DNA of 64,000 nucleotides from an uncultured Oscillospiraceae bacterium (GTDB lineage: Bacteria > Bacillota > Clostridia > Oscillospirales > Oscillospiraceae): NCBI GenBank assembly GCA_947169975.1, contig CAMVRT010000001.1, positions 62,001-126,000 of the forward strand, written 5' to 3'. Below the pieces are notes generated by a model. The model worked only from the letters and a program-made list of their open reading frames with translations, was not told where the DNA came from and did not search any database. Each line of letters begins with the position of its first letter. Positions within the stretch are counted from its first letter, which is position 1. Shown here piece after piece: positions 1 to 64,000 of this stretch. Both the position numbers and the translations under genes were made by a program.

Positions 1-146
1 TCATTCCGGCCGTAAGTGATGCCGTTGGCGCGGAGATACGGCTCCATGGCGTCGGCGATCTGATTCATCCAATACTCCTCGCTGCCGCTGCCGGTGATGT
101 AGGGATTGTACTCCTGTGTGGACGGGCTCAAGAAAACGCTGGGCAT
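1..146 (-). CDS. N-acetylmuramoyl-L-alanine amidase-like protein, N-terminal part only
   Basis: Only the first 48 codons lie in the window; the gene runs off the left edge. The start is the ATG at 146-144, preceded by an AAAGGGGAAT ribosome binding site. The peptide opens with MPSVFLSPSTQEYNPYITGS and continues into a helix ending near 'LRANGITYGR'. An opening of the type (K/S)VFLSPSxQ followed by an IADAMEPYL helix is typical of zinc-dependent Amidase_3 cell-wall hydrolases of gut Clostridia, which cut the bond between muramic acid and the stem peptide. No catalytic residue is inside the window, so the assignment rests on the opening strand and helix. No signal peptide is present, as in several family members. 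Confidence 0.6.
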   Translation of the reverse strand, partial: MPSVFLSPSTQEYNPYITGSGSEEYWMNQIADAMEPYLRANGITYGRN

Positions 147-250
147 GGCGATTCCCCTTTCACAGTTCTTTTTTCTCCCCATTCTATGGTAATTCCGCGC
201 AGGGTGTGATAAAATAATGTTTTAGAGCGTAAAGAAAGGCGGGATCTGCC

Positions 251-1477
251 ATGAAAGCACAGAGGCCCTATGAACAAGTCACCGTTACACCGAAGGGCGA
301 AGCCGCCCTTACCGGCGGTCATCCCTGGGTATATGACGGCGAGGTCACCGGCGTGGGCAACCCCACCGACGGCGATCTGGTGGACGTCATCGGTCCCAAG
401 GGTGCGTATCTGGGCACCGGTTTTTACAATTCACATTCCCGCATCCGGGTGCGTCTGCTGTCCCGCAACGCCAACGACCGGTTTGACGAAGCCTTCTGGC
501 GGCGGCGTATCCAGTACGCCTGGAGCTACCGCAAGACGGTCATGGGGGAGACTGACAGTCACTGCTGCCGCCTCATCTTCGGCGAGGCGGATCAGTTCCC
601 CGGTCTGACGGTGGACCGGTTCGAGTCCGTGCTGGTGGCCCAGGTGCTCTCCCTCGGCATGGAACGGATCAAGGGCATGCTGTTCCGCCTGCTGACGGAG
701 GTCCTCCGCGCCGACGGCCAGGAAATCGCCGGCGTCTACGAGCGCAACGACGTGACCATCCGCGAGCTGGAGGGCATGGAGCAGGTCAAGGGGTGGTACC
801 CCCTCCCCGGGGATGATGTGCCGGAGCTTACATCGGTTGACATAACAGAGAACAGCATCCGTTACACCGTGGACTTCATCAACGGACAGAAGACCGGTTT
901 CTTTCTGGATCAGAAGTACAACCGGCAGGCTGTGGCCAAGCTGGCGGCAGGCCGCACGGTGCTGGACTGCTTCACCCACACCGGTTCCTTCGCCCTGAAC
1001 GCCGCCAAGGGCGGGGCGAAGCACGTCACCGCCGTGGACGTCAGTGAGTATGCCGTGGAATGCGCCCGGGAAAACGCCCGCCGCAACGGATTGGATGGCG
1101 TAATGGACTGTCTGTGCGCCAACGTGTTTGACTTGCTGCCCCGGCTTGCCGAGCAGCCGCCCCGCTATGACTTCATCATCCTGGATCCCCCGGCTTTTAC
1201 CAAGAGCCGAAAAACAACGGCCAACGCCATGACCGGGTACAAGGAGATCAACTACCGGGCCATGAAGCTGCTGCCTCGGGGCGGGTATCTGGCTACCTGC
1301 TCGTGCAGCCATTTCGCCACGGAGGAGCTGTTTGTCAGGATGCTTCGCAGCGCCGCCCGGGACGCCGGTGTCCAGCTCCGCCAGATCGAAGCCAGGCAGC
1401 AGTGCGCGGATCACCCCATCCTCTGGGGTGTGGAGGAGACCAGTTATCTGAAGTTCTACCTCTTCCAAGTCATCTGA
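251..1477 (+). CDS. RlmI-type 23S rRNA (cytosine-C5) methyltransferase
   Basis: 408-residue SAM-dependent methyltransferase of the RlmI/YwbD family, which methylates C5 of a cytosine in 23S rRNA (C1962 in E. coli). An N-terminal PUA-like RNA-binding domain (about residues 1-75) is followed by a central domain and a Rossmann methyltransferase domain. Visible motifs are 'INGQKTGFFLDQKYNR', the SAM loop 'VLDCFTHTGSFALNAA', the acidic ribose-binding strand 'VTAVDVS', the catalytic 'ILDPPAF' and the cysteine-bearing 'LATCSCSHF'. The start follows an AAAGAAAGGCGGG ribosome binding site. The gene stands alone. Family assignment is firm; the exact target base is inferred. Confidence 0.9.
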   Translation: MKAQRPYEQVTVTPKGEAALTGGHPWVYDGEVTGVGNPTDGDLVDVIGPKGAYLGTGFYNSHSRIRVRLLSRNANDRFDEAFWRRRIQYAWSYRKTVMGETDSHCCRLIFGEADQFPGLTVDRFESVLVAQVLSLGMERIKGMLFRLLTEVLRADGQEIAGVYERNDVTIRELEGMEQVKGWYPLPGDDVPELTSVDITENSIRYTVDFINGQKTGFFLDQKYNRQAVAKLAAGRTVLDCFTHTGSFALNAAKGGAKHVTAVDVSEYAVECARENARRNGLDGVMDCLCANVFDLLPRLAEQPPRYDFIILDPPAFTKSRKTTANAMTGYKEINYRAMKLLPRGGYLATCSCSHFATEELFVRMLRSAARDAGVQLRQIEARQQCADHPILWGVEETSYLKFYLFQVI

Positions 1478-1597
1478 CCTGTTACCTTTGTTATTGGCTT
1501 GTCACCAAGTCTTTACGATTTTTTGTTCAGCTGCGGCTATACTGTTTTGCGCCCGGGAAGGGATGCAGCTCATTTTCAGTAAAGGAAGGAACATATT

Positions 1598-2842
1598 ATG
1601 AAAAAAGGATTCAAAATCACCGCCGTTGTGCTGGCGCTGGTTCTTCTGGCCGGCACGCTGGCTTTTTCCATCGTCACCATGCTGGGTGTGCGTGCCATGG
1701 CCCAGGAGCAGGGGCGCACCACGGCGCGGCTGGCGAAGCTGGAGCAGTGGAACCCCTACGATCCGGACGATCCGGGCTACGGGGACTCCGACACCTCGGA
1801 GGATGATGTGATCATTGCCGGCGAGTACACGATCCGCTCCACCGCCGCCATCTCCGACGCCTATCTCTCCGGTGACAGCTCCGCCCTGAGCGCCAAGGAC
1901 AGGGAAACGCTGACCATGGCCTCGGACATTCTGGATGAGATCATCACCGACGGCATGACGGACTATGAGAAGGAACTGGCCGTTTACGAGTGGATGGTGA
2001 CCAACCTGGCCCATGACTCCGGCGCCCTGATCATCATTCCCGAGACGGGCGAGGACAGCGATAACCCCTATGGCGTGCTGAAATACCACAACGCCGTTTG
2101 CGTGGGCTACGCCACCACCTTCCGCCTGTTCATGCAGATGCTGGAGATCCCCTGCAAGGTGGTGCACAACGATGATTTGTTCCACTCCTGGGATCTGGTG
2201 CAGTTGGACGGCCACTGGTACCACGTGGATGTCTACGCCGATGTGGGCGAGACCGGCCACGCAGCCCTGAACCTGCCCGACGAAGTGCGCATGCAGCAGC
2301 AGAGCTGGGACACTGACTACTTCCCTGCCGCCGACTCGCTGGAGTACAACTACTGCTGGCAAAACCGCCGCACCGTGGATGATGTCTATTCCATTCCCGC
2401 GGCGGTGCGTCAGGCCATGGACGAGGGCGTGGACGGCTTTGCTCTGGCCTTTCCCGACGGGATCAGTGATTCCGACGCCATGCTGGCCCAGCAGATGCTC
2501 TACGCCCTGGACAATGCCCTGATGAACAACTACACCGAGGGCATGCCCACCGCCATCCGGGAGCAGAACTGGACGACGGACGACGACGGAAACTACTGCG
2601 TGCTGATCTCCTTCAATTACAACTCCGATGACCCCTATTATCCCGAGCCGGCGGATCCGGAGGCCGTGGAGAAGGCCGAGGAGGCACTGCAGGATGCATT
2701 CGGCGATCTGTTCGACGTGCCCATGGAGTACGAATACGACGAGCCCCCCTATGATCGCGACGATTACGAATTCGACTACGGCGATGAATACGGCAATATG
2801 ATCGATGACGGTGTCATCACCTGGGGGGTGCCCAGAGGATGA
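1598..2842 (+). CDS. Secreted or membrane-anchored transglutaminase-like protein
   Basis: 414 residues. An N-terminal signal anchor (about residues 5-30) is followed by a transglutaminase-like core with an apparent catalytic triad Cys168 ('AVCVGYA'), His196 ('FHSWDLV') and Asp211 ('WYHVDVYAD'). Bacterial members act on extracytoplasmic proteins or peptidoglycan peptides as proteases or amidases; the substrate cannot be read from sequence. The C-terminal third is very acidic and rich in Asp, Glu and Tyr, with no recognisable domain. The start has an AAAGGAAGGAAC ribosome binding site. Its stop overlaps the start of the next gene (ATGA), so the two are translationally coupled and probably act together at the cell surface. 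Confidence 0.8.
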   Translation: MKKGFKITAVVLALVLLAGTLAFSIVTMLGVRAMAQEQGRTTARLAKLEQWNPYDPDDPGYGDSDTSEDDVIIAGEYTIRSTAAISDAYLSGDSSALSAKDRETLTMASDILDEIITDGMTDYEKELAVYEWMVTNLAHDSGALIIIPETGEDSDNPYGVLKYHNAVCVGYATTFRLFMQMLEIPCKVVHNDDLFHSWDLVQLDGHWYHVDVYADVGETGHAALNLPDEVRMQQQSWDTDYFPAADSLEYNYCWQNRRTVDDVYSIPAAVRQAMDEGVDGFALAFPDGISDSDAMLAQQMLYALDNALMNNYTEGMPTAIREQNWTTDDDGNYCVLISFNYNSDDPYYPEPADPEAVEKAEEALQDAFGDLFDVPMEYEYDEPPYDRDDYEFDYGDEYGNMIDDGVITWGVPRG

Positions 2843-3366
2843 AAAGACGTATCACTGCCGCTGTGCTGACCGTTTTGTCCATCCTGCCCCTGTTCGGCTG
2901 CGGCGGCAATGCCCGTCCGTCGGAACCGGATCCCCGCCAGACGGGAACCGAGCCCGTTCAGACGGTGTCTGTGGATGAGCTGCGGGAGGATATGCTGGCC
3001 GCCGCTCCCTCTCTGCCGGAGATGAAGACCGTCAGCAACGGGGATGAAAAGGCCGAGGCGCTGTTCTCCTATCTCAGCGACCTGGACTACGACAAGGTCG
3101 AGCACTTTTTCCTCGTCTACTCCGCCACAGGGCTGGCGGATGAGATCGCCGTGATTGCGGTGAAGGATCCCGCCGATGCGGCGGAGGCCAAGGCCTCTCT
3201 GGAGCGCCATCTGTCCAACCGCAAGCAGATGTACGCCCAGTATCAGCCCGATCAGGTGCCCCGCGTGGAAAATGCGGAGGTGTTCACAAAGGATCAGTAT
3301 GTGGTGCTGATCGTCTGTGACGATGCCGCAGCGGTGAAGGCCGCCTTTATCAGGGACGTTGAATAA
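2839..3366 (+). CDS. DUF4358-type lipoprotein
   Basis: 175 residues with a lipoprotein signal peptide ending in the lipobox 'LFGC' (Cys near residue 21), so it is anchored to the outer face of the membrane. The rest resembles the DUF4358 family of clostridial lipoproteins: a short linker rich in Pro and Glu, then an alpha/beta domain with 'EIAVIAVKD' and a C-terminal 'YVVLIVCDD' strand. No catalytic residues are apparent and the function is unknown. It overlaps the upstream transglutaminase-like gene by 4 nt and is followed directly by a strong hairpin at 3368. Confidence 0.75.
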   Translation: MKRRITAAVLTVLSILPLFGCGGNARPSEPDPRQTGTEPVQTVSVDELREDMLAAAPSLPEMKTVSNGDEKAEALFSYLSDLDYDKVEHFFLVYSATGLADEIAVIAVKDPADAAEAKASLERHLSNRKQMYAQYQPDQVPRVENAEVFTKDQYVVLIVCDDAAAVKAAFIRDVE

Positions 3367-3367
3367 T

Positions 3368-3645
3368 AAAACGCCGTGGAACGCAGCGCGTTCCACGGCG
3401 TTTTGAGACTGTCAAAAAACGGCAATGCCGTTTTTTGACAAAAGGCTTGCAGCCTACTGCGCGCACTCATTGTCCGCCAATGGCGGACAATTCGCACACT
3501 TCGTAGTCTGAAAGGTGTATTTTGCCACGTACACGCCGCGGCAAAATACGATTAAATATCTTCGCGCCGTGCGCGGCGCGAACTCTGCGAGGCTTTTTTG
3601 ACAAGCTGAAAACGCCGTGAAACGCAGCGCGTTCCACGGCGTTTT
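3368..3645. repeat. Cassette of nested palindromes bracketed by twin hairpins
   Basis: The space between two convergent genes is filled with inverted repeats. A 17-bp stem with a 3-nt loop (3368-3404) is repeated at 3609-3645 with one base change. Between them are palindromes at 3410-3440 (TGTCAAAAAACGGCA arm), 3469-3491 (ATTGTCCGCCA arm), 3517-3549 (GTATTTTGCC arm) and 3561-3582 (TTCGCGCCG arm). A second TTTTTTGACA lies at 3594-3603, so the inner part of about 195 bp also has near-matching inverted ends. The outer hairpins can serve as terminators for the genes on each side. It looks like a small non-autonomous repeat element; no transposase is present. Confidence 0.75.
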
Positions 3646-3655
3646 CCATAGCGGA

Positions 3656-5428
3656 TCATCCGGTAGCCAGCGTGGGATCTGTAGGCACCGGGATAGCTAC
3701 CTCCAAGGTGGAGATGGGCTGGTACAGTGTGTCGGCGGTGGGGGAATACTTGATGCGCACCTGGTCGCCCACATTCAGCAGCACCAGATTTGGCACGTTG
3801 GCGGCAGAGCCGTTGAACCAGCCGTCAAAGCTGTCCAGCTTCACATAGTACCAGGTGTTGCCGTCCATGACGGCGGAGCGGATCTCCGTCACCACGCCGG
3901 TGACCGTCTCCGTGGCCTCGACAGGTCTGACCGCCGGATCGTCGGGATCGATCAGATGGTTGTTCTCCAGCATCTTCCGGTAGTTGGCCTGGCAGTCGGC
4001 CACGGTACCGCCGGTTGCCACGATCTGGTACTGGCTGACGTTGACCATGGCGTACATCTTCACCAGACCCGCGGCGTCCTTCAGGGCCATGAAATAGGTG
4101 GGCTGGTCGGCGATATTCAGCAGCAGCGGGAAGGTGGCCACATATTCCATCTGCTGCACCTGGCCCTGGGCGCTCTCCATAGAGGAGAATTCCTCGGCGC
4201 CGGCGCAGATGTAGAACCGCGTCTCCTTGGTGCGCTGGTTGGACAGGATGAAGCCCACGTTGGACTCATCGCTGACCACAGAGGTGATGCCGGTATACAT
4301 ATACACGTCGTCCCCCACGGCAAGGTAGTTGTAGCCGTCGGTGGTGACGGTCACGTCCCGCTGTCCGAACAGGGAGTTGAAAAAGCCGTTGACGTATTTG
4401 CCGTGGTAATCGTACTGCTGCAGGATCAGGTCGGCGGTATAGACGTGATCCACCCACTGCGGCACGTCCTTCACGTCGTAATAGGTGCACTGGCCGGTAA
4501 CAGCGTTCACCAGCACGGCGCCCACGATGTCCTCGCCGCCGAAGAGGCCGATGGTCTTGTCGATCCGCGGGCAGACCCAGTAGGGGTTGCCCTGCTCGTC
4601 GATCTCAAAGGCCGGCGTGTCGAACATATAGGTGGGATAGTGGAACCGCAGGTGGCGGTTGAGGTTGCGGCTGAAGTGCTCGGCGGTGGTATAGCGAATG
4701 CCCTGATCGAGCCGCACCACCTCCACATTCTGGGTCACCATGTCGATGATGAGGTAGGCGGGCAAACCGTTTCCGCGGTTGTTGAACCACTTGATGATGT
4801 CGCCATAGCGCAGGGGTGTGACGCGGACCGGCCGGCCGCGGAAGTTGATCTGGGTATAGTCGTCGGCCACCTCGAACTGGGACACCATGTCGGACAGCTC
4901 GCCCAGCTTGCGGTTGCCCAGCTTGCGGGCGCTGTCGGCGTCCAGCATGGGGATCTGGTCAAAGGAGATCTCCTTGACCTCCGCGGCGAAATCGCCGCTC
5001 TCCACCTTCAGCAACTCCCGGTAGTCGCCGGCCCGGAACAGCTGCCAGCCCACAAGACCGCCGACAATGGCGATGAGCACCAGCCCAGCGCTGATGAACA
5101 GCGGGATCCGGCAGCGTTTTTTCACATAGGTGAAATAACCCTCCCCCTGTCCGGCTGCGCCGGCGGTCAGCATAGCCGTGAAGCTGTACACGATGCACAG
5201 CAGGATCACAAACACATAGAAGCTGCCGGACTTCAGATTGATGACAGGCAGCGCCAGATAGTAGTAGACCGCGGCAAATACCAGCGTCACCGCCAGATTG
5301 ACGGCAATCCGCGCACCGGGTGATTTGATGGGTTTGCGCTCCTTTTTGGCGCGGCTGACATTGCGGGCGGTAAAGGGACTCTTTTTGGCGAAGCCCTCAA
5401 AGCCGGGATCGTTCCAGTTGACGTTCAT
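3656..5428 (-). CDS. Conserved membrane protein with large extracytoplasmic domain, function unknown
   Basis: 590 residues from the ATG at 5428 (ribosome binding site GGAGAGGAC). A basic cytoplasmic N-terminus is followed by three membrane segments (about residues 35-57, 63-84 and 104-127) and an extracytoplasmic domain of roughly 460 residues. That part contains repeated beta strands, the motif 'NPYWVCPRIDKTIGLFGG' and a C-terminal OB-like stretch ending with 'VGDQVRIKYSP'. I do not recognise a named family; similar proteins occur in Oscillospiraceae. An upstream ATG at 5476 was rejected because the -10 box overlaps that stretch. It stands alone between the palindrome cassette and clpC. Confidence 0.7.
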   Translation of the reverse strand: MNVNWNDPGFEGFAKKSPFTARNVSRAKKERKPIKSPGARIAVNLAVTLVFAAVYYYLALPVINLKSGSFYVFVILLCIVYSFTAMLTAGAAGQGEGYFTYVKKRCRIPLFISAGLVLIAIVGGLVGWQLFRAGDYRELLKVESGDFAAEVKEISFDQIPMLDADSARKLGNRKLGELSDMVSQFEVADDYTQINFRGRPVRVTPLRYGDIIKWFNNRGNGLPAYLIIDMVTQNVEVVRLDQGIRYTTAEHFSRNLNRHLRFHYPTYMFDTPAFEIDEQGNPYWVCPRIDKTIGLFGGEDIVGAVLVNAVTGQCTYYDVKDVPQWVDHVYTADLILQQYDYHGKYVNGFFNSLFGQRDVTVTTDGYNYLAVGDDVYMYTGITSVVSDESNVGFILSNQRTKETRFYICAGAEEFSSMESAQGQVQQMEYVATFPLLLNIADQPTYFMALKDAAGLVKMYAMVNVSQYQIVATGGTVADCQANYRKMLENNHLIDPDDPAVRPVEATETVTGVVTEIRSAVMDGNTWYYVKLDSFDGWFNGSAANVPNLVLLNVGDQVRIKYSPTADTLYQPISTLEVAIPVPTDPTLATG

Positions 5429-5456
5429 AGGTCCTCTCCTTTCGCGGATTTGCAGT

Positions 5457-5462
5457 ATTATA
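5457..5462 (-). promoter_or_regulatory. Extended -10 promoter of the membrane protein gene
   Basis: TATAAT preceded by TGG on the minus strand (extended -10), with a weak TTTTCA at -35 spaced by 17 bp. It lies about 30 nt upstream of the chosen ATG. Confidence 0.55.
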
Positions 5463-5486
5463 CCACATCGCGGCACTTTTGAAAAG

Positions 5487-5516
5487 AGAAACGGGGCGCT
5501 TGCGCGTCCCGTTTTC
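5487..5516 (-). terminator. Rho-independent terminator of the clpC operon
   Basis: Inverted repeat with AAACGGG/CCCGTTT arms and a GC-rich inner stem just after the clpC stop codon, with T residues on the transcribed side. Confidence 0.6.
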
Positions 5517-5528
5517 CTTTTGCATCGG

Positions 5529-7976
<2,448 letters not shown>

Positions 7977-7992
7977 GATGTGTTCCCCTCCT

Positions 7993-8427
7993 TTATGCCA
8001 GCTTTTTCAGCTCATCACGGAGCCGCGCTGCCTCCTCAAAGTTTTCCGTCTCAATGGCTGTCTTCATCTGGGCCTCCAGAGCGTTGCGCTGCCGCTGACG
8101 CTGCAGCCGCTCCTGCTCCGCTCCGTCCACCAGACCGGGCTCGTCTTTCTCCGGCTCCGCCGCAGCGGTGCGGGCCTCCCGGGTCACGTCCACCGGCTCC
8201 GGGAACTCGGTGAGCAGTCTGGTGCCCAAACCGCCGAACAGCGGCTCGAACATCCGGAACGGCCGGGTGAAAAAGTCGTCGTCAAACAGGCCCATGGCGG
8301 GCATGGCCTGCTGGTAACCCAGTTGTCTGGCGCAGTCGGCGCACAGATGCTGCTCGGTCACACGGCCGTTGACATTGCTCCTATAGTAAAAGGTTGCGTC
8401 GTTCATTCCGCAGTGCTGACATTTCAT
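7993..8427 (-). CDS. mcsA: McsA-like UVR-domain protein
   Basis: 144 residues. The N-terminus carries a zinc-binding pair of CxxC motifs ('CQHCGMNDATFYY' and 'CADCARQLGY'), the middle is variable, and the C-terminus is a UVR domain ('METAI'-type helix pair ending 'FEEAARLRDELKKL'). In Bacillus, McsA activates the arginine kinase McsB and modulates CtsR and ClpC. This copy is shorter than the Bacillus protein and has one zinc-binding site instead of two. No mcsB lies in the operon, so its role is probably limited to CtsR or ClpC. It sits between ctsR and clpC with short gaps. Confidence 0.85.
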   Translation of the reverse strand: MKCQHCGMNDATFYYRSNVNGRVTEQHLCADCARQLGYQQAMPAMGLFDDDFFTRPFRMFEPLFGGLGTRLLTEFPEPVDVTREARTAAAEPEKDEPGLVDGAEQERLQRQRQRNALEAQMKTAIETENFEEAARLRDELKKLA

Positions 8428-8451
8428 AATCGTATCCTCCTTTTGCCTGAT

Positions 8452-8901
8452 TCAAACCAGATGGATCAAAATCTGCTTGGCGATGTCGGCTCTCACAGTC
8501 CCCCGGTACTGCCGGGGCACCGTGCGCAGGGCGCTGTCGCTGATGGCGCATAGCAGTGCCCGTGCACTCAGACGGTCCATCGCCTCCGACTCAACCAGGT
8601 TGGTGACGATGGCCTTGGCGCTGTTCAGATCCAGCTCATCGCCCAGGGAGTTGATGACGTGCATCAACATTGTCTGGCGATCCACTTTGACCCGGGTGAT
8701 GCGGATGTAGCCGTTGCCGCCCCGCCTGCTCTCCACGATGTAGCCCCGCTCCGGCGAGAACCGGGTGGACATCACGTAGTTGATCTGGCTGGGTACACAG
8801 CCGAACCGCGCTGCAAGGTCGCTGCGCTGCAGCTCCAGCGCCCCGCCGTGGTCCTCCAGCTCCGCCTGAATAAAGCCGGCAATCAAATCGGTGATTCCCA
8901 T
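8452..8901 (-). CDS. ctsR: Transcriptional repressor CtsR
   Basis: 149-residue repressor of class III heat-shock genes. It has the winged helix-turn-helix N-domain ('ELQRSDLAARFGCVPSQINY'), the wing glycine region 'RRGGNGYIRI' that includes the thermosensing glycine loop, and a helical C-domain used for dimerisation and ClpC/McsA contact. The start at 8901 follows AAGGGGGA. It is first in its operon, and the promoter is flanked by CtsR boxes, so it represses itself together with mcsA and clpC. Confidence 0.95.
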   Translation of the reverse strand: MGITDLIAGFIQAELEDHGGALELQRSDLAARFGCVPSQINYVMSTRFSPERGYIVESRRGGNGYIRITRVKVDRQTMLMHVINSLGDELDLNSAKAIVTNLVESEAMDRLSARALLCAISDSALRTVPRQYRGTVRADIAKQILIHLV

Positions 8902-8936
8902 GTTCCATTCCCCCTTCGGTCAAGGTCTGATTTGAC

Positions 8937-9017
8937 TTTGACTTTCTTTGATCTTTACCTGTATCATACGCCTTGTCAGGGCAAAAGTCAACAGGTGAAT
9001 TTTGACTTTCTTTGACC
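8937..9017 (-). promoter_or_regulatory. ctsR operon promoter with two CtsR operators
   Basis: On the minus strand the sigma-A promoter is TTGACT (8986-8991), 17 bp, TATGAT (8963-8968). Upstream of -35 lies a perfect CtsR box GGTCAAAGAAAGTCAAA (9001-9017). Downstream of -10 lies a second box GATCAAAGAAAGTCAAA (8937-8953) with one mismatch, followed by an extra GTCAAA half-site (8931-8936). The known consensus is a direct heptamer repeat RGTCAAA-N3-RGTCAAA. Boxes on both sides of the promoter suggest tight repression. Confidence 0.93.
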
Positions 9018-9111
9018 TTTTTGAAAACAATTTATGAACAGCGAAACGTAAGCGGATCGGTCGCCGCGTTTTCTCCTCCGGGCGGACGCAGAGGCCCGCC
9101 CGCAAACAAGC

Positions 9112-9144
9112 CACTGCCCCGCCGAATCATCCGGCGGGGCAGTG
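9112..9144 (-). terminator. Hairpin downstream of the M14 peptidase gene
   Basis: Perfect 13-bp stem (CACTGCCCCGCCG arm) with a 7-nt loop, between the end of the peptidase gene and the ctsR promoter. No clear T-run follows, so termination is inferred from its strength and position. Confidence 0.6.
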
Positions 9145-9185
9145 CATGTCAAATATGGTTCACTGTTTTGCACTCACTCTTCTGC

Positions 9186-11132
9186 TCATTCCGTCACGGT
9201 CAGAGTCACAGCGTCCGTACAGACCTCGCCCGCCGCGTTGCTGACCTTGCATCGGTATTGATAGCCGCTGCGGTAGGCCTTGGCAGCCACCGTCATTGTG
9301 GCGGCGGTAGCTCCCGTGCCGGTGCATTTGGCCCAGTTATTCGATCCTCTGACGCGGAAGTACCACTGGTAGCTCAGAGCCTCGCCGGTGGCCTTGACGG
9401 TGAACTTCACCGTGGTCCCGGCCGCCGCGCTCTGGCTCTTGGGTGGGGTGGTGATCTTGGGCGGAGTGATCACCGTCAGCGTGGCGGCGGAGGAGATGGC
9501 CTTGCCCCCGGCGTTCTCCACCACGCAGCGGTACTGGTACCTGTTCCGAGCCCCCGTGGCGGAGACGGTCAGTGTGTCGGTGTTATACCCCGTGGTCCCG
9601 GAGTTCTTCCACGTGCCCTCCGGCGTCTTGTACTGCCAGCGGTAGGTCAGGCCCTCGCCGGTGGCCGCCACCTTGAATCTGGCGGTGTCGCCGATGGCGG
9701 CGGTGACGTCGTGAGGCTGGGTGGTGATGGACAGCGGCCCGACGACATGCAGCGCGGCGGCCTCGCTGATAACGGTAAAGCCGTATGCGTCCGTGATCAC
9801 ACAGCGGTACTGAAACCCATTCCTCGCCGCCGTCGCGGCGATCTGCAGGGTATCCGTGTTATAACCCACCGATGCGGAGGTGGAATCCTCCCACGTTTTC
9901 TCACCGTTATGGCTCCACTGCCATTGATGGCGCAGGCTCTCGCCCTCGGCATTCACGGTGAAGATCGCCTTATTTCCGATGGGGGTTGTAACATCCTGCG
10001 GCTGGGTGGTGATGGACAGCGGCATGCTGCTGGATATGTCTGTCCGCAGCATGTTGACGATGCAGTTGCCGAAATACTCCTGCGTGAGCTTCATGAGTTC
10101 ACTGGAACCGGACGGGTACGGAAAATGATCCATGAAGGTGGAGATCTCGATCAGAGCGCAGGGGAAACCGAGGCTGGCCTGCCATCCGGTAAAGCTGCTC
10201 GCTCCGGGTGTGACCGCAACGGGATGCCATGCTTCTGTGAAATTCAGCTCACTCTGATAGATGTTATGAAATGCATCCATAACGTAGTGCATGGCATGAT
10301 AGGTGTTGCTGTCGGCGGCGGCAAACCCGTAACATCCGTAAGGCCGGACATAGGCATGGGGATTATCGATACTGACGTTCGTGGTGTCACGTCCGGCATA
10401 AGGATCTGTATGCAGATCGACCCACAGCGAGAGTTCTTCCTTATACCCATTGACCGTCTCATGGATCACATTGGCCTCGCCGACGTCTGTGATGTCATAT
10501 ACCACGCCGTCAACCGTCCTTTTATGGCTCGATGATATGAGCCAGTTCCACGCCTGCTGTTTCGCGTCTTCAAAGGCGTTGACCCGTCTGTCATGCTGAA
10601 GGCCCCATGGATTCCAGGAGGGGATGATGATAAACCTTACATCTCTCAGGTTTCCCAGATTGGGGTATTTGTCGCCTTCGAAATAGATCATGTTGATCAG
10701 ACGGTACAGGCCCCAGTAGCCCTCTGCCTCGTTGCCGTGGCAGCCGGAAGTAAGCAGAACCGTTTTCTCGTACCCGTTCACGGGCGTAAAGGTATACCTG
10801 TAAATGGGATATACGTCCGTGTTATCACCGTAGGGGGTGCTCGTCCACCTGCTTTCCCGCTCCACAAAAACGCCCGGAATAACCGTCGCAGACGGATCGT
10901 AGGCGTCGCCCGGCGTGTAGCCGAGGGGCAAAAAGGTGTCCCAGGTGGAAGCAATGAACTCATGATAGCCCAGATGATCTTCGCCTACCGGAATGGGGTC
11001 AGGGGTTTCTGTCATCCTGAATATCTGGCCGACATCCCCATTGCTTTCAGTTTCTACAGTGTTGGGCAGGGCGGCGGGCGCGATGGTCATCCACAGGAGC
11101 AGCGCCCGCACCAATGATGTGATGCGTTTCAT
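9186..11132 (-). CDS. Secreted M14-type metallocarboxypeptidase-like protein with three Ig-like domains
   Basis: 648 residues from the ATG at 11132 (ribosome binding site AAAAGGAGAT). A signal peptide (to about residue 20) is followed by a zinc peptidase domain: 'SGCHGNEAEGYWG' gives the His and Glu zinc ligands, 'LWVDLHTDPYAG' the second His, and 'FPCALIEIST' a candidate catalytic Glu. The C-terminal half has three Ig-like repeats of about 85 residues, starting 'ITTQPQDVTTPIG', 'ITTQPHDVTAAIG' and 'ITTPPKSQSAAAG', each with a 'YQYRCVV' type Cys strand. It probably trims peptides or cross-linked wall or host peptides outside the cell; the substrate is not known. It stands alone. Confidence 0.8.
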   Translation of the reverse strand: MKRITSLVRALLLWMTIAPAALPNTVETESNGDVGQIFRMTETPDPIPVGEDHLGYHEFIASTWDTFLPLGYTPGDAYDPSATVIPGVFVERESRWTSTPYGDNTDVYPIYRYTFTPVNGYEKTVLLTSGCHGNEAEGYWGLYRLINMIYFEGDKYPNLGNLRDVRFIIIPSWNPWGLQHDRRVNAFEDAKQQAWNWLISSSHKRTVDGVVYDITDVGEANVIHETVNGYKEELSLWVDLHTDPYAGRDTTNVSIDNPHAYVRPYGCYGFAAADSNTYHAMHYVMDAFHNIYQSELNFTEAWHPVAVTPGASSFTGWQASLGFPCALIEISTFMDHFPYPSGSSELMKLTQEYFGNCIVNMLRTDISSSMPLSITTQPQDVTTPIGNKAIFTVNAEGESLRHQWQWSHNGEKTWEDSTSASVGYNTDTLQIAATAARNGFQYRCVITDAYGFTVISEAAALHVVGPLSITTQPHDVTAAIGDTARFKVAATGEGLTYRWQYKTPEGTWKNSGTTGYNTDTLTVSATGARNRYQYRCVVENAGGKAISSAATLTVITPPKITTPPKSQSAAAGTTVKFTVKATGEALSYQWYFRVRGSNNWAKCTGTGATAATMTVAAKAYRSGYQYRCKVSNAAGEVCTDAVTLTVTE

Positions 11133-11532
11133 GGGGGTATCTCCTTTTGATCTGTTGTATATCAATGGATTGGTACATGTGGTTGGGGAGAAGCCGGCGG
11201 GGCGTCGGTCGGCCGCCCCCTACATGCAAAAAGCATAACGGGGCTTTCGTAGGGGCCGGCTCTTGCCCACCGTCGTGTCAGCCGGTTTTCGCTCCCGTCA
11301 GTCACGAAAACTGGGACACTCTTGCCCACCGTCGGCCCACCTGCTTTCCCGCTCCCGTTGGTCGCGGCAAGCGGGGTCATCCTCGAAATCAGCTGGCTTC
11401 ATCCGCCATACCCTAAGGGCACTTGCTCCGGCAGCCGCTCGTTCCTCGTGGGCCGTCGCTGGCGCCGGCGGCGCTTCGGCGTAATCCCCGACGGCCCGAG
11501 ATACCGTTTTTCATATATATTTCATATCACAA
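11133..11532. other. Intergenic stretch with degenerate hairpin repeats
   Basis: No gene is supported in this stretch between the M14 peptidase and the MFS gene. It contains two degenerate repeat units (11260-11317 and 11319-11376), listed separately. GC-rich remnants with short inverted repeats follow (for example around 11453-11495). Short reading frames here have no ribosome binding site and no recognisable product. Confidence 0.6.
11260..11376. repeat. Two degenerate tandem hairpin repeats
   Basis: CTCTTGCCCACCGTCG occurs at 11260-11275 and again at 11319-11334, 59 bp apart. Each copy is followed by a hairpin whose loop keeps CTCCCGT and GTC, but whose stems differ: CCGGTTTTCG with CGAAAACTGG in the first, CCTGCTT with AAGCGGG in the second. 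The structure is kept while the arm sequence changes. Confidence 0.6.
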
Positions 11533-11573
11533 ACCGCCCTGCCGCGCAAGGTCAGTTTGCGCGGCAGGGCGGT
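11533..11573 (-). terminator. Strong terminator hairpin after the MFS gene
   Basis: Perfect 17-bp stem (ACCGCCCTGCCGCGCAA arm) with a 7-nt loop, 49 bp beyond the MFS stop codon. Confidence 0.7.
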
Positions 11574-11621
11574 CAGAGCCGTGAAGGGTCGCCCGCTCTC
11601 CGGAATATATTATGTAAACAA

Positions 11622-12881
11622 TTAGTCCTCGGTGTTGTAAATCCGTGAGACCGCCTTCTTCCCGCCGCCGATAAACACGATGGCGGCGATGATGGTCAAG
11701 CCCATGACGCCGCTGATGATGCCCCGGATGGGCAGGAACTCCGCCAGCGCCCCGGCGATCAGCTCGCCGGCCACCATGCCCACGGTCTCAATGGTGCCGA
11801 AAGCGCCGTTGAACCGTCCCTTCTTCTCATCAGGCACATACCGCTGGGTTCCGGCGATGCGGATGTTGTAGGAGGTGACGCCGCCGATGCCGGTGATAAA
11901 GCACATGACCATCATCAGCGGAATGGGCGCATACAGATACGTACCCTCCAGCAGGTTTATCGTTATGTAAACCGCAAGCGCGATGGCAAACTTCTTCTCT
12001 TTGGGCAGGTGGAGCTTATAGTGCAGTCCGCCGCCGATGGCGCGGCCGACAGAGGACATGCCCCAAACAATCATGAAGATGTACTCGCCGTTGGCAAAGG
12101 TGCTCTTAAAAAAGGGAAGATACAGGGTCTGGCCGGTGCCGCTGGCAAAGGCGGAGAAGCAGAAGTAGATGGCCACGGCCAGCAGACCCTTCTCGCTCCA
12201 GAGATAGCGCATGCCCTCCTTGAAGTCGGCAACCATCTGGCGGCCCATCCGCGCCTCGGTGCGGTTCTCCTTCTGCTTATCGATGTAGTGCTCCTGGGCG
12301 GTGATGCGGGTCTCCATGATGGCGGCGATGAGGTACGTCACCGCGTCGAACAGGAAGAGCGGCACGATGCCCACCTTGTTGTAGATCAGGGCGGAAAGGG
12401 GCGTCATCACCATGGTCAGGGTCTCCAGCGTGCTGGCCACGGAGTAGGCCTTGGAGTAGTTGCCCTCGGAGATCAGCAGGGGATAGAAGCTGTCGTAGGC
12501 CACCCGGTACACGCTGCCGATGATGCCCAGGATGACGCAGAAGGCGGCCAGCAGGGCGAAGTTGAAGTAGCCCCCGGCAAATACCAGCGCCATGACCACG
12601 AAGAGTCCCGCGGTGATAAAGTCCAGCGTATAGATGGTCTTGCGCCGGGAGAAGCGATCCAGAAACGGGCCGCTCAGCGCCGGCATCACGGCGTGGGGCA
12701 GCATATAGAGGACGTTATATACGGCAAACAGCAGCGTGGACTTGGTGTAGTCCAGCACCAGCAGGCCCATGGCAAAGCCGGAGAGCACGTTGCCCAGCAT
12801 GGAGATCACGCTGCCCACCGTGATGATGGTAAAGTCCTTTGTCCACAGAGGGTTCTTCACCTCTCGGGGTTGTTGTTCCAT
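11622..12881 (-). CDS. MFS transporter
   Basis: 419 residues from the ATG at 12881, which has an AAAGGAAAC ribosome binding site; an upstream ATG at 12902 lacks one. About twelve hydrophobic segments are seen, with the MFS loop motif 'GPFLDRFSRRKTIYTLD' between helices 2 and 3 and a long central cytoplasmic loop ('DKQKENRTEARMGRQ'). This is the pattern of drug or macrolide-efflux type MFS proteins (MefA-like group). The substrate is unknown. It is a single gene with its own strong promoter, divergent from the ferredoxin gene. Confidence 0.85.
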   Translation of the reverse strand: MEQQPREVKNPLWTKDFTIITVGSVISMLGNVLSGFAMGLLVLDYTKSTLLFAVYNVLYMLPHAVMPALSGPFLDRFSRRKTIYTLDFITAGLFVVMALVFAGGYFNFALLAAFCVILGIIGSVYRVAYDSFYPLLISEGNYSKAYSVASTLETLTMVMTPLSALIYNKVGIVPLFLFDAVTYLIAAIMETRITAQEHYIDKQKENRTEARMGRQMVADFKEGMRYLWSEKGLLAVAIYFCFSAFASGTGQTLYLPFFKSTFANGEYIFMIVWGMSSVGRAIGGGLHYKLHLPKEKKFAIALAVYITINLLEGTYLYAPIPLMMVMCFITGIGGVTSYNIRIAGTQRYVPDEKKGRFNGAFGTIETVGMVAGELIAGALAEFLPIRGIISGVMGLTIIAAIVFIGGGKKAVSRIYNTED

Positions 12882-12922
12882 AATCAGTTTCCTTTGATCC
12901 AATCAAACGTATTTTCTGCGTC

Positions 12923-12951
12923 ATTGTATCACAGGGATCTGCCTGTGTCAA
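12923..12951 (-). promoter_or_regulatory. Sigma-A promoter of the MFS gene
   Basis: TTGACA (12946-12951), 17-bp spacer, TACAAT (12923-12928) on the minus strand. Confidence 0.85.
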
Positions 12952-13029
12952 TTTCCTGCGGGTTGGATGTCCTGTGTCAAACGCCGCAAAATTTTCCCGG
13001 TATTCACAGAAATTTCACACGCGAAGGTC

Positions 13030-13057
13030 TTGCAATTTGAAAAAAGCATGTTACAAT
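13030..13057 (+). promoter_or_regulatory. Promoter of the small ferredoxin gene
   Basis: TTGCAA (13030-13035), 16-bp spacer, TACAAT (13052-13057), about 35 nt upstream of the ferredoxin ATG. Confidence 0.7.
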
Positions 13058-13091
13058 GAACTCACCAATCTAAAGACGGAGGTGCTTTACT

Positions 13092-13265
13092 ATGGCTTAT
13101 CAGATCGGTTCCGCTTGTGTGATGTGCGGTGCTTGCGCAGACGTGTGCCCCGTGGGCGCTATCTCCCAGGGCGATACTTCCTACGTGATCGACGCCAATG
13201 CTTGCCTGGATTGCGGCACTTGCAGCGATACCTGCCCCAACGGCGCTATCAGCCCCGCTGAGTAA
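13092..13265 (+). CDS. 2[4Fe-4S] ferredoxin
   Basis: 57 residues, start ATG at 13092 after a GGAGGTG ribosome binding site. The protein has two classical cluster motifs, 'CVMCGACADVCP' and 'CLDCGTCSDTCP', each CxxCxxCxxxCP, related by the usual internal duplication. It is a soluble low-potential electron carrier for fermentative redox enzymes such as pyruvate:ferredoxin oxidoreductase, Rnf or hydrogenase. Length matches clostridial ferredoxins (55-60 residues). It is monocistronic with its own promoter and a strong terminator, as expected for an abundantly made protein. Confidence 0.97.
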   Translation: MAYQIGSACVMCGACADVCPVGAISQGDTSYVIDANACLDCGTCSDTCPNGAISPAE

Positions 13266-13286
13266 TCAATCATCCATACGGAAAAT

Positions 13287-13313
13287 AACACCGGACTTCG
13301 GTCCGGTGTTTTT
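13287..13313 (+). terminator. Terminator of the ferredoxin gene
   Basis: 10-bp stem AACACCGGAC/GTCCGGTGTT closed by a TTCG tetraloop and followed by T residues. Confidence 0.9.
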
Positions 13314-13405
13314 CAGTATATAAGTTAGTTGCAGCTCACTCTCTTTTCTGCTGGTCTTTTCCTTTTGGATATGGTAGAATTATCAAAACGACAGAGGAGG
13401 CGGCA

Positions 13406-14125
13406 ATGGAAAAAACCGATCAGCTTTGGCCGGGCGGGTTTCGGTTCCTGTTTGACGATACGCTGTTTCAGCCCTCCACCGACTCTTTTCTGCTGGGGGA
13501 TTTTGTCCGGCTGCGCCGGGGCGACCGGGTCTGCGATCTGGGCGCCGGTACGGGTCTGCTGGGTCTTTTGCTGCTGGCGCGTCAGGCGGAGCTGTCCGTC
13601 ACGGATGTGGAGATCCAGGCAGATGCCTGTGATCTGGCCCGGCGGACAGCGGAGATGAACGGACTTGACGACCGTGTCAGTGTGGTGCAGGCCGATCTGC
13701 GGGATCTGTCCCGCCTTCCCCGCAGCGCTTTTGACGCAGTAGTGTCCAATCCTCCCTACTTCGCTCCCGGCAGCGGCGCCGTGTCGGAGAATTCGGCCCG
13801 CAGCGCCGCCCGCAGCGAGGTGCTGTGCACGCTGGAGGACGTGTGCGCGGCGGCGGCAAGACTGCTGACCTACGGTGGGCGTTTTTCCCTGGTATTCCGC
13901 CCGGATCGGCTGGCGGAGCTGTTCGCCCTGCTGCAAAAGCACCGTCTCGAGCCCAAGCGGCTCCGATTCGTCCACCACACCGCCTCCGCCGCCCCCTCTC
14001 TCCTGCTGCTGGAGAGCCGCTTGGGCGGCAAGCCGGGCCTCACAGTTGACCCACCCCTTTTGATGAAGGACGCGCAGGGCAGCGACACGGCGGAGCTGCG
14101 CCGCGTCTACTTTCAAGATAAATAG
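13406..14125 (+). CDS. TrmN6/YfiC-like tRNA (adenine-N6) methyltransferase
   Basis: 239-residue class I methyltransferase. It has the SAM motif 'VCDLGAGTGLLGLLLL', the acidic 'VTDVEIQADA' and the N6-adenine signature 'AVVSNPPYF' (NPPY). Family members methylate A37 of tRNA-Val (E. coli YfiC) or related adenines. It is followed 10 nt later by rsmI, the same neighbourhood as yabB-yazA-yabC near abrB in Bacillus subtilis, which supports the identity; yazA is absent. Ribosome binding site AGAGGAGGCGG. Confidence 0.88.
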   Translation: MEKTDQLWPGGFRFLFDDTLFQPSTDSFLLGDFVRLRRGDRVCDLGAGTGLLGLLLLARQAELSVTDVEIQADACDLARRTAEMNGLDDRVSVVQADLRDLSRLPRSAFDAVVSNPPYFAPGSGAVSENSARSAARSEVLCTLEDVCAAAARLLTYGGRFSLVFRPDRLAELFALLQKHRLEPKRLRFVHHTASAAPSLLLLESRLGGKPGLTVDPPLLMKDAQGSDTAELRRVYFQDK

Positions 14126-14135
14126 GAGGATCCCT

Positions 14136-14963
14136 ATGGCTGGCAAACTATATCTGGTGGCTACCCCCATCGGCAACCTGGACGACTTTTCTCCCCGGGC
14201 AGTCCGCACCCTTCAGGAGGCAGACTTCATCGCCGCCGAGGACACCCGTGTTTCGGTGAAGCTGCTGAACCGCTTTGGCATCAAAAAGCCGCTGGTCAGC
14301 TACCACGAACACAACCGGGCCGCCGCCGGACAGGAGATCCTGGCCCGGCTTCTGGCCGGGGAAACCTGCGCCCTGGTCACCGACGCAGGCACTCCCGCCA
14401 TCAGCGATCCCGGCGAGGATCTGGTGCGGCTTTGCGCCGAAAACGGCGTCACCGTCCAGAGCATCCCCGGCTGCTGCGCCGCCATCACAGCGCTGGCGGT
14501 GTCCGGTCTCCCCACAGGCCGCTTCACCTTTGAGGGTTTTTTAAGCGCCAACCGGTCGGAGCGCAGGGCACGGCTTGCCGAGCTCAGCGGCGAGCAGCGC
14601 ACCATGGTCTTCCACGAGGCGCCTCACAAGCTGCGCGCCACCCTCACTGACATGGCAGAGATACTGGGCGACCGCCCCGTAGCCCTGTGCCGCGAGCTGA
14701 CCAAGCTCCATGAGGAGACGGTACGCACCACACTGTCTGAAGCCGCAGCGTGGTATGCGAACAATGAGCCCCGGGGTGAGTACGTACTGGTGGTAGGCGG
14801 TGCAGCGATGCAGGACGGTCCCCGCATGACGCTGGAAGAGGGCGTCGCGCTGGTGCTGCGTCTGCGAAGTGATGGCTTGAAGCTGAAGGAGGCCGTGCGC
14901 CGGGTTGCCGATGACACAGGGTTGAGCCGCAATGAGCTGTATGATGCCGCTTTACGGGCGTAA
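14136..14963 (+). CDS. rsmI: 16S rRNA (cytidine1402-2'-O)-methyltransferase RsmI
   Basis: 275 residues of the tetrapyrrole-methylase fold. The N-terminal signature 'YLVATPIGNLDDFSPRAV', the 'AEDTRVSVKLLNRFGI' segment and 'ALVTDAGTPAISDPGEDL' are diagnostic. It 2'-O-methylates C1402 in the ribosomal P site. The ribosome binding site is AGGAGG, and it is coupled to the upstream tRNA methyltransferase gene. Confidence 0.96.
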   Translation: MAGKLYLVATPIGNLDDFSPRAVRTLQEADFIAAEDTRVSVKLLNRFGIKKPLVSYHEHNRAAAGQEILARLLAGETCALVTDAGTPAISDPGEDLVRLCAENGVTVQSIPGCCAAITALAVSGLPTGRFTFEGFLSANRSERRARLAELSGEQRTMVFHEAPHKLRATLTDMAEILGDRPVALCRELTKLHEETVRTTLSEAAAWYANNEPRGEYVLVVGGAAMQDGPRMTLEEGVALVLRLRSDGLKLKEAVRRVADDTGLSRNELYDAALRA

Positions 14964-14970
14964 AAAGAGC

Positions 14971-15006
14971 AAAAAAGCGCTTTCCCCGTCGGGAAAGCGC
15001 TTTTTT
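14971..15006. terminator. Bidirectional terminator between rsmI and the abrB-type gene
   Basis: Stem AAAAAAGCGCTTTCCC pairing with GGGAAAGCGCTTTTTT around a CGTC loop; A and T runs on either side let it serve both convergent genes. Confidence 0.9.
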
Positions 15007-15017
15007 CACGTTTATTG

Positions 15018-15263
15018 TTATTCTGCACTTTTCAGATCACGAAGACACCTGGCGCAAACGTTTTTTCCCCTGAAGAGAACCACGTTCTTGGTGCTGTCGC
15101 AGAAGATACAGCTGGAACTGTATTTTCTCAAAACGATATTGGATCCATCTACATAAATTTCCAGCGGATCCTTTTCGGCGATATTCAATGTGCGGCGCAA
15201 CTCAATAGGCAGCGTAATCCTGCCCAGGTTATCGACGCTGCGTACAATTCCAATCGATTTCAC
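15018..15263 (-). CDS. AbrB/SpoVT-type transition-state regulator with C-terminal zinc ribbon
   Basis: 81 residues from a GTG start at 15263 with ribosome binding site GGGAGAG. The start was chosen because the family begins 'KSTGIVRxVDxLGR'; here it reads 'VKSIGIVRSVDNLGRITLP'. The swapped-hairpin DNA-binding domain (residues 1-48) is followed by two CxxC pairs, 'CIFCDS' and 'CARC', probably one zinc site. AbrB proteins repress post-exponential and sporulation genes. The position next to rsmI matches abrB in Bacillus subtilis. Confidence 0.9.
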   Translation of the reverse strand: MKSIGIVRSVDNLGRITLPIELRRTLNIAEKDPLEIYVDGSNIVLRKYSSSCIFCDSTKNVVLFRGKNVCARCLRDLKSAE

Positions 15264-15338
15264 AGCTCTTCTCTCCCATTTACACAATGCGCTGTCCACA
15301 AACAAAACACCTTTTTGTCAAAACACCTTGTTGTAAAC

Positions 15339-15367
15339 AGTATGACACTATTTTCACAATTTGTCAA
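15339..15367 (-). promoter_or_regulatory. Promoter of the abrB-type gene
   Basis: TTGACA (15362-15367), 17-bp spacer, CATACT (15339-15344) on the minus strand, within an AT-rich stretch of about 120 bp. Confidence 0.75.
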
Positions 15368-15450
15368 CCACTCGACAATTAATAATCGAAATCTTTTACA
15401 AATAACCGCTAATATTCCATCATATGCTGGGACAAGGAGGCGGTGTTTGC

Positions 15451-16026
15451 ATGGCGATGGCGTGGGTATGGGCCGTTCTGGTGGTGGCGTCGGTGCTGTT
15501 CGGCTCGATAAACGGAAGCATGGGTGATGTGAGCCGGGCGGCCATGGAGGGTGCCGGGGCGGCGGTTGAGCTGGCGATCACCATGGCCGGTGCCGTGTGT
15601 CTGTGGTCGGGCGTCATGGAGCTGATGAGCCGGTGCGGTCTGGCCGGTCACCTGGCTAATTGCTTCCGTCCTCTTCTGCGCCGTCTGCTGCCGCAGGCAA
15701 GCCGGGATGACGAGACCCTCTCGGCAGTGTCGGCCAATCTTTCGGCCAATCTGCTGGGACTGGGCAATGCCGCCACGCCTCTGGGCATTCGCGCCGCCCG
15801 GCGGATGGCTCGCGGCTGTGACGGTACGGCCAGCGATGAGCTGTGCCGTCTGGTGGTGCTGAACACAGCCTCTATCCAGCTGCTGCCCACCACCGTGGCT
15901 GCTCTCCGGGCTGCCGGCGGAAGCGCCGCGCCTTTTGACATCCTGCCAGCCGTGTGGGTGACATCTGTGCTGTCGGTGACGGCGGGGCTTCTGGCCGCCC
16001 GTCTTCTGGGCCGGGTCTGGAGGTAA
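15451..16026 (+). CDS. spmA: Spore maturation protein A
   Basis: 191 residues from the ATG at 15451, which follows a good AAGGAGGC ribosome binding site. An integral membrane protein of the nucleoside-recognition (Gate) family with about five hydrophobic segments and the conserved 'NLSANLLGLGNAATPLG' loop. With SpmB it is needed for spore core dehydration and heat resistance in Bacillus and Clostridium. spmB follows 5 nt later. Confidence 0.93.
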   Translation: MAMAWVWAVLVVASVLFGSINGSMGDVSRAAMEGAGAAVELAITMAGAVCLWSGVMELMSRCGLAGHLANCFRPLLRRLLPQASRDDETLSAVSANLSANLLGLGNAATPLGIRAARRMARGCDGTASDELCRLVVLNTASIQLLPTTVAALRAAGGSAAPFDILPAVWVTSVLSVTAGLLAARLLGRVWR

Positions 16027-16031
16027 GCGCC

Positions 16032-16553
16032 ATGTCCGGTACTGCCTTTGTTGTTCCCTGCCTGCTGGCGGGACTGGCTGCTTATGCCCTTGCCAAAAAG
16101 GTGGACGTCTACGGCGCCCTGACCGCCGGAGCCGCCGAGGGCCTCACCGTGGTGCTGCGGATCCTGCCCGCCCTGATCGCTCTGCTTGCCGCCGTATATA
16201 TGTTCCGCGCCAGCGGCGCCATGGATGCGTTGACCGCACTGCTGGCCCCGGTGATGCAGCGGCTGGGCATCCCGCCGGAGACAGCGCCTATCCTGCTGAT
16301 CCGCCCGCTCAGCGGCAGCGGCGCTCTGGCTGTCGCCGGGGAACTCATCGTCCGCTACGGGCCCGATTCCGCCATAGGCCGAACGGCGGCGGTGATGATG
16401 GGCTCCACCGAGACCACCTTCTACACCGTTGCCGTCTACTTCGGCGCCGCCGGCATCCAGCGCTCCCGCTACACCATCCCCGCGGCGCTGATCGCCGATC
16501 TCACCGGCTTCATAGCCGCGGCCCTGACGGCCCGGCTGTTTTTCGGCCAATAA
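16032..16553 (+). CDS. spmB: Spore maturation protein B
   Basis: 173 residues from the ATG at 16032 (ribosome binding site TGGAGGTAA). Nucleoside-recognition (Gate) domain membrane protein with 'LIRPLSGSGALAVAGELI' and 'MMGSTETTFYTVAVYFGAAG', both hallmarks of SpmB. It is the partner of SpmA in spore core dehydration and follows it directly. The pair marks the organism as a spore former. Confidence 0.94.
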   Translation: MSGTAFVVPCLLAGLAAYALAKKVDVYGALTAGAAEGLTVVLRILPALIALLAAVYMFRASGAMDALTALLAPVMQRLGIPPETAPILLIRPLSGSGALAVAGELIVRYGPDSAIGRTAAVMMGSTETTFYTVAVYFGAAGIQRSRYTIPAALIADLTGFIAAALTARLFFGQ

Positions 16554-16647
16554 GCGGCATTGCTGTTTGATTAGTATTTTATTATATCACATCGTTTTTG
16601 CAAATGTGTGGGCCGGCGGCCCAATTTCAAACATTTTTTCAAAAAAA

Positions 16648-16674
16648 AAGGAGATGCCGCGCATCTCCTTTTTC
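16648..16674 (-). terminator. Terminator of the thyA-folA operon
   Basis: 10-bp stem AAGGAGATGC/GCATCTCCTT with a CGC loop, flanked by A and T runs, at the folA stop codon. Confidence 0.85.
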
Positions 16675-17160
16675 TTATTCCATATTCGCTCTCACGTAGT
16701 CCACGTACTGAAACCGGATGCCGTTTTCCTCCATGACCTCACTCTCGGACTCAATGCGCCAGGACGGATCCTCATCCAGATCGGGGAAGTAGGCATCCGC
16801 CTCCGCCGTGGCCAATACCTTGGTGACGTACACCCGATCGCAGGCGGGCAGCAGCACACGGTACACGCTGGCTCCGCCGATACAGAAATCCTCCGCCCCG
16901 GTGGCAAACACCGCCTGCAGCGGGGAGTGGACTACCTCCACGTTGGGAGCGGTAAAGCTCTCATCCCGGGACAGTACCAGATTACGCCGTCCCGGCAGCC
17001 CTTTCTTTCCCGGCAGGGACTCCAGCGTTTTCCGTCCCATGACCACCGCGTGGCCCATGGTCAGCTCCTTGAACCGCCGCAGATCGGCTTTTAAGGGGAA
17101 AATCAGCCGGTTGTCCCGGCCGATGCCCCAGTTTTCCGTTACATTGACGATGGCCTGCAT
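16675..17160 (-). CDS. folA: Dihydrofolate reductase
   Basis: 161 residues. It shows the DHFR opening 'MQAIVNVTENWGIGRDNRL', the Met20-loop region, 'VVMGRKTLESLPGKKGLPGR' (NADPH-binding Thr and Arg) and 'FCIGGASVYRVLLP' with the conserved GG. It regenerates tetrahydrofolate from the dihydrofolate released by thymidylate synthase. It follows thyA by 12 nt in one operon. Ribosome binding site TAAGGAG. Confidence 0.96.
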   Translation of the reverse strand: MQAIVNVTENWGIGRDNRLIFPLKADLRRFKELTMGHAVVMGRKTLESLPGKKGLPGRRNLVLSRDESFTAPNVEVVHSPLQAVFATGAEDFCIGGASVYRVLLPACDRVYVTKVLATAEADAYFPDLDEDPSWRIESESEVMEENGIRFQYVDYVRANME

Positions 17161-17172
17161 TTGATCAACTCC

Positions 17173-18003
17173 TTACACCGCAACGGGGATCTTGTCCTCA
17201 AAGGGCTGGGGCTCGTACCCCTCCAGCGAAAAGCTGTCCCGCGTAAATTGATAAAAATCAGTGACGGACGGATCCATCACGAATTTCGGTGCGGGACGTG
17301 CCTCCCGCTCCAGCATCTTTTCAATGATGGGCACATGCCGGTCGTAGATATGGGCGTCGGCAATGACGTGGACCAGCTCGCCCGGGCGCAGTCCGCTGAC
17401 CTGGGCCATCATGTGCACCAGCACGCTGTACTGCACCACGTTCCAGTTGTTGGCAGCCAGCATGTCCTGGGACCGCTGGTTCAGAATGGCGTTGAGGGTG
17501 TTGCCGGAGACGTTGAAGGTCATAGAATAGGCGCAGGGGTACAGCGCCATCTCGTGGAGGTCCTGAAAGTTGTAGATATTAGTCATGATCCGGCGGCTGG
17601 CGGGGTTGTGCTTCAGGTCGTACAGCACCCGGTCCACCTGGTCCATGTCCCCCTCGGGGTAGTGGTGCTTGACGCCCAGCTGGTAGCCGTAGGCCTTGCC
17701 GATGGAGCCGGTCTCATCGGCCCAGCTATCCCAGATATGGCCCCGGAGATCGTGGATGTTGTTGGACTTCATCTGCCAGATCCACAGCAGCTCGTCGATG
17801 CTGGTTTTCCAGTAGGTGCGGCGCAGCGTCAGAATGGGGAACTCCTCCGCCAGATTGTAGCGGTTGACGATGCCGAATTTCTTAACGGTGTGGGCGGGTG
17901 TGCCGTCCTCCCAGCGGGGCCGGACCTCCCGATCGGTGTCCCACACGCCATTTTCCAGAATGTCGCGGCAGTTCTGCCGGAAGATCTCGTCAGCGCGGCT
18001 CAT
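17173..18003 (-). CDS. thyA: Thymidylate synthase (ThyA type)
   Basis: 276 residues from the ATG at 18003 (AGAAGGAGGAA). It methylates dUMP to dTMP using methylene-tetrahydrofolate. Visible elements are the N-terminal phosphate-binding Arg region, 'ELLWIWQMKSNNIHDLRG', the catalytic Cys in 'LYPCAYSMTFNV', 'NQRSQDMLAANNWNVVQYS' and the C-terminal 'HIYDRHV' dUMP contact. The residues after the catalytic Cys differ from the usual PPCHxxxQF and match a clostridial subgroup. It forms an operon with folA, which regenerates its cofactor. Confidence 0.94.
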   Translation of the reverse strand: MSRADEIFRQNCRDILENGVWDTDREVRPRWEDGTPAHTVKKFGIVNRYNLAEEFPILTLRRTYWKTSIDELLWIWQMKSNNIHDLRGHIWDSWADETGSIGKAYGYQLGVKHHYPEGDMDQVDRVLYDLKHNPASRRIMTNIYNFQDLHEMALYPCAYSMTFNVSGNTLNAILNQRSQDMLAANNWNVVQYSVLVHMMAQVSGLRPGELVHVIADAHIYDRHVPIIEKMLEREARPAPKFVMDPSVTDFYQFTRDSFSLEGYEPQPFEDKIPVAV

Positions 18004-18038
18004 GGCAGATTCCTCCTTCTCCCCCATTTTGTGTTACC

Positions 18039-18066
18039 ATTGTACCATTTTCATGGGTAAATGCAA
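18039..18066 (-). promoter_or_regulatory. Promoter of thyA-folA
   Basis: TTGCAT (18061-18066), 16-bp spacer, TACAAT (18039-18044) on the minus strand. Confidence 0.7.
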
Positions 18067-18077
18067 TAAAAAAATGA

Positions 18078-18106
18078 TTGCCCCTGTGGGGATAAGCAGC
18101 TATAAT
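18078..18106 (+). promoter_or_regulatory. Promoter of the FAD dehydrogenase gene
   Basis: TTGCCC (18078-18083), 17-bp spacer, TATAAT (18101-18106), divergent from the thyA promoter with start sites only tens of bases apart. Confidence 0.8.
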
Positions 18107-18152
18107 AAGATTGAAAATATGTGGTTTTTTCACACGCAAGGAGGATCATCTC

Positions 18153-19523
18153 ATGGTTTACGACGTACTGATCATCGGCGGCGGCCCCGGCGGCATCTAC
18201 TCCGCCTATGAGCTGCTGGACAAGGCGCCTCAGGCCCGCATCGCCCTCTTTGAGGCGGGCCACGATCTCCAGCGCCGCCGCTGCCCCATCGACGGGGACA
18301 AGGTGAAGTCCTGCATCAAGTGCCCCACCTGCGCCATCATGAACGGCTTTGGCGGCGCCGGTGCCTTCTCCGACGGCAAGTACAACATCACCAACCAGTT
18401 TGGCGGCACCCTTCATGAGTACATCGGCAAGCAGCGCGCCCTGGAGCTGATGGAATACGTGGACCACATCAACATGGAAAACGGCGGTGCGGGTACGAAA
18501 CTCTACGCCACCGGAAACACGCCTATCAAAAAGCTGTGTCTGGAAAACGACCTGCACCTGCTGGACGCCAGCGTCCGCCATCTGGGCACGGACATCAACT
18601 ACGTGGTGCTGGAGAACCTCTATAACCAGCTGAAGGACCGCATGGATCTGTTCTTCGACACCCCCGTGCGCACCGTGGAGAAGACGGAGAACGGCTACCG
18701 GGTCACCACCGACAAGGGGACTTATGAGGGTCGCTACTGTATTGTGTCCGTGGGCCGCAGCGGCAGCAAGTGGATGGAGACGGTGTGCCGGGATCTGGAC
18801 ATCACCACCCACTCCAACCGGGTGGACATCGGCGTCCGGGTGGAGCTTCCCTATCAGGTGTTCGCCCATCTCACCGACGAGCTGTACGAGAGCAAGATCG
18901 TTTACCGTACCCAGAAATTTCAGGACAAGGTCCGCACCTTCTGCATGAACCCCCACGGCGTGGTGGTCAACGAGAACACCAACGGCATCGTCACGGTGAA
19001 CGGCCACAGCTATGAGGACCCCGCCCTCCACACCGACAACACCAACTTCGCCCTGCTGGTGGCCAAGCACTTCTCCGAGCCCTTCAAGGACTCCAACGGC
19101 TACGGCGAGAGCATTGCCCGGCTTTCCAACATGCTGGGCGGCGGCGTCATCGTCCAGCGGTTCGGCGACCTGATCCGGGGCCAGCGCAGCACCCCCAAGC
19201 GCCTCAGCGAGAGCTTTGTCACCCCCACCCTGTCCGCCACACCCGGCGATCTGAGTCTGGTGATGCCCAAGCGGATTCTGGACGGCATCATCGAGATGAT
19301 CTACGCCCTGGACAAGATCGCCCCCGGCACCGCCAACGACGACACCCTGCTCTACGGCGTGGAGGTGAAGTTCTACAATATGGAGGTGGAGCTGGACGAG
19401 CATCTCCAGACCTGCCATGAGGGCCTCTTCGTCATCGGCGACGGCTCCGGCGTCACCCACTCCCTGAGCCACGCCAGCGCCAGCGGTGTCCACGTGGCCC
19501 GGTATCTTGCAGAGAAGCTGTAA
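18153..19523 (+). CDS. FAD-dependent dehydrogenase (COG2509 type) with Cys cluster
   Basis: 456 residues from the ATG at 18153 (AAGGAGGATC). The N-terminal FAD-binding Rossmann motif is 'DVLIIGGGPGGIYSAYELL', and the C-terminal FAD contact is 'GLFVIGDGSGVTHSLSHA'. After the first strand comes a Cys cluster 'RRCPIDGDKVKSCIKCPTC' (spacing C-x10-C-x2-C-x2-C) leading into 'GGAGAFSDGK'. It belongs to the uncharacterised FAD-dependent dehydrogenases related to geranylgeranyl reductase-like and HI0933-like proteins. The substrate is unknown; the Cys cluster could bind a metal or an Fe-S cluster. It stands alone. Confidence 0.85.
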   Translation: MVYDVLIIGGGPGGIYSAYELLDKAPQARIALFEAGHDLQRRRCPIDGDKVKSCIKCPTCAIMNGFGGAGAFSDGKYNITNQFGGTLHEYIGKQRALELMEYVDHINMENGGAGTKLYATGNTPIKKLCLENDLHLLDASVRHLGTDINYVVLENLYNQLKDRMDLFFDTPVRTVEKTENGYRVTTDKGTYEGRYCIVSVGRSGSKWMETVCRDLDITTHSNRVDIGVRVELPYQVFAHLTDELYESKIVYRTQKFQDKVRTFCMNPHGVVVNENTNGIVTVNGHSYEDPALHTDNTNFALLVAKHFSEPFKDSNGYGESIARLSNMLGGGVIVQRFGDLIRGQRSTPKRLSESFVTPTLSATPGDLSLVMPKRILDGIIEMIYALDKIAPGTANDDTLLYGVEVKFYNMEVELDEHLQTCHEGLFVIGDGSGVTHSLSHASASGVHVARYLAEKL

Positions 19524-19617
19524 AAACACTGGCAGTGTTTCATTCTTCGGGCGCTGCGTGTTATCTGTTTATAAAGGCGAAGCATGGTTTCTGCGGACTT
19601 AGCAAAGGAGGATAGAG

Positions 19618-19971
19618 ATGAAGACCCTGTCATTTTTGAAACGCTCTGCCATACTGCAGGCTGTTTTTTGCGCCGTCTGCGCCGTTTCCCTTTTGCTTGC
19701 GTATCTGGAACACGTGAATTGGACAATCGGCAAAAGCATGCACCTTTCTGTCCTTGGCATTTTCGTTTTTTTCTTCTTCTGTCTCTTCAATCCCGTCGGG
19801 CCTGTATGCCTGATCCTCGGCCTCGTGAAGTCCAATCGGGAAAGGCAGGACGCTGAAGCGCGCAGGCTCATCGGCAACAAGTGGATCTGGTTTGTTGTCA
19901 TGTTCCTTATTACGACCTTCGTGTACGTTCTGTCCATGATCCTTCTCGTTCAAATCACCGGCGGGGTATAG
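19618..19971 (+). CDS. Small membrane protein, unknown
   Basis: 117 residues with three predicted membrane segments (about 11-31, 43-69 and 89-113) and a short charged loop 'KSNRERQDAEARRL' between segments 2 and 3. The start has an AAAGGAGGA ribosome binding site. I recognise no family. Base composition is lower in GC than its neighbours. It ends 10 bp before a strong terminator. Confidence 0.65.
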   Translation: MKTLSFLKRSAILQAVFCAVCAVSLLLAYLEHVNWTIGKSMHLSVLGIFVFFFFCLFNPVGPVCLILGLVKSNRERQDAEARRLIGNKWIWFVVMFLITTFVYVLSMILLVQITGGV

Positions 19972-19982
19972 TAAAGAGTGTT

Positions 19983-20020
19983 AAAAAGGAAGGCGGAGCG
20001 ATGGCTCCGCCTTCCTTTTT
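19983..20020. terminator. Bidirectional terminator
   Basis: 17-bp stem (AAAAAGGAAGGCGGAGC arm) with a 4-nt loop and T-run, between two convergent genes. Confidence 0.9.
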
Positions 20021-20029
20021 ATGTCCAAA

Positions 20030-20443
20030 TCAGTCTTCAAGATTCACCGTGACGTTGTCCGTCCCGTGGCGCTCGAACTCGTCCATGTACTCGTCCATCC
20101 GCTCCATGATCTCGTCGTAGTTCTCCTGGGTGATGGGGGGATCGTCCATGTCCCGCAGGGCCAGCTCCTGGGCCAGGATCTCGAAAAAGGCGCTGTCCTC
20201 ATAGGCCATGATGGCCTCGTGGATGCCGCCCTCGGCAAAGGCCTTGGAGGGAATGATCTCCCCCTCATACAGCTCCACCAGCGGCGCCATGCCGCGGCTC
20301 AGGCAATGAGAGAATATCAGGCTCTCCACCTGGTCGTAGTCCTTGATGCGGTCGTCCCCCCGTGTGGAGTTGAGCACCCAGTTGCCGATGTACACCAGAT
20401 CCAGCAATCGCCGAAACTGCTTCTGCGTCAGTTTGATCTCCAT
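20030..20443 (-). CDS. Conserved acidic helical protein, unknown
   Basis: 137 residues, soluble, predicted all-helical and acidic ('MERMDEYMDEFERHGTDNV' near the C-terminus). The start has a GGGAGGTGG ribosome binding site. An extended -10 (TGG TATAAT, 20482-20487) lies about 40 nt upstream. I recognise no named family. The first half ('FRRLLDLVYIGNWVLNSTRG') suggests a small regulatory or structural helix bundle, but no function can be assigned. Confidence 0.65.
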   Translation of the reverse strand: MEIKLTQKQFRRLLDLVYIGNWVLNSTRGDDRIKDYDQVESLIFSHCLSRGMAPLVELYEGEIIPSKAFAEGGIHEAIMAYEDSAFFEILAQELALRDMDDPPITQENYDEIMERMDEYMDEFERHGTDNVTVNLED

Positions 20444-20543
20444 TTTGCCACCTCCCGCGGCCCGTTCACATTTCTGGGTGCATTATACCATGAATTGCCC
20501 CGAAATGCTACCGAAAAAAGCCGCCAATTCGCCTAAATTTTGC

Positions 20544-20572
20544 TTGTACGGCGCTCTGTTCCATAGTATAAT
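20544..20572 (+). promoter_or_regulatory. Promoter of murI-ywiB-argS
   Basis: TTGTAC (20544-20549), 17-bp spacer, TATAAT (20567-20572). The murI ATG is more than 200 nt downstream, so the transcript has a long leader. Confidence 0.75.
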
Positions 20573-20578
20573 AACTGG

Positions 20579-20770
20579 GTATCGGTTTCTTCCGATCCCA
20601 AAGTAAACAATGAGTAAAACCGCGAGAGCGATTTGCGAGGATTGTTTCGTCACAATGAAGGGGAGGAATCGCAGGAATACTTTGTGTATTTCAAGATTCC
20701 GAGACAAAATCGTGGCGGAGCAGGACCGCAAAGCGCCGAAGCGGATTGACTCAGCGTTTACAATACAAGG
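20579..20770 (+). other. Structured leader upstream of murI
   Basis: About 190 nt of transcribed, apparently non-coding sequence. It holds nested inverted repeats: GGAATC (20664-20669) with GATTCC (20695-20700), enclosing GAATAC-TTTGT-GTATTTC, and an outer arm GATTGTTTCGTC against GAGACAAAATC. The stretch has tRNA-like compactness but no T-box AGGGTGGNACC motif. It may be a dispersed intergenic repeat or a cis-regulatory RNA. A reading frame from 20610 runs through it but has no ribosome binding site. Confidence 0.4.
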
Positions 20771-20779
20771 AGGAATACC

Positions 20780-21589
20780 ATGGACAACAGAGCCATCGGG
20801 GTGTTTGATTCCGGTCTGGGCGGCCTCACCGCCGTGCGCCAGATCCGTTCCATTCTCCCCTCTGAAAACATTATATACTTCGGAGACACGTCCCGTGTCC
20901 CCTACGGCGGCCGCTCCAAGGAGATCCTGCTGAAATACGCCCGGCAGGATGTCCATTTCCTGCGCTCCTTCGACATCAAGGCCATTGTGGTGGCCTGCGG
21001 CACCGTGTCCACCAACGCTCTGCCGGAGCTGCGGGCGGAGAATGACCTGCCCATTCTGGGCGTGGTGGAGCCCGCCTGCCGCCGGGCCGTAGCCGTGACA
21101 AAAAAGCGCCGCGTGGGCCTCATCGCCACCGCCGCCTCCGTCCGCACCGGGGCCTATGCCGAAACCATCCGCACCATCGACCCCGCGGTGGAGGTGATCT
21201 CCAAGGCCTGCCCCCTGTTCGTACCGCTGGTGGAAAACGGACGGGACCGCCCCGGCGACGTCGTGGTGGAAACGGTGGCACGGGAATACCTGGAACCGCT
21301 GAAGGAGGCAGGCATCGACGCACTGATCCTGGGCTGCACCCACTATCCCCTGCTGACCGACGTAATTGTCCAGATCATGGGCCCGGACGTGGAGCTGATC
21401 GACACCGGCGCCGAGGCAGCCTGGGAGCTCAAGCGTACCCTGAAGGCCCGGGATCAGATGGCAGCGGAGCGAACAGGCGAAGCCATCTACTGCGCCAGTG
21501 ACCGGCCGGAGGATTTCGGTTCCCTTGCCAGCCGCTTCCTGCGGGAGGATATCCCCTCCGTGCGGGAAGTGGACATCGAGCGCTACTGA
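20780..21589 (+). CDS. murI: Glutamate racemase
   Basis: 269 residues. It interconverts L- and D-glutamate, supplying D-Glu for peptidoglycan. Seen are the N-terminal 'IGVFDSGLGGLTAVRQI' (catalytic Asp/Ser region), 'YFGDTSRVPYGGRS', the first catalytic Cys in 'VVACGTVST' and the second in 'LILGCTHYPLL'. The usual VACNTAS is VACGTVS here, a minor variation that keeps the Cys. Ribosome binding site AAGGAGGAA. First gene of murI-ywiB-argS; its stop overlaps the next start by one base. Confidence 0.95.
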   Translation: MDNRAIGVFDSGLGGLTAVRQIRSILPSENIIYFGDTSRVPYGGRSKEILLKYARQDVHFLRSFDIKAIVVACGTVSTNALPELRAENDLPILGVVEPACRRAVAVTKKRRVGLIATAASVRTGAYAETIRTIDPAVEVISKACPLFVPLVENGRDRPGDVVVETVAREYLEPLKEAGIDALILGCTHYPLLTDVIVQIMGPDVELIDTGAEAAWELKRTLKARDQMAAERTGEAIYCASDRPEDFGSLASRFLREDIPSVREVDIERY

Positions 21590-21999
21590 TGGCCGCCGAC
21601 GTTACGGTGGCCGTCACCACCGTCAGCGGAGACGATACCCTGCGCTTCTCCGGCACCGGGCAGTTGACCCGGGATGACCGGGGCATCCATCTGCGCTACA
21701 GCTATGGAGAAAACGGCGTGCAAATGCCGTCCGAGATCCATCTGGGACTGGACAGGGCACTGGTAAAGAGCCCCGCCTGCCGCATTCTGTTGGATCCGGA
21801 GCGCCAAACCGAAACCCAAATCGCCACCGACAGCGGTACGCTGCCGCTGACCGTTGAGACCCACCGCGTCCACGCCGATCTGAACGGCGGCGCGGGCACC
21901 GTTACACTGCACTACACGCTGCTGGCCCAGGGTCGTCCGCTGCAGACAATGCGCGTGACCCTGTCGCTGGCACCGATTGATAAGGAGAGAACACGATGA
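21589..21999 (+). CDS. DUF1934 (YwiB-like) beta-barrel protein
   Basis: 136 residues, almost all beta, of the DUF1934/YwiB family (calycin-like barrel). Features are 'LRFSGTGQLTRDDRGIHLRYSY' at the start and a C-terminal 'TVTLHYTLLAQG' strand. The gene lies between murI and argS and overlaps both (TGATG and ATGA junctions). In Bacillus subtilis ywiB sits directly upstream of argS, which supports the assignment. The biochemical role is unknown. Confidence 0.8.
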   Translation: MAADVTVAVTTVSGDDTLRFSGTGQLTRDDRGIHLRYSYGENGVQMPSEIHLGLDRALVKSPACRILLDPERQTETQIATDSGTLPLTVETHRVHADLNGGAGTVTLHYTLLAQGRPLQTMRVTLSLAPIDKERTR

Positions 22000-23738
22000 A
22001 CATGATTCAGAACGCCAAGGATCAGGTGCTGAGCCTGACCCTCACCGCCTACGAGAAGGCTGCTGCCGCCGGTCTCCTGCCGGATGGCGTCACCGTGAAG
22101 CCCTCGGTGGAGATTCCCAAGGATACCGCCAACGGCGACTACACCACCACCTTCTGCCTCGCCGCCGCCAAGGCCATGCGCCGCAATCCCCGGGAGGTGG
22201 CCCAGATCCTGATCGACAACATGGATCTGAAGGACAGCTACTTTACCTCCGTTGCCCTGGCCGGCCCCGGCTTCCTGAACTTCCGTCTGGGTGACAAGTG
22301 GTATGCCGACACGGTGGCCGACGTGGAGGAGAGCGGCGACGACTACGGCGCCTCCGACACACTGAAGGGCCAGAAGATCATGGTGGAGTTCGTCTCCGCC
22401 AATCCCACCGGCCCCATGCACATGGGCAACGCCCGGGGCGGCGTGCTGGGCGACACCCTGGCCAGCGTGCTGCAAAAATCCGGCGCCGACGTATGGCGTG
22501 AGTTTTATGTGAACGACGCCGGCAACCAGATCGAGAAGTTCGCCAAGAGCATTGAGGCCCGCTACATCCAGCTCATCAAGGGTGAAGACGCGGTGGAGTT
22601 CCCCGAGGACGGCTACCACGGCGAGGATATCCGCCAGCTGGCCAAGGCCTTCTACGACGTCCACGGCGACAAGTATCTCAGCTGCGACGAGAAGACCCGC
22701 CACGACGCGCTCTCCCGCTTCGGTCTGGACACCAACATTCCCAAGATGAAGGCAGATCTGGAGCGCTACGGCATCCGCTATGACGAGTGGTTCTTCGAGT
22801 CCTCCCTCCATGAGAGCGGCTTTGTGGCCGAGTCCGTGCAGGCCCTCACCGACCGGGGCTACACCTACGAGAAGGACGGCGCCGTGTGGCTGGCCACCAG
22901 CAAGATCCTCAGCGAGAATCTGAAGAAGGCCGGCAAGACTGACGAGGAGATCGCCAAGCTGGAGCTGAAGGACGACGTGCTGCGCCGGGCCAACGGCTTC
23001 TACACCTACTTCGCCGCCGACATCGCCTATCACCGCAACAAGTTTGCCGTCCGGGGCTTTGACCGGGTCATCAACATCTGGGGCGCCGACCATCACGGCC
23101 ATGTGGCCCGGCTCAAGGGCGCCATGGACGCTCTGGGTCTGGACGGCGAGCACCGGCTGGACATCGTGCTGATGCAGCTGGTGAAGCTGGTGGAGAACGG
23201 CGAAGTGGTGCGCATGAGCAAGCGCACCGGCAAGGCCGTCAGCCTGACGGACCTTCTCGACATGGTGCCGGTGGACGCCTGCCGCTACTTCTTCAACGCC
23301 AAGCCGGAGAGCCAGATGGAGTTCGACCTGGGCCTGGCCGTCCGGGAGGACAGCGAGAACCCGGTGTACTACGTCCAGTACGCCCACGCCCGGATCTGCA
23401 ACCTGCTGAAGAATCTGGCTGCCGAAGGCTACACCGTGCCCAAGGCCGAAGACGTGGATCTGAGCCTGCTGCAGCACGAGACGGAGCTGGCCCTCATCAA
23501 GGAGATCGCCCGCTACGGCGACACCGTGGCCCTGGCCGCCCGGAACTATGACCCCAGCCACATCAACCGCTATCTCACCGAGCTGGCCGCCGCCTTCCAC
23601 AAGTTCTACAACGCCTGCCGCATCAAGGGCGAGAGCGAGAACGTGCTGCTGGCCCGGCTGAAGCTGGCCGACACCACCCGCGCCGTGCTGAAAAACGCCA
23701 TGACCCTCATCGGCTGCACCGCCCCGGAGAAGATGTAA
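21996..23738 (+). CDS. argS: Arginyl-tRNA synthetase
   Basis: 580 residues, class Ia. The N-terminal Add1 domain (about 1-110) is followed by the catalytic domain with the HIGH-type motif 'PMHMGNARGGVLGDTLA' and 'IWGADHHGHVARLKGAM', the KMSKS-type 'VRMSKRTGKAVSL', and an all-helical anticodon-binding DALR domain ('FNACRIKGE' type 'FYNACRIKGESENV'). The start follows AAGGAGA and overlaps the upstream stop (ATGA). Confidence 0.97.
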   Translation: MNMIQNAKDQVLSLTLTAYEKAAAAGLLPDGVTVKPSVEIPKDTANGDYTTTFCLAAAKAMRRNPREVAQILIDNMDLKDSYFTSVALAGPGFLNFRLGDKWYADTVADVEESGDDYGASDTLKGQKIMVEFVSANPTGPMHMGNARGGVLGDTLASVLQKSGADVWREFYVNDAGNQIEKFAKSIEARYIQLIKGEDAVEFPEDGYHGEDIRQLAKAFYDVHGDKYLSCDEKTRHDALSRFGLDTNIPKMKADLERYGIRYDEWFFESSLHESGFVAESVQALTDRGYTYEKDGAVWLATSKILSENLKKAGKTDEEIAKLELKDDVLRRANGFYTYFAADIAYHRNKFAVRGFDRVINIWGADHHGHVARLKGAMDALGLDGEHRLDIVLMQLVKLVENGEVVRMSKRTGKAVSLTDLLDMVPVDACRYFFNAKPESQMEFDLGLAVREDSENPVYYVQYAHARICNLLKNLAAEGYTVPKAEDVDLSLLQHETELALIKEIARYGDTVALAARNYDPSHINRYLTELAAAFHKFYNACRIKGESENVLLARLKLADTTRAVLKNAMTLIGCTAPEKM

Positions 23739-23747
23739 AGAACAGCG

Positions 23748-23780
23748 AAAAGGGACACCGACACGGTGCCCCTTTTCTTT
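23748..23780 (+). terminator. Terminator of murI-ywiB-argS
   Basis: 13-bp stem AAAAGGGACACCG/CGGTGCCCCTTTT with one mismatch, followed by a T-rich run, 10 nt after argS. Confidence 0.85.
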
Positions 23781-23830
23781 TTCCCGTTTCCGTGATAAAA
23801 TAATCCAAACATCTGAAAGGAGGTCATCCC

Positions 23831-25885
23831 ATGGCCGATCTGCAGACCGACATTCGCTACATCAAGGGCATCGGCGAGACCCGGGCCAAAGCGCTGGGCA
23901 AGCTGGGCATCAACACGCTGCGGGATCTGATCTCCTACTTTCCCCGCACCTACGAAGACCGCACCCTTACCCGTCCCATCAAGGAGCTGATCGTGGGCGA
24001 GTACGCCTGCGTCAAGGCCATGATCGCCGCAGAGCCCACCGCCCATCGCATCTCCGGTGGCCGCATGATCGTGAAGGTCCGGGCCGTGGACGAGAGCGGC
24101 GTGCTGGACATCGCCTTCTTCAACCAGGACTACCGCCGCTCCCAGCTCCACACCGGGGAGACCTACATCTTCTACGGCAAGGTGGAGGGCAACCTCATCC
24201 GCCGCCAGATGACCAACCCCATCCTGGAGCGGGAGGGCCAGCAGCAGCTCACCGGGCGCATCATGCCCATCTATCCCCTCACCGCCGGCGTCAGCCAGCT
24301 GATCCTCAGCCGGGCTGTGCGGCAGGGACTGGACGCGTGCCGAGAGCTGCTCACTGACGTGCTGCCCGACGACGTGCGCCGGGATCACGAATTATGTTAT
24401 GTCAACTACGCATATGAGAACATCCACTTCCCGGATGGGCCGGAGTCGCTGGACGTGGCCCGGCGGCGGCTGGTGTTCGAGGAGCTGTTCCTCTTAAGCT
24501 GCGGTCTGACGCGGCTGCGCAGCCGTCGGAAGGACGTGGCAGGCCCCGCCTGTCAGGCGGTGGACCTTGCCCCCTTCTACGCCCAGCTGCCCTTTACGCT
24601 GACGGGCGCCCAGCGCCGGGCGCTGGAGGACGCCGCCGCCGACATGGCGGGGGATCGCCCCATGAACCGCCTGTGTCAGGGTGACGTGGGCAGCGGCAAG
24701 ACCATGGTGGCCGCCGGGTGCATCTGGTTCGCCGCCCAGAGCGGCTGGCAGAGTGCCCTGATGGCGCCCACGGAGATTTTGGCCCGCCAGCATTTTGAGG
24801 GGCTCTCCCCTCTCTTCGCCAAGTTCGGCCTCACCTGCGCCCTGCTCACCGGCTCCACCAAGGCCAAGGAGCGGCGGGAAATCCTGTCCGGGCTTGCCAG
24901 CGGGGCCATCGATGTGTGCATCGGCACCCACGCCCTGCTGACCGAGGACGTGCAGTATCACCGCCTCGGCCTTGTTATCACCGACGAGCAGCACCGCTTC
25001 GGCGTGAACCAGCGATCGGCACTGGGCCAGAAGGCGGAGCATCCCCACATGCTGGTGCTGTCCGCCACACCTATTCCCCGGACGCTGGCGCTGGTGATCT
25101 ACGGCGATCTGGACGTGTCCATTATCAACGAGCTGCCCCCGGGGCGGCAGAAGGTGGACACCTACGCCGTGGGCGAGAGCTACCGCCCGCGCATCAACGC
25201 CTTCCTGCGCAAGCAGGTGGCCGAGGGCCACCAGGTGTTCATCGTCTGCCCCCTGGTGGGCGACGCCGACACCATTCCCGACGAGCGCAAGGCGGTGACG
25301 GCCTACGCCGAAAAGCTGAAAACCGAGGTCTTTCCCGATCTGCGGATCGCTGTGCTCCACGGCAAGATGAAGCCAAAGGAAAAAGATAGTGTTATGTCAA
25401 CCTTCGCCGCGGGAGAAAGCGATATTCTGGTATCCACCACGGTGGTGGAGGTGGGCGTGGACGTGCCCAACGCCAACACCATGGTGGTAGAGAACGCCGA
25501 GCGGTTCGGTTTGAGCCAGCTCCACCAGCTCCGGGGCAGGGTAGGCCGCGGCAGCGCCAAATCCTACTGCATTCTCCTCAGCGACAACGACAGTGAGGAG
25601 ACAAAGCGCCGCCTGAAGGTGATGACCCAGACCAACGACGGCTTCAAGATCTCCGAGGAGGATCTGAAGCTCCGGGGACCCGGCGACTTCTTCGGCCAGC
25701 GGCAGCACGGTCTGCCCAGTCTGAAGGTAGCGGATCTCAGCTGCGACATGCGGCTGCTGGACGAAGCCCAGAGCGCCGCCAAGGCGCTGATGGCCGCCGA
25801 TCCGGATCTTTCCGCACCGGAACACCGCGCCCTGCGGCAGCGGATCGAGGAGCTGTTCGCCCTCCACGCCGAGGGTCTCAACTGA
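23831..25885 (+). CDS. recG: ATP-dependent DNA helicase RecG
   Basis: 684 residues. The N-terminal wedge/OB domain starts 'IKGIGETRAKALGKLGINTL' and includes 'YFPRTYEDRT'. The superfamily 2 helicase core has Walker A 'GDVGSGKTMVAAG', the DEQH box 'ITDEQHRFG', motif III 'LSATPIPRTLALV' and motif VI 'QLRGRVGRGSAKSYC'. It remodels stalled forks and Holliday junctions. Ribosome binding site AAAGGAGGTC. It stands alone between two terminators. Confidence 0.97.
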   Translation: MADLQTDIRYIKGIGETRAKALGKLGINTLRDLISYFPRTYEDRTLTRPIKELIVGEYACVKAMIAAEPTAHRISGGRMIVKVRAVDESGVLDIAFFNQDYRRSQLHTGETYIFYGKVEGNLIRRQMTNPILEREGQQQLTGRIMPIYPLTAGVSQLILSRAVRQGLDACRELLTDVLPDDVRRDHELCYVNYAYENIHFPDGPESLDVARRRLVFEELFLLSCGLTRLRSRRKDVAGPACQAVDLAPFYAQLPFTLTGAQRRALEDAAADMAGDRPMNRLCQGDVGSGKTMVAAGCIWFAAQSGWQSALMAPTEILARQHFEGLSPLFAKFGLTCALLTGSTKAKERREILSGLASGAIDVCIGTHALLTEDVQYHRLGLVITDEQHRFGVNQRSALGQKAEHPHMLVLSATPIPRTLALVIYGDLDVSIINELPPGRQKVDTYAVGESYRPRINAFLRKQVAEGHQVFIVCPLVGDADTIPDERKAVTAYAEKLKTEVFPDLRIAVLHGKMKPKEKDSVMSTFAAGESDILVSTTVVEVGVDVPNANTMVVENAERFGLSQLHQLRGRVGRGSAKSYCILLSDNDSEETKRRLKVMTQTNDGFKISEEDLKLRGPGDFFGQRQHGLPSLKVADLSCDMRLLDEAQSAAKALMAADPDLSAPEHRALRQRIEELFALHAEGLN

Positions 25886-25899
25886 ACAAAGCAAACAAT

Positions 25900-25935
25900 A
25901 ACCGCCCGCCGGAGAAATCCGACGGGCGGTTTTAA
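25900..25935. terminator. Bidirectional terminator between recG and the L,D-transpeptidase gene
   Basis: AACCGCCCG/CGGGCGGTT outer stem with an inner CGGA/TCCG stem around GAAA, followed by T residues. Confidence 0.85.
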
Positions 25936-25945
25936 TCAAGTTGAT

Positions 25946-27301
25946 TTACGGCTGGTTATTCCAGGGGTTGTTGGGATCGGGATCGGTGGGATCCCAGCCG
26001 CGGCAGGCTTCGTTGTCGCTGATCTTGGGTGCGGTGGGCTTGCCCAACGGGCCGGGATCGGAGGAGGAATAGAACTCCACCGCCTGGATCTTGCCCTGCT
26101 TGGCGTTCTCGTAGATCCACTTGGCGTCCGCGATCTGGAGCCGCACGCAGCCCATGGAGGCCGAGGTGCCCAGTTTGTCGAACTCCCAGTACTCCAAAGA
26201 GCTCTTGTCGCCGTTGCGGGTATAGGGAACGGAGTGGAACAGGATCTGTCCCGTGATGTGGGTGACATAGTGGCCGTACACACCGCCGAACAGGCCCCAC
26301 CACTCGGCCACAACGCCCTTGCTGCCCGGCGCGTCAAAGACGCCGGAGCCGGGCGTCGCCGTACCCGTAGAGCAGATCATGGCCCGGACAGGCACGGTAA
26401 AGTAGTCGTTGGCGTCCGGCTCGTACACCGTCACCGTGTTTGCCTCCACGTTGACCTTGATGTAGTACTTGTAGGTCCAGGTCCGCTTGGGCGCTGTGGG
26501 ATCGCTGGGAGGATCTACCGGCGTGGGGGGATCCACCGGCGTGGGTGGGTCTACCGGCGTGGGGGGATCTACCGGCGCGGGGGGATCTACCGGCGCGGGA
26601 GGATCTACCGGCGTGGGGGGATCTACCGGCGCGGGAGGATCTACCGGCGCGGGCGGATCTACCGGCGCGGGAGGATCTACCGGCGTGGGCGGGTCCACAG
26701 GCTCGGGCGGATCTACCGGTGTGACGGGATCTTCCGGCTCATCCGGTTTTGTCATCTCCGGAGTCAGGAAGTTGGCGTCCATATAACCGCTGACGTCCTG
26801 ATAGGTCACGGCAAAGCAGTCCTGTTCAAAGCCGGTGACATTCACGTAGGTATCCCGCTCCAGCTCCTGCAGTACTTCGCCATGGGGCGTTTTGCAAAGG
26901 CTCAGGCTGTCGGAGATAACGCGTCCGTAGGCCGTGAGGCCGAAAGCGCTGGACTTGACGTCCACATAGTCAGCGGACATGTAACCCTCCATGTTGCTGT
27001 AGCGCACCTTGTACCAGTCCTCTTCATCCGCCATGATAAGCACCACCGTGCCTTCTTCAAGCTCGCCCAGGATCGCACCGTCCGTGCTGCCCTCTGTACG
27101 GAGCCGTACGCCGCTGCCCGTTACGATGCCGACAGAGAACTCCGTTGTCTTGTCATTCACCTCGGGAACCTCCGGTTTCACCGGATCCACTGCCGGAGCA
27201 GGTGCGGTCGGCGTGGGCTGGTTATTCTTTTTGCCGCAGGCGCACAGAGTCAGCGCAAACAGCAGCAGGAACACGGCCAGAAGCCGTAAGTTCTTCTTCA
27301 T
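25946..27301 (-). CDS. Lipoprotein L,D-transpeptidase with SH3-like domains and PVDPP repeat linker
   Basis: 451 residues. Lipobox 'LTLCAC' (Cys near residue 20), then two SH3b-like domains (about 55-115 and 120-180), a linker of twelve (T/A/E)PVDPP hexapeptides (about 190-262), and a C-terminal YkuD domain with catalytic 'ILFHSVPY' and 'SASMGCVRL' (His and Cys). YkuD enzymes make 3-3 peptidoglycan cross-links or attach proteins. SH3b domains probably bind the wall, and the Pro-rich linker spans it. It overlaps the upstream nudC stop (ATGA), so the two are co-transcribed. Confidence 0.93.
   Translation of the reverse strand: MKKNLRLLAVFLLLFALTLCACGKKNNQPTPTAPAPAVDPVKPEVPEVNDKTTEFSVGIVTGSGVRLRTEGSTDGAILGELEEGTVVLIMADEEDWYKVRYSNMEGYMSADYVDVKSSAFGLTAYGRVISDSLSLCKTPHGEVLQELERDTYVNVTGFEQDCFAVTYQDVSGYMDANFLTPEMTKPDEPEDPVTPVDPPEPVDPPTPVDPPAPVDPPAPVDPPAPVDPPTPVDPPAPVDPPAPVDPPTPVDPPTPVDPPTPVDPPSDPTAPKRTWTYKYYIKVNVEANTVTVYEPDANDYFTVPVRAMICSTGTATPGSGVFDAPGSKGVVAEWWGLFGGVYGHYVTHITGQILFHSVPYTRNGDKSSLEYWEFDKLGTSASMGCVRLQIADAKWIYENAKQGKIQAVEFYSSSDPGPLGKPTAPKISDNEACRGWDPTDPDPNNPWNNQP
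26508..26725 (-). repeat. Tandem 18-bp repeat coding for PVDPP hexapeptides
   Basis: About twelve head-to-tail 18-bp units, each coding for xPVDPP, within the L,D-transpeptidase gene. Units differ mainly by one codon (Thr, Ala or Glu at the first position) and by silent third bases. Such near-identical units can gain or lose copies by slippage. Confidence 0.9.
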
Positions 27302-28143
27302 CTTTCCTTCTCCTTTCCCAGGCGGAACCGCTCGACCATCTCCGCCGTCAGACTCACGTCGCTGTCCCGGGGCGTGATCTCATCGCGGCGCTGCCAGAAG
27401 CCCTCCCGCAGCTCGCTGCGGTCCAGCGTGATGGTGCCGTCGCCGTCCAGCTCACAGTAGTAGCCCATGAGCAGGGTGTCCGTAAAGGCCCAGGGCTGGC
27501 TCTTGTAGTAGCGGAGATTTTTCACCCGGAGGCCCACTTCTTCCATGACCTCCCGGTGCACGGTGTCTTCCACCGTCTCGCCGATCTCCACGAAGCCGGC
27601 GATCAGAGCGTCGCCCCGATAGGGACGGCCTGCGTAGCGGGTCAGCAGCAGCCTGTCCCCGTCCGTCACCGCCACGATCACCGCCGGGCACAGCTTGGGG
27701 TACTCCGTCAGGCCGCAGCGAGGGCAGACCATAGCCCGCTCCGTGGTGCCGGGCTCCATGGGGTGGCCACACCGCCCGCAGAAGCTGCGGTCCCGGTACC
27801 AGCGCTTCAGCTGGGCAGCGGTGGCGGCGGCAAAGGCCGTCTCCATGGGCCGCACCTGCCGCAGTTCCCGTCCGGACACCCGGACGAAGCCCTCCGGCAG
27901 CTCTGTGGGAGGTTCCGTGAGGTAGCAGCCCGTGCCGTCCAAAGCAAATAAATGGCGGGCATCGGCGCAGTCCAGCTTCAGCTCCGAAAAACGGGGCAGA
28001 TAATACTGATCTCCGTCCTGCCGCAGCACCATGTCGTCCTCGCCCAGGCACAGGGCAAAGTCCGACGGCGCGGCAGGGGTCAGCGAATAGGTCCGGTCAA
28101 AGCGGTGGGGCGCAATATCCTGAATCAAAACACAGGCCTCCAT
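27298..28143 (-). CDS. nudC: NADH pyrophosphatase-type Nudix hydrolase
   Basis: 281 residues from the ATG at 28143. It has a NudC N-domain, a four-Cys zinc ribbon ('FCGRCGHPM' and 'VCPRCGL'), the Nudix box 'GFVEIGETVEDTVHREVMEE' and the NudC signature 'SQPWAF'. It hydrolyses NAD(H), and NudC proteins also remove NAD caps from RNA. The open frame extends to 28362, but the promoter lies at 28168-28196, so longer starts are excluded. The ATG has no good ribosome binding site; a TTG at 28128 lies 8 nt after GGAGG and is a plausible alternative start. It is coupled to the L,D-transpeptidase gene. Confidence 0.9.
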   Translation of the reverse strand: MEACVLIQDIAPHRFDRTYSLTPAAPSDFALCLGEDDMVLRQDGDQYYLPRFSELKLDCADARHLFALDGTGCYLTEPPTELPEGFVRVSGRELRQVRPMETAFAAATAAQLKRWYRDRSFCGRCGHPMEPGTTERAMVCPRCGLTEYPKLCPAVIVAVTDGDRLLLTRYAGRPYRGDALIAGFVEIGETVEDTVHREVMEEVGLRVKNLRYYKSQPWAFTDTLLMGYYCELDGDGTITLDRSELREGFWQRRDEITPRDSDVSLTAEMVERFRLGKEKER

Positions 28144-28167
28144 TATACTCAACATAATGTTTTTGCT

Positions 28168-28196
28168 ATTATACAGGCATCCGACAAAAAAAGCAA
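28168..28196 (-). promoter_or_regulatory. Promoter of nudC and the L,D-transpeptidase gene
   Basis: TTGCTT (28191-28196), 17-bp spacer, TATAAT (28168-28173) on the minus strand. Transcription should start near 28161, only about 20-35 nt before the start codon. Confidence 0.75.
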
Positions 28197-28228
28197 CCTT
28201 GCCAAGGAATTTCCCCCATGCTATACTG

Positions 28229-28392
28229 ATACTATTCTTCGGTGAAAAGTGAATACTTTTCACCGAAGAGGCGCCGCTTGACGCGTCGCCCCCTCTGTGC
28301 CGAGGCACAGAGGGCGTCTCATACAGCCTCCGACGCGCTGACGCGCTATGAAAAGTAGACAAAGTATCTGCTTTTCATGGGAGACTGGTATA
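28229..28392 (-). repeat. Three-hairpin dispersed repeat, copy 1
   Basis: Same element as at 57328-57489 but reversed. Read on the minus strand it begins TATACCAGTCTCCC, then has hairpin 1 (28348-28378, ATGAAAAG arm), the conserved core TAGCGCGTCAGCGCGTCGGAG and CTGTATGAGACG, hairpin 2 (28291-28314, CCCTCTGTGCC arm), GGCGACGCGTCA and hairpin 3 (28236-28269, TCTTCGGTGAAAAGT arm). It lies between the divergent nudC promoter and uvrC. Confidence 0.85.
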
Positions 28393-28423
28393 AACGGGAA
28401 ACACAGGGAAAGGAGAACGCCCC

Positions 28424-30247
28424 ATGACGAAGGACGAGCTGCGGCAAAAGGCCAACGACCTGCCTCTGGCACCGGGGGTCTATCTGATGATGGACAAAAG
28501 CGGCCAGGTCATCTACGTGGGCAAGGCGAAAAAGCTGAAAAACCGGGTCAGTCAGTATTTTCAGGACAGCGCCGGCCACAACGAGAAGACCCGGGCCATG
28601 GTAGCCCAGGTGGACCACTTTGACACCATCTTCGTCCGTTCCGAGTTCGAGGCCCTGATCCTGGAGAACTCCCTCATCAAGCACCATCAGCCACACTATA
28701 ATATTCTGCTCAAGGATGACAAGGGTTATCCCTTTGTCCGTCTGTCCAAAGACACTCCCTATCCCCGATTCACACTGGTAGGCAAGGCCGCCGATGACGG
28801 CGCCCGCTACTTCGGTCCCTTCGGCGGGCGCAACGAGACCCGTCTGGCCATTGACGCGGTGTGCAGCGCTCTGAAGCTGCCCACCTGCCGCCGGAAATTT
28901 CCCCGTGACATCGGCAAGGAGCGTCCCTGTCTCAACTACCATATTGGCAAGTGCGACGGCTTCTGCCTGACCGATGGCCCCGGCGAGGCCGTGTACAACG
29001 AGCGGATCGAGCAGGCCTGCCGCCTGTTCAGCGGCAAGCTGCGCTCGCTTACCGACGAGCTCACCGTCCAGATGACCGACGCCGCCGAGAACCTCCGGTT
29101 CGAGGAGGCGGCCCAGCTGCGTGACCGGGTCAAGGCTCTCAGCGTGCTGACCAAACAGCAGCAGGTCATCGCCGGCGTCTGCGCCGACACCGACGTGTGG
29201 GGTCTTTACGTTGGGCAGGTGCGGTGCGGCTGCGCCGTGCTCCATATTGAGGACGGCAACCTGCTGGGCCGTGAGGTGAAGGTCTTTCCCGCTGCGGCAG
29301 ATGAGGCCGAGGCGGACGTTCTGGCCGCCGTGTTGAGCCAATACTATCTCAATCGCTCCGTCCTGCCCCGGGAGATCCTGCTGCCGGTGGTTTGGGAGGA
29401 CGCGGACACCTTTGCCGCCCTGCTGACCGGACAGGCCGGACACCGGGTGGGCCTGCGGGTGCCCCAGCGGGGCGAGCGGGTGGATCTGGTGGCCATGGCC
29501 GGGCGAAATGCCCGGGAGGAGGTGGAGCGCGTCACCTCCGACAGCGAGCGCACCTCCAAGACCCTGGAGCAGCTGGGCGCGCTGGCAGGACTTTCCTCTG
29601 CGCCCCACCGCATCGAGTCCTACGATATTTCCAACCTGCGCAGTGACGATATGGTTGCCTCCATGGTGGTCTTTCAGGACGGCAAGCCCCTGAAGCGGGA
29701 CTACCGCCGCTTCCAGATCAAGACGCTGGATGCTCCCGATGACTATGCCGCCATGCGGGAGGTGCTGACGCGGCGCTTTCAGCACTATCTGGACGGCGAT
29801 CCCAAGTTCACCCCCCTGCCCGATCTCCTGCTGATCGACGGCGGCGAGATGCACGCCCGCTCGGCGCTGGAGGCCACGGCGGCGCTGGGGCTGGACGTCC
29901 CCATTCTGGGCATGGTAAAGGACGACCGGCACCGCACCCGTGCCCTGGTCACGGTGGAGGGGCAGGAGCTGGGCATCCAGCACAGTCCCCCTCTCTTTGC
30001 TCTGGTGGGCAGAGTGCAGGAGGAGGTCCACCGCTTCGCCATCACCTACCACCGGGAAAAGCACGGCAAGAGCACCTACCGCAGCAAGCTGGACGGCATC
30101 CCCGGTCTGGGGGAGAAACGGCGCAGGGATCTGCTCAAGGCCTTCGGCACCGTCCGGGCCGTGTCCCAGGCGGAGGTGGAGGATCTGGCCGCCGCGGTGC
30201 CCCGAAACGTGGCCCAGGCTATCTACGACCGCTTCCATAAACAGTAA
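28424..30247 (+). CDS. uvrC: Excinuclease ABC subunit C
   Basis: 607 residues. The N-terminal GIY-YIG nuclease domain ('PGVYLMMDKSGQVIYVGKAK') makes the 3' incision, a UVR domain ('NLRFEEAAQLRDRVKAL') binds UvrB, the RNase H-like domain ('RIESYDISNLRSDDMVASMV', 'LLLIDGG') makes the 5' incision, and the C-terminal HhH motifs ('LDGIPGLGEKRRRDLLKAFG') bind DNA. Length is typical. Ribosome binding site AAAGGAG. It stands alone behind the dispersed repeat; no clear promoter is visible between the repeat and the gene. Confidence 0.97.
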   Translation: MTKDELRQKANDLPLAPGVYLMMDKSGQVIYVGKAKKLKNRVSQYFQDSAGHNEKTRAMVAQVDHFDTIFVRSEFEALILENSLIKHHQPHYNILLKDDKGYPFVRLSKDTPYPRFTLVGKAADDGARYFGPFGGRNETRLAIDAVCSALKLPTCRRKFPRDIGKERPCLNYHIGKCDGFCLTDGPGEAVYNERIEQACRLFSGKLRSLTDELTVQMTDAAENLRFEEAAQLRDRVKALSVLTKQQQVIAGVCADTDVWGLYVGQVRCGCAVLHIEDGNLLGREVKVFPAAADEAEADVLAAVLSQYYLNRSVLPREILLPVVWEDADTFAALLTGQAGHRVGLRVPQRGERVDLVAMAGRNAREEVERVTSDSERTSKTLEQLGALAGLSSAPHRIESYDISNLRSDDMVASMVVFQDGKPLKRDYRRFQIKTLDAPDDYAAMREVLTRRFQHYLDGDPKFTPLPDLLLIDGGEMHARSALEATAALGLDVPILGMVKDDRHRTRALVTVEGQELGIQHSPPLFALVGRVQEEVHRFAITYHREKHGKSTYRSKLDGIPGLGEKRRRDLLKAFGTVRAVSQAEVEDLAAAVPRNVAQAIYDRFHKQ

Positions 30248-30282
30248 AACAGCGGAGGAGCAAAGCTCTTCCGCTGTTTTTA
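30246..30282. terminator. Bidirectional terminator between uvrC and the HPr gene
   Basis: AAAACAGCGGAGGAGC pairs with GCTCTTCCGCTGTTTT (one G-T pair) around an AAA loop, with A and T runs. Confidence 0.88.
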
Positions 30283-30292
30283 TGTGTGTTTT

Positions 30293-30556
30293 TTATTCGC
30301 CGAAGTTGTTCTCGATCAGCTCGGCCAGGGCCTTCACAGCCTCCTCCTGATCGCTGCCGTCAGCGATGAGGGTGATGGTGGTGCCCTGCGCAATGCCCAG
30401 GGACAGGACGCCCAGCAGGCTCTTGGCATTGACGCGGCGCTCTTCCTTTTCGACCCAGATGCCGCTCTTGAACTCGTTTGCCTTCTGAATAAAATACGTA
30501 GCGGGTCTGGCGTGCAGGCCGACCTCATTGTTAACGGTGATTTCCTGCGTGTACAT
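30293..30556 (-). CDS. ptsH: Phosphocarrier protein HPr
   Basis: 87 residues. The catalytic His is in 'GLHARPATYF' (His15) and the regulatory Ser in 'NAKSLLGVLSLG' (Ser46). Having both sites means it can pass phosphate in the PTS and also be a target of HPr kinase, unlike Crh, which lacks the His. It stands alone, away from ptsI, with its own promoter. Ribosome binding site TAAGGAGAG. Confidence 0.95.
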   Translation of the reverse strand: MYTQEITVNNEVGLHARPATYFIQKANEFKSGIWVEKEERRVNAKSLLGVLSLGIAQGTTITLIADGSDQEEAVKALAELIENNFGE

Positions 30557-30615
30557 CGATCAGCTCTCCTTACTTTCCAGCGTGTGGGGATGGGAATATC
30601 ACTTTCGTGTTCTTT

Positions 30616-30644
30616 ATTATACTGAAATGTGCCGTCTTTTGCAA
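30616..30644 (-). promoter_or_regulatory. Promoter of the HPr gene
   Basis: TTGCAA (30639-30644), 17-bp spacer, TATAAT (30616-30621) on the minus strand. Confidence 0.85.
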
Positions 30645-30744
30645 TGGTCTTTCCCACAAAAATTTCGCAAAACGTCCACAAAATGCGGTTTTGCTTCGTC
30701 AAATTTCACAAAATCAGCAGGTAAGCCGCCGAATCAATGCTTGC

Positions 30745-33126
30745 TCACTTGAGCTCCACCACCGTGACGCCGGCCTCGCCCTCGCCGTACCGGCCCAGAC
30801 GGAAGCTCTTGACGGCCTTGTTGCGCTTGAGCATCTCGTGGACGGCCTTGCGGAGCGCACCGGTGCCCTTGCCGTGGATGATGGTCACCTGTCCCAGCTT
30901 GGACGTGACCGCCGCGTCGATGTAGTTTTCCACCACGCTCTCGGCCTCCAGCGTCTCCAATCCCCGGATGTCCAGCTCCGAAGAGGCGCGGCTCTGCATC
31001 TTAATACTGGCGCTGCCAATGGGCTTAACAGGCTGCTTTTTGGGCTGGTTCTCCAGAAGCCGCACCTGGCTGACCTTGGTGGTCATCTTCATCTTGCCGG
31101 CCTGCAGCAGCAGCGTGCCGTCGCCGTTGACGTTGAGCACCGTGGCTGCCGTCTTCACGCCGGGCAGCTCCACCAGATCTCCCACCTCGATGGGCCGGCT
31201 GGGGGTAAAGTCCGGCTCCGCCGCCTCGTCCTTTTCCCGCAGCTGCTCCTCTGCCTCCTTCAGCTCATGGCGCAGGGCTGCGCGCTCGTCGTTCATCTGC
31301 TGATAGTTGGCCTGCTGCCGCTGCTGCTGGCGCTGCAGCTCCTCCAGCCGGGCAAATACCTCGTCGGCCTTCTCCTGGGCCTGCCGAACGATGCGTCGGG
31401 CCTCCGCCTCGCCCTTGCTGCGGGCGTTCTCCTTGGCCTTCTCCATCTGCTCCCGGAAGGTGCGGGCCTTGCGTGCGTCCTCCTCCCGCTGACGCCACAG
31501 ACGGTCGGCTTCGGTCTCCGCCTTCTCCAGATGCTGGCGCTTCTCCTCCAGCTGGGTCAGCACGTCCTCAAACCGGACGGACTCGCTGTCCATCTGCTCC
31601 ATGGCGGAGGCAATGATCTCCTCCCGCAGGCCCAGCCGCCGGGAGATGGCAAAAGCGTTGGACTTGCCGGGAATACCGATGAGCAGCCGGTAGGTAGGCC
31701 GCAGGGTCTGCACATCGAACTCGCAGGAGGCGTTCTCCACCCCCGCGGTGGTCATGGCAAAGGTTTTGAGCTCGGCGTAGTGGGTGGTGGCCGCCGTCAG
31801 GGCGTGATGCTCCCTTGCATACTGGATAATGGCAATGGCCAGTGCAGCGCCTTCCACCGGATCGGTGCCGGCGCCCAGCTCATCAAAGAGCAGCAGACTG
31901 TCGCCGTCCGCCTGATCCAGGATCTCCACGATGTTGGCCATGTGGGCCGAGAAGGTGGACAGGCTCTGCTCGATGCTCTGCTCATCGCCCACGTCGGCCA
32001 GCACCCGGTCAAAGACCCGGACGGCGCTGCCGTCGTCTGTGGGCAGGTGGAGACCGCACTGTGCCATGAGGCACAAAAGGCCGATGGTTTTCAGCGTTAC
32101 GGTCTTGCCGCCGGTGTTGGGACCGGTGATGACCAGGGTGTCGAACCGCTCGCCCAGCTCCACGGTGATGGGCACGGCCTTGGCCGGATCCAGCAGCGGG
32201 TGGCGCGCCTTGCGCAAGGTGATGCCGCCCTTGCGGCGGATCTCCGGGCGGGCGCCGTTCATGGCGTAGCTCAACTGGGCACGGGCGAAGATCACGTCCA
32301 GATGCACCAGGCAGTCGTAGTCGGACAGGATGTTCTCCCGCTGGTCGCCGCAGGCGGCGCTGAGGGTGCGTAGGATCCGCTCGATCTCCTTCTCCTCCCG
32401 GGCCTGCAGCTCCTTGAGCTCGTTGTTGGCCTGCACCACGCCCATAGGCTCGATGAACAGCGTGGCGCCGGAGGAGGAGATGTCGTGGACAAGACCCGGC
32501 ATGGCGCCCTTGTGCTCGGCCTTTACCGGCACCACGAAGCGGCCGTCACGCTGGGTGATGAGAGCCTCCTGCAGCACCTTGGCATAGGAAGGGGATGAGA
32601 TGATCTTCTGCAGGATCTGGCGTCCCTTGCTGGCGGCGATACGCATCTTGCGGCGGATATCCGCCAGCTCGGAGCTGGCGGTATCGGCGATGGTCTCCTC
32701 ATCCAGAATGGCGCCCCGGATCCTGTCCTCCAGATAGCGGTTGCTGTGAAGGGCGGAGAACAGGTGGTCAATGACCGTGGGCTCACCCTGCCGCTCCTCG
32801 TCATACTCCGCCACACGGCGGCTGGCCATCAGCAGCGCGGCGATGTCCAGCAGCTCCCGGGTGTTCAGCATGCCGCCCTGATCCGCCCGGTAGAGGGCGG
32901 CGGACAGATCCTTTACCCCGGAGAAGGGCGGGCTGCCGTGGAGACCCAGCCGCGCCTTGGCGGCGTCGGTCTCATCCAGCAGACGCAGCACATCCTCCCG
33001 CTCGGTGGCCGGGACGATACGGCGGCAGCGCTCCTTTCCCGCTTCGCTGACAGCCCGCTGGGCCAGCATCTCCAGCACCTGGGGCAGCTCCAGCGTGCGG
33101 ATGGATTTTTCAAACATTTCGCTCAT
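30745..33126 (-). CDS. mutS2: MutS2 family ATPase/endonuclease
   Basis: 793 residues. MutS core and lever helices lead to the ATPase with Walker A 'ITGPNTGGKTVTLKT' and 'LLLFDELGAGTDPVEGAAL', a long charged coiled coil (about 515-640), and the C-terminal Smr domain with 'LDIRGLETLEAE' and 'IIHGKGTGALRKAV'. MutS2 limits recombination and also rescues collided ribosomes by splitting them. Start ATG at 33126. It follows recO by 13 nt at the end of the yqfC-recO block. Confidence 0.96.
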   Translation of the reverse strand: MSEMFEKSIRTLELPQVLEMLAQRAVSEAGKERCRRIVPATEREDVLRLLDETDAAKARLGLHGSPPFSGVKDLSAALYRADQGGMLNTRELLDIAALLMASRRVAEYDEERQGEPTVIDHLFSALHSNRYLEDRIRGAILDEETIADTASSELADIRRKMRIAASKGRQILQKIISSPSYAKVLQEALITQRDGRFVVPVKAEHKGAMPGLVHDISSSGATLFIEPMGVVQANNELKELQAREEKEIERILRTLSAACGDQRENILSDYDCLVHLDVIFARAQLSYAMNGARPEIRRKGGITLRKARHPLLDPAKAVPITVELGERFDTLVITGPNTGGKTVTLKTIGLLCLMAQCGLHLPTDDGSAVRVFDRVLADVGDEQSIEQSLSTFSAHMANIVEILDQADGDSLLLFDELGAGTDPVEGAALAIAIIQYAREHHALTAATTHYAELKTFAMTTAGVENASCEFDVQTLRPTYRLLIGIPGKSNAFAISRRLGLREEIIASAMEQMDSESVRFEDVLTQLEEKRQHLEKAETEADRLWRQREEDARKARTFREQMEKAKENARSKGEAEARRIVRQAQEKADEVFARLEELQRQQQRQQANYQQMNDERAALRHELKEAEEQLREKDEAAEPDFTPSRPIEVGDLVELPGVKTAATVLNVNGDGTLLLQAGKMKMTTKVSQVRLLENQPKKQPVKPIGSASIKMQSRASSELDIRGLETLEAESVVENYIDAAVTSKLGQVTIIHGKGTGALRKAVHEMLKRNKAVKSFRLGRYGEGEAGVTVVELK

Positions 33127-33139
33127 GTATGTAGTTCCT

Positions 33140-33898
33140 CTATCGTGTCGTCTTGATGGTCTTGTAGTAATCCAGCGTCCGGAAGGACCGCTCCAGCTGG
33201 GCGGCCACGAAGCCCTCCGCCGCGTGGTTCAGCTCCCGCAGGGCGCTTGGCTCCACCCGGAAGCTGTAGAGCCGCTTGGGATCGGCATACAGCGCGTGCC
33301 GCAGGGCCGCCAGACTCCCCTTGGTGAGGGGCAATGACAGTCCCCCCGGCTGCTTGCACCCGGCGCAGTGGACGATGCCCTGCACCACGTCCAGCATGGG
33401 CCGCTCCGGCTCCGTCTTTCCGCAGACGGCGCAGCCGTCGGAGAGCGGCTCGAATCCGGCCAGCGCCATGAGCCGCAGCTCGAAGACCGGCTTCACCAGC
33501 TCCGGGTCCTTGCGCAGCTCGCCCAGCGCAAACAGCGCGTTGAGCAGCAGGGCCAGCACCTCGGCTGCGGGCTGTTCCTCTCCCGCCACGCTCTCGGTGA
33601 GCTCGGCAAAGTAGGATGCAAGGCTCAAAAGCTCAAAGTCCTGCCGCACACCGTCAAAGAGCTCGATGGTGGAGCCCTCCGACACGTAGCGCCATGCCCC
33701 CCGCTGATAGACGGTCAGCTCCGAGTAGGTCAGCAGCTGGCAGGCCGCGGCCAGGGGACTGTTCCGGCGGCGTGCGCCCCGTGCGATCAGCGTGATCTTG
33801 CCCAGATCCGGCGTCAGCACCGTCAGTATTTTATCGGTCTCCTTGGTCTCCGTCTCCCGCAGTACCAGGCCGGTGGTCACCGTTTTTCCGCTCTGCAT
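33140..33898 (-). CDS. recO: DNA repair protein RecO
   Basis: 252 residues from the ATG at 33898 (AAGGAGAAG); the open frame runs further upstream but has no good start. N-terminal OB fold ('TTGLVLRETETKETDKILTV'), then a helical domain with a four-Cys zinc finger ('CAVCGKT' and 'VHCAGC'). It loads RecA with RecF and RecR and anneals strands. It overlaps yqzL by 68 nt. The order era-yqzL-recO is the standard Firmicutes one. Confidence 0.93.
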   Translation of the reverse strand: MQSGKTVTTGLVLRETETKETDKILTVLTPDLGKITLIARGARRRNSPLAAACQLLTYSELTVYQRGAWRYVSEGSTIELFDGVRQDFELLSLASYFAELTESVAGEEQPAAEVLALLLNALFALGELRKDPELVKPVFELRLMALAGFEPLSDGCAVCGKTEPERPMLDVVQGIVHCAGCKQPGGLSLPLTKGSLAALRHALYADPKRLYSFRVEPSALRELNHAAEGFVAAQLERSFRTLDYYKTIKTTR

Positions 33899-33995
33899 GG
33901 GTTTCTTCTCCTTGTATCCCGGCGCGGTTCTCCGCCGCGTGGAACAGATACCACTCCGGCGCGCCGGTCTCCCGAAACAGCTTCCAGTAATCCAT
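33831..33995 (-). CDS. YqzL-like small protein
   Basis: 54 residues, start ATG at 33995 after GAGGGGG. The sequence opens 'MDYWKLFRETGAPEWYLFHA', which matches the YqzL pattern (WK-F--TG---AYLL) known from Firmicutes. In Bacillus subtilis yqzL also lies between era and recO. The C-terminal half overlaps recO in another frame and looks unconserved, so the functional part is about the first 25-30 residues. Function unknown. It is easily missed by gene callers because of length and overlap. Confidence 0.65.
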   Translation of the reverse strand: MDYWKLFRETGAPEWYLFHAAENRAGIQGEETHAERKNGDHRPGTAGDGDQGDR

Positions 33996-34055
33996 CCGTC
34001 TCGCCCCCTCACATTCTATTCTGTGCCGGGGGCGGCGGATTATCTATGGCAAAAA

Positions 34056-34958
34056 TTACTCCTCGTTGTAGCCCTGGGAACGGATGAAATTCACGTTGTC
34101 CCGCCAGTTCTCCTTCACCTTCACCCAGGTCTCCAGATACACCTTGGTGCCCATGAACTTTTCGATGTCCTGCCGGGCCAGGGTGCTGATGCGCTTCATC
34201 ATGTCGCCGTGCTTGCCGATGAGGATACCCTTGTGGCTGGCCTTTTCGCAGTAGATGGTCACGTCCAGGTCGATGATGCCGGTATCCCGCTCGGTGAAGC
34301 GGGTCACCTCCACCGCCGTACCGTGGGGGATCTCCTTTTCCAAGCACTGGAGCATCTTCTCCCGGATGATCTCAGCGCAGACCTGCTGGTCCGGCTGGTC
34401 GGTGGTCATGCCGTCGGGGAACAGCTGGGGACCATCCTGGGCAAACTTGCCCAGCTCCTCCATCAGCTCGTCCAGCCCCTCGCCGGTCTTGGCGGAGATG
34501 GGGATGATGGCCTTGAAATCGGGATAAGCCTCGCTGTAGGCGGCGATGACCGCCAGCAGCTCCGCCTTATCGGCAATGGTATCGATCTTATTGATGCACA
34601 GCACCGCCGGCAGATGTTCTTCCCGGATGCGGTCCAGCAGAGCCCGCTCCGGCGCGCCCACGTTGGCAATGGGCTCCACCAGCAGCAGCGCGCACTCCAC
34701 GGACTGCAGGCTCTCCCGCACCACCTTCACCATATAGTCTCCCAGCCGGGAGCGGGGCTTGTGGAGGCCCGGGGTGTCCAGCAGGATGAACTGGGTGTCG
34801 CCCCGGTTCACCACGCCGTAGATGCGATTGCGGGTGGTCTGTGGCTTGGCGGAGACGATGGCGATCTTCTCCCCCACCAGCGCGTTGGTGAGGCTGGATT
34901 TGCCCACGTTGGGCCGTCCGCACACGGTGATCATGGCGGTCTTCGTAATGGTTGACAT
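34056..34958 (-). CDS. era: GTPase Era
   Basis: 300 residues. GTPase motifs: G1 'GRPNVGKSSL', G2 'SAKPQTTRNRI', G3 'LLDTPGLH', G4 'CINKIDTI' and G5 'ISAKTGEGL'. A C-terminal KH domain ('GILIGKHGDMMKRI') binds the 3' end of 16S rRNA during 30S assembly. It belongs to the ybeY-era-recO block. Confidence 0.97.
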   Translation of the reverse strand: MSTITKTAMITVCGRPNVGKSSLTNALVGEKIAIVSAKPQTTRNRIYGVVNRGDTQFILLDTPGLHKPRSRLGDYMVKVVRESLQSVECALLLVEPIANVGAPERALLDRIREEHLPAVLCINKIDTIADKAELLAVIAAYSEAYPDFKAIIPISAKTGEGLDELMEELGKFAQDGPQLFPDGMTTDQPDQQVCAEIIREKMLQCLEKEIPHGTAVEVTRFTERDTGIIDLDVTIYCEKASHKGILIGKHGDMMKRISTLARQDIEKFMGTKVYLETWVKVKENWRDNVNFIRSQGYNEE

Positions 34959-35035
34959 AATTTAGGTGATCCTCAACTTTCTTTTGTATTTGAGCAATTT
35001 ATTGATGTTACTTTCTCGGCGCGGCAAACCGCTTG

Positions 35036-35599
35036 TTATCGGTGTATAAACTCATTTGCATGGTACGGAATATCCTCCGGGTTCTTCATAGAAAAAAGCG
35101 CGATCCCATCCTCAATGAAGTTATATAAATCGTCTTCCACGTATGCGATTTTATCCGGGTCTACTTCCTCCTCTGGAATGTGTCCTGTATTGAAGTCAGC
35201 AGCATATTCTCCGGTTTTCTTGATCGTTTCCAACACGGTCAACAGCTGATTCAGTTGATCCTGTTCAAATACGCCCGACTCCTTGAAGGTCTCTTTTAAG
35301 AAGTCACAGAACCACGAAAAATCATCGTCCCAATTCAGGTTTCCGTTGTCTCGTGCCTCATTGCGGAGCTTTTCAGCCTGACGCAGCATTTCTCCCTGCA
35401 GCGTACTTGCCTGCCCACTCCTCGGAACTCTTGTCTTCCAAATGTTCTGACATACGTCAAAGTATTGAAATTGATAACCTCTGAGACCTAATTGATCCGC
35501 GATTTCATACGCAGACGGCCATCTGTCTTTTTCTGTGCGAGTGGGGTGTTTCTCAGCCTTACTCTGATTTCCCTTTCTAAAAAATTGAAGCAGTCCCAT
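35036..35599 (-). CDS. Unknown soluble protein inserted between ybeY and era
   Basis: 187 residues, start ATG at 35599 after AAAGGAGAAG. A basic N-terminus ('GLLQFFRKGNQSKAEKHP') is followed by an acidic, mostly helical protein with 'WPSAYEIADQLGLRGYQFQY' and 'DDDFSWFCDFLKETFKES'. The gene is clearly richer in A and T than its neighbours, with different codon use. In other Firmicutes this position holds dgkA and cdd, so it is a likely insertion. I recognise no family. It could be an immunity-type or small cytoplasmic protein; that is only a guess. Confidence 0.6.
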   Translation of the reverse strand: MGLLQFFRKGNQSKAEKHPTRTEKDRWPSAYEIADQLGLRGYQFQYFDVCQNIWKTRVPRSGQASTLQGEMLRQAEKLRNEARDNGNLNWDDDFSWFCDFLKETFKESGVFEQDQLNQLLTVLETIKKTGEYAADFNTGHIPEEEVDPDKIAYVEDDLYNFIEDGIALFSMKNPEDIPYHANEFIHR

Positions 35600-35655
35600 G
35601 ATCTCTTCTCCTTTGCAAGAGGTTAAACCGTAAGCATAAGCTGGTTGACTCTTTT

Positions 35656-36153
35656 TTATCGCGTCAGCTCCAGCTGGGCCATGATGACCTCCTCACGCGC
35701 GCGCATCTGCCGCTTCTGCTCGCCCTCGTCCAGATGGTCGTAGCCCAGCAGGTGCAGCACCGAGTGGACCACCAGGTAGGCCAGCTCCCGGCTGCGGGAG
35801 TGGCCGTACTCCGCGGCCTGGGCCTTTACCCGCTCCATGGAAATCGCCATGTCTCCCAGAGGGGTCAGCCCCGTCATGGGATCGGCGTCGGACTCGTCCG
35901 TGGGCGGCTCACCGGGTACGTAGGAGAAGGCGGGGAAGCTCAGCACGTCGGTGGGGGCGTCCACCCCCCGCATATCGAGATTGATCTCGTGGATGCCCTC
36001 GTCATCCGTCAGCAGCACGTCGATCTCACAGGGTACGGTGACGCCCTCGCAGGCAAGCGCCGTGCGGATGGCCCTGCGGATCAGAGCCACGGTGCGGTCA
36101 CTGGCGGCGTCCGCCACCGTGGCGGTCACCGGTATGCGGTGCCTTTTCGCCAT
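35656..36153 (-). CDS. ybeY: Endoribonuclease YbeY
   Basis: 165 residues from the ATG at 36153 (GGAAAGGAGCG). The zinc motif is 'VVHSVLHLLGYDH' (HxxxHxxxxxH), with 'VDAPTDVLSFP' upstream. YbeY matures the 3' end of 16S rRNA and takes part in 70S quality control. Its start lies inside the end of phoH (56-nt overlap). Part of the block yqfC to recO. Confidence 0.95.
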   Translation of the reverse strand: MAKRHRIPVTATVADAASDRTVALIRRAIRTALACEGVTVPCEIDVLLTDDEGIHEINLDMRGVDAPTDVLSFPAFSYVPGEPPTDESDADPMTGLTPLGDMAISMERVKAQAAEYGHSRSRELAYLVVHSVLHLLGYDHLDEGEQKRQMRAREEVIMAQLELTR

Positions 36154-37126
36154 TGCGTCCACGCTCCTTTCCGTAGCGGTTCTCCTCATACTTGGCATAG
36201 GCCTCGATGATGCGCTGCACCATCACGTGGCGCACCACGTCCTGCTGGGTCAGCTCGCAGATGCCCACGCCCTCCACGTCCTTGAGGACCTTCATGGCCT
36301 CCTTGAGGCCGCTGGTCTTGTCCTCCGGCAGATCGATCTGGGTCACGTCGCCGGTGATGACCACCTTGGAGCCGAAGCCCATGCGGGTCAAAAACATCTT
36401 CATCTGCTCCCGGCTGGTATTCTGGGCCTCGTCCAGGATGATGAAGCTGTCGTCCAGTGTCCGGCCGCGCATGTAGGCCAGAGGCGCCACCTCGATGTTG
36501 CCTCGCTCCAGATATTTCTGATACGTCTCGGCGCCCAGCATGTCGAAGAGGGCGTCGTACAGCGGCCGCAGATAGGGGTCCACCTTGCTCTGCAGGTCGC
36601 CGGGCAGGAAGCCCAGCCGCTCGCCGGCCTCCACCGCCGGGCGGGTCAGGATGATGCGGTTCACCTGCTTGTCCCGAAAAGCGGCAACAGCGGCGGCCAC
36701 GGCCAGATACGTCTTGCCGGTACCTGCCGGGCCCACGCCGATGGTGACGCTCTTTTTCATGATCTCGTCCACGTACTGCTTCTGGCCGATGGTCTTGGGC
36801 TTCACGGGACGGCCCTTGGACGTGATGCAGATCACGTCCTGGGTCAGCTCGTTGATCCGCTCCGCCTGGCCCGACCGCACCAGCCCGATGACGTAGCGCA
36901 CGTGCTGGGGGGAGATGGTCTCCCCCTTGCCCGTCAGGGTCAGCAATGCCTCCACGGCCTTGTGGGCGAACATGACCTCCTCCGGCTCGCCGGAGATGAC
37001 GATCTCACCGCCCCGGTTGACAATGCCCACGTGGAATTCCGATTCCAGCAGGCGGATATTCTCATCAAAGGAGCCAAAAAGGTTGATGGCCTCCTCCATC
37101 CTTTCAATTCCGATGCGCTGTTCCAT
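36098..37126 (-). CDS. phoH: PhoH-family ATPase (PhoL/YbeZ type)
   Basis: 342 residues. A small N-terminal KH-like region is followed by a P-loop ATPase with Walker A 'VGPAGTGKTYLAVAA', Walker B 'FIILDEAQN' and 'VITGDVTQIDLP'. PhoH proteins partner with YbeY in RNA processing, and the gene overlaps ybeY here. Ribosome binding site GAAGGAGGCG. Confidence 0.94.
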   Translation of the reverse strand: MEQRIGIERMEEAINLFGSFDENIRLLESEFHVGIVNRGGEIVISGEPEEVMFAHKAVEALLTLTGKGETISPQHVRYVIGLVRSGQAERINELTQDVICITSKGRPVKPKTIGQKQYVDEIMKKSVTIGVGPAGTGKTYLAVAAAVAAFRDKQVNRIILTRPAVEAGERLGFLPGDLQSKVDPYLRPLYDALFDMLGAETYQKYLERGNIEVAPLAYMRGRTLDDSFIILDEAQNTSREQMKMFLTRMGFGSKVVITGDVTQIDLPEDKTSGLKEAMKVLKDVEGVGICELTQQDVVRHVMVQRIIEAYAKYEENRYGKERGRNGEKAPHTGDRHGGGRRQ

Positions 37127-37145
37127 ATAAGCGCCTCCTTCGTCT

Positions 37146-38333
37146 CTATGGTGTATCGATTGGCACGCTGACGCCGATCTGCTCCAGGCACTCGGCCTTC
37201 ATGGTCACCAGCAGCCAGTCCCCCTGCCGGGCCGAGGCAAATCGCGTCTCTGTGATGGTGCCGTCCTCGCCCAGCTGCTCGGTGAGCTGATGCACCAGCA
37301 GCGCCTCACCCTCCTGCCGGGCCTCCTCCAGATTACGCTCACCCTCCGACGGATCCCGGGCCGTCCACCGCTCGGTCACCAGCGTGACCGGCAGACGCAG
37401 TCCTCCCGGCAGCACCCACGGGCTATACGTGGTTATTTTATCACAAGCCTCCGGTGTTACGCTACCCTTTCCGTAGAATTTTATCCGCTGTTTGCCGAAA
37501 TTCAGGGCGTAATGGGTAACGGTTTTCCCCTCCGCCCCCAGCGCCGCCGTTTTCAGCGGCACCAGCGTGGACTGCTCGTACCAGGTGCGGGCCCACACGT
37601 TGCCCATGCCGTGCACCAGCCGCATGCCGTAGCTGCCGCCGTCTGTGACGCCGGAGATCAGCAGCTGTCCCTTTGTCACCGTGGAGCCCTGCATCACCTC
37701 GGCCCGGCCGTCCAGCGCCTCCACCCTGGTCACAAGGCCGTCCCGTGCGGCAATGACGTTGGCGGGCTGCCTCTCCTCCATCAAGGGAGGCGGACGGTGC
37801 CGCTCCACCACCTGCACGTGAGCCACGCAGCCCCGCACGTTTACCGCCAGCCAGGACACGTCCTCCAGCTCCAGCAGCACGTGGTTGCGCAGCGTCTCCT
37901 GATCCACGGCCAGACCCGGGCAGCCTACGGTGACGCCCTCCTTCTCCAGCGCACGGAGGATCACCTCCTCCGGCACCGTTTCATTGCCGGTAACCTCAAA
38001 GTCCCAGATAAAGAAGTTGCTGGCCGTCAGCAGCGTCAGCAGCAATGCGCAGCCCGAGAGCAGCACATACCGCCGCCGCAGCCGCCAGGCCAGCACCGGC
38101 GCGCCGGTCTGCTCCAGCCGCCGGATGGATGCATCCGTCTGCTGTGCCGCCCGGCGCAGGGTGCGCTCTCCCTGCCGGGTGGTGCGCATGGAAAAGCGGA
38201 TGTCGTTTTCCCACCGCACGTCCCAGAAGGGGATATTATGGGCAGAGCAGAGATTTACGATCCGCTCGGGATAGGCGCTTTCCACCTGCAGCAGCACGCT
38301 GCCCTGTATGAAATTGGCAACTCTCTTAAACAT
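37146..38333 (-). CDS. yqfD: Sporulation protein YqfD
   Basis: 395 residues from the ATG at 38333. Short N-domain, one membrane segment (about 79-101, 'YVLLSGCALLLTLLTASNFF'), then an extracytoplasmic domain beginning with 'FEVTGNETVPEEVILRAL' (POTRA-like) and 'GLVTRVEALDGRAEVMQGSTV'. YqfD proteins are made under sigma-E and are needed for sporulation in Bacillus; the exact role is unclear. It overlaps yqfC by 8 nt and lies upstream of phoH. Confidence 0.9.
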   Translation of the reverse strand: MFKRVANFIQGSVLLQVESAYPERIVNLCSAHNIPFWDVRWENDIRFSMRTTRQGERTLRRAAQQTDASIRRLEQTGAPVLAWRLRRRYVLLSGCALLLTLLTASNFFIWDFEVTGNETVPEEVILRALEKEGVTVGCPGLAVDQETLRNHVLLELEDVSWLAVNVRGCVAHVQVVERHRPPPLMEERQPANVIAARDGLVTRVEALDGRAEVMQGSTVTKGQLLISGVTDGGSYGMRLVHGMGNVWARTWYEQSTLVPLKTAALGAEGKTVTHYALNFGKQRIKFYGKGSVTPEACDKITTYSPWVLPGGLRLPVTLVTERWTARDPSEGERNLEEARQEGEALLVHQLTEQLGEDGTITETRFASARQGDWLLVTMKAECLEQIGVSVPIDTP

Positions 38334-38613
38334 CTGTTCCCACCAGCTCCACCCGGTCGATCCGCCCGCCGATGCGCAGCTCATCCTCCGTCATGGCCAG
38401 CAGCTGCAAACCTGTTCCGCTCACCCGGTACACCAAATCGCCGCCGTTGATCTCCACCAGCTCCGTGCTGTAGCTGAGCACGCCCCGGTGCCGCTCCATG
38501 TAAAACTCCCGGTTGCCCGTCAGCTCCACGGTGGTTGCGCCGGCCAGCGATCCGGGCAGATCCAGCCGCTCCATAGCGCTCAACCCCGCCTCTCTCCAAC
38601 GTCTGCCCTCCAA
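38326..38613 (-). CDS. yqfC: Sporulation protein YqfC
   Basis: 95 residues from a TTG start at 38613 with AAAGGACG upstream. The longer start was chosen because the family has an N-terminal helix before 'LDLPGSLAGATTVELTGNRE', which would be lost from the ATG at 38574. A beta-rich small protein of the YqfC/YabP family, made in the mother cell. First gene of the block running to mutS2. Confidence 0.85.
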   Translation of the reverse strand: MEGRRWREAGLSAMERLDLPGSLAGATTVELTGNREFYMERHRGVLSYSTELVEINGGDLVYRVSGTGLQLLAMTEDELRIGGRIDRVELVGTDV

Positions 38614-38693
38614 AGAACCACGTCCTTTCCGCCTCTACCTTATGCGCTGCGCCGCACAATCTTGCCTGTCCGTCATGGTCGTGTCCCCGTCAG

Positions 38694-38701
38694 CATACAG
38701 T
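38694..38701 (+). promoter_or_regulatory. Possible sigma-E -10 element upstream of the ylbJ-like gene
   Basis: CATACAGT matches the sigma-E -10 consensus cATACAnT and lies 20 nt upstream of the start codon. The -35 element is not convincing. Confidence 0.4.
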
Positions 38702-38721
38702 GTGCGGGAAGGGGTGATGGA

Positions 38722-39618
38722 ATGCGGCGAATTGCTCTGGCCATTGGGCTGCTTTTTCTGATGGGCGGCTTTCTGTGGAACGGCCAGCTGACGGCCCATG
38801 CGGTGCGGGACGGTCTGGTGCTGTGTGCCCATTCGGTGATTCCCGCCCTGTTTCCCTTCTTTGTGGCGGTGTCCTGCTTTACCGACCTGGGTCTGGCCAA
38901 TGATCTGGGCAACCTTCTCTCCCCGGTGACAGCTCCGCTCCTGGGCTGCTCCGGCACCGGCTCCGTGGCCTTTGTCATGGGTCTGCTGGGCGGCTATCCT
39001 GTGGGCGGCCGCACGGTGGCCGAGCTGTATCATGCCGGGTCCATCGACCGCAGCGAGGCGGAGCATCTGCTGACCTTCTGCAACAACTGCGGTCCCTCCT
39101 TTGTGCTGGGTGTGGCGGGCATGGGCTGCTTCGGGAATTCCCGGATCGGGCTGTGGCTCTACGCGATCCATGTCCTATCCGCCGTTGCCGTGGCACAGCT
39201 CCGCCGGGATCATCCGAAAGGCGGCACACGGCTGCGGGCTCCCGCTCCTGCGCCGTCCTTTCTCACCGCTCTGGTGCGTTCTGTTACCGCCGGCGCGTCT
39301 GCCATGGTGTCCGTTTGTGCCTTTGTGGTGTTTTTCGTGGCGGCAACGCGGCTGATGACCGCCCTCACCGGCATCAGCCATCCACTGCTGATCGGAACAT
39401 TGGAGCTCACAGGCGGCATTCTCGCTCTGACTCCGGATCGGGCCGGTTTTATTGCCGCTTCCGCCCTGCTGGGCTGGGGCGGATTCAGCGTCCACGGCCA
39501 GACCGCCGCGGCGCTCCGGGGCACGGATCTGCCGCTGCGGCCCTACTTGCTGGGCAAGGCAGCTCAGGCCGCCGTCTCTGCTGTTCTGGCTCTTGCGGTG
39601 AGCCGGTTCCTGTTCTGA
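38722..39618 (+). CDS. YlbJ-like sporulation membrane protein (Gate domain)
   Basis: 298 residues from the ATG at 38722 (GGAAGGGGTG). About eight hydrophobic segments with two nucleoside-recognition (Gate) motifs: 'GSVAFVMGLLGGYPVGGRTV' and, in the C-terminal half, 'ALLGWGGFSVHGQTAA'. 'TFCNNCGPSFVLGVAGMGCF' is typical of YlbJ, a sigma-E sporulation membrane protein. The longer open frame upstream lacks coding character. It is divergent from yqfC, another sporulation gene. Confidence 0.82.
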   Translation: MRRIALAIGLLFLMGGFLWNGQLTAHAVRDGLVLCAHSVIPALFPFFVAVSCFTDLGLANDLGNLLSPVTAPLLGCSGTGSVAFVMGLLGGYPVGGRTVAELYHAGSIDRSEAEHLLTFCNNCGPSFVLGVAGMGCFGNSRIGLWLYAIHVLSAVAVAQLRRDHPKGGTRLRAPAPAPSFLTALVRSVTAGASAMVSVCAFVVFFVAATRLMTALTGISHPLLIGTLELTGGILALTPDRAGFIAASALLGWGGFSVHGQTAAALRGTDLPLRPYLLGKAAQAAVSAVLALAVSRFLF

Positions 39619-39621
39619 CAG

Positions 39622-39660
39622 AAGTGGAGGGGATACGTCCTTGCGTATCCCCTCCACTTT
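39622..39660. terminator. Bidirectional terminator
   Basis: Perfect 16-bp stem (AAGTGGAGGGGATACG arm) with a 6-nt loop between the convergent ylbJ-like gene and the ABC permease gene. Confidence 0.88.
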
Positions 39661-39674
39661 CGTCGGATGGTTTC

Positions 39675-40619
39675 TTATTTGGTCTTGATAAACGGCTTGC
39701 CGTTGGCAGACGGGACGTGGGATTTGCCCACGAACAGAATCAGCACAATAACCGTGACAACGTAAGGAATCATGGAGAGCAACTGCATATCGATGCCGGA
39801 GGAGCCGCCTAACACGACCTTCAAGCCGGAGCAGAAGCCGAACAACAGGCAGCCCAGCAATGCACCATGGGGCCGGAACTTGCCGAAGATAACGGCTGCG
39901 ATAGCGATAAAGCCCTGGCCCACGATGGAAATGGGACGGAACTGCGTGGAAATGGCCATGGTCACACAGGCGCCGCCCAGGCCGGACAGGAAGCCGGAAA
40001 TGCAAACACACAGGAAACGCATGGCGATGACGTTGATGCCCAGCGTCTCGCAGGCCTGGGGATGTTCGCCGCAGGCGCGCAGGCGCAGGCCGAAGCGGGT
40101 CTTGTAGAAGACAAACCACACCACCAGGACCGCTACGAACACCAGATAGGTGGAGGCGAAGTTGGCAAACACGTTGTCCATAAAGCGGCCGAACACGGTG
40201 CTGGTGTCAAACACGCCTCGGAAGAGGCGGGGGATCTTCATGCTGGCCTCCAGCGGGATAGTATCCGTGGAGTTGAACATGACTTTGGCAATCATGATCA
40301 CAATGCCGGGACCCAGCATGTTGATGGCGGTACCGGCAATGGTCTGATCCGCGCCAAGTTTCACGGTAGCCAGGGCGTGGAGCGCGCCGAAGAATGCGCC
40401 TGCCAGGCCGCCGCACAGGAAGCCGATCCAGGGACTTCCGGTGAAGTAGGCCACCACGGTACCGGTAAAGGCGCCGGCGGTCATCATGCCCTCGATACCG
40501 ATGTTCACCACACCGGAGACCTCAGAGAAGCAGGAGCCCAGAGCGGCATACAGCAGCGGAGTCATGTAGATTAGTGTGGCATAGAGGATGATACCCAGAT
40601 TGTTGATAAAGTTTGTCAT
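39675..40619 (-). CDS. Nucleoside ABC transporter permease (NupQ/YufQ type)
   Basis: 314 residues, BPD_transp_2 family with 8-9 membrane segments. 'EVSGVVNIGIEGMMTAGAF' near the N-terminus and 'RLRACGEHPQACETLGINV' are the hallmarks of the second permease of BMP-type nucleoside importers. It overlaps the upstream permease by 4 nt, and the pair forms the channel. Last gene of the transporter operon. Confidence 0.92.
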   Translation of the reverse strand: MTNFINNLGIILYATLIYMTPLLYAALGSCFSEVSGVVNIGIEGMMTAGAFTGTVVAYFTGSPWIGFLCGGLAGAFFGALHALATVKLGADQTIAGTAINMLGPGIVIMIAKVMFNSTDTIPLEASMKIPRLFRGVFDTSTVFGRFMDNVFANFASTYLVFVAVLVVWFVFYKTRFGLRLRACGEHPQACETLGINVIAMRFLCVCISGFLSGLGGACVTMAISTQFRPISIVGQGFIAIAAVIFGKFRPHGALLGCLLFGFCSGLKVVLGGSSGIDMQLLSMIPYVVTVIVLILFVGKSHVPSANGKPFIKTK

Positions 40620-41746
40620 TTCTGTGCCTCCTTCTCTTCGGCCCTTCTCATGGCTGCAGCCTCCGCGTTGCGCTGTGCCCGGGTCTTGATGCGTTTGAGG
40701 TTTTCAAAGATTACGGAGATGGAGATGAAGAATACCACCGTGCCCACGATGACGCTGATGAGTTGGGTAGGCGCACCCACCAGGTTCAGCTTGCTGCCGC
40801 CGTAGGTCAGCGCACCGTAAAAGATGCCGGCCACCAATACGCCAAAGGGATTGGAGCAGCCCATAAGCGCCACCACAATGCCGGCAAAGCCGAAGCCCTC
40901 CTGGCTGGAGAATACACTGATGCGGCTGCCCATGCCCATAAGCTGCAGCGCGCCGCCCAGACCTGCCATGGCCCCGGAGATGGCCAGCGCCAAGAGGATG
41001 GAGCGGTTGACGTTGATGCCGCCGTATTCCGCGGAGTACCGGTTGGCACCCACGGCCTTGAGCTCATAGCCCAGGGTGGTTTTCTCAATGATGATCCAAA
41101 TCACCACCGTCATGGCGATGGCCACCAGAATACCCCAGTTGGCGGTGGGAGCCAGGCCCATATTTTTGATCAGGTCCTTGGAGAGCAGCGTGCTGGCGTG
41201 TTCAGAGATGCTCTTGGTGGCCTCGGCAGAGCCGTCGTTGTGGATGGCAGGGATGCCGGCGATAAAGTTGGACAGGTAGAATGCGATCCAGTTGAACATG
41301 ATCATGCTCAACACCTCGTTGATGCCCCACTTGGTTTTCAGGAAGCCCACGATAGCGCCCCACAGGGCGCCGGCAGCCATGGCCGCAAGGAAGCACAGGG
41401 GGATCAGCACGATCCCGGGGAGGTCTCCCAGCAGGATGCCCACAACGGCAGCAGCCATGGAACCCATCACGAATTGTCCCTCACAGCCGATATTGAACAC
41501 TCCCGTTTTGAAGGAGAACGCTACGGACAGGCCCGTCATGATATAAGGAATAGAATAGACGATCACATAGGAAAAGCCCTTCAGCGTGGTAACACTGTTG
41601 ATCAGTCTGCCGTAAGCCTGACCCACGGAAAGGCCCATAATGGCCAGGAAGATTGCGCCAAACAGAAAGCCCAGGATGATGGCCAGCAGCGTGTGGATAA
41701 AGCGGTTGGTGGACACCACGTCCAGAAATGTCTTTTTCTTAGTCAT
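40616..41746 (-). CDS. Nucleoside ABC transporter permease (NupP/YufP type)
   Basis: 376 residues, BPD_transp_2 family with about ten membrane segments. 'FKTGVFNIGCEGQFVMGSMA' and 'ELKAVGANRYSAEYGGINV' match the first permease of BMP-type transporters. The C-terminus is long and charged. Its start overlaps the ATPase gene by 8 nt. Confidence 0.92.
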   Translation of the reverse strand: MTKKKTFLDVVSTNRFIHTLLAIILGFLFGAIFLAIMGLSVGQAYGRLINSVTTLKGFSYVIVYSIPYIMTGLSVAFSFKTGVFNIGCEGQFVMGSMAAAVVGILLGDLPGIVLIPLCFLAAMAAGALWGAIVGFLKTKWGINEVLSMIMFNWIAFYLSNFIAGIPAIHNDGSAEATKSISEHASTLLSKDLIKNMGLAPTANWGILVAIAMTVVIWIIIEKTTLGYELKAVGANRYSAEYGGINVNRSILLALAISGAMAGLGGALQLMGMGSRISVFSSQEGFGFAGIVVALMGCSNPFGVLVAGIFYGALTYGGSKLNLVGAPTQLISVIVGTVVFFISISVIFENLKRIKTRAQRNAEAAAMRRAEEKEAQK

Positions 41747-43283
41747 TCTTCTTCCCTCCTCCTGCCATCATCAGGCCGAGTTCGTTCTCATTGGCCTGAT
41801 CGCCGGGGATAGAGGCCACGATCTGGCCGTCAAAAATCACGTCAATGATGTCGGAAAGGCTCATGATCTCATCCAGTTCGAAAGAGACCAGCAGCACAGC
41901 TTTGCCCTTGTTGCGCTGATCGACGATGTACTTGTGGACGTACTCGATGGCGCCCACATCCAGGCCGCGGGTGGGATTCACCGCAATGAGCAGATCTTTG
42001 TCGTTAAGCACCTCACGGGCAATGATCACCTTTTGCTGGTTGCCGCCGGACAGGGTGCCCGCCGCGCGCTTCTCACTGTTTCTGGGCCTGATATCAAAGT
42101 CCTCGATGGACTCCGTAGCGTGCTTAAAAATGGCGTCGCGCTGCAGGATACCCTTGCGAGAATACGGCATCTTGCCATAGTTCTGCAGAATCAGGTTGTC
42201 CTCGATGGAGAAATCCAGCACCAGCCCGTGCTTCTGGCGGTCCGCCGGGATGGAGGAAACACCGTGGTTGAAGCCAAACCGGGGCGGCTTATTGAACACG
42301 TCGGCGCCGTTCACGAAGGCATGACCCGCCGTGCCCTTGCGCAGTCCGGTGATGACCTCCACCAGCTCGGTCTGGCCGTTGCCGTCGATGCCCGCGATGC
42401 CCACGATCTCGCCCCGGCGCACCTGCAGGTTCAGGCCCTTGACGATCTCTACGCCGCGGTAGTCCAGGCAGTGCAGATCCTGCACGTCCAACACCACTTC
42501 GCCTGGCTTCTGCTGGGGTTTATCCACCTTGAAGGTGACCTTGCGTCCCACCATCATGCTGGCCAGATCGTTCTCGGTCACGTTCTCCACGTCCACCGTG
42601 TCGATGTACTTGCCCAGGCGGATGATGGTGCAGAAGTCGGCGGACTCCTTGATCTCCTTTAGCTTGTGGGTGATGAGGATGATGCTCTTGCCGTCCTTGA
42701 CCAGGTTATGCATGATTTCTATGAGCTCCACGATCTCCTGCGGCGTCAGCGAGGAGGTGGGCTCATCCAGGATCAGGATATCAGCGCCGCGGTAAAGTGC
42801 CTTCAGGATCTCCACACGCTGCTGCATACCGACAGAGATGTCCTCGATTTTAGCGTCCGGATCAATGGACAGGCCATAGCGCTCGGAAATCTCCACCACA
42901 TTCTTGCGGGCGGCAACCATGTCGAGGGCCACACCCTTGCGGGGTTCCGTGCCCAAAACAATGTTCTCCGTGACGGTAAAGGGCTGCACCAGCATAAAGT
43001 GCTGATGCACCATGCCGATACCGGCGTTGATGGCGTCACGGGGGTTGTTCATCTCGATTTTCTTTCCATTGACCAGGATATCGCCGGAGGTGGGTTTAAG
43101 CAGGCCGTAGAGCTGGTTCATCAGGGTAGATTTTCCGGCGCCGTTTTCGCCCAGAATCGCGTGGATCTCGCCTTTGTGGACGGTGAGGTTGATGCCGTCA
43201 TTGGCCACAAAATCGCCGAATTTCTTGACGATATTGCGCATCTCGATGACAGGCGTCTGCATGTCCACGTACTGTTTTGCCAA
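41739..43283 (-). CDS. Nucleoside ABC transporter ATPase, two NBDs (NupO/YufO type)
   Basis: 514 residues with two ABC domains in tandem. The first has Walker A 'LGENGAGKSTLMNQL' and signature 'ISVGMQQRVEI'. The second has a degenerate P-loop 'GIDGNGQTELVEV' and a normal signature 'LSGGNQQKVIIA', as usual for nucleoside and sugar importers of this class. A TTG start at 43283 has AAAGGGGG 8 nt upstream; the ATG at 43262 is the alternative. It powers the two permeases encoded downstream. Confidence 0.93.
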   Translation of the reverse strand: MAKQYVDMQTPVIEMRNIVKKFGDFVANDGINLTVHKGEIHAILGENGAGKSTLMNQLYGLLKPTSGDILVNGKKIEMNNPRDAINAGIGMVHQHFMLVQPFTVTENIVLGTEPRKGVALDMVAARKNVVEISERYGLSIDPDAKIEDISVGMQQRVEILKALYRGADILILDEPTSSLTPQEIVELIEIMHNLVKDGKSIILITHKLKEIKESADFCTIIRLGKYIDTVDVENVTENDLASMMVGRKVTFKVDKPQQKPGEVVLDVQDLHCLDYRGVEIVKGLNLQVRRGEIVGIAGIDGNGQTELVEVITGLRKGTAGHAFVNGADVFNKPPRFGFNHGVSSIPADRQKHGLVLDFSIEDNLILQNYGKMPYSRKGILQRDAIFKHATESIEDFDIRPRNSEKRAAGTLSGGNQQKVIIAREVLNDKDLLIAVNPTRGLDVGAIEYVHKYIVDQRNKGKAVLLVSFELDEIMSLSDIIDVIFDGQIVASIPGDQANENELGLMMAGGGKKND

Positions 43284-43312
43284 GTGGATCGCCCCCTTTT
43301 AAATGTGATGGA

Positions 43313-44497
43313 TCAGATGATCTGGAAAAACGCCTCCGCGGCAGCAGCATGGTGTCCGCGGCAAATGATATGGTGGTTGTTGATGGGTTTGGTGAGGAAA
43401 TAGGAGAAATCGTCCAGCTGCAGCTTGATCTGCGTGCGGCAGAGCATCTCGCTGTACTCCACCGGAAGGATCTCGCCCTCCTGGGCGTGATAGCGGGACA
43501 GATCGCCTGCGCACTTGAAGATCGTGCAGGGGCCCTCGGCAAAGGTTCCCTGCACAGCCACGCCGATGCCGGACTCAAAATGGGTGTTCAGGCAGAAGTC
43601 CTTGAGCATCGTCACGGGGATGGTGCAGTGGGCGAAGATCGCCGTGCCGTTCTTGGTGTCGAACCGACTGGGGTTGCACAGGAACAGCGGCTCATCGGTC
43701 AGATTGCCCAGCACTGCCATAGACAGCAGCGCCGGCATATCGCCCTCGCAGCCACCGTAGACACCCTCGGCATTGAGGATGGAAAGGCCCAGGCAGCCGG
43801 TGGTGCATACCGTGTCCAGCAGATCAAAGCAGCGTACGGATACGCCGCACAGGTCGTACTTCCGGCACAACCGCTTAAAGGCGCCGTACACGTGCAGGGC
43901 CTTTTCGATCTCCTCCCGGTCGAAGTTCATGCGCAGGAACATCTCGGTGTAGTCGTTGGTCTCGTAGGTCTTCTTTTCAATCTCGGTCAGCAGCTCCTCC
44001 ATGGGGATGCTGACAAAGCCCAGGCCCAGCTTCTCCTGCACGGCAGCAGCGTCAAAGTCACTGGCGATCAGCCAGTCGGACGGCGCGCCGATGCAGCCCA
44101 GCTTTTTACCCTGCAGACGGGCCTTGGCGCGATAGGCGGCACGCAGGGCCCGCACCCTTGAAGCGATGGCGGCGGTGTCGCCGTGGAGTATTTCCCCCTT
44201 GCCGCCGTGTTTGTGGATGTAGCTGAGAATCTCCATGGATGCGGCCAGGGAGTTGCTCTCGCCGCTGGTTAAAATGTAGCAGGGACGGGACTTCAGCTGT
44301 TCAAACACCTCGATAAAAAAGCCCTCGCTGCCTCCGGAGGCCACATACAGCAGAGCGAATTCGTCTGCCAGATACTGCTCCAGGGAAACCTTCTGCATCG
44401 GCTCGCCAAGGTCCTGCTCCAGCAAGCGGATAAAGCGGTGCATCTGCTCTTCGGATATTTGAGAGAGCGGACTGCGGATCTGATAGAAATCAATCAT
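43313..44497 (-). CDS. L-fucose/arabinose isomerase-like protein in the nucleoside locus
   Basis: 394 residues, start ATG at 44497 (AAAAAAGGAGAAG). The fold resembles the FucI/AraA C-terminal-like family (COG2407): an N-domain with 'LYVASGGSEGFFIEVFEQL', a middle domain with 'KLGCIGAPSDWLIASDFD', and a C-domain with 'GVSVRCFDLL', 'EGVYGGCEGDMPALLSM' and 'GTAIFAHCTIP'. It lies upstream of and co-directional with the nucleoside ABC genes and has its own extended -10 promoter (TGA TACAAT). It may act on ribose or another sugar released from nucleosides; no substrate is proven. Confidence 0.7.
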   Translation of the reverse strand: MIDFYQIRSPLSQISEEQMHRFIRLLEQDLGEPMQKVSLEQYLADEFALLYVASGGSEGFFIEVFEQLKSRPCYILTSGESNSLAASMEILSYIHKHGGKGEILHGDTAAIASRVRALRAAYRAKARLQGKKLGCIGAPSDWLIASDFDAAAVQEKLGLGFVSIPMEELLTEIEKKTYETNDYTEMFLRMNFDREEIEKALHVYGAFKRLCRKYDLCGVSVRCFDLLDTVCTTGCLGLSILNAEGVYGGCEGDMPALLSMAVLGNLTDEPLFLCNPSRFDTKNGTAIFAHCTIPVTMLKDFCLNTHFESGIGVAVQGTFAEGPCTIFKCAGDLSRYHAQEGEILPVEYSEMLCRTQIKLQLDDFSYFLTKPINNHHIICRGHHAAAAEAFFQII

Positions 44498-44596
44498 GGC
44501 ACTTCTCCTTTTTTCAGCATCATTGAACCAATTATTTTACGCTTTATTGTATCACACCGAACGGCTTTTTTCTACATAAATTTTCTCAGTCGGGCA

Positions 44597-44630
44597 AAAA
44601 AAGATGCCGGCAGCTGCCGGCATCTTTTTT
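44597..44630 (-). terminator. Terminator of the BMP lipoprotein gene
   Basis: Perfect palindrome AAAAAAGATGCCGGCAG with its complement and a T-run, separating the lipoprotein unit from the isomerase-like/ABC unit. Confidence 0.9.
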
Positions 44631-44653
44631 CGTTATTCCCGATTGCTTATGAT

Positions 44654-45664
44654 TTAGTCGTCCAGAGTAAAGGCAGGGCAGTCAGCGGTGCTGGTGGGAA
44701 CGGTCTTCTCACCGGCAATGATGGCAGCCTTGGCAGCCTCAACCTTGGCCAGAACGTCAGCGGGGATATGATCGCGGGTAGGAGCCAGGTCCACACCGCC
44801 GTTGGACAGGTCGTACATATGGACGCCAGACTTGAAGTTGCCGTCCTTGACAGCCTTGGAGATGTCCTGAGAGGCGACGTCAACGCGCTTCATGGCGGAG
44901 GTGATCACGTGATCGGGAGCCAGGATGGACTGGTCGGTATCAACGCCGATGGCCCAGATGCCTTCCTCGTTGCAGGCCTCGATAACGCCCATGCCGGTGC
45001 CGCCGGCAGCGTGGTAGATAACGTCAGCGCCCTTGGTGATCATGTCCTTGGCAGCGGTAGCACCACCGGCGGAGTCACCAAAGTTGTTGGCGTTGTACTG
45101 CAGAACGGTGGCATCGGGGCAAGCCTCGAGCACACCGGTGATGTAGCCAATGCCAAACAGGTTCATGGAATCAGAAACCATGCCCTGGACGTAACCGACG
45201 GTCTTAGACTCGGTGACGGAACCGGCGACCAGGCCCACCAGATAGGAAGCCTGCTCCTGAGCAAACATCAGGCAAGCAACATTGGGCAGATCGGCGCAGG
45301 AAGCATCGTCGATGATGGCGAACTTCTGGTCGGGATTGGCCTCGGCAGCCTCACGGGTGGCGTCAGCCAGCATATAGCCCACGCAGATGATCAGGTCGTA
45401 ATCCTCGTCGATGAAGGTGTTGATGTTGGTCTTATAGTCGGCATCGGTCTTGCTCTCGAGGTAATTGACCTCGAAAGAGGAGTCTGCCTTGGCCAGGGCC
45501 TGCAGGCCCTCCCAAGAGGTCTGGTTAAAGGACTTGTCGTTCACGCCGCCAACGTCGGTAACCATACCGATCTTGATCTTGTTGTCGGTGTTGTTCTTGC
45601 TGCCGCAGGCGACCAGGGCAAAAGCCATGACCAGGGCAAGGATCAGTGCAAGATACTTTTTCAT
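44654..45664 (-). CDS. BMP-family nucleoside-binding lipoprotein
   Basis: 336 residues from the ATG at 45664. Lipobox 'FALVACGS' (Cys near 20), then a periplasmic-binding-protein fold of the BMP/PnrA family ('IGMVTDVGGVNDKSFNQTSW', 'DLIICVGYMLADATREAA', 'ADVIYHAAGGTGMGVIEAC'). It captures purine nucleosides for the ABC transporter encoded downstream. It has its own promoter and terminator, so it can be made in excess over the membrane parts. Codon use is strongly biased, as in highly expressed genes. Confidence 0.94.
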   Translation of the reverse strand: MKKYLALILALVMAFALVACGSKNNTDNKIKIGMVTDVGGVNDKSFNQTSWEGLQALAKADSSFEVNYLESKTDADYKTNINTFIDEDYDLIICVGYMLADATREAAEANPDQKFAIIDDASCADLPNVACLMFAQEQASYLVGLVAGSVTESKTVGYVQGMVSDSMNLFGIGYITGVLEACPDATVLQYNANNFGDSAGGATAAKDMITKGADVIYHAAGGTGMGVIEACNEEGIWAIGVDTDQSILAPDHVITSAMKRVDVASQDISKAVKDGNFKSGVHMYDLSNGGVDLAPTRDHIPADVLAKVEAAKAAIIAGEKTVPTSTADCPAFTLDD

Positions 45665-45752
45665 TTGCAATCTTCTACCTTTCGTTAAAATATTTTATTT
45701 TCGCGCCTTGCGACGGGAAAACCACAAATTATGCGTCCGCATATTCGCAAGC

Positions 45753-45781
45753 ATTATATCAATCCTGTTCCGCCTGCGCAA
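45753..45781 (-). promoter_or_regulatory. Promoter of the BMP lipoprotein gene
   Basis: TTGCGC (45776-45781), 17-bp spacer, TGA-TATAAT (45753-45758) on the minus strand, with a leader of about 80 nt. No purine riboswitch core was found in it. Confidence 0.75.
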
Positions 45782-45817
45782 GCTTTTTTTCATTTTTTGT
45801 GCGGAAACGCCGTATAT

Positions 45818-46531
45818 TTATTTGTTGGCCATCTTCACGGCGATCTCCAGACCGATCTTCATCATATTGGTAAAGGTGTTCTGTCGATCCTCCGGCGGCA
45901 GCTCGATGCCGGTGACCAGATTGTCGGAGATGGAGCAGATGGCCAGCGCCCGCTTGCCGGTGTAGGCGGCGGTGCAGTACAGGGCGGCAGCCTCCATCTC
46001 CACGGCCATGACGCCCATCTTGCGGAACTTGGCGTTGCGGCCGGCGGCGTCATAGAAGGTGTCGCTGGAGTAGAGGTTGCCCACAGGCATCTTCACGCCC
46101 AGCTCTTTGGCAGACTCCACGGCGGCCATCAGCAGATCGAAATCGCAGATGGGGGCAAAGGTCCCGCCCAGCTCATACTGGTCAGCGAAATTGGAGTTGG
46201 TGCAGGCGCCCATGCCGGCCATGACGCTGCCCAGCTCCATGTCCTCCCGCATGGCGCCGGCGGAGCCCACGCGGATGATGTTCTCCACGTCGTACTGGGT
46301 GTAGAGCTCGTAGGAATAGATGCCGATGGAGGGCATGCCCATGCCGCTGGCCATGACGGAGACCGGCACGCCCTTATAGGTGCCAGTGTAGCCCTGGACG
46401 CCGCGGACGTTGTTGACCAGGACAGGGTTTTCCAGAAAAGTCTCGGCGATGAATTTGGCTCGCAGGGGATCGCCGGGCATCAGCACGGTTTTGGCAAATG
46501 CGCCCTTGGGTGCGTTGTTGTGGGGGGTCAT
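45818..46531 (-). CDS. deoD: Purine-nucleoside phosphorylase (DeoD type)
   Basis: 237 residues from the ATG at 46531 (AAAAGGAGGAACG). It splits purine (deoxy)nucleosides with phosphate. Motifs include 'MPGDPLRAKFIAETFL', 'GMGMPSIGIYSYEL', 'IIRVGSAGAMREDM' and 'MGVMAVEMEAAALY', with Asp in 'SISDNLVTG'. It follows deoC by 14 nt, and the transporter genes come next on the same strand. Confidence 0.96.
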   Translation of the reverse strand: MTPHNNAPKGAFAKTVLMPGDPLRAKFIAETFLENPVLVNNVRGVQGYTGTYKGVPVSVMASGMGMPSIGIYSYELYTQYDVENIIRVGSAGAMREDMELGSVMAGMGACTNSNFADQYELGGTFAPICDFDLLMAAVESAKELGVKMPVGNLYSSDTFYDAAGRNAKFRKMGVMAVEMEAAALYCTAAYTGKRALAICSISDNLVTGIELPPEDRQNTFTNMMKIGLEIAVKMANK

Positions 46532-46545
46532 GTTCGTTCCTCCTT

Positions 46546-47208
46546 TTATTCGTTCAGCGCCTTGACCGCCTTGACGATCCGGCTGGTGCCCAGACGCGAT
46601 GCGCCCAGGGCGATGAAATCCTCGGCGTCCTGCAGATCGGCGATGCCGCCGGAGGCCTTGATCTTCACGTGGGGCGCCACATGGTCGCGCATGAGGGCCA
46701 CGTCCTCCCGGGTGGCGCCGCCGCCCCCGAAGCCGGTGGAGGTCTTGATGAATTCGGCGCCGGACTCGGACACCACGCGGCACATCTCGATCTTCTCCTC
46801 GTCGGTGAGCAGGCAGGTCTCGATGATGACCTTCAGCAGCCTGCCCTGGCAGTGGGCCTTGACGGCCTTGATCTCCTCCAGCACGTCGTCGTAGCGGCGG
46901 TCCTTGACCCAGCCGATGTTGATGACCATGTCCACCTCGGAAGCGCCGTTTTTCACTGCGTCGAAGGCAGCAAGGCACTTGACGGCGGTGGTGTCGTAGC
47001 CGTTGGGGAAGCCGATCACCGTACAGACAGGGATCTTTCCCTCCACGTAGTCGGCAGCCTGCTTGACATAGGAGGCGGGGATGCAGACGCTGGCGCAGCC
47101 GTAGCGGATACCGTCGTCGCAGATGGCGCGGATCTGCTCCCAGGTAGCTCCCTGGGCCAGCAGGGTGTGATCCACCTTGGACAGGATGTTCTGCAGTTGA
47201 GCATTCAT
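46546..47208 (-). CDS. deoC: Deoxyribose-phosphate aldolase
   Basis: 220 residues, TIM barrel. The Schiff-base Lys is in '[15 protein letters not shown]' and the partner Lys in '[10 protein letters not shown]'. It splits deoxyribose-5-phosphate into glyceraldehyde-3-phosphate and acetaldehyde, so deoxynucleosides can be used for carbon. First gene of deoC-deoD, behind a strong promoter. Confidence 0.96.
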
Positions 47209-47255
47209 GGGAATTCTCTCCTTTCGCGGGAGGCCCGCATTATAATAGATGGGAT

Positions 47256-47284
47256 ATTATACCACATCCCTCGTCCGGTGTCAA
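47256..47284 (-). promoter_or_regulatory. Promoter of deoC-deoD
   Basis: TTGACA (47279-47284), 17-bp spacer, TATAAT (47256-47261) on the minus strand: a perfect sigma-A match. Confidence 0.92.
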
Positions 47285-47308
47285 AAACGGACGCTCTGCA
47301 TGGCAAAA

Positions 47309-47336
47309 AAACAGGGGGCTGCACAGCCCCCTGTTT
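47309..47336 (-). terminator. Terminator of the DUF1508 gene
   Basis: 13-bp perfect stem AAACAGGGGGCTG with its complement, 2-nt apex and flanking A/T runs. Confidence 0.85.
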
Positions 47337-47348
47337 ATCACCGGTCGA

Positions 47349-47723
47349 TCAGTCCTCCAGCTTGACGACCTCGGCGTCCGGCGCGTTGCGGCGGATGCTG
47401 TCGATGCCGTTGAGGCAGGAAGCCTTGGCCTTGTAGCCCTCGCCCACGGCGACGATCTCGCCGTTGCGGGCCTTCAGGCGGAAACGGAACTCGCCGGCCT
47501 TATCCACATAGACCTCAAACTTGGGGTTGGTGACGGTCTCGTAACCCTCCACGGTCTGATCCTCCAGCTTGGCGGCCACGGCGTTCTTGCGGACGCTCTC
47601 GATACCGTTCATGCAGGAAGCCTCGGTGTTGTACACTTCGCTGACGGCGATGACCTCGCCGTTGCCGGCCTTCAGATTGAACACAAAGCCGGTTTTGGTG
47701 GTTTTAACAACGAATTTACCCAT
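47349..47723 (-). CDS. DUF1508 (YegP-like) two-repeat protein
   Basis: 124 residues from the ATG at 47723 (AAGAGGTG). Two tandem YegP/DUF1508 repeats: 'FVFNLKAGNGEVIAVSEVY' with 'SCMNGIESVRKNA', and 'FRFRLKARNGEIVAVGEGY' with 'SCLNGIDSIRRNA'. The family is small, beta-rich and of unknown role. Monocistronic. Confidence 0.88.
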   Translation of the reverse strand: MGKFVVKTTKTGFVFNLKAGNGEVIAVSEVYNTEASCMNGIESVRKNAVAAKLEDQTVEGYETVTNPKFEVYVDKAGEFRFRLKARNGEIVAVGEGYKAKASCLNGIDSIRRNAPDAEVVKLED

Positions 47724-47814
47724 GAGGTACACCTCTTTCCACAAATTCCCGGGGAGTCCGGGTGTTTTCTGTTGTATATTTTACACGAATCGACAACGTA
47801 TGTAAAGGGCAATT

Positions 47815-48042
47815 TTACTTTTTGCCGAACAGGCCGCCCAGCTTGCCGGCGATGTCGCCCACGTTGTCCAGATTCAGCTTTGCCTTGATGCCGTCGATCA
47901 GCGGCTTGGCCTGCTCCTCGGGCAGATCTACGCCCAGCAGTCCCTCCACGGTCTTGACGGGCTCCTTGGCAAACTTCTCTGTCAGGCCCTTGTCGCCCTT
48001 GATCTTTTTCACCAGCTCGTCGATTTTTGCCTTGATATCCAT
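47815..48042 (-). CDS. Small helical protein, unknown
   Basis: 75 residues from the ATG at 48042 (AAAAAGGAGGATAC). Helical and charged: 'MDIKAKIDELVKKIKGDKGL', then 'EPVKTVEGLLGVDLPEEQAK' and a Gly-rich tail 'GKLGGLFGKK'. The middle (a kinked helix with LGVDLPEEQ) faintly resembles leader regions of the Nif11/NHLP type, but no modification enzyme is nearby. Function unknown. Confidence 0.65.
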   Translation of the reverse strand: MDIKAKIDELVKKIKGDKGLTEKFAKEPVKTVEGLLGVDLPEEQAKPLIDGIKAKLNLDNVGDIAGKLGGLFGKK

Positions 48043-48143
48043 GTATGTATCCTCCTTTTTCTTACCGGCACGATCCGTCGGTTTTATCACAAACATTATA
48101 CCACGCTAAATCGCGGAAGCGCAAGTCCCAATATCTCCTCATG

Positions 48144-48179
48144 CACAGGACCGGCGGGCTGTGTCCCGCCGGTCCTGTG
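48144..48179 (-). terminator. Strong hairpin after the 48240-48581 gene
   Basis: 15-bp perfect GC-rich stem (CACAGGACCGGCGGG arm) with a 6-nt loop. Confidence 0.7.
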
Positions 48180-48239
48180 TGGAAATCAAGTGATATGGGG
48201 TTCTCTCCGTCATCCTTATGAGGGGGTTCAATCGCAGAC

Positions 48240-48581
48240 TCACACCATGGCAGAGAAAATCTCCACGATGGGCATCTTCTTGGCAAAGCCCGCCATAAAT
48301 GACCACCGGAAGCTGTGATAGGTAAACTTCAGGGTGGGGTGCAGCGCAAAGGTGCTGAGCTTCACGTCCGTGATCTCGGGCAGGCGGATCGCGTAGAGGA
48401 ACTGTCCGGGCCTGCCGTGGAAGTCGGTGTCGTAGATGGCCAGCTCGTCTCCCTTGACGCACAGCAGCGCCATGCCGAATTCACCCCGTGGTGCGGCCTT
48501 GATGTTGCTCATGGTGAAAGCCTTGCGCTCATCGATATAGCCGCCGTCCAGCAGGCTCTGCGCCCAGTCATCCCTTGTCAT
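48240..48581 (-). CDS. Small protein, unknown
   Basis: 113 residues, start ATG at 48581 with a GAGGGA ribosome binding site. A short N-terminal helix ('MTRDDWAQSLLDGGYIDERK') is followed by a beta-rich region with 'FGMALLCVKGDELAIYDTD' and 'LPEITDVKLSTFALHPTLKF', reminiscent of a PH-like barrel. No family recognised. Confidence 0.55.
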   Translation of the reverse strand: MTRDDWAQSLLDGGYIDERKAFTMSNIKAAPRGEFGMALLCVKGDELAIYDTDFHGRPGQFLYAIRLPEITDVKLSTFALHPTLKFTYHSFRWSFMAGFAKKMPIVEIFSAMV

Positions 48582-48605
48582 ATGTCCAGTCCCTCTTTCG
48601 TTATC

Positions 48606-48665
48606 TTACTCGAAGTATCTCTCCAGCAGGTCCTTGAGTGCCTTGCCGTGACGGGCCTCGTCGCG
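48606..48665 (-). pseudogene. C-terminal remnant of a rubrerythrin
   Basis: On the minus strand the bases read '[19 protein letters not shown]' and a stop, closely matching the C-terminus '[19 protein letters not shown]' of the intact rubrerythrin at 48955. Nucleotide similarity ends abruptly at about 48665, and the 3' end of a small membrane gene abuts it (stop at 48670). It is the tail of a second, tandem rubrerythrin gene, the rest of which is lost. Confidence 0.85.
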
Positions 48666-48669
48666 GACG

Positions 48670-48912
48670 TTACGCATTGACGAAAATGCGAATGGCAAGA
48701 AACAGAATGTTGATACCAAGACCTACGAAAAAGAATATCTTGACCTTTTTCGCATTTTCCCATGCTACCGCGGCTTCTCCGTTCTCGATTGCATTTCTCA
48801 TTTTTCTGTACGGGTCAAGCGCGAGTAAACCCCAAATAACGCCAAAAGCAAATCCAAAAACGAGCATCGTCGTATACCCGCCTACGCTGGGCATTTTCTG
48901 GTTGTTGTCCAT
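48670..48912 (-). CDS. Small two-span membrane protein, unknown
   Basis: 80 residues with two membrane segments (about 13-33 and 58-77) joined by a cytoplasmic helix 'DPYRKMRNAIENGEAAVAW'. The gene is richer in A and T than its surroundings. A GAGGG sequence lies before the ATG at 48912. It sits where the rest of a second rubrerythrin would be, so it probably arrived with a rearrangement. No family recognised. Confidence 0.55.
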   Translation of the reverse strand: MDNNQKMPSVGGYTTMLVFGFAFGVIWGLLALDPYRKMRNAIENGEAAVAWENAKKVKIFFFVGLGINILFLAIRIFVNA

Positions 48913-48954
48913 CGTCTGATTTCCCCTCTCCCTCTCAAAAAAGCTTGGTGTTTC

Positions 48955-49521
48955 TTACTTGAAGTAACGCTCCAGCAGGCCCTTGAAAGCCTTGCCGTGG
49001 CGGGCCTCGTCGCGGGCCATCTCATGGATGGTGTCGTGGAGGGCGTCCAGGTTGTACTTCTTGCACAGCTTGGCCAGATCGGTCTTGCCCTGGGTGGCGC
49101 CGTTCTCGGCGTCCACGCGCATCTGAAGGTTCTTCTTGGTGGAGTCGGTCAGCACCTCGCCCAGGAGCTCTGCGAACTTGGCGGCGTGCTCGGCCTCCTC
49201 ATAAGCGGCCTTCTCCCAGTACAGGGCGATCTCGGGATAACCCTCGCGGGCAGCCACACGGCCCATGGCCAGATACATACCGACCTCGGAACACTCGGCG
49301 TTAAAGTTGGAGCGCAGGCCCTCGATGATCTCCTGCTGCACCTCAGCGGGCACATCGGCGCCGAAGCTCTTGCCAACGCCCAGCACATGCTCGGCAGCCC
49401 AGCTCATATCCTCAGCCTGCAGCACGAACTTCTCGGCGGGAACCTTGCAGATGGGGCAGCGCTCGGGGGGCGTGTCACCCTCGTGGACGTAACCGCAGAC
49501 GGAACAGACCCATTTCTTCAT
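48955..49521 (-). CDS. Reverse rubrerythrin (rubredoxin domain first)
   Basis: 188 residues from the ATG at 49521 (GGGAGGATAC). An N-terminal rubredoxin-type iron site ('[20 protein letters not shown]' plus 'IC') is followed by the diiron domain with '[13 protein letters not shown]', '[16 protein letters not shown]' and '[17 protein letters not shown]' as ExxH ligands. This domain order (rubredoxin first) defines the reverse rubrerythrins of clostridia, which reduce H2O2 and help oxygen tolerance. It has its own extended -10 promoter (TGG TATAAT, 49588-49593). Confidence 0.94.
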
Positions 49522-49666
49522 GATAGTATCCTCCCATTTCAATCATAGTATCGCGGGACGGCATGTCCCGCCGACCTGTCGAAAGGTATTATACCATACC
49601 CTCTCCCTGTTTGGAAAGAGCAAAATGCGCCTTTCCCGCAGAAATCGCTCCCGTCATTCCCTGCGC

Positions 49667-49695
49667 TTGCCAAACCGTCCCAAAAGTCGTATAAT
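49667..49695 (+). promoter_or_regulatory. Promoter of the GlsB-like gene
   Basis: TTGCCA (49667-49672), 17-bp spacer, TATAAT (49690-49695). Confidence 0.8.
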
Positions 49696-49749
49696 CAGCC
49701 TGGCGGCCTGAGCCGCCGTCACTCGATCATCGAACAAGGAGGCAACGAT

Positions 49750-49983
49750 ATGATCATTTCTCTGCTGCTGGGCGCCCTCATCGGCTGGATCGCCGGTCAG
49801 CTCATGGGCTCCAAGGGCGGCATTATTCGCAGCATTCTGCTGGGTCTGGCCGGCTCCGTGGTCGGCAACTTCGTGGCCGGCTCCGTGGGCATCGGCGCCC
49901 ACAATTCCGTCGGCGCCATCCTCATCGGCGTAGGCGGCGCGTGTCTGGTGATCCTGATCGGCCGCTGGCTCTTCGGAAAGTGA
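49750..49983 (+). CDS. GlsB/YeaQ/YmgE-family small membrane protein
   Basis: 77 residues, three hydrophobic segments rich in Gly, with the family motif 'LLGALIGWIAGQLMGSKGG' and 'ILLGLAGSVVGNFVAG'. Known as transglycosylase-associated or general stress membrane proteins. Ribosome binding site CAAGGAGGC. The next gene starts 8 nt after its stop. Confidence 0.9.
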   Translation: MIISLLLGALIGWIAGQLMGSKGGIIRSILLGLAGSVVGNFVAGSVGIGAHNSVGAILIGVGGACLVILIGRWLFGK

Positions 49984-49990
49984 GAACGCC

Positions 49991-50491
49991 GTGGTGAAAA
50001 AGCCTGTTATCCACCCCTCCGCCTTCATCGCTCCCAACGCCACCGTTCTGGGCGATGTGACCATCGGCGCTGACTGCGGCGTGTATTTCGGTGCGGTGAT
50101 CCGCGCCGAGCAGGAGCCCATCGTCATCGGTGCGGGCTCCAACATACAGGACAACTGCGTACTCCATGTGGATGAGGGCTATCCTCTCACTGTCGGCGAG
50201 AACTGTACCGTGGGCCACGGCGCCATCCTCCACGGCTGCACCGTGGGTGACAACAGTCTCATCGGCATGGGCGCCATCGTCCTCAACGGGGCGGTGATCG
50301 GCCGGAACTGCATCGTGGGTGCCGGTGCGCTGGTGCCCCAGAATGCCGTGATCCCCGACGGATCGCTGGCGGTGGGCTGTCCCGCGAAGGTGCGCCGCGC
50401 CGTCACGGAGGAGGACGTCGCCGCCAACGAGCGCAGTGCCGCCTTCTATGTGGAGGAGAGCCGGGAGTATAAAAAGGAACAGAATCTGTAA
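49991..50491 (+). CDS. Gamma-class carbonic anhydrase-like protein
   Basis: 166 residues from tandem GTG codons at 49991 or 49994, translationally coupled to the gene before it. Left-handed beta-helix of hexapeptide repeats. The zinc His are visible in 'NCVLHVDEGYPLTVG' and 'VGHGAILHGC'. Family members (YrdA/PaaY/CaiE type) are gamma carbonic anhydrases or related transferases. C-terminal helix 'ANERSAAFYVEESREYKK'. Confidence 0.9.
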   Translation: MVKKPVIHPSAFIAPNATVLGDVTIGADCGVYFGAVIRAEQEPIVIGAGSNIQDNCVLHVDEGYPLTVGENCTVGHGAILHGCTVGDNSLIGMGAIVLNGAVIGRNCIVGAGALVPQNAVIPDGSLAVGCPAKVRRAVTEEDVAANERSAAFYVEESREYKKEQNL

Positions 50492-50495
50492 GGAA

Positions 50496-50526
50496 AAAGA
50501 AAGAGCCCCGGCTGGGCTCTTTCTTT
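50496..50526. terminator. Bidirectional terminator
   Basis: 13-bp perfect stem AAAGAAAGAGCCC with its complement and a 5-nt loop, between convergent genes. Confidence 0.88.
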
Positions 50527-50539
50527 GTCCTTATTGTCT

Positions 50540-51307
50540 TTATTTTTCCCGGTCCGCCTGGATCAGCAGCTTCAGTGCCTCCACGGCGGTCTTGACAGCG
50601 GAGGCGGTGTTCTCCGTCATGCCCTGGTCCAGGCCGGCGGCCTCCCGCTCCTGGTTCCAGATCACGTGGAAGCAGGAGCCGCAGCGGCATCTCAACGCGT
50701 CAGCCACCACGAACATGGCGGCGCTCTCCATCTCGCTGGCCTTGACGCCCAGCCGCTTCCAGGCCTCCCACTTGTCCAGCAGCTCGTTGGCAACGGGCAT
50801 GCGCTTGGGATTGTGCTGGCCGTAGAAGGAGTCCTTGCACTGGACGACGCCCACCTTGTAGCGCATGTCCAGGTTTTTGGCAGCCTGCACCAGTGCGGTG
50901 GTCACCTCGAAGTTCGGCACCGCCGGATACTCGATGGGCGCATACTCCCGGCTGGTGTGCTCAAAGCGCACGGCGCCGGTGGCGATGACGATGTCGCCGC
51001 TGTGCACGTCCAGATCGATGCCGCCGCAGGTGCCCACCCGGATAAAGGTGTCTGCGCCGATGGCGTGTAGCTCCTCCATGGCGATGGCGGCCGACGGCCC
51101 GCCGATGCCGGAGGAGCAGACGGTGACCTTCTCGCCCAGCAGCGTGCCGGTGTAGATGCGGAACTCCCTGTTCTGTCCCACGAAAACCGGGTTGTCAAAA
51201 TAGGCGGCAATGGCCTCGCACCGTCCCGGATCACCGGGCATGATGCAGTAGCGTCCCACGTCGCCCCGGACGCAGTGAATATGGAACTGTTTTTCCAGCT
51301 TTTGCAT
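50540..51307 (-). CDS. udp: Uridine phosphorylase
   Basis: 255 residues from the ATG at 51307 (AAAAGGGGGAGC). PNP/UDP superfamily: '[17 protein letters not shown]', '[18 protein letters not shown]', '[19 protein letters not shown]' and '[19 protein letters not shown]'. It cleaves uridine to uracil and ribose-1-phosphate and complements DeoD and DeoC in nucleoside use. Monocistronic with its own promoter. Confidence 0.93.
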
Positions 51308-51374
51308 GGCTGCTCCCCCTTTTGTCAGCGGCATATTTTGTCAAGATAAGATCTGTTTGTTCTGTGCAGCCTTT

Positions 51375-51403
51375 ATTATACCGATATTTACGCAAAAATG
51401 CAA
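51375..51403 (-). promoter_or_regulatory. Promoter of udp
   Basis: TTGCAT (51398-51403), 17-bp spacer, TATAAT (51375-51380) on the minus strand. Confidence 0.8.
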
Positions 51404-51483
51404 CCAAAAGCGGAGCTGGCGGGCTTTTCCCGTTTGTCCATATCTTTCAGCGGTTAAAAACTCCCTCTCATGACAATGATAGG

Positions 51484-51518
51484 GATGGCGCGGTATCGAG
51501 ACGCGCCATCTTCCTTTT
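51484..51518 (+). terminator. Hairpin in the leader of the small lipoprotein gene
   Basis: 9-bp stem GATGGCGCG/CGCGCCATC with a 9-nt loop followed by TTCCTTTT, 30 nt upstream of the next start codon. It could be a terminator-type attenuator; only position and shape support this. Confidence 0.45.
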
Positions 51519-51547
51519 GACACAAAAAAGCACAGGAGGGAAAAGCA

Positions 51548-51919
51548 ATGGGCAAGAAAATGACTGCGTTTGCACTGGCTGCGCTGCTGGTACTGGGACT
51601 CAGCGGCTGCGGCAGCAACAGCAACCGCACCAACAACACCGACAGATCCAACGGCACCCGCAGCACCTATGGAACCGACGGCTCCCGCAACAGCGGCAGC
51701 CATGACAACGGCAATCAGAACGGCGACGGGCGCGGACGCGGCATCATGGGCGAGCTCGGCGATGGCATCGACGACGCCATGGATGACGCCGGCGACACCG
51801 TTCGGGACGCCGGCGACGCTCTGACCGGTGACAGCCGCCGCTATCAGGAGATGCTGGAAAACGGCCGGGTCCACGACTCCGACGGTTTCCTGCTGGACGG
51901 CGAGAATCGTCACGACTGA
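51548..51919 (+). CDS. Small Asn/Gly/Asp-rich lipoprotein, unknown
   Basis: 123 residues with lipobox 'LGLSGCGS' (Cys near 20). The mature part is low-complexity (Asn, Ser, Thr, Gly, Asp; 'NSNRTNNTDRSNGTRSTYGT'), then an acidic helix 'ELGDGIDDAMDDAGDTVRDA' and 'YQEMLENGRVHDSDGFLLDG'. Ribosome binding site AGGAGGGA. Similar small lipoproteins occur in clostridia; no function is known. Confidence 0.75.
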   Translation: MGKKMTAFALAALLVLGLSGCGSNSNRTNNTDRSNGTRSTYGTDGSRNSGSHDNGNQNGDGRGRGIMGELGDGIDDAMDDAGDTVRDAGDALTGDSRRYQEMLENGRVHDSDGFLLDGENRHD

Positions 51920-51932
51920 TCGGGCCGAGGCG

Positions 51933-51967
51933 AAAAATGCGGCCGGGCAAAGGCCCGCCGCATTTTT
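51933..51967. terminator. Bidirectional terminator
   Basis: AAAAATGCGG and CGGGC arms pair with GCCCG and CGCATTTTT (one bulge), between the convergent lipoprotein and feoB genes. Confidence 0.85.
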
Positions 51968-53818
51968 CTACATACCCAGCAGCCGCGCCGCACCGCTGAC
52001 CGCCGCGCACACCAGGATCCCCAGCAGGGTCGGCAGCGCCATGCCCACCGCCGTCCATTTCCAGCTGCCGCTCTCCCGGTGCAGCGTCAGGCAGGTGGTG
52101 CCGCAGGGAAAGTGCAGCAGACACGTCAGCATGGCGCAAAGGGCTGTCACTCCCGTCCAGCCGTGGGCGGTGAGGATCTGCCGCAGCTGGTCCAGCCCCT
52201 GATAGTCCGTCAGGCTCCCGGTCTGGAGATAGCCCATCAGCAGCACGGGCAGCACGATCTCGTTGGCGGGGAAGCCCAGCAGGAAGGCCAGCAGGATCAT
52301 GCCGTCCAGTCCCATGAGCCAGCCCAGCGGCTCCAAAAGGGAAGCCGCGCTGCTCAAAAGCGTTCCGTCCCCTATCCGCACGTTGGCCAGTACCCAGATC
52401 AGAAGCCCCGCCGGAGCCGCCACTGTCACCGCCCGGCCCAGCACGAACAGCGTACGATCCAGCACCGAGCGCACCAGCACCTGCCCCAGCCGTGGCAGAC
52501 GGTAGGGCGGCAGCTCCAGAGAAAAGGAGGACGACTCCCCCCGCAGCACCGTGTCGCTGAGAAGACGGGATGACAGCCACGTCATGGCAACGGAGAAGAG
52601 GATCACCAGCAGGAACACGCCGGTGGCGCACAGCGCCCGGATCCAGCCGGAGCTGCCCCGGGTGAAAAACAGGGTGATGAGGGCGATCAGCGTGGGAAAA
52701 CGCCCGTTGCACGGCACAAAGGCGTTGGTGAGCATGGCCACCAGCCGCTCCCGGGGACTGTCGATGATCCGGCACCCGGTGACGCCGCAGGCGTTGCAGC
52801 CAAAGCCCATGCACATGGTGAGGCTCTGCCGTCCGTGAGCGCCCGCGCTGCGGAACAGGCGATCCATGTTGAAGGCCACACGGGGCAGCAGCCCCGCGTC
52901 CTCCAGCAGGGTGAACAGGGGGAAGAAGATGGCCATAGGCGGCAGCATTACCGACACCACCCACGCCACCGTGCGGTAAACGCCGTCCACCAGCGCTCCC
53001 CGCAGCCACCACGGCGCGCCGGCGAGGAGGTCCCCCAACGGCTCCTGCAGTGCCATGAGCCACCGGCTCAAAAGCGCCGACGGCACGTTGGCGCCCCAGA
53101 TGGTGAGATAGAACACCAGCGCCAGCAGCCCCAGCATGGCGGGGATCCCCGTGGCCCGGGACGTCAGCAGCCGGTCCAGCCGCCGGTCGATGGCGTCGGC
53201 GCGGCCGCGCTCCCGGCGGACACAGGCGGCGGCGATGGCCTCTGCGCGCTCCATCTGGGCGGCGATGATCCCATCCCGCTCCGCCGTGTCGGATGCCACG
53301 TGCCAGCGGTTGGGCGCTGGCGGGTTTTTTGCCGTGTCCCGCAGCAGCCGGCACAGCTCCTCCAGTCCCTCCCCGCTTCGTGCGGAGACAGCCGCCACGG
53401 GAACATCCAGCGCAAGGCTCAGCCGCCGCAGATCCACGCTGATCTTCCTCCGCCGCGCCTCATCCATCAAATTGACGCACAGCACCATTCGCGGCGTCAT
53501 CTGCCGCACCTGCACCGCAAGGCACAGACTGCGCCGCAGTGCGGTGGCGTCCGCCACCACCAGCGTGACGTCGGCTCCGCCGACCGCGATGTAGTCACCG
53601 GCCACCTGCTCCTCCGGCGAGTCTGCCTGCAGAGAGTACGTGCCCGGCAGATCCACCAGCCGCAGCCGGAACCCCTCGCCCCGATATGTGCCCCGGGCCA
53701 GCTCCACCGTTTTGCCGGGCCAGTTGCCCGTGTGCTGGCGCAGCCCCGTCAGGGCGTTGAACAGCGTGGATTTCCCCACGTTGGGATTCCCCGCCAGCGC
53801 CACCGTATATTCCTCCAT
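51968..53818 (-). CDS. feoB: Ferrous iron transporter FeoB
   Basis: 616 residues from the ATG at 53818 (GGGAGGGGGC). The cytoplasmic G domain has G1 'GNPNVGKSTLFNALTG', G3 'LVDLPGTYSL', G4 'CVNLMDEA' and G5 'VSARSGEGL'. The membrane part has two Gate regions, with 'FGCNACGVTGCRIIDSPRER' and 'CLLHFPCGTTCLTLHRESG' carrying Cys residues thought to line the iron path. It is somewhat shorter than many FeoB proteins. No feoA or feoC lies next to it. Confidence 0.95.
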   Translation of the reverse strand: MEEYTVALAGNPNVGKSTLFNALTGLRQHTGNWPGKTVELARGTYRGEGFRLRLVDLPGTYSLQADSPEEQVAGDYIAVGGADVTLVVADATALRRSLCLAVQVRQMTPRMVLCVNLMDEARRRKISVDLRRLSLALDVPVAAVSARSGEGLEELCRLLRDTAKNPPAPNRWHVASDTAERDGIIAAQMERAEAIAAACVRRERGRADAIDRRLDRLLTSRATGIPAMLGLLALVFYLTIWGANVPSALLSRWLMALQEPLGDLLAGAPWWLRGALVDGVYRTVAWVVSVMLPPMAIFFPLFTLLEDAGLLPRVAFNMDRLFRSAGAHGRQSLTMCMGFGCNACGVTGCRIIDSPRERLVAMLTNAFVPCNGRFPTLIALITLFFTRGSSGWIRALCATGVFLLVILFSVAMTWLSSRLLSDTVLRGESSSFSLELPPYRLPRLGQVLVRSVLDRTLFVLGRAVTVAAPAGLLIWVLANVRIGDGTLLSSAASLLEPLGWLMGLDGMILLAFLLGFPANEIVLPVLLMGYLQTGSLTDYQGLDQLRQILTAHGWTGVTALCAMLTCLLHFPCGTTCLTLHRESGSWKWTAVGMALPTLLGILVCAAVSGAARLLGM

Positions 53819-53983
53819 CACGCAGCCCCCTCCCGCTGCGTTATTCTATGCGCGGCGCCGGGGCTCCGTTCTTTCGGGCCGGATTTCTCCTTGCTTTCCG
53901 GCCGATGTACGTCTATAATGGAGACAGAGACAACGGGACGGCAAAGTTTTCGACTTGTTCATATTTTTCCCGTCTCCGTGTGC

Positions 53984-53989
53984 TATGAT
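53984..53989 (+). promoter_or_regulatory. Extended -10 promoter of the alarmone synthetase gene
   Basis: TGC-TATGAT extended -10; no good -35 at 17 bp. Confidence 0.5.
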
Positions 53990-54044
53990 AAGAACAGCGA
54001 AAACCAGCGATCAGAAAATATCATAATAAGGCAGGTAATGTCTC

Positions 54045-54749
54045 ATGATGATCGAGAAGACAGGTACGATCCGGCTGCGGGAGATCCCTGTCCCCGAGAG
54101 CGCAACACCGCAGCAGGTTGAGCTGGCTCAAGGCATGGTGCGGGTGAACCATCTGTACCGCAGCGCTCTGAAGGTGGCTGTGACCCAGATGGAGATCCTG
54201 GACGAGGAGTTTGCCAGTCTGTATGACCACTCCCCTATCCACCACATTGAGTACCGCATCAAAACGCTGGACAGCATCATCGACAAGCTCAAACGCAACG
54301 GCTTCGACGTGACCATTGACAATATCTATGCCCATATCAACGACGTGGCCGGCATCCGCGTCATCTGCAACTATCTGGACGACATATACTATCTGCGCCG
54401 CCTGCTGACCCGCACCGAATCCTTCAAGGTGATCCGGGAGGTGGACTACATCGCCCAGCCCAAGGAATCCGGCTACCGCAGCCTCCACCTGATTATCGAC
54501 GTACCCATCGTGATATCAGAGGGAACGCTGCATCTGCCGGTGGAAATCCAGCTGCGTACCATCGCTATGGACATGTGGGCCAGTCTGGAGCATGAGCTGC
54601 GATACAAGTCCGACCGGGACTTCAATGCGGAGGAAAGTGCGCGGCTGCGGCTGTGCTCCGACGCCATCTCCGAGATCGACCGGGAGATGCAGAATATCTA
54701 TCAGGGCAAGGATCCCGAGTACGAGGCGCCGGTGGAGCCCAAATCCTGA
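54045..54749 (+). CDS. Small alarmone synthetase (RelQ/YjbM-like (p)ppGpp synthetase)
   Basis: 234 residues containing only the RelA/SpoT synthetase domain. Seen are 'IEYRIKTLDSIIDKLKRNG', 'INDVAGIRVICNYLDDIYYL', the GxxS/YRSLH motif in 'KESGYRSLHLII' and 'PVEIQLRTIAMDMWASLEHE'. There is no HD hydrolase, TGS or ACT domain, so it is a synthesis-only small alarmone synthetase. It makes (p)ppGpp under wall or other stress. Start ATG at 54045 or 54048. Monocistronic. Confidence 0.93.
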   Translation: MMIEKTGTIRLREIPVPESATPQQVELAQGMVRVNHLYRSALKVAVTQMEILDEEFASLYDHSPIHHIEYRIKTLDSIIDKLKRNGFDVTIDNIYAHINDVAGIRVICNYLDDIYYLRRLLTRTESFKVIREVDYIAQPKESGYRSLHLIIDVPIVISEGTLHLPVEIQLRTIAMDMWASLEHELRYKSDRDFNAEESARLRLCSDAISEIDREMQNIYQGKDPEYEAPVEPKS

Positions 54750-54778
54750 ACGTGGAACATTTTTTGGTGTAAAAGAGC

Positions 54779-54817
54779 AAAAAAGGACGCGGATCCGACA
54801 GATCCGCGTCCTTTTTT
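54779..54817. terminator. Bidirectional terminator
   Basis: 17-bp stem (AAAAAAGGACGCGGATC arm) with a CGACA loop and T-run. Confidence 0.93.
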
Positions 54818-54824
54818 GACTCTT

Positions 54825-55301
54825 TCAGCCGACAGTGCCGAAGGCGGAGACACCCAGCAGGCTGAGCGCACCCATGATAATGCCCGCCAGCAGCACGCCG
54901 CCCATGCAGGCCAGTGCGCTCTTTTTCAGGCCCATGTCCAGAATGCTGGCCGCCAGCGTACCCGTCCACGCGCCGGTGCCGGGGATGGGGATGCCCACGA
55001 ACAGCAGCAGCGCCAGGAACAAGCCGCGCCCCGCCTTCGCCTGCAGCTTCTCGCCGCCGCGCCGCCCTTTTTCCAGGCAGAAGCTGAAGAATTTGCCGAT
55101 AACCGGCTTGTCTGCCCCCCATTCCAGTACCTTTCGCGCAAAAAGATAGATGATGGGGACGGGCAGCATATTGCCCACGATAGCAATGAGGAAAGTCTGC
55201 CACAGGGGCAGCCCGAACATCACGCCATAGGGAATGGCGCCCCGCAGCTCGATGAGGGGCACCATGGAAACAAAAAATACGATGAGATACTTACGCAGCA
55301 T
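54825..55301 (-). CDS. Small multidrug export family membrane protein (PF06695 type)
   Basis: 158 residues from the ATG at 55301 (GGAGGAC). Four or five membrane segments with 'SMVPLIELRGAIPYG' at the N-terminus and 'LLLFVGIPIPGTGAWTGTLA' in the middle, both signatures of the COG2426/Sm_multidrug_ex family. The name rests on weak early data; the role is best regarded as unknown. A longer open frame upstream has no good start. Confidence 0.85.
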   Translation of the reverse strand: MLRKYLIVFFVSMVPLIELRGAIPYGVMFGLPLWQTFLIAIVGNMLPVPIIYLFARKVLEWGADKPVIGKFFSFCLEKGRRGGEKLQAKAGRGLFLALLLFVGIPIPGTGAWTGTLAASILDMGLKKSALACMGGVLLAGIIMGALSLLGVSAFGTVG

Positions 55302-55532
55302 ATCGTCCTCCGTCTTTACAGATCGAATGCTATAATAGTTTATTATATCTGTCACTGCAGCGCTGCGCAAGTGAAAAATCACCTGCGCGGCACGAATCTC
55401 CGTCTTACACAATCCCGCCGGGAAGCAAGGCCGATCTTCCGTGACAATCACCACGCATTTTTCCGGAAAAAATGTCGACAAGCCGCCCGCTGGCCGTTAT
55501 AATGGAATCAGTATATTGGGAGGGAATGCACT

Positions 55533-57290
55533 ATGTCAGTCAGCGACTATATTGCCCTGCTGGGCGGCGTGGCTCTGTTTCTGTTCGGCATGGCCTTTAT
55601 GGGGGAAAACCTCAAGCGTGTGGCCGGCAGTAAGCTGGAGCTGATCCTCTACCGCCTCAGCAGCACGCCCTTGAGGGGCATCCTGCTGGGTACCGGCGTC
55701 ACCGCCGTGATCCAGTCGTCCTCCGCCACTTCCGTGATGGTGGTGGGTTTCGTCAACTCCGGTATGATGAAGGTGCGTCAGGCCATCGGCATCATCATGG
55801 GCGCCATTCTGGGCACCAGCATCACCGGCTGGATCGTGGCGCTGAGCAGTCTGGGCGGCGGCTCGGGATGGGCAGATCTGCTGTCCACCTCCACCCTGAC
55901 GGGCATGATCGCCATTGTGGGCATCTTGCTGCGGATGGGAAGCAAGAACCGCTCCGTGCGGCACCTGGGCGACATTCTGCTGGGCTTTGCCGTGCTGATG
56001 TTCGGCATGAGCTCTATGAGCGCCGCCGTGTCCCCCCTGCGGGAAAGCGCCAGCTTCCTGCGGCTGCTCACCGCCTTCTCCAACCCCCTGCTGGGCATTC
56101 TGGTGGGTATATTGATCACCAGCGTGCTGCAGAGTGCCTCTGCCGCCGTGGGTATCCTGCAGGCTCTGGCCGCCACCGGCGCCATTACCTTTGATGTGGC
56201 ACTGCCCATCGTCATGGGTATCGCCATCGGCGCTGCCGTGCCCGTGCTGCTCAGTGCCCTGGGCGCAAGCACTGCGGGCAAGCGCACCGCCTTCGCCTAC
56301 CTGCTCATCGACGTGCTGGGCGTGATCATCTGGGGTATCGTGTTTTACGGTGTCAATGCTGTGTTCCGCTTTTCCTTCCTGGGCACCACTATGACCGCTG
56401 TGACCATCGCACTGATGAATACCCTGTTCCGTCTGGCCACCGTGCTGGTGCTGGCGCCTATGATCCGCCCCCTGGAGAAGCTGGTGTGCCTGGCTGTGCC
56501 GGACAAGGGGACCGATCATGCCGACGGGGAGGACATGGACCGGCTGGAGGAACGGTTCCTGCAGCACCCGGCACTGGCCGTGGAGCAGAGCCGTCTGGTG
56601 ACCAACTCCATGGCGCAGAAGGCCAGAGAGAACCTGCTGGATGCCATGGCACTGCGCAGCGAATACTCCGACAAGGGCTTCGACCGGGTGGAGGAGCTGG
56701 AGTCCGTCATCGACCGGTACGAGGACAAGCTGGGCACCTATCTGATGAAGATCACCACCAAATCCATTTCTACCGAACAGAGCGAGGACGTGAGCAAGTA
56801 TCTCCACACCATCTCCGACTTCGAGCGCATTTCCGATCACGCGCTGAACATTGCAGAAGCTGCCCGGGAGCTGCACGAAAAGGAGATCACCTTCTCCGGC
56901 AACGCGGCACGGGAGCTGACGGTGATGGAAAATGCGGTAAAGGAGATCCTGCATCTCACCGTGGACGCCTTCGTGTCCGGCAACATGACGCTGGCGGCGC
57001 GGGTAGAGCCGCTGGAGGAGATCATCGACGGGCTGTGCGACGAGATGAAGCTGCACCACGTGGAGCGGCTGAAAACCGGCGAGTGCACCCTGTCCCACGG
57101 CTTCGTGTTCAACGATCTGCTGACCAACTACGAGCGGGTAGCCGACCACTGCTCCAATGTGGCCGTTGCCATGATCGAGCTGAAATCCGACAGCTTTGAC
57201 ACCCACGAGTATCTCAAGAGCGTCCGCGAGATGCGGGACGCCTCCTTCTCCCGCCACTACGAAGAGTACCGGCAGAAATACGCCATATAA
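55533..57290 (+). CDS. Na/Pi symporter family protein with C-terminal PhoU domain
   Basis: 585 residues. Two Na/Pi-cotransporter repeats with 'TGVTAVIQSSSATSVMVVGF' and 'ILITSVLQSASAAVGILQAL' (QSSS and QSAS motifs), eight or so membrane segments, then a cytoplasmic helical PhoU-like domain (about 340-560, 'YLHTISDFERISDHALNIAE' and 'NDLLTNYERVADHCSNVAVA'). It probably imports phosphate with sodium; PhoU-type tails regulate uptake. Ribosome binding site GGGAGGG. Followed by a terminator, then the repeat. Confidence 0.93.
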   Translation: MSVSDYIALLGGVALFLFGMAFMGENLKRVAGSKLELILYRLSSTPLRGILLGTGVTAVIQSSSATSVMVVGFVNSGMMKVRQAIGIIMGAILGTSITGWIVALSSLGGGSGWADLLSTSTLTGMIAIVGILLRMGSKNRSVRHLGDILLGFAVLMFGMSSMSAAVSPLRESASFLRLLTAFSNPLLGILVGILITSVLQSASAAVGILQALAATGAITFDVALPIVMGIAIGAAVPVLLSALGASTAGKRTAFAYLLIDVLGVIIWGIVFYGVNAVFRFSFLGTTMTAVTIALMNTLFRLATVLVLAPMIRPLEKLVCLAVPDKGTDHADGEDMDRLEERFLQHPALAVEQSRLVTNSMAQKARENLLDAMALRSEYSDKGFDRVEELESVIDRYEDKLGTYLMKITTKSISTEQSEDVSKYLHTISDFERISDHALNIAEAARELHEKEITFSGNAARELTVMENAVKEILHLTVDAFVSGNMTLAARVEPLEEIIDGLCDEMKLHHVERLKTGECTLSHGFVFNDLLTNYERVADHCSNVAVAMIELKSDSFDTHEYLKSVREMRDASFSRHYEEYRQKYAI

Positions 57291-57296
57291 GAGCTT

Positions 57297-57328
57297 CTCC
57301 GGGACGGCTGAGCCGCCCCGGAGTTTTT
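57297..57328 (+). terminator. Terminator of the Na/Pi symporter gene
   Basis: CTCCGGG and CGGC arms pair with GCCG and CCCGGAG, followed by TTTTT. Confidence 0.88.
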
Positions 57329-57489
57329 ATACCAGTCTCCCATTAAAAGTAGACAGTGTCTACTTTTAATAGCGCGTCAGCGCGTCGGAGACTGTATGAG
57401 ACGTCATCTGTGCCTCGGCACAGATGGGGCGACGCGTCATGCGGCGCCCTTTCCATAAAAAGCAGAAACTTTTTATGGAAAAACAGTAT
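57328..57489 (+). repeat. Three-hairpin dispersed repeat, copy 2
   Basis: Begins TATACCAGTCTCCC. Hairpin 1 (57343-57368, TTAAAAGTAGAC arm), core TAGCGCGTCAGCGCGTCGGAG and CTGTATGAGACG, hairpin 2 (CATCTGTGCC/GGCACAGATG), GGCGACGCGTCA, and hairpin 3 (57450-57481, TTTCCATAAAAAG arm). It fills the whole space between the symporter terminator and the stop codon of the next, convergent gene. Reverse copy of 28229-28392. Confidence 0.85.
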
Positions 57490-58022
57490 TATACCGGGAT
57501 CCCGGCGATACCCGTCACCGGATCGGCAAAGATGGGCAGGTGCGGGGTGTGGTACGTCCAGCGGAGGAACAGCGCCCCGATAAGCAGCATCAGCAGCAGG
57601 CTCAGGAGCTGCCAGCCCCGGCCGTCAAACCGTCCGCTCTCTCTGGCCCGGCGGGTGACGGCGAAGGCCAGCAGCACCGCCAGCTGGAAGATCAGAATAT
57701 TCACCAGATGATGAGGCCTCCCCATGATGCCCCAGAGGGTATAGTAGGTCACGGGAATGGCGATCAGCCCCGCCAGCAGTCCCAGCATACGGGGGAACAG
57801 CGCCGAAGCGCCGTTTGTCACCGCCTCTGCCAGAGTCCACAGGAGCCATGGCACCGCCAGCAGCTTCATGTGCTCCCAGGTGGACTCGTTGACGGCGGCG
57901 AAGGCCGCCGCCACAGGGCTTCTGCCGCTCCACTCATAGACAAAGTGGAGCAGATTGCCTGCGATGAGCGTCAGCAGCAGCCCCGCGATCTCCCATCTGT
58001 GCTGTCTTTCTTCCATAACCAT
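57489..58022 (-). CDS. Membrane protein, unknown
   Basis: 177 residues from the ATG at 58022 (ATG at 58016 also possible). Five or six membrane segments; features include 'NLLHFVYEWSGRSPVAAAFA', 'VNESTWEHMKLLAVPWLLWT' and 'YTLWGIMGRPHHLVNILIF'. The conserved-looking His, Glu and Trp residues inside the membrane suggest a real family, but I cannot name one with confidence. Its ribosome binding site GGAGGGG lies inside a perfect hairpin. Third gene of the thrS operon. Confidence 0.7.
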   Translation of the reverse strand: MVMEERQHRWEIAGLLLTLIAGNLLHFVYEWSGRSPVAAAFAAVNESTWEHMKLLAVPWLLWTLAEAVTNGASALFPRMLGLLAGLIAIPVTYYTLWGIMGRPHHLVNILIFQLAVLLAFAVTRRARESGRFDGRGWQLLSLLLMLLIGALFLRWTYHTPHLPIFADPVTGIAGIPV

Positions 58023-58059
58023 CACACCCCTCCGCAAATCCTATGCGGAGGGGTGTGAT
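58021..58059 (-). promoter_or_regulatory. Hairpin hiding the ribosome binding site of the 57489-58022 gene
   Basis: Perfect 16-bp stem with a 7-nt loop between two genes of one operon. On the transcript its second arm (TGCGGAGGGGTGTGAT) contains the ribosome binding site and the first two bases of the start codon. No T-run follows, so it looks more like a translational control or spacer hairpin than a terminator. Confidence 0.6.
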
Positions 58060-58063
58060 CTTA

Positions 58064-58672
58064 TTATGCGTGATACGTGGGCACTACGATGCCCTTCCAT
58101 TGGGTGGGATCGAAGCCGTTGTCCTCCAGCAGATGCACCTGCTCTGCCGGATAGAGTGCGAGAAAATCGTCCAGATCGCCGATATTCTCAAAGCCCAGAG
58201 TGCCGCGGCGATAGTGCATGGGCACGATGATCCGGGGCTCCAGCGCATCCGCCACCAGCTTGGCGTGTGCGGCATCCACGGTGTAGGTGCCGCCCACCGG
58301 CAGCAGCAGCACGTCGCAGCGGCGCAGCTCCTTGGCCTGATCCGCCGTCAGCAGATGGCCCAGGTCGCCCAGATGTACCACCGTCTGTCCCTCGGCGCGG
58401 AGGATGTGGACGGTGTTATTGCCCCGCATCCGTCCGTTCTGGTCGTCGTGGAAAGTGGCCACGGTGTTCACGGTGAAAGGAGAAGGCACGCCCTCGGCCA
58501 GCGTCACCGCCTCGCGGCAGTTGTGGTCGAAATGCTCGTGACTGCACAGCACCTCGTTGGCATGCGTGTGAACCGGCTCATAGCCCTTGACCCGCAGAAA
58601 AGGATCCAGCACGATGCGATAGCCCTCCGACTCCACGCAGAAGCAGGAGTGGCCCAGCCATGTGATCTTCAT
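58064..58672 (-). CDS. MBL-fold metal-dependent hydrolase (UlaG-like, COG2220)
   Basis: 202 residues, start ATG at 58672 (AAAGGAGAATC). Metallo-beta-lactamase fold with 'WLGHSCFCVESEGYRIVLDP', the metal motif 'CSHEHFDHN', 'HLGDLGHLL' and 'VPMHYR'. The substrate is unknown. It follows thrS by 24 nt and should be read through from the T-box-controlled promoter. Confidence 0.88.
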   Translation of the reverse strand: MKITWLGHSCFCVESEGYRIVLDPFLRVKGYEPVHTHANEVLCSHEHFDHNCREAVTLAEGVPSPFTVNTVATFHDDQNGRMRGNNTVHILRAEGQTVVHLGDLGHLLTADQAKELRRCDVLLLPVGGTYTVDAAHAKLVADALEPRIIVPMHYRRGTLGFENIGDLDDFLALYPAEQVHLLEDNGFDPTQWKGIVVPTYHA

Positions 58673-58696
58673 GATGATTCTCCTTTTGGAATGCTC

Positions 58697-60490
58697 TTAT
58701 TTCTTGGCCCGGGTATCCACTACCTCACGCAGCAGAGCGGTGAAATCGTCCAGAGACATGGCGCCCAGGTCGCCGTCGGCGCGGTGGCGCGGAGAGACGG
58801 TGCCGTTCTCCATGTCGCGGTCGCCCACCACCAGCATATAGGGCACCTTGTCCAGCTGGGCCTCGCGGATCTTCTTGCCGATCTTCTCGTTGCGGTAGTC
58901 CACCTCCACCCGGAAGCCCTGCTCCTCCAGCTTCCCGGCGGCCTCGGCACAGTAGTCGGCGGCGCGGTCGGTAACGGGCAGGAAGCGGACCTGCTCGGGA
59001 GCCATCCAGGTGGGCAGAGCGCCGGCGTACTCCTCAATGAGGTAAGCCAGGGTGCGCTCGTAGCAGCCCATGGAGGTGCGGTGGATGATATAGGGCAGAG
59101 CCTTCTCGCCGTTCTCATCGATATAGTACATGCCGTAGCGCTGGGCCAGCAGCATGTCGATCTGGATGGTGACAAGGGTGTCCTCCTTGCCAAAGACGTT
59201 CTTGTACTGGATATCCAGCTTGGGACCGTAGAAGGCTGCCTCGTCGATGCCGATGTCGTACTTCACGCCCAGATCGTCCAGGATCTGACCCATAATGCGC
59301 TGGGCCTGCTCCCACTGTTCGGCACTGCCCTCGTACTTGTTGTCGGGGTTGGCGGGATCCCACTGGGAGAAACGGAAGGTGCACTTATCCAGCAGGCCCA
59401 GCGTGCCCAGGCAGTACTTGGCCAGATCCAGGCAGCCCTTGAACTCCTCCTCCAGCTGGTCGGGGCGGAGGATCAGATGGCCCTCGGAAATGGTGAACTG
59501 GCGGACGCGGATGAGGCCGTGCATCTCGCCGGAGTCCTCGTTACGGAACAGGGTGGACGTCTCGCCCAGACGCATGGGCAGATCGCGGTAGGAGCGCTGG
59601 CGGTTCAGGAACACCTGATACTGGAAGGGGCAGGTCATGGGACGCAGGGCGAAGCACTCCTTGGTCTCGTCGTCCGGATCGCCCAGGATGAACATGCCGT
59701 CCCGGTAGTGATCCCAGTGACCGGAGATCTTATAGAGCTCCCGCTTGGCCATATAGGGGGTCTTGGTCAGCTGATAGCCCCGCTTCTTCTCCTCGTCCTC
59801 GATCCAGCGCTGCAGCACCTGGAGGACACGGGCGCCCTTGGGCAGGATAATGGGCAGGCCCTGGCCGATATAATCCACGGTGGTGAAATACTCCAGCTCG
59901 CGGCCCAGCTTGTTGTGGTCACGCTTCAGCGCCTCTTCCCGCTGCTTCAGGTACTCATCCAGTTCCTCCTTCTTGGGGAAGGCCACGGCGTAGATACGCT
60001 GGAGCATCTTGCGGTTGCTGTCGCCCCGCCAGTAGGCGCCGGTGCTGGAGGTCAGCTTCACGGCGTTGCCCTTGATGCGGCCGGTGGAGTCCAGATGGGG
60101 ACCGGCGCACAGGTCGGTGAACTCGCCCTGCTTATAGAAGCTGATGACAGCATCCTCCGGCAGGTCGTTGATGAGCTCCACCTTGTAGGGCTCCTCCTTC
60201 TCCTCCATGAAGCGGATGGCCTCCTCACGGGGCAGCTCGAACCGCTCCAGCTTCAGCTTTTCCTTGCAGATCTTCCGCATCTCCGCCTCCAGAGCGTCCA
60301 GATGCTCCCGGGTAAAGCTGAAGGGTGCGTCAAAATCGTAGTAGAAGCCGGTGTCGATGCTGGGACCGATGGCCAGCTTGACCTCGGGGTACAGGCGCTT
60401 GACGGCCTGGGCCAGCACGTGGGAGCAGGTGTGCCAGTAGGTACGGCGGTACTGCTCGTTTTCAAAGGTGTACAGGTTTTCTTCGGACAT
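58697..60490 (-). CDS. thrS: Threonyl-tRNA synthetase without TGS domain
   Basis: 597 residues from the ATG at 60490 (AAAGGAGGA). The usual N-terminal TGS domain (about 60 residues) is missing. The protein starts directly in the editing domain with 'HTCSHVLAQAVKRLYPEVKL' and 'GFYYDFD'. The class II core has 'RELYKISGHWDHYRDGMF', the motif 2 region 'LRPMTCPFQYQVFLN', 'ISEGHLIL' and motif 3 'HRTSMGCYERTLAYLIEEYA'. A C-terminal anticodon-binding domain follows. Expression is controlled by a T-box leader. Confidence 0.95.
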   Translation of the reverse strand: MSEENLYTFENEQYRRTYWHTCSHVLAQAVKRLYPEVKLAIGPSIDTGFYYDFDAPFSFTREHLDALEAEMRKICKEKLKLERFELPREEAIRFMEEKEEPYKVELINDLPEDAVISFYKQGEFTDLCAGPHLDSTGRIKGNAVKLTSSTGAYWRGDSNRKMLQRIYAVAFPKKEELDEYLKQREEALKRDHNKLGRELEYFTTVDYIGQGLPIILPKGARVLQVLQRWIEDEEKKRGYQLTKTPYMAKRELYKISGHWDHYRDGMFILGDPDDETKECFALRPMTCPFQYQVFLNRQRSYRDLPMRLGETSTLFRNEDSGEMHGLIRVRQFTISEGHLILRPDQLEEEFKGCLDLAKYCLGTLGLLDKCTFRFSQWDPANPDNKYEGSAEQWEQAQRIMGQILDDLGVKYDIGIDEAAFYGPKLDIQYKNVFGKEDTLVTIQIDMLLAQRYGMYYIDENGEKALPYIIHRTSMGCYERTLAYLIEEYAGALPTWMAPEQVRFLPVTDRAADYCAEAAGKLEEQGFRVEVDYRNEKIGKKIREAQLDKVPYMLVVGDRDMENGTVSPRHRADGDLGAMSLDDFTALLREVVDTRAKK

Positions 60491-60523
60491 GGTGTTTTCC
60501 TCCTTTTCTTTGGGGGTGGGCAT

Positions 60524-60783
60524 AAAAGAACCTCACCCCTGATCGGTTTCAGGGGTGAGGTAAAGATGCTTTACTCCACGGTTCCACCCTGCTTACGGCA
60601 TACGCCGTCGCTCGTGATCTCTGTAACGGGAGAACCCGTCCCCGCCTACTAAGCGTGATCCGTTCGGGGGGCGGCTCGGAGGCGGTGGCCCTGTCGGTTT
60701 CCGGCGGATACCCTCACAGCACAAGGGGTATCTCTCTGACGTCATTCACCGGCGGCGTCCTCGTCAATGCCTTTTCGTGATTA
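60524..60783 (-). promoter_or_regulatory. T-box leader (threonine) of thrS
   Basis: On the minus strand the leader runs from the promoter to a terminator just before thrS. The T-box AGGGTGGAACCGTGG (60576-60590) can pair with uncharged tRNA and form the antiterminator. It is followed by the terminator stem (60531-60560, CCTCACCCCTGA arm) and a T-rich run. Upstream, Stem I shows AGAGAGATACCCC and its partner GAGGGTATC, and 'GGAAACCGAC' offers ACC (Thr) as a candidate specifier. High uncharged tRNA-Thr should permit read-through into thrS and the two genes after it. Confidence 0.92.
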
Positions 60784-60789
60784 CGGTAC

Positions 60790-60818
60790 AATATAGCACG
60801 GTTTTTCCCCGTTGTCAA
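60790..60818 (-). promoter_or_regulatory. Promoter of the thrS operon
   Basis: TTGACA (60813-60818), 17-bp spacer, TATATT (60790-60795) on the minus strand, 5 nt after the stop codon of the HAD gene. Confidence 0.9.
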
Positions 60819-60822
60819 CGGA

Positions 60823-61464
60823 TCAAATGATCTTTTCCAGCAATTGGTCGAAGCTCTCCAGCACCTCTGCGGCGCCGTGCTGCAGCAGAAAGTCCGGATC
60901 ACGGTAGCCCCAGCCTACGATAGCCGCGTCCAACCCGGCATTCTTCGCCGTGGCCGCGTCCACCTCGCTGTCGCCCACGTAGAGGGCATGGGAACGGTCC
61001 ACGCCCAGCTGCTCCAGCGTACGGTACACGTTGTCCGGCGCCGGCTTGCGGGGGTGGACGCCGTCGTCACCCACCGTCAGCACGCCGGGGAAAAACTTTT
61101 CGCCCAGTTCCTTTGCCGTGGCGTCCGGCTTGTTGGACACCACCGCCGCCGCCACGCCGTTTTGGTGCAGCTTGTCCAGCAGCTCCACGGCTCCCTCATA
61201 GGGTACGGTCACGCTGCAGGGGTGATCCCGGTAGTAGTCCCGGTAGAGCAGGTAGACCCGCTCCACCTCGTCCTCGGGCGTGCCCGCCGGCAGAGCGTCC
61301 TTTGTTAGCCGCCGGGCGCCGTTGCCCACCATCTTGCGGTACTCCGCCATGGTGTGGGTGGGGTAGCCGTTGGCCTCCAGCACCACGTTCAGCGTGCCGC
61401 CGATGTCGCCAAGGGTGTTCAGCAGCGTGCCGTCCATATCAAATAATACAGCCTGATATTTCAT
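60823..61464 (-). CDS. HAD-family phosphatase (phosphoglycolate phosphatase-like)
   Basis: 213 residues from the ATG at 61464; an ATG at 61476 overlapping the ychF stop is equally possible. HAD motifs: I 'LFDMDGTLLNTLGD', II 'VVSNKPDA', III in 'RKPAPDNVY' and IV 'YVGDSEVDAATAKNAG'. A cap domain of the C1 (Gph/PgmB) type lies between motifs I and II. The likely substrate is a small phosphate ester; the exact one is not known. Translationally coupled to ychF. Confidence 0.9.
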   Translation of the reverse strand: MKYQAVLFDMDGTLLNTLGDIGGTLNVVLEANGYPTHTMAEYRKMVGNGARRLTKDALPAGTPEDEVERVYLLYRDYYRDHPCSVTVPYEGAVELLDKLHQNGVAAAVVSNKPDATAKELGEKFFPGVLTVGDDGVHPRKPAPDNVYRTLEQLGVDRSHALYVGDSEVDAATAKNAGLDAAIVGWGYRDPDFLLQHGAAEVLESFDQLLEKII

Positions 61465-61468
61465 CGTC

Positions 61469-62581
61469 TTACACATTGAACCGGAAGTAGATCATGTCGC
61501 CGTCCTTGACCACGTACTCCTTGCCCTCGGAGCGCAGCAGTCCCTTTTCCTTGGCGGCAGCCACGCTGCCGCAGGCGATCATTTCGTCGAAGTTGATGGT
61601 CTCGGCCCGGATGAAGCCCCGCTCAATATCGGAGTGGATCTTACCGGCGGCCTGAGGCGCCTTGGTGCCCTTGCGGATGGTCCAGGCCCGGCACTCGTCC
61701 TTGCCGTAGGTCAGGAAGGAGATGAGGCCCAGCAGCTCGTAGGAGCACTGGATCAGGCGGTCCAGACCGGACTTCTCGATGCCCAGATCCTCCAGGAACA
61801 TGGCACGCTCCTCCGGATCGTCCAGCTCGGCAATGTCCTGCTCCAGCTTGGCGCAGATGGGCAGCACCTGAGCGCCTTCCCGGGCGGCCAGCTCCGCCAC
61901 CTGGCGATAGTATTCGTTGTTTTCGTAGTCGGCGAAGCCGTCCTCGTCCATGTTGGCGGCGTAGATAATGGGCTTGAGGCTCAGCAGGTCGGCGGTGGAC
62001 ACGATGGCCATGTCGTCCTCGCCGCAGTCAAAGGTGCGGGCGGACTTCCCGGCGTCCAGATGCTCCGCCAGAGCCCGGAACACATCGGCCTCGTGGAGGA
62101 ACTTCTTGTCGCCCTTGGCGGCCTTGGCGGCCTTGTCCACCCGGCGATTCACCATCTCCAGATCGGCCATGATCAGCTCCAGGTCAATGGTCTCAATGTC
62201 GCCCAGGGGGTCCACCGGCACGTTCTGGGAGGCGTCGGCCACCACGTGCATGATGTTCTCGTCGTCAAAGCAGCGCACCACGTGGACGATGGCGTCGGTG
62301 CGGCGGATGTTCTCCAGGAACTTGTTGCCCAGACCCGCGCCCTGGCTTGCGCCCTTCACCAGCCCCGCAATGTCCACAAACTCAATGACGGCGGGGGTCT
62401 TCTTGTCCGGCTCGTACATCTCCGCCAGCTTGTCCAGCCGGGCGTCCGGCACAGCCACCATGCCCACATTGGGCTCGATGGTGCAGAAGGGATAGTTGGC
62501 GCTCTCCGCCCCCGCGTTGGTAATGGCGTTGAACAGGGTCGACTTTCCCACGTTGGGAAGTCCCACGATACCGAGCTTCAT
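61469..62581 (-). CDS. ychF: YchF/Obg-type ATPase
   Basis: 370 residues. P-loop 'LPNVGKSTLFNAIT', switch region 'FVDIAGLVKGASQGAGLGN', and a NMDE-type base-specificity loop ('YAANMDEDGF') that favours ATP over GTP. A coiled-coil and a TGS-like C-domain ('GFIRAETINFDEMIACGS', 'KDGDMIYFRFNV') follow. It is a redox-responsive ribosome-associated ATPase. The promoter at 62735-62763 gives a purine-rich leader of about 145 nt. Ribosome binding site TAAGGAGACG. Confidence 0.96.
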   Translation of the reverse strand: MKLGIVGLPNVGKSTLFNAITNAGAESANYPFCTIEPNVGMVAVPDARLDKLAEMYEPDKKTPAVIEFVDIAGLVKGASQGAGLGNKFLENIRRTDAIVHVVRCFDDENIMHVVADASQNVPVDPLGDIETIDLELIMADLEMVNRRVDKAAKAAKGDKKFLHEADVFRALAEHLDAGKSARTFDCGEDDMAIVSTADLLSLKPIIYAANMDEDGFADYENNEYYRQVAELAAREGAQVLPICAKLEQDIAELDDPEERAMFLEDLGIEKSGLDRLIQCSYELLGLISFLTYGKDECRAWTIRKGTKAPQAAGKIHSDIERGFIRAETINFDEMIACGSVAAAKEKGLLRSEGKEYVVKDGDMIYFRFNV

Positions 62582-62734
62582 CTATGATCACGTCTCCTTA
62601 AATAATCTCTGTTTGCAGCGGTTTGGCCTTCTGACTTTTCAATTACAGATACTCTTTCCGCATTTCTTTCCCTTAAGGGTCTTTCTCTTCCTTGTTTTCT
62701 CTTCAAGAGAGAAAGAGCCCTCCGTAACGGTGGA

Positions 62735-62763
62735 ATTATACCACCGCCAAGTCCTTTTCTCAA
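62735..62763 (-). promoter_or_regulatory. Promoter of ychF
   Basis: TTGAGA (62758-62763), 17-bp spacer, TATAAT (62735-62740) on the minus strand. The region 62582-62734 is a transcribed, AT- and purine-rich leader with no gene that I can support. Confidence 0.85.
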
Positions 62764-62907
62764 TAGCTTTCGGCTGATAATCCGGACATTTTGATGGCAC
62801 CCCCTTTCCGCATGGTCGGATTTGCGGGATTGTCTTTCGTTTTCTCACAAATTATTGTGCTGGAAGAAGTCGCGAAAATCACACTTTCATCCGCTGGCTC
62901 TTTGTGA

Positions 62908-62913
62908 TATAAT
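62908..62913 (+). promoter_or_regulatory. Extended -10 promoter of the SpoIIE-type phosphatase gene
   Basis: TGA-TATAAT, with weak TTTCAT (62885-62890) spaced 17 bp; about 50 nt upstream of the ATG. The stretch 62764-62884 between the two divergent promoters is AT-rich and shows no gene. Confidence 0.6.
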
Positions 62914-62966
62914 TTATTGTAATGAAGTGAACTTTGCTTTGCCGGGACAGATAGACAGGGGGTGTT

Positions 62967-64000
62967 ATGTTGAAAAAGAAAACAATTCTGATCGGGCTGG
63001 CCCTTACCGTTGTGCTGGCCTTTGGCAGTCTGGTTCTGGGCCTGCAGTTTTTTAACAATCCGCGTCTGGACGCGGCGTCTTTGTTCCACGCCGGTGTAGA
63101 CGTGATGGGTGCCTTTGTCTGCGCCGTTTTGTTCTACGGATGCATGGGGCAGGTGGAGCAGGCCTCACGCAGCTTCAGCGTGCTGGTCGTCATGGCAAGC
63201 GCGTCCTTTGCCATCAACGAAACAATGTGGTTTATTGCCGGATCGCCCCAGTGGCGCGCGCTGTACTTCGTTTGCTGTTTGCTGAGCAAGTGGGTCAACC
63301 TTGCGATGATCTATTGTTTCTTCCTGTATGTGAGACATACCCTTCGCTTCGAGGGGAAGCTGGCGCGGTGGGCGGACAAATGGTTTCCCGTTTTGCTGAT
63401 CTGCTCCATGCTGATCGTCCTTGCCAATGTGTTCTGTCCCATCAGCTTTCTGGTGGACGCAAACGGGTTCTATGGAAAAGGGGGGCTGCCCTGGCTGGAG
63501 GATCTCTATCTGATTGTTGCAGCCTCAGTCACCACTGTCCTGATCGTCAAGTGTGCCAGTCCCCGCCGGCAGAAATGGGCGGCAATGTCTTTTGTTGTCG
63601 TTCCTATCGTTGCGTTTCTGGCCTCGGGAGGAGCTTTTGCTTACGCGACCCAGTACGGATCGGTTCTCCTGTCGCTGATCCTGATGTACTGCATCCTCTT
63701 CAACGACAGAAGCCGTAAGCTGGCTGCCACGCAAACGGAGCTGGCCATGGCAACGGAGATCCAGGCAGCCATGCTGCCTTCCATTTTCCCTGCTTTTCCC
63801 AGCAGAGAAGAATTTGATCTCCACGCCAGCATGGATCCCGCCAAGGAGGTCGGCGGCGATTTCTACGACTTCTTCCTGATCGACGAGGATCACCTGGGGC
63901 TGATCATTGCCGATGTGAGCGGAAAGGGGATTCCGGCAGCCCTGTTTATGATGATCTCAAAGACTGTGCTTCAGAACTTCGCCAAGCTGGGCATCGGCGC
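62967..64000 (+). CDS. Membrane-bound SpoIIE-type PP2C phosphatase, N-terminal part
   Basis: Open from the ATG at 62967 (AGGGGGTG) to the right edge, 344 codons without a stop; the C-terminus is outside the window. Seven or so membrane segments (about residues 1-235) are followed by a linker helix 'KLAATQTELAMATEIQAAML' and the start of a PP2C_SpoIIE domain: 'FDLHASMDPAKEVGGDFYDF' and 'LGLIIADVSGKGIPAALFMM' (metal-binding Asp residues). Such proteins dephosphorylate anti-sigma factor antagonists in response to signals sensed by the membrane part. Confidence 0.92.
   Translation, partial: MLKKKTILIGLALTVVLAFGSLVLGLQFFNNPRLDAASLFHAGVDVMGAFVCAVLFYGCMGQVEQASRSFSVLVVMASASFAINETMWFIAGSPQWRALYFVCCLLSKWVNLAMIYCFFLYVRHTLRFEGKLARWADKWFPVLLICSMLIVLANVFCPISFLVDANGFYGKGGLPWLEDLYLIVAASVTTVLIVKCASPRRQKWAAMSFVVVPIVAFLASGGAFAYATQYGSVLLSLILMYCILFNDRSRKLAATQTELAMATEIQAAMLPSIFPAFPSREEFDLHASMDPAKEVGGDFYDFFLIDEDHLGLIIADVSGKGIPAALFMMISKTVLQNFAKLGIG

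Follow-up and report, generated by a model that had tools for sequence, protein, structure and literature searches.

A short, folded repeat that occurs twice in the 64,000-nucleotide stretch of DNA analysed here (the window) belongs to a family of non-autonomous DNA transposons (MITEs), whose members are small and dispersed, end in terminal inverted repeats and are flanked by a target duplication. We regard it as likely that this family is moved in trans by an IS630-family DDE transposase, with TNA as its target and a preference for stop codons.

Two copies in the window and the wider family

The original prediction of two oppositely oriented copies was accurate: copy 1 occupies 28230-28390 on the minus strand and copy 2 occupies 57330-57488 on the plus strand. 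The two are identical at 135 of 161 aligned positions (84%), and of the inverted-repeat pairs listed for the window theirs is the longest (I1, with I13). Their exact limits were derived from the family comparison. No stop-free stretch in the window copies exceeds 48 codons, and the element contains no transposase gene. Copy 1 lies between a minus-strand gene, presumably NUDIX, and ORF 28424-30247, which we take from its sequence to be uvrC (excinuclease C). The features are given below, with scores from R1, the covariance model of the element family.

28230..28390, minus strand: element copy 1, 161 bp, between the NUDIX gene (minus) and uvrC (plus); R1 157.3 bits
28227..28229, no strand: copy 1 target duplication TGA, with a T that doubles as the final base of the likely -10 hexamer; empty-site comparison
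28391..28393, no strand: copy 1 second target triplet TAA, one change from TGA; empty-site comparison
28380..28390, minus strand: copy 1 left end, outer stem 5' arm; fold and covariation
28348..28378, minus strand: copy 1 hp1a; fold and covariation
28333..28347, minus strand: copy 1 hp1b, AGCGCG..GCGCGT; fold and covariation
28322..28331, minus strand: copy 1 outer stem 3' arm, GGAGGCTGTA; fold and covariation
28315..28321, minus strand: copy 1 near-invariant unpaired TGAGACG; conservation in the family
28291..28314, minus strand: copy 1 hp2; fold and covariation
28270..28290, minus strand: copy 1 hp2b, GGCGACGCG..GCGGCGCC; fold and covariation
28236..28269, minus strand: copy 1 hp3; fold and covariation
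28199..28227, plus strand: likely uvrC promoter TTGCCA-17-TATACT, abutting copy 1; read by eye in the sequence
28424..30247, plus strand: uvrC (excinuclease C), as assumed above; ORF
57330..57488, plus strand: element copy 2, 159 bp; R1 165.4 bits
57327..57329, no strand: copy 2 left target duplication TTA; end reading
57489..57491, no strand: copy 2 right target duplication TTA, the stop codon (TAA, minus strand) of ORF 57489-58037
57330..57340, plus strand: copy 2 left end, outer stem 5' arm; fold and covariation
57342..57370, plus strand: copy 2 hp1a; fold and covariation
57371..57385, plus strand: copy 2 hp1b; fold and covariation
57387..57396, plus strand: copy 2 outer stem 3' arm, GGAGACTGTA; fold and covariation
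57397..57403, plus strand: copy 2 unpaired TGAGACG; conservation in the family
57404..57427, plus strand: copy 2 hp2; fold and covariation
57428..57448, plus strand: copy 2 hp2b; fold and covariation
57449..57482, plus strand: copy 2 hp3; fold and covariation
57297..57326, plus strand: terminator-like hairpin between the upstream gene (ORF 55533-57290) and copy 2, which it adjoins; read in the sequence, flank fold -21.2 kcal/mol

The genome from which the window is taken (G000; 2.16 Mb, 46 contigs) holds these two full copies and a left half-length copy on another contig (G000:C16:37226-37300). The existence of only two copies genome-wide had been named in advance as evidence against a dispersed family; with the half copy in the same genome and relatives elsewhere, this is not what was found. 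Among 99 genomes searched, comprising the own genome and its relatives, the family is present in four, the own genome counted. A pattern scan over one genome per species (approximately 85,000 species) returned 38 loci, of which two (L019 and L026) are chance matches and 36 are true, in 15 MAGs whose titles read Oscillospiraceae, Ruminococcaceae, Clostridia, Clostridiales, Eubacteriales or Oscillibacter. The dispersal first suggested by two copies is thereby established. The richest genome, RGIG3789 (G099), has 41 terminal-repeat matches at 29 places, at 12 of which both ends are matched; a reversed control pattern gave no match in G099 and two over all 12 genomes. Finally, R1 found matches in at least five of 295 genomes taken from the order, among them the own genome. 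These number 18, three from the own genome and 15 from others, a floor because scoring was limited to the ten best first-look candidates of each genome.

The element was absent from IMG/VR when scanned with the pattern and from a phage collection searched with one element, and carriage by viruses or phages was rejected on this basis. A putative further copy at window 3305-3451 (R1 19 bits, E 0.014) was likewise discarded, as it runs into another repeat.

Two other repeats were observed. An 18-bp tandem repeat lies inside an ORF at window 26470-26775 and reads as proline-rich PVDPP repeats. A second dispersed repeat of the own genome, unrelated to the element (GAGACTGTCAAAAAACGG..TTTTTTGACAAGCTGA; window 3368-3645 and L187-L206), measures 205, 270 or 321 bp and yields 77 BLAST pieces in that genome. 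It is flanked on both sides by the terminator-like hairpin of the locus itself, present as a direct duplication of 20-38 bp. Over the 20 loci examined, this duplication accompanies 11 of the 14 copies with both ends found; it is exact in nine, carries one mismatch in L187 and is imperfect in L200. An insertion that duplicates a whole terminator is worthy of separate study.

Target duplication and empty sites

The tips of the element read TACT..AGTA and are flanked by a 3-bp TNA duplication. TNA stood on both sides in 53 of the 57 rows of the end reading, some of which are other-strand or shifted matches of copies already counted. The middle base was equal in 45 of these 53 and unequal in eight, compared with at most 30 of 53 in 20,000 shuffles, while bases further out agreed at background (13-18 of 53). 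The refinement of ends sought TNA within four bases, a procedure that favours T and A and not the equality of N. Copies found by R1 in other genomes behave similarly: 12 of the 15 could be read with flanks (L172 and L179, lacking the TACT end, and L185, which abuts the end of its contig, were set aside), and the triplets are equal in 11 of the 12. As a separate observation, the G315 copies (L171, L176, L178 and L180-L184) have TAA on both sides in eight of eight cases, a narrower target than elsewhere.

Copy 2 is flanked by TTA/TTA, and copy 1 by TGA/TAA, which differ by one base. Mobility, which the original prediction proposed to seek as empty sites in close strains, is evident at copy 1: three species of the same genus, represented by L157 (G019), L158 (G025) and L159 (G001), carry an empty site at this position. 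The empty site reads CTATACTGA/ACGGG in L157 and L159 and CTATACTGG/ACGGG in L158; therefore 3 bp were duplicated, not 2. Seven same-genus loci were aligned here, the three clean ones being used and four gapped near the site being excluded. Two G099 elements (L014 and L030) were excluded from the empty-site evidence, their alignments across the junction being too poor. The flanks of copy 2 are also found in relatives. A purely TA-based duplication was rejected by the equality of N together with the empty sites.

The position of copy 1 deserves comment in its own right. It directly abuts the putative uvrC promoter, whose TATACT is retained in the three empty-site relatives, and it ends 33 bases ahead of the uvrC start codon. 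If this promoter is used, copy 1 would constitute most of the uvrC 5' leader. Copy 1 can thus be viewed as a natural experiment, in which a folded insertion of 161 bp has been placed between a likely promoter and the start of uvrC.

A fold of six helices with strand-neutral covariation

Where three hairpins had been proposed, the element in fact folds into six helices: an outer stem that closes a three-way junction at the left end, hp1a, hp1b, hp2, hp2b and hp3. In the orientation of copy 2, the order is TNA, the left arm opening with TACT, hp1a (AAAAGTAGACA..TGTCTACTTTT), hp1b (AGCGCG..CGCGT), the right arm of the outer stem ending in CTGTA, the unpaired TGAGACG, hp2, hp2b, hp3, the closing AGTA and TNA. 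The left end and the reverse complement of the right end form an imperfect inverted repeat of 26 bp with TACT..AGTA tips, upholding the imperfect terminal inverted repeats suspected earlier. Hairpin 3, by contrast, had been described as almost unrelated in sequence between copies; its outer arm is part of the terminal repeat shared with the left end. In each end the terminal repeat is followed by a partial, inverted copy of itself, and because of this arrangement the end folds on itself.

The number of inner modules is variable. Copies of 136-137 bp lack hp2, G099 has 209-bp copies with an extra hairpin of 51 bp, and G106 has copies of 273-317 bp with several extra modules. The plan is kept in some model-found copies with very different stem sequence (L169, L170 and L174), with the caveat that R1-found copies lean towards the model; hp1a is absent from L175, and retention of the outer stem is doubtful in G315, where eight of the nine matching copies were read. 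L003 and L007 were considered as solo left-module elements and rejected, since GAGA is kept beyond the module and they look like truncations.

Covariation was assessed over 38 distinct sequences, 47 pairs and 1751 cells. The pattern that yielded the 36 loci fixes one arm of hp1a and GTATGAGAC, and other loci were found through one terminal repeat; hp1b, hp2 and hp2b are free of this search bias. Paired cells amounted to 97.3%, with 2.7% not paired, against 86.3 ± 0.4% paired in shuffles. Changes on both sides were seen in 25 of the 47 pairs (15.9 ± 1.7 in shuffles) and in 214 cells (58 ± 8.3 in shuffles), and sliding the partner by one to three columns left 10-31 both-side-changed cells and 38-49% pairing. 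The paired stem changes first noticed between the two window copies are present as described, and the compensatory changes exceed both the shuffled and the slid controls. In further pair types, the alignment did not surpass the shuffles (47, compared with 45.6; 162 of 500 shuffles were as high). Mismatches are strand-neutral, with 24 G-T and 18 A-C cells among the 1751, and the unpaired tips and TGAGACG linker are also conserved.

One explanation for these data is a structured RNA, either an sRNA or a regulatory leader, that is spread by mobility and kept for its RNA fold. The strong covariation over all six helices, the near-invariant unpaired TGAGACG and the location of copy 1 right behind a likely -10 hexamer, where it would be a uvrC leader, all speak for such a role. 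We nonetheless consider it improbable. With an RNA transcribed from a single strand, one would expect G-U to be tolerated but not A-C, yet G-T and A-C cells occur in similar numbers (24 and 18); therefore an RNA function is not favoured, and pairing at the DNA level or template-switch correction fits the mismatches better than a one-strand RNA. Furthermore, copy 1 is missing from the same place in three same-genus species, and the copies differ in flanking sequence. There were no Rfam matches at gathering scores within the window; together with the lack of strand bias in mismatches, this led us to reject a known Rfam RNA family.

It had also been argued that paired changes mean a selected structure. 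In that form the argument is not supported, as intrastrand template-switch correction would give the same pattern. Indeed, the covariation could arise with no selection at all, if slippage and intrastrand template switching perfect the palindromes of a MITE with palindromic ends. Half-changed states are few (the 2.7% of cells not paired), mismatches are strand-neutral and transversions on both sides occur, as in columns 16/47 (A-T 16, T-A 12, G-C 9), all of which speak for such a process. However, much of the plan is retained in L169, L170 and L174 despite their very different stems, although the model search favours such copies, and the conservation of the unpaired tips and of the TGAGACG linker also sits uneasily with correction of palindromes. 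We view this account of the covariation as possible, though less likely than not. Within the MITE interpretation that we prefer, the covariation may keep DNA palindromes intact either through a need of transposition or through palindrome-correcting replication.

Insertion at stop codons

Whatever its middle base, a TNA triplet spells TAA or TGA on one of the two strands. For the analysis of insertion sites, a site present twice (L055, both times with unequal triplets) was dropped once, giving 52 insertions. With genes called by a codon-usage caller written for the analysis, 23 of these, window copy 2 among them, lie exactly on a called stop codon, 27 are intergenic and two are inside genes; all other TNA sites at the same loci divide into 199 at stops, 2088 intergenic and 8107 inside genes. 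The odds ratio for stop versus intergenic sites is 8.9 (p 1e-11), stops making up 8.7% of the tolerated TNA sites. A cruder caller gave 11 stop, 20 intergenic and 21 inside (odds ratio 4.4, p 0.0004). By frame length alone, and with one site counted twice, a frame with at least 100 codons terminates at 26 of the 53 insertions, compared with 232 of 3028 controls; in the R1-found set the corresponding figures are 3 of 11 and 54 of 842 (p 0.03). The insertions are also oriented, the gene ending against the hp3 end in 19 of 23 cases and against the left end in four (p 0.0026; control 101 to 98). Flanks fold more stably than those of control sites, with means of -12.3 against -7.8 kcal/mol on the left and -10.4 against -8.0 kcal/mol on the right, and the fold is often a terminator-like hairpin of the kind found beside copy 2.

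From this excess we infer target choice and not survival. The alternative is that stop codons are not targeted and that random TNA insertions are filtered by selection, gene ends and terminators being permissive places. The more stable flank folds accord with such filtering, as does the fact that 27 of the 52 insertions are intergenic. Against it, gene interiors are already excluded from the comparison, yet stops account for 8.7% of sites and for 23 of 50 insertions, and one orientation dominates by 19 to 4. We take filtering to be a serious contender that falls somewhat short of an even chance. Where the element lands on a stop codon, the duplication restores the stop, and the gene stays whole.

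An IS630-family insertion sequence as the likely mover

Two contigs of G105, a genome in which the element is also present, end in a similar terminal repeat together with the start of a gene, and nine of 199 genomes around G105 match this IS-type end. Longer IS copies were read in L130 (G151), L128 (G161) and L140 (G165). Profile matches in the open frames of L130 and L128 are to HTH_29/HTH_33 and DDE_3, the transposase being spread over two reading frames. Against NCBIfam IS630, which has a cut-off of 100 bits, L130 scores 133.8 bits with its second frame and a sub-threshold 67.8 with its first.

The left ends of the G161 and G151 sequences agree with both ends of the G099 element L014 at 21-23 of 26 positions, and G161/G151-type ends agree with L027 (G105) at 19-22. 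For the window copies, the agreement with these left ends is 17-20 of 26 at the left and 16-17 at the right, and the best chance match to the G161 end on both window strands is 17 of 26, seen once; the link of the window copies to the IS therefore rests on the family. The remaining IS ends are more distant (G165 13-17, G166 12-18 and G165b 12-19 of 26). The G165 IS, 1113 bp long, lies between TTA and TTA, precisely at the stop codon of an open frame. Of the three full IS copies, it alone has equal flanking triplets, and it is among those with the more distant ends; L128 has TCA/TAA and L130 TGA/TAA. Duplication of a TA dinucleotide is the rule for the IS630 family. The 3-bp TNA duplication departs from that rule, making the system IS630-like in its ends and not a standard member.

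On this evidence, an IS630-family IS with similar 26-bp ends is the likely mover. Transposases of the IS630 group were present in four of 23 genomes searched (G151, G158, G161 and G165) and were not found in the draft genomes G000 and G099, the latter having the most element matches. A search of 149 relatives at 1e-20 also returned none, an empty answer that is not proof of absence, and there were no matches to the IS end in a plasmid collection or in IMG/VR. As no transposase was found in G000, the copies of that genome look like leftovers.

Partners of other types were also considered. An IS5-family partner, guessed from the TNA duplication, was rejected: PF01609 transposases occur in four of eight genomes, and the five PF01609 loci read gave only two weak pattern matches, unlike the element ends. 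REP/BIME-type elements, whose mover is a RAYT (Y1) transposase, are likewise small, palindromic and mostly intergenic. To our knowledge, however, IS200/IS605-type (REP/RAYT) transposition makes no target duplication, so that the 3-bp duplication observed, together with inverted-repeat tips, makes this origin unlikely; moreover, the IS with similar ends encodes a DDE_3 transposase. We give a RAYT-moved element almost no credence.

Short elements of a second type, 57 to approximately 161 bp long, have the same kind of TACT..AGTA ends. They were noted at L092:1160, L095:988, L108:168, L109:235, L123:994, L135 and L138, with equal triplets in five of the seven; by eye they look like internally deleted IS. 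In L107 and L110 (G109) an element of this second type is interrupted near its right end by sequence starting GGCCTTGTTTGAAAA, which in L110 carries the start of what we take to be an IS5-like transposase.

Proposed mechanism and comparison with known systems

Taken together, our observations are consistent with the following course of events. The DDE transposase of an IS630-family IS, its identity suggested by the similar ends, would act in trans and cut at the TACT/AGTA tips. The element, with its left end folded into a three-way junction, its right end into hp3, and hp2, hp2b and extra modules as further hairpins between them, would then be inserted into a TNA target, of which 3 bp are duplicated; the element, its ends and the duplication are directly observed. 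One may go further, with considerable reserve, and suppose that an IS630-type transposase and BOX-like folded elements make up a transposition system that targets stop codons and reads the folded ends as DNA hairpins. Were this so, a TNA target would cover every stop codon but TAG, on either strand, and insertion at gene ends would be nearly silent, while machinery reading DNA hairpins would explain the strand-neutral covariation. The findings also provide a testable rule by which a mobile element can build up at little cost to its host: insert on a stop codon and duplicate it. The stop-codon excess deserves a test.

Among the literature matches listed, judged by title or abstract opening and with subscription papers mostly outside the scope, there was no description of the element or of stop-codon targeting. 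The claim that no named element has such a plan was nevertheless too strong, as BOX shares the TACT..AGTA ends and the equal TNA triplets, seen in the copies that we read, and the modular build (PMC3049150). BOX elements of S. pneumoniae, S. mitis and S. suis, which come closest to the element in plan, are described as modular and folded, with a TIR like that of an IS (PMC3049150, PMC2828477, PMC3055811, PMC10969869, PMC2229807). BOX and its relatives are reported from streptococci, and mobilisation in trans by ISSpn2, which has a similar TIR, is proposed (PMC3049150).

The BOX copies that we read have TACT..AGTA tips and equal TNA triplets, TAA/TAA in L144 and L145, apparently a single site, and TTA/TTA in L186. 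They are alike with the element in these tips and triplets, in their variable inner modules and in their strong fold. In contrast, the ends of BOX pair with each other across the element, whereas those of the Oscillospirales element each fold on themselves, and BOX has other inner modules and another host order. Membership of the BOX family by similarity to boxA or boxC was rejected: R1 has no significant match to the BOX copies, a search of three contigs at E up to 10 with filters off giving nothing but an overlap of eight bases (5.6 bits).

A second precedent is RUP, a MITE inserting at TA, for which IS630-Spn1 of pneumococcus is thought to be the mover from their shared TIR (PMC2229807). 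Both RUP and the present element are thus MITEs linked to an IS630-family transposase by their TIR. RUP, however, is a simple 107-bp repeat at TA, not described as modular in the part of the source available, whereas the element duplicates TNA. The IS630 family itself has 26-bp ends similar to those of the element; it differs in possessing a DDE_3 transposase, which the element does not, and the duplication made by the element is 3 bp.

From Oscillospirales, our findings add repeats of a BOX-like class, modular and folded, and they link the TACT/TNA end type to an IS630-family transposase. For BOX, the accessible text derives the mover from TIR similarity only, and a second system makes this question easier to test. 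The family described here is probably IS630-driven, as judged from the sequences of its ends. It is a genuine family of MITEs built in the manner of BOX; its kind is known but the family is new, and its target is unusual.
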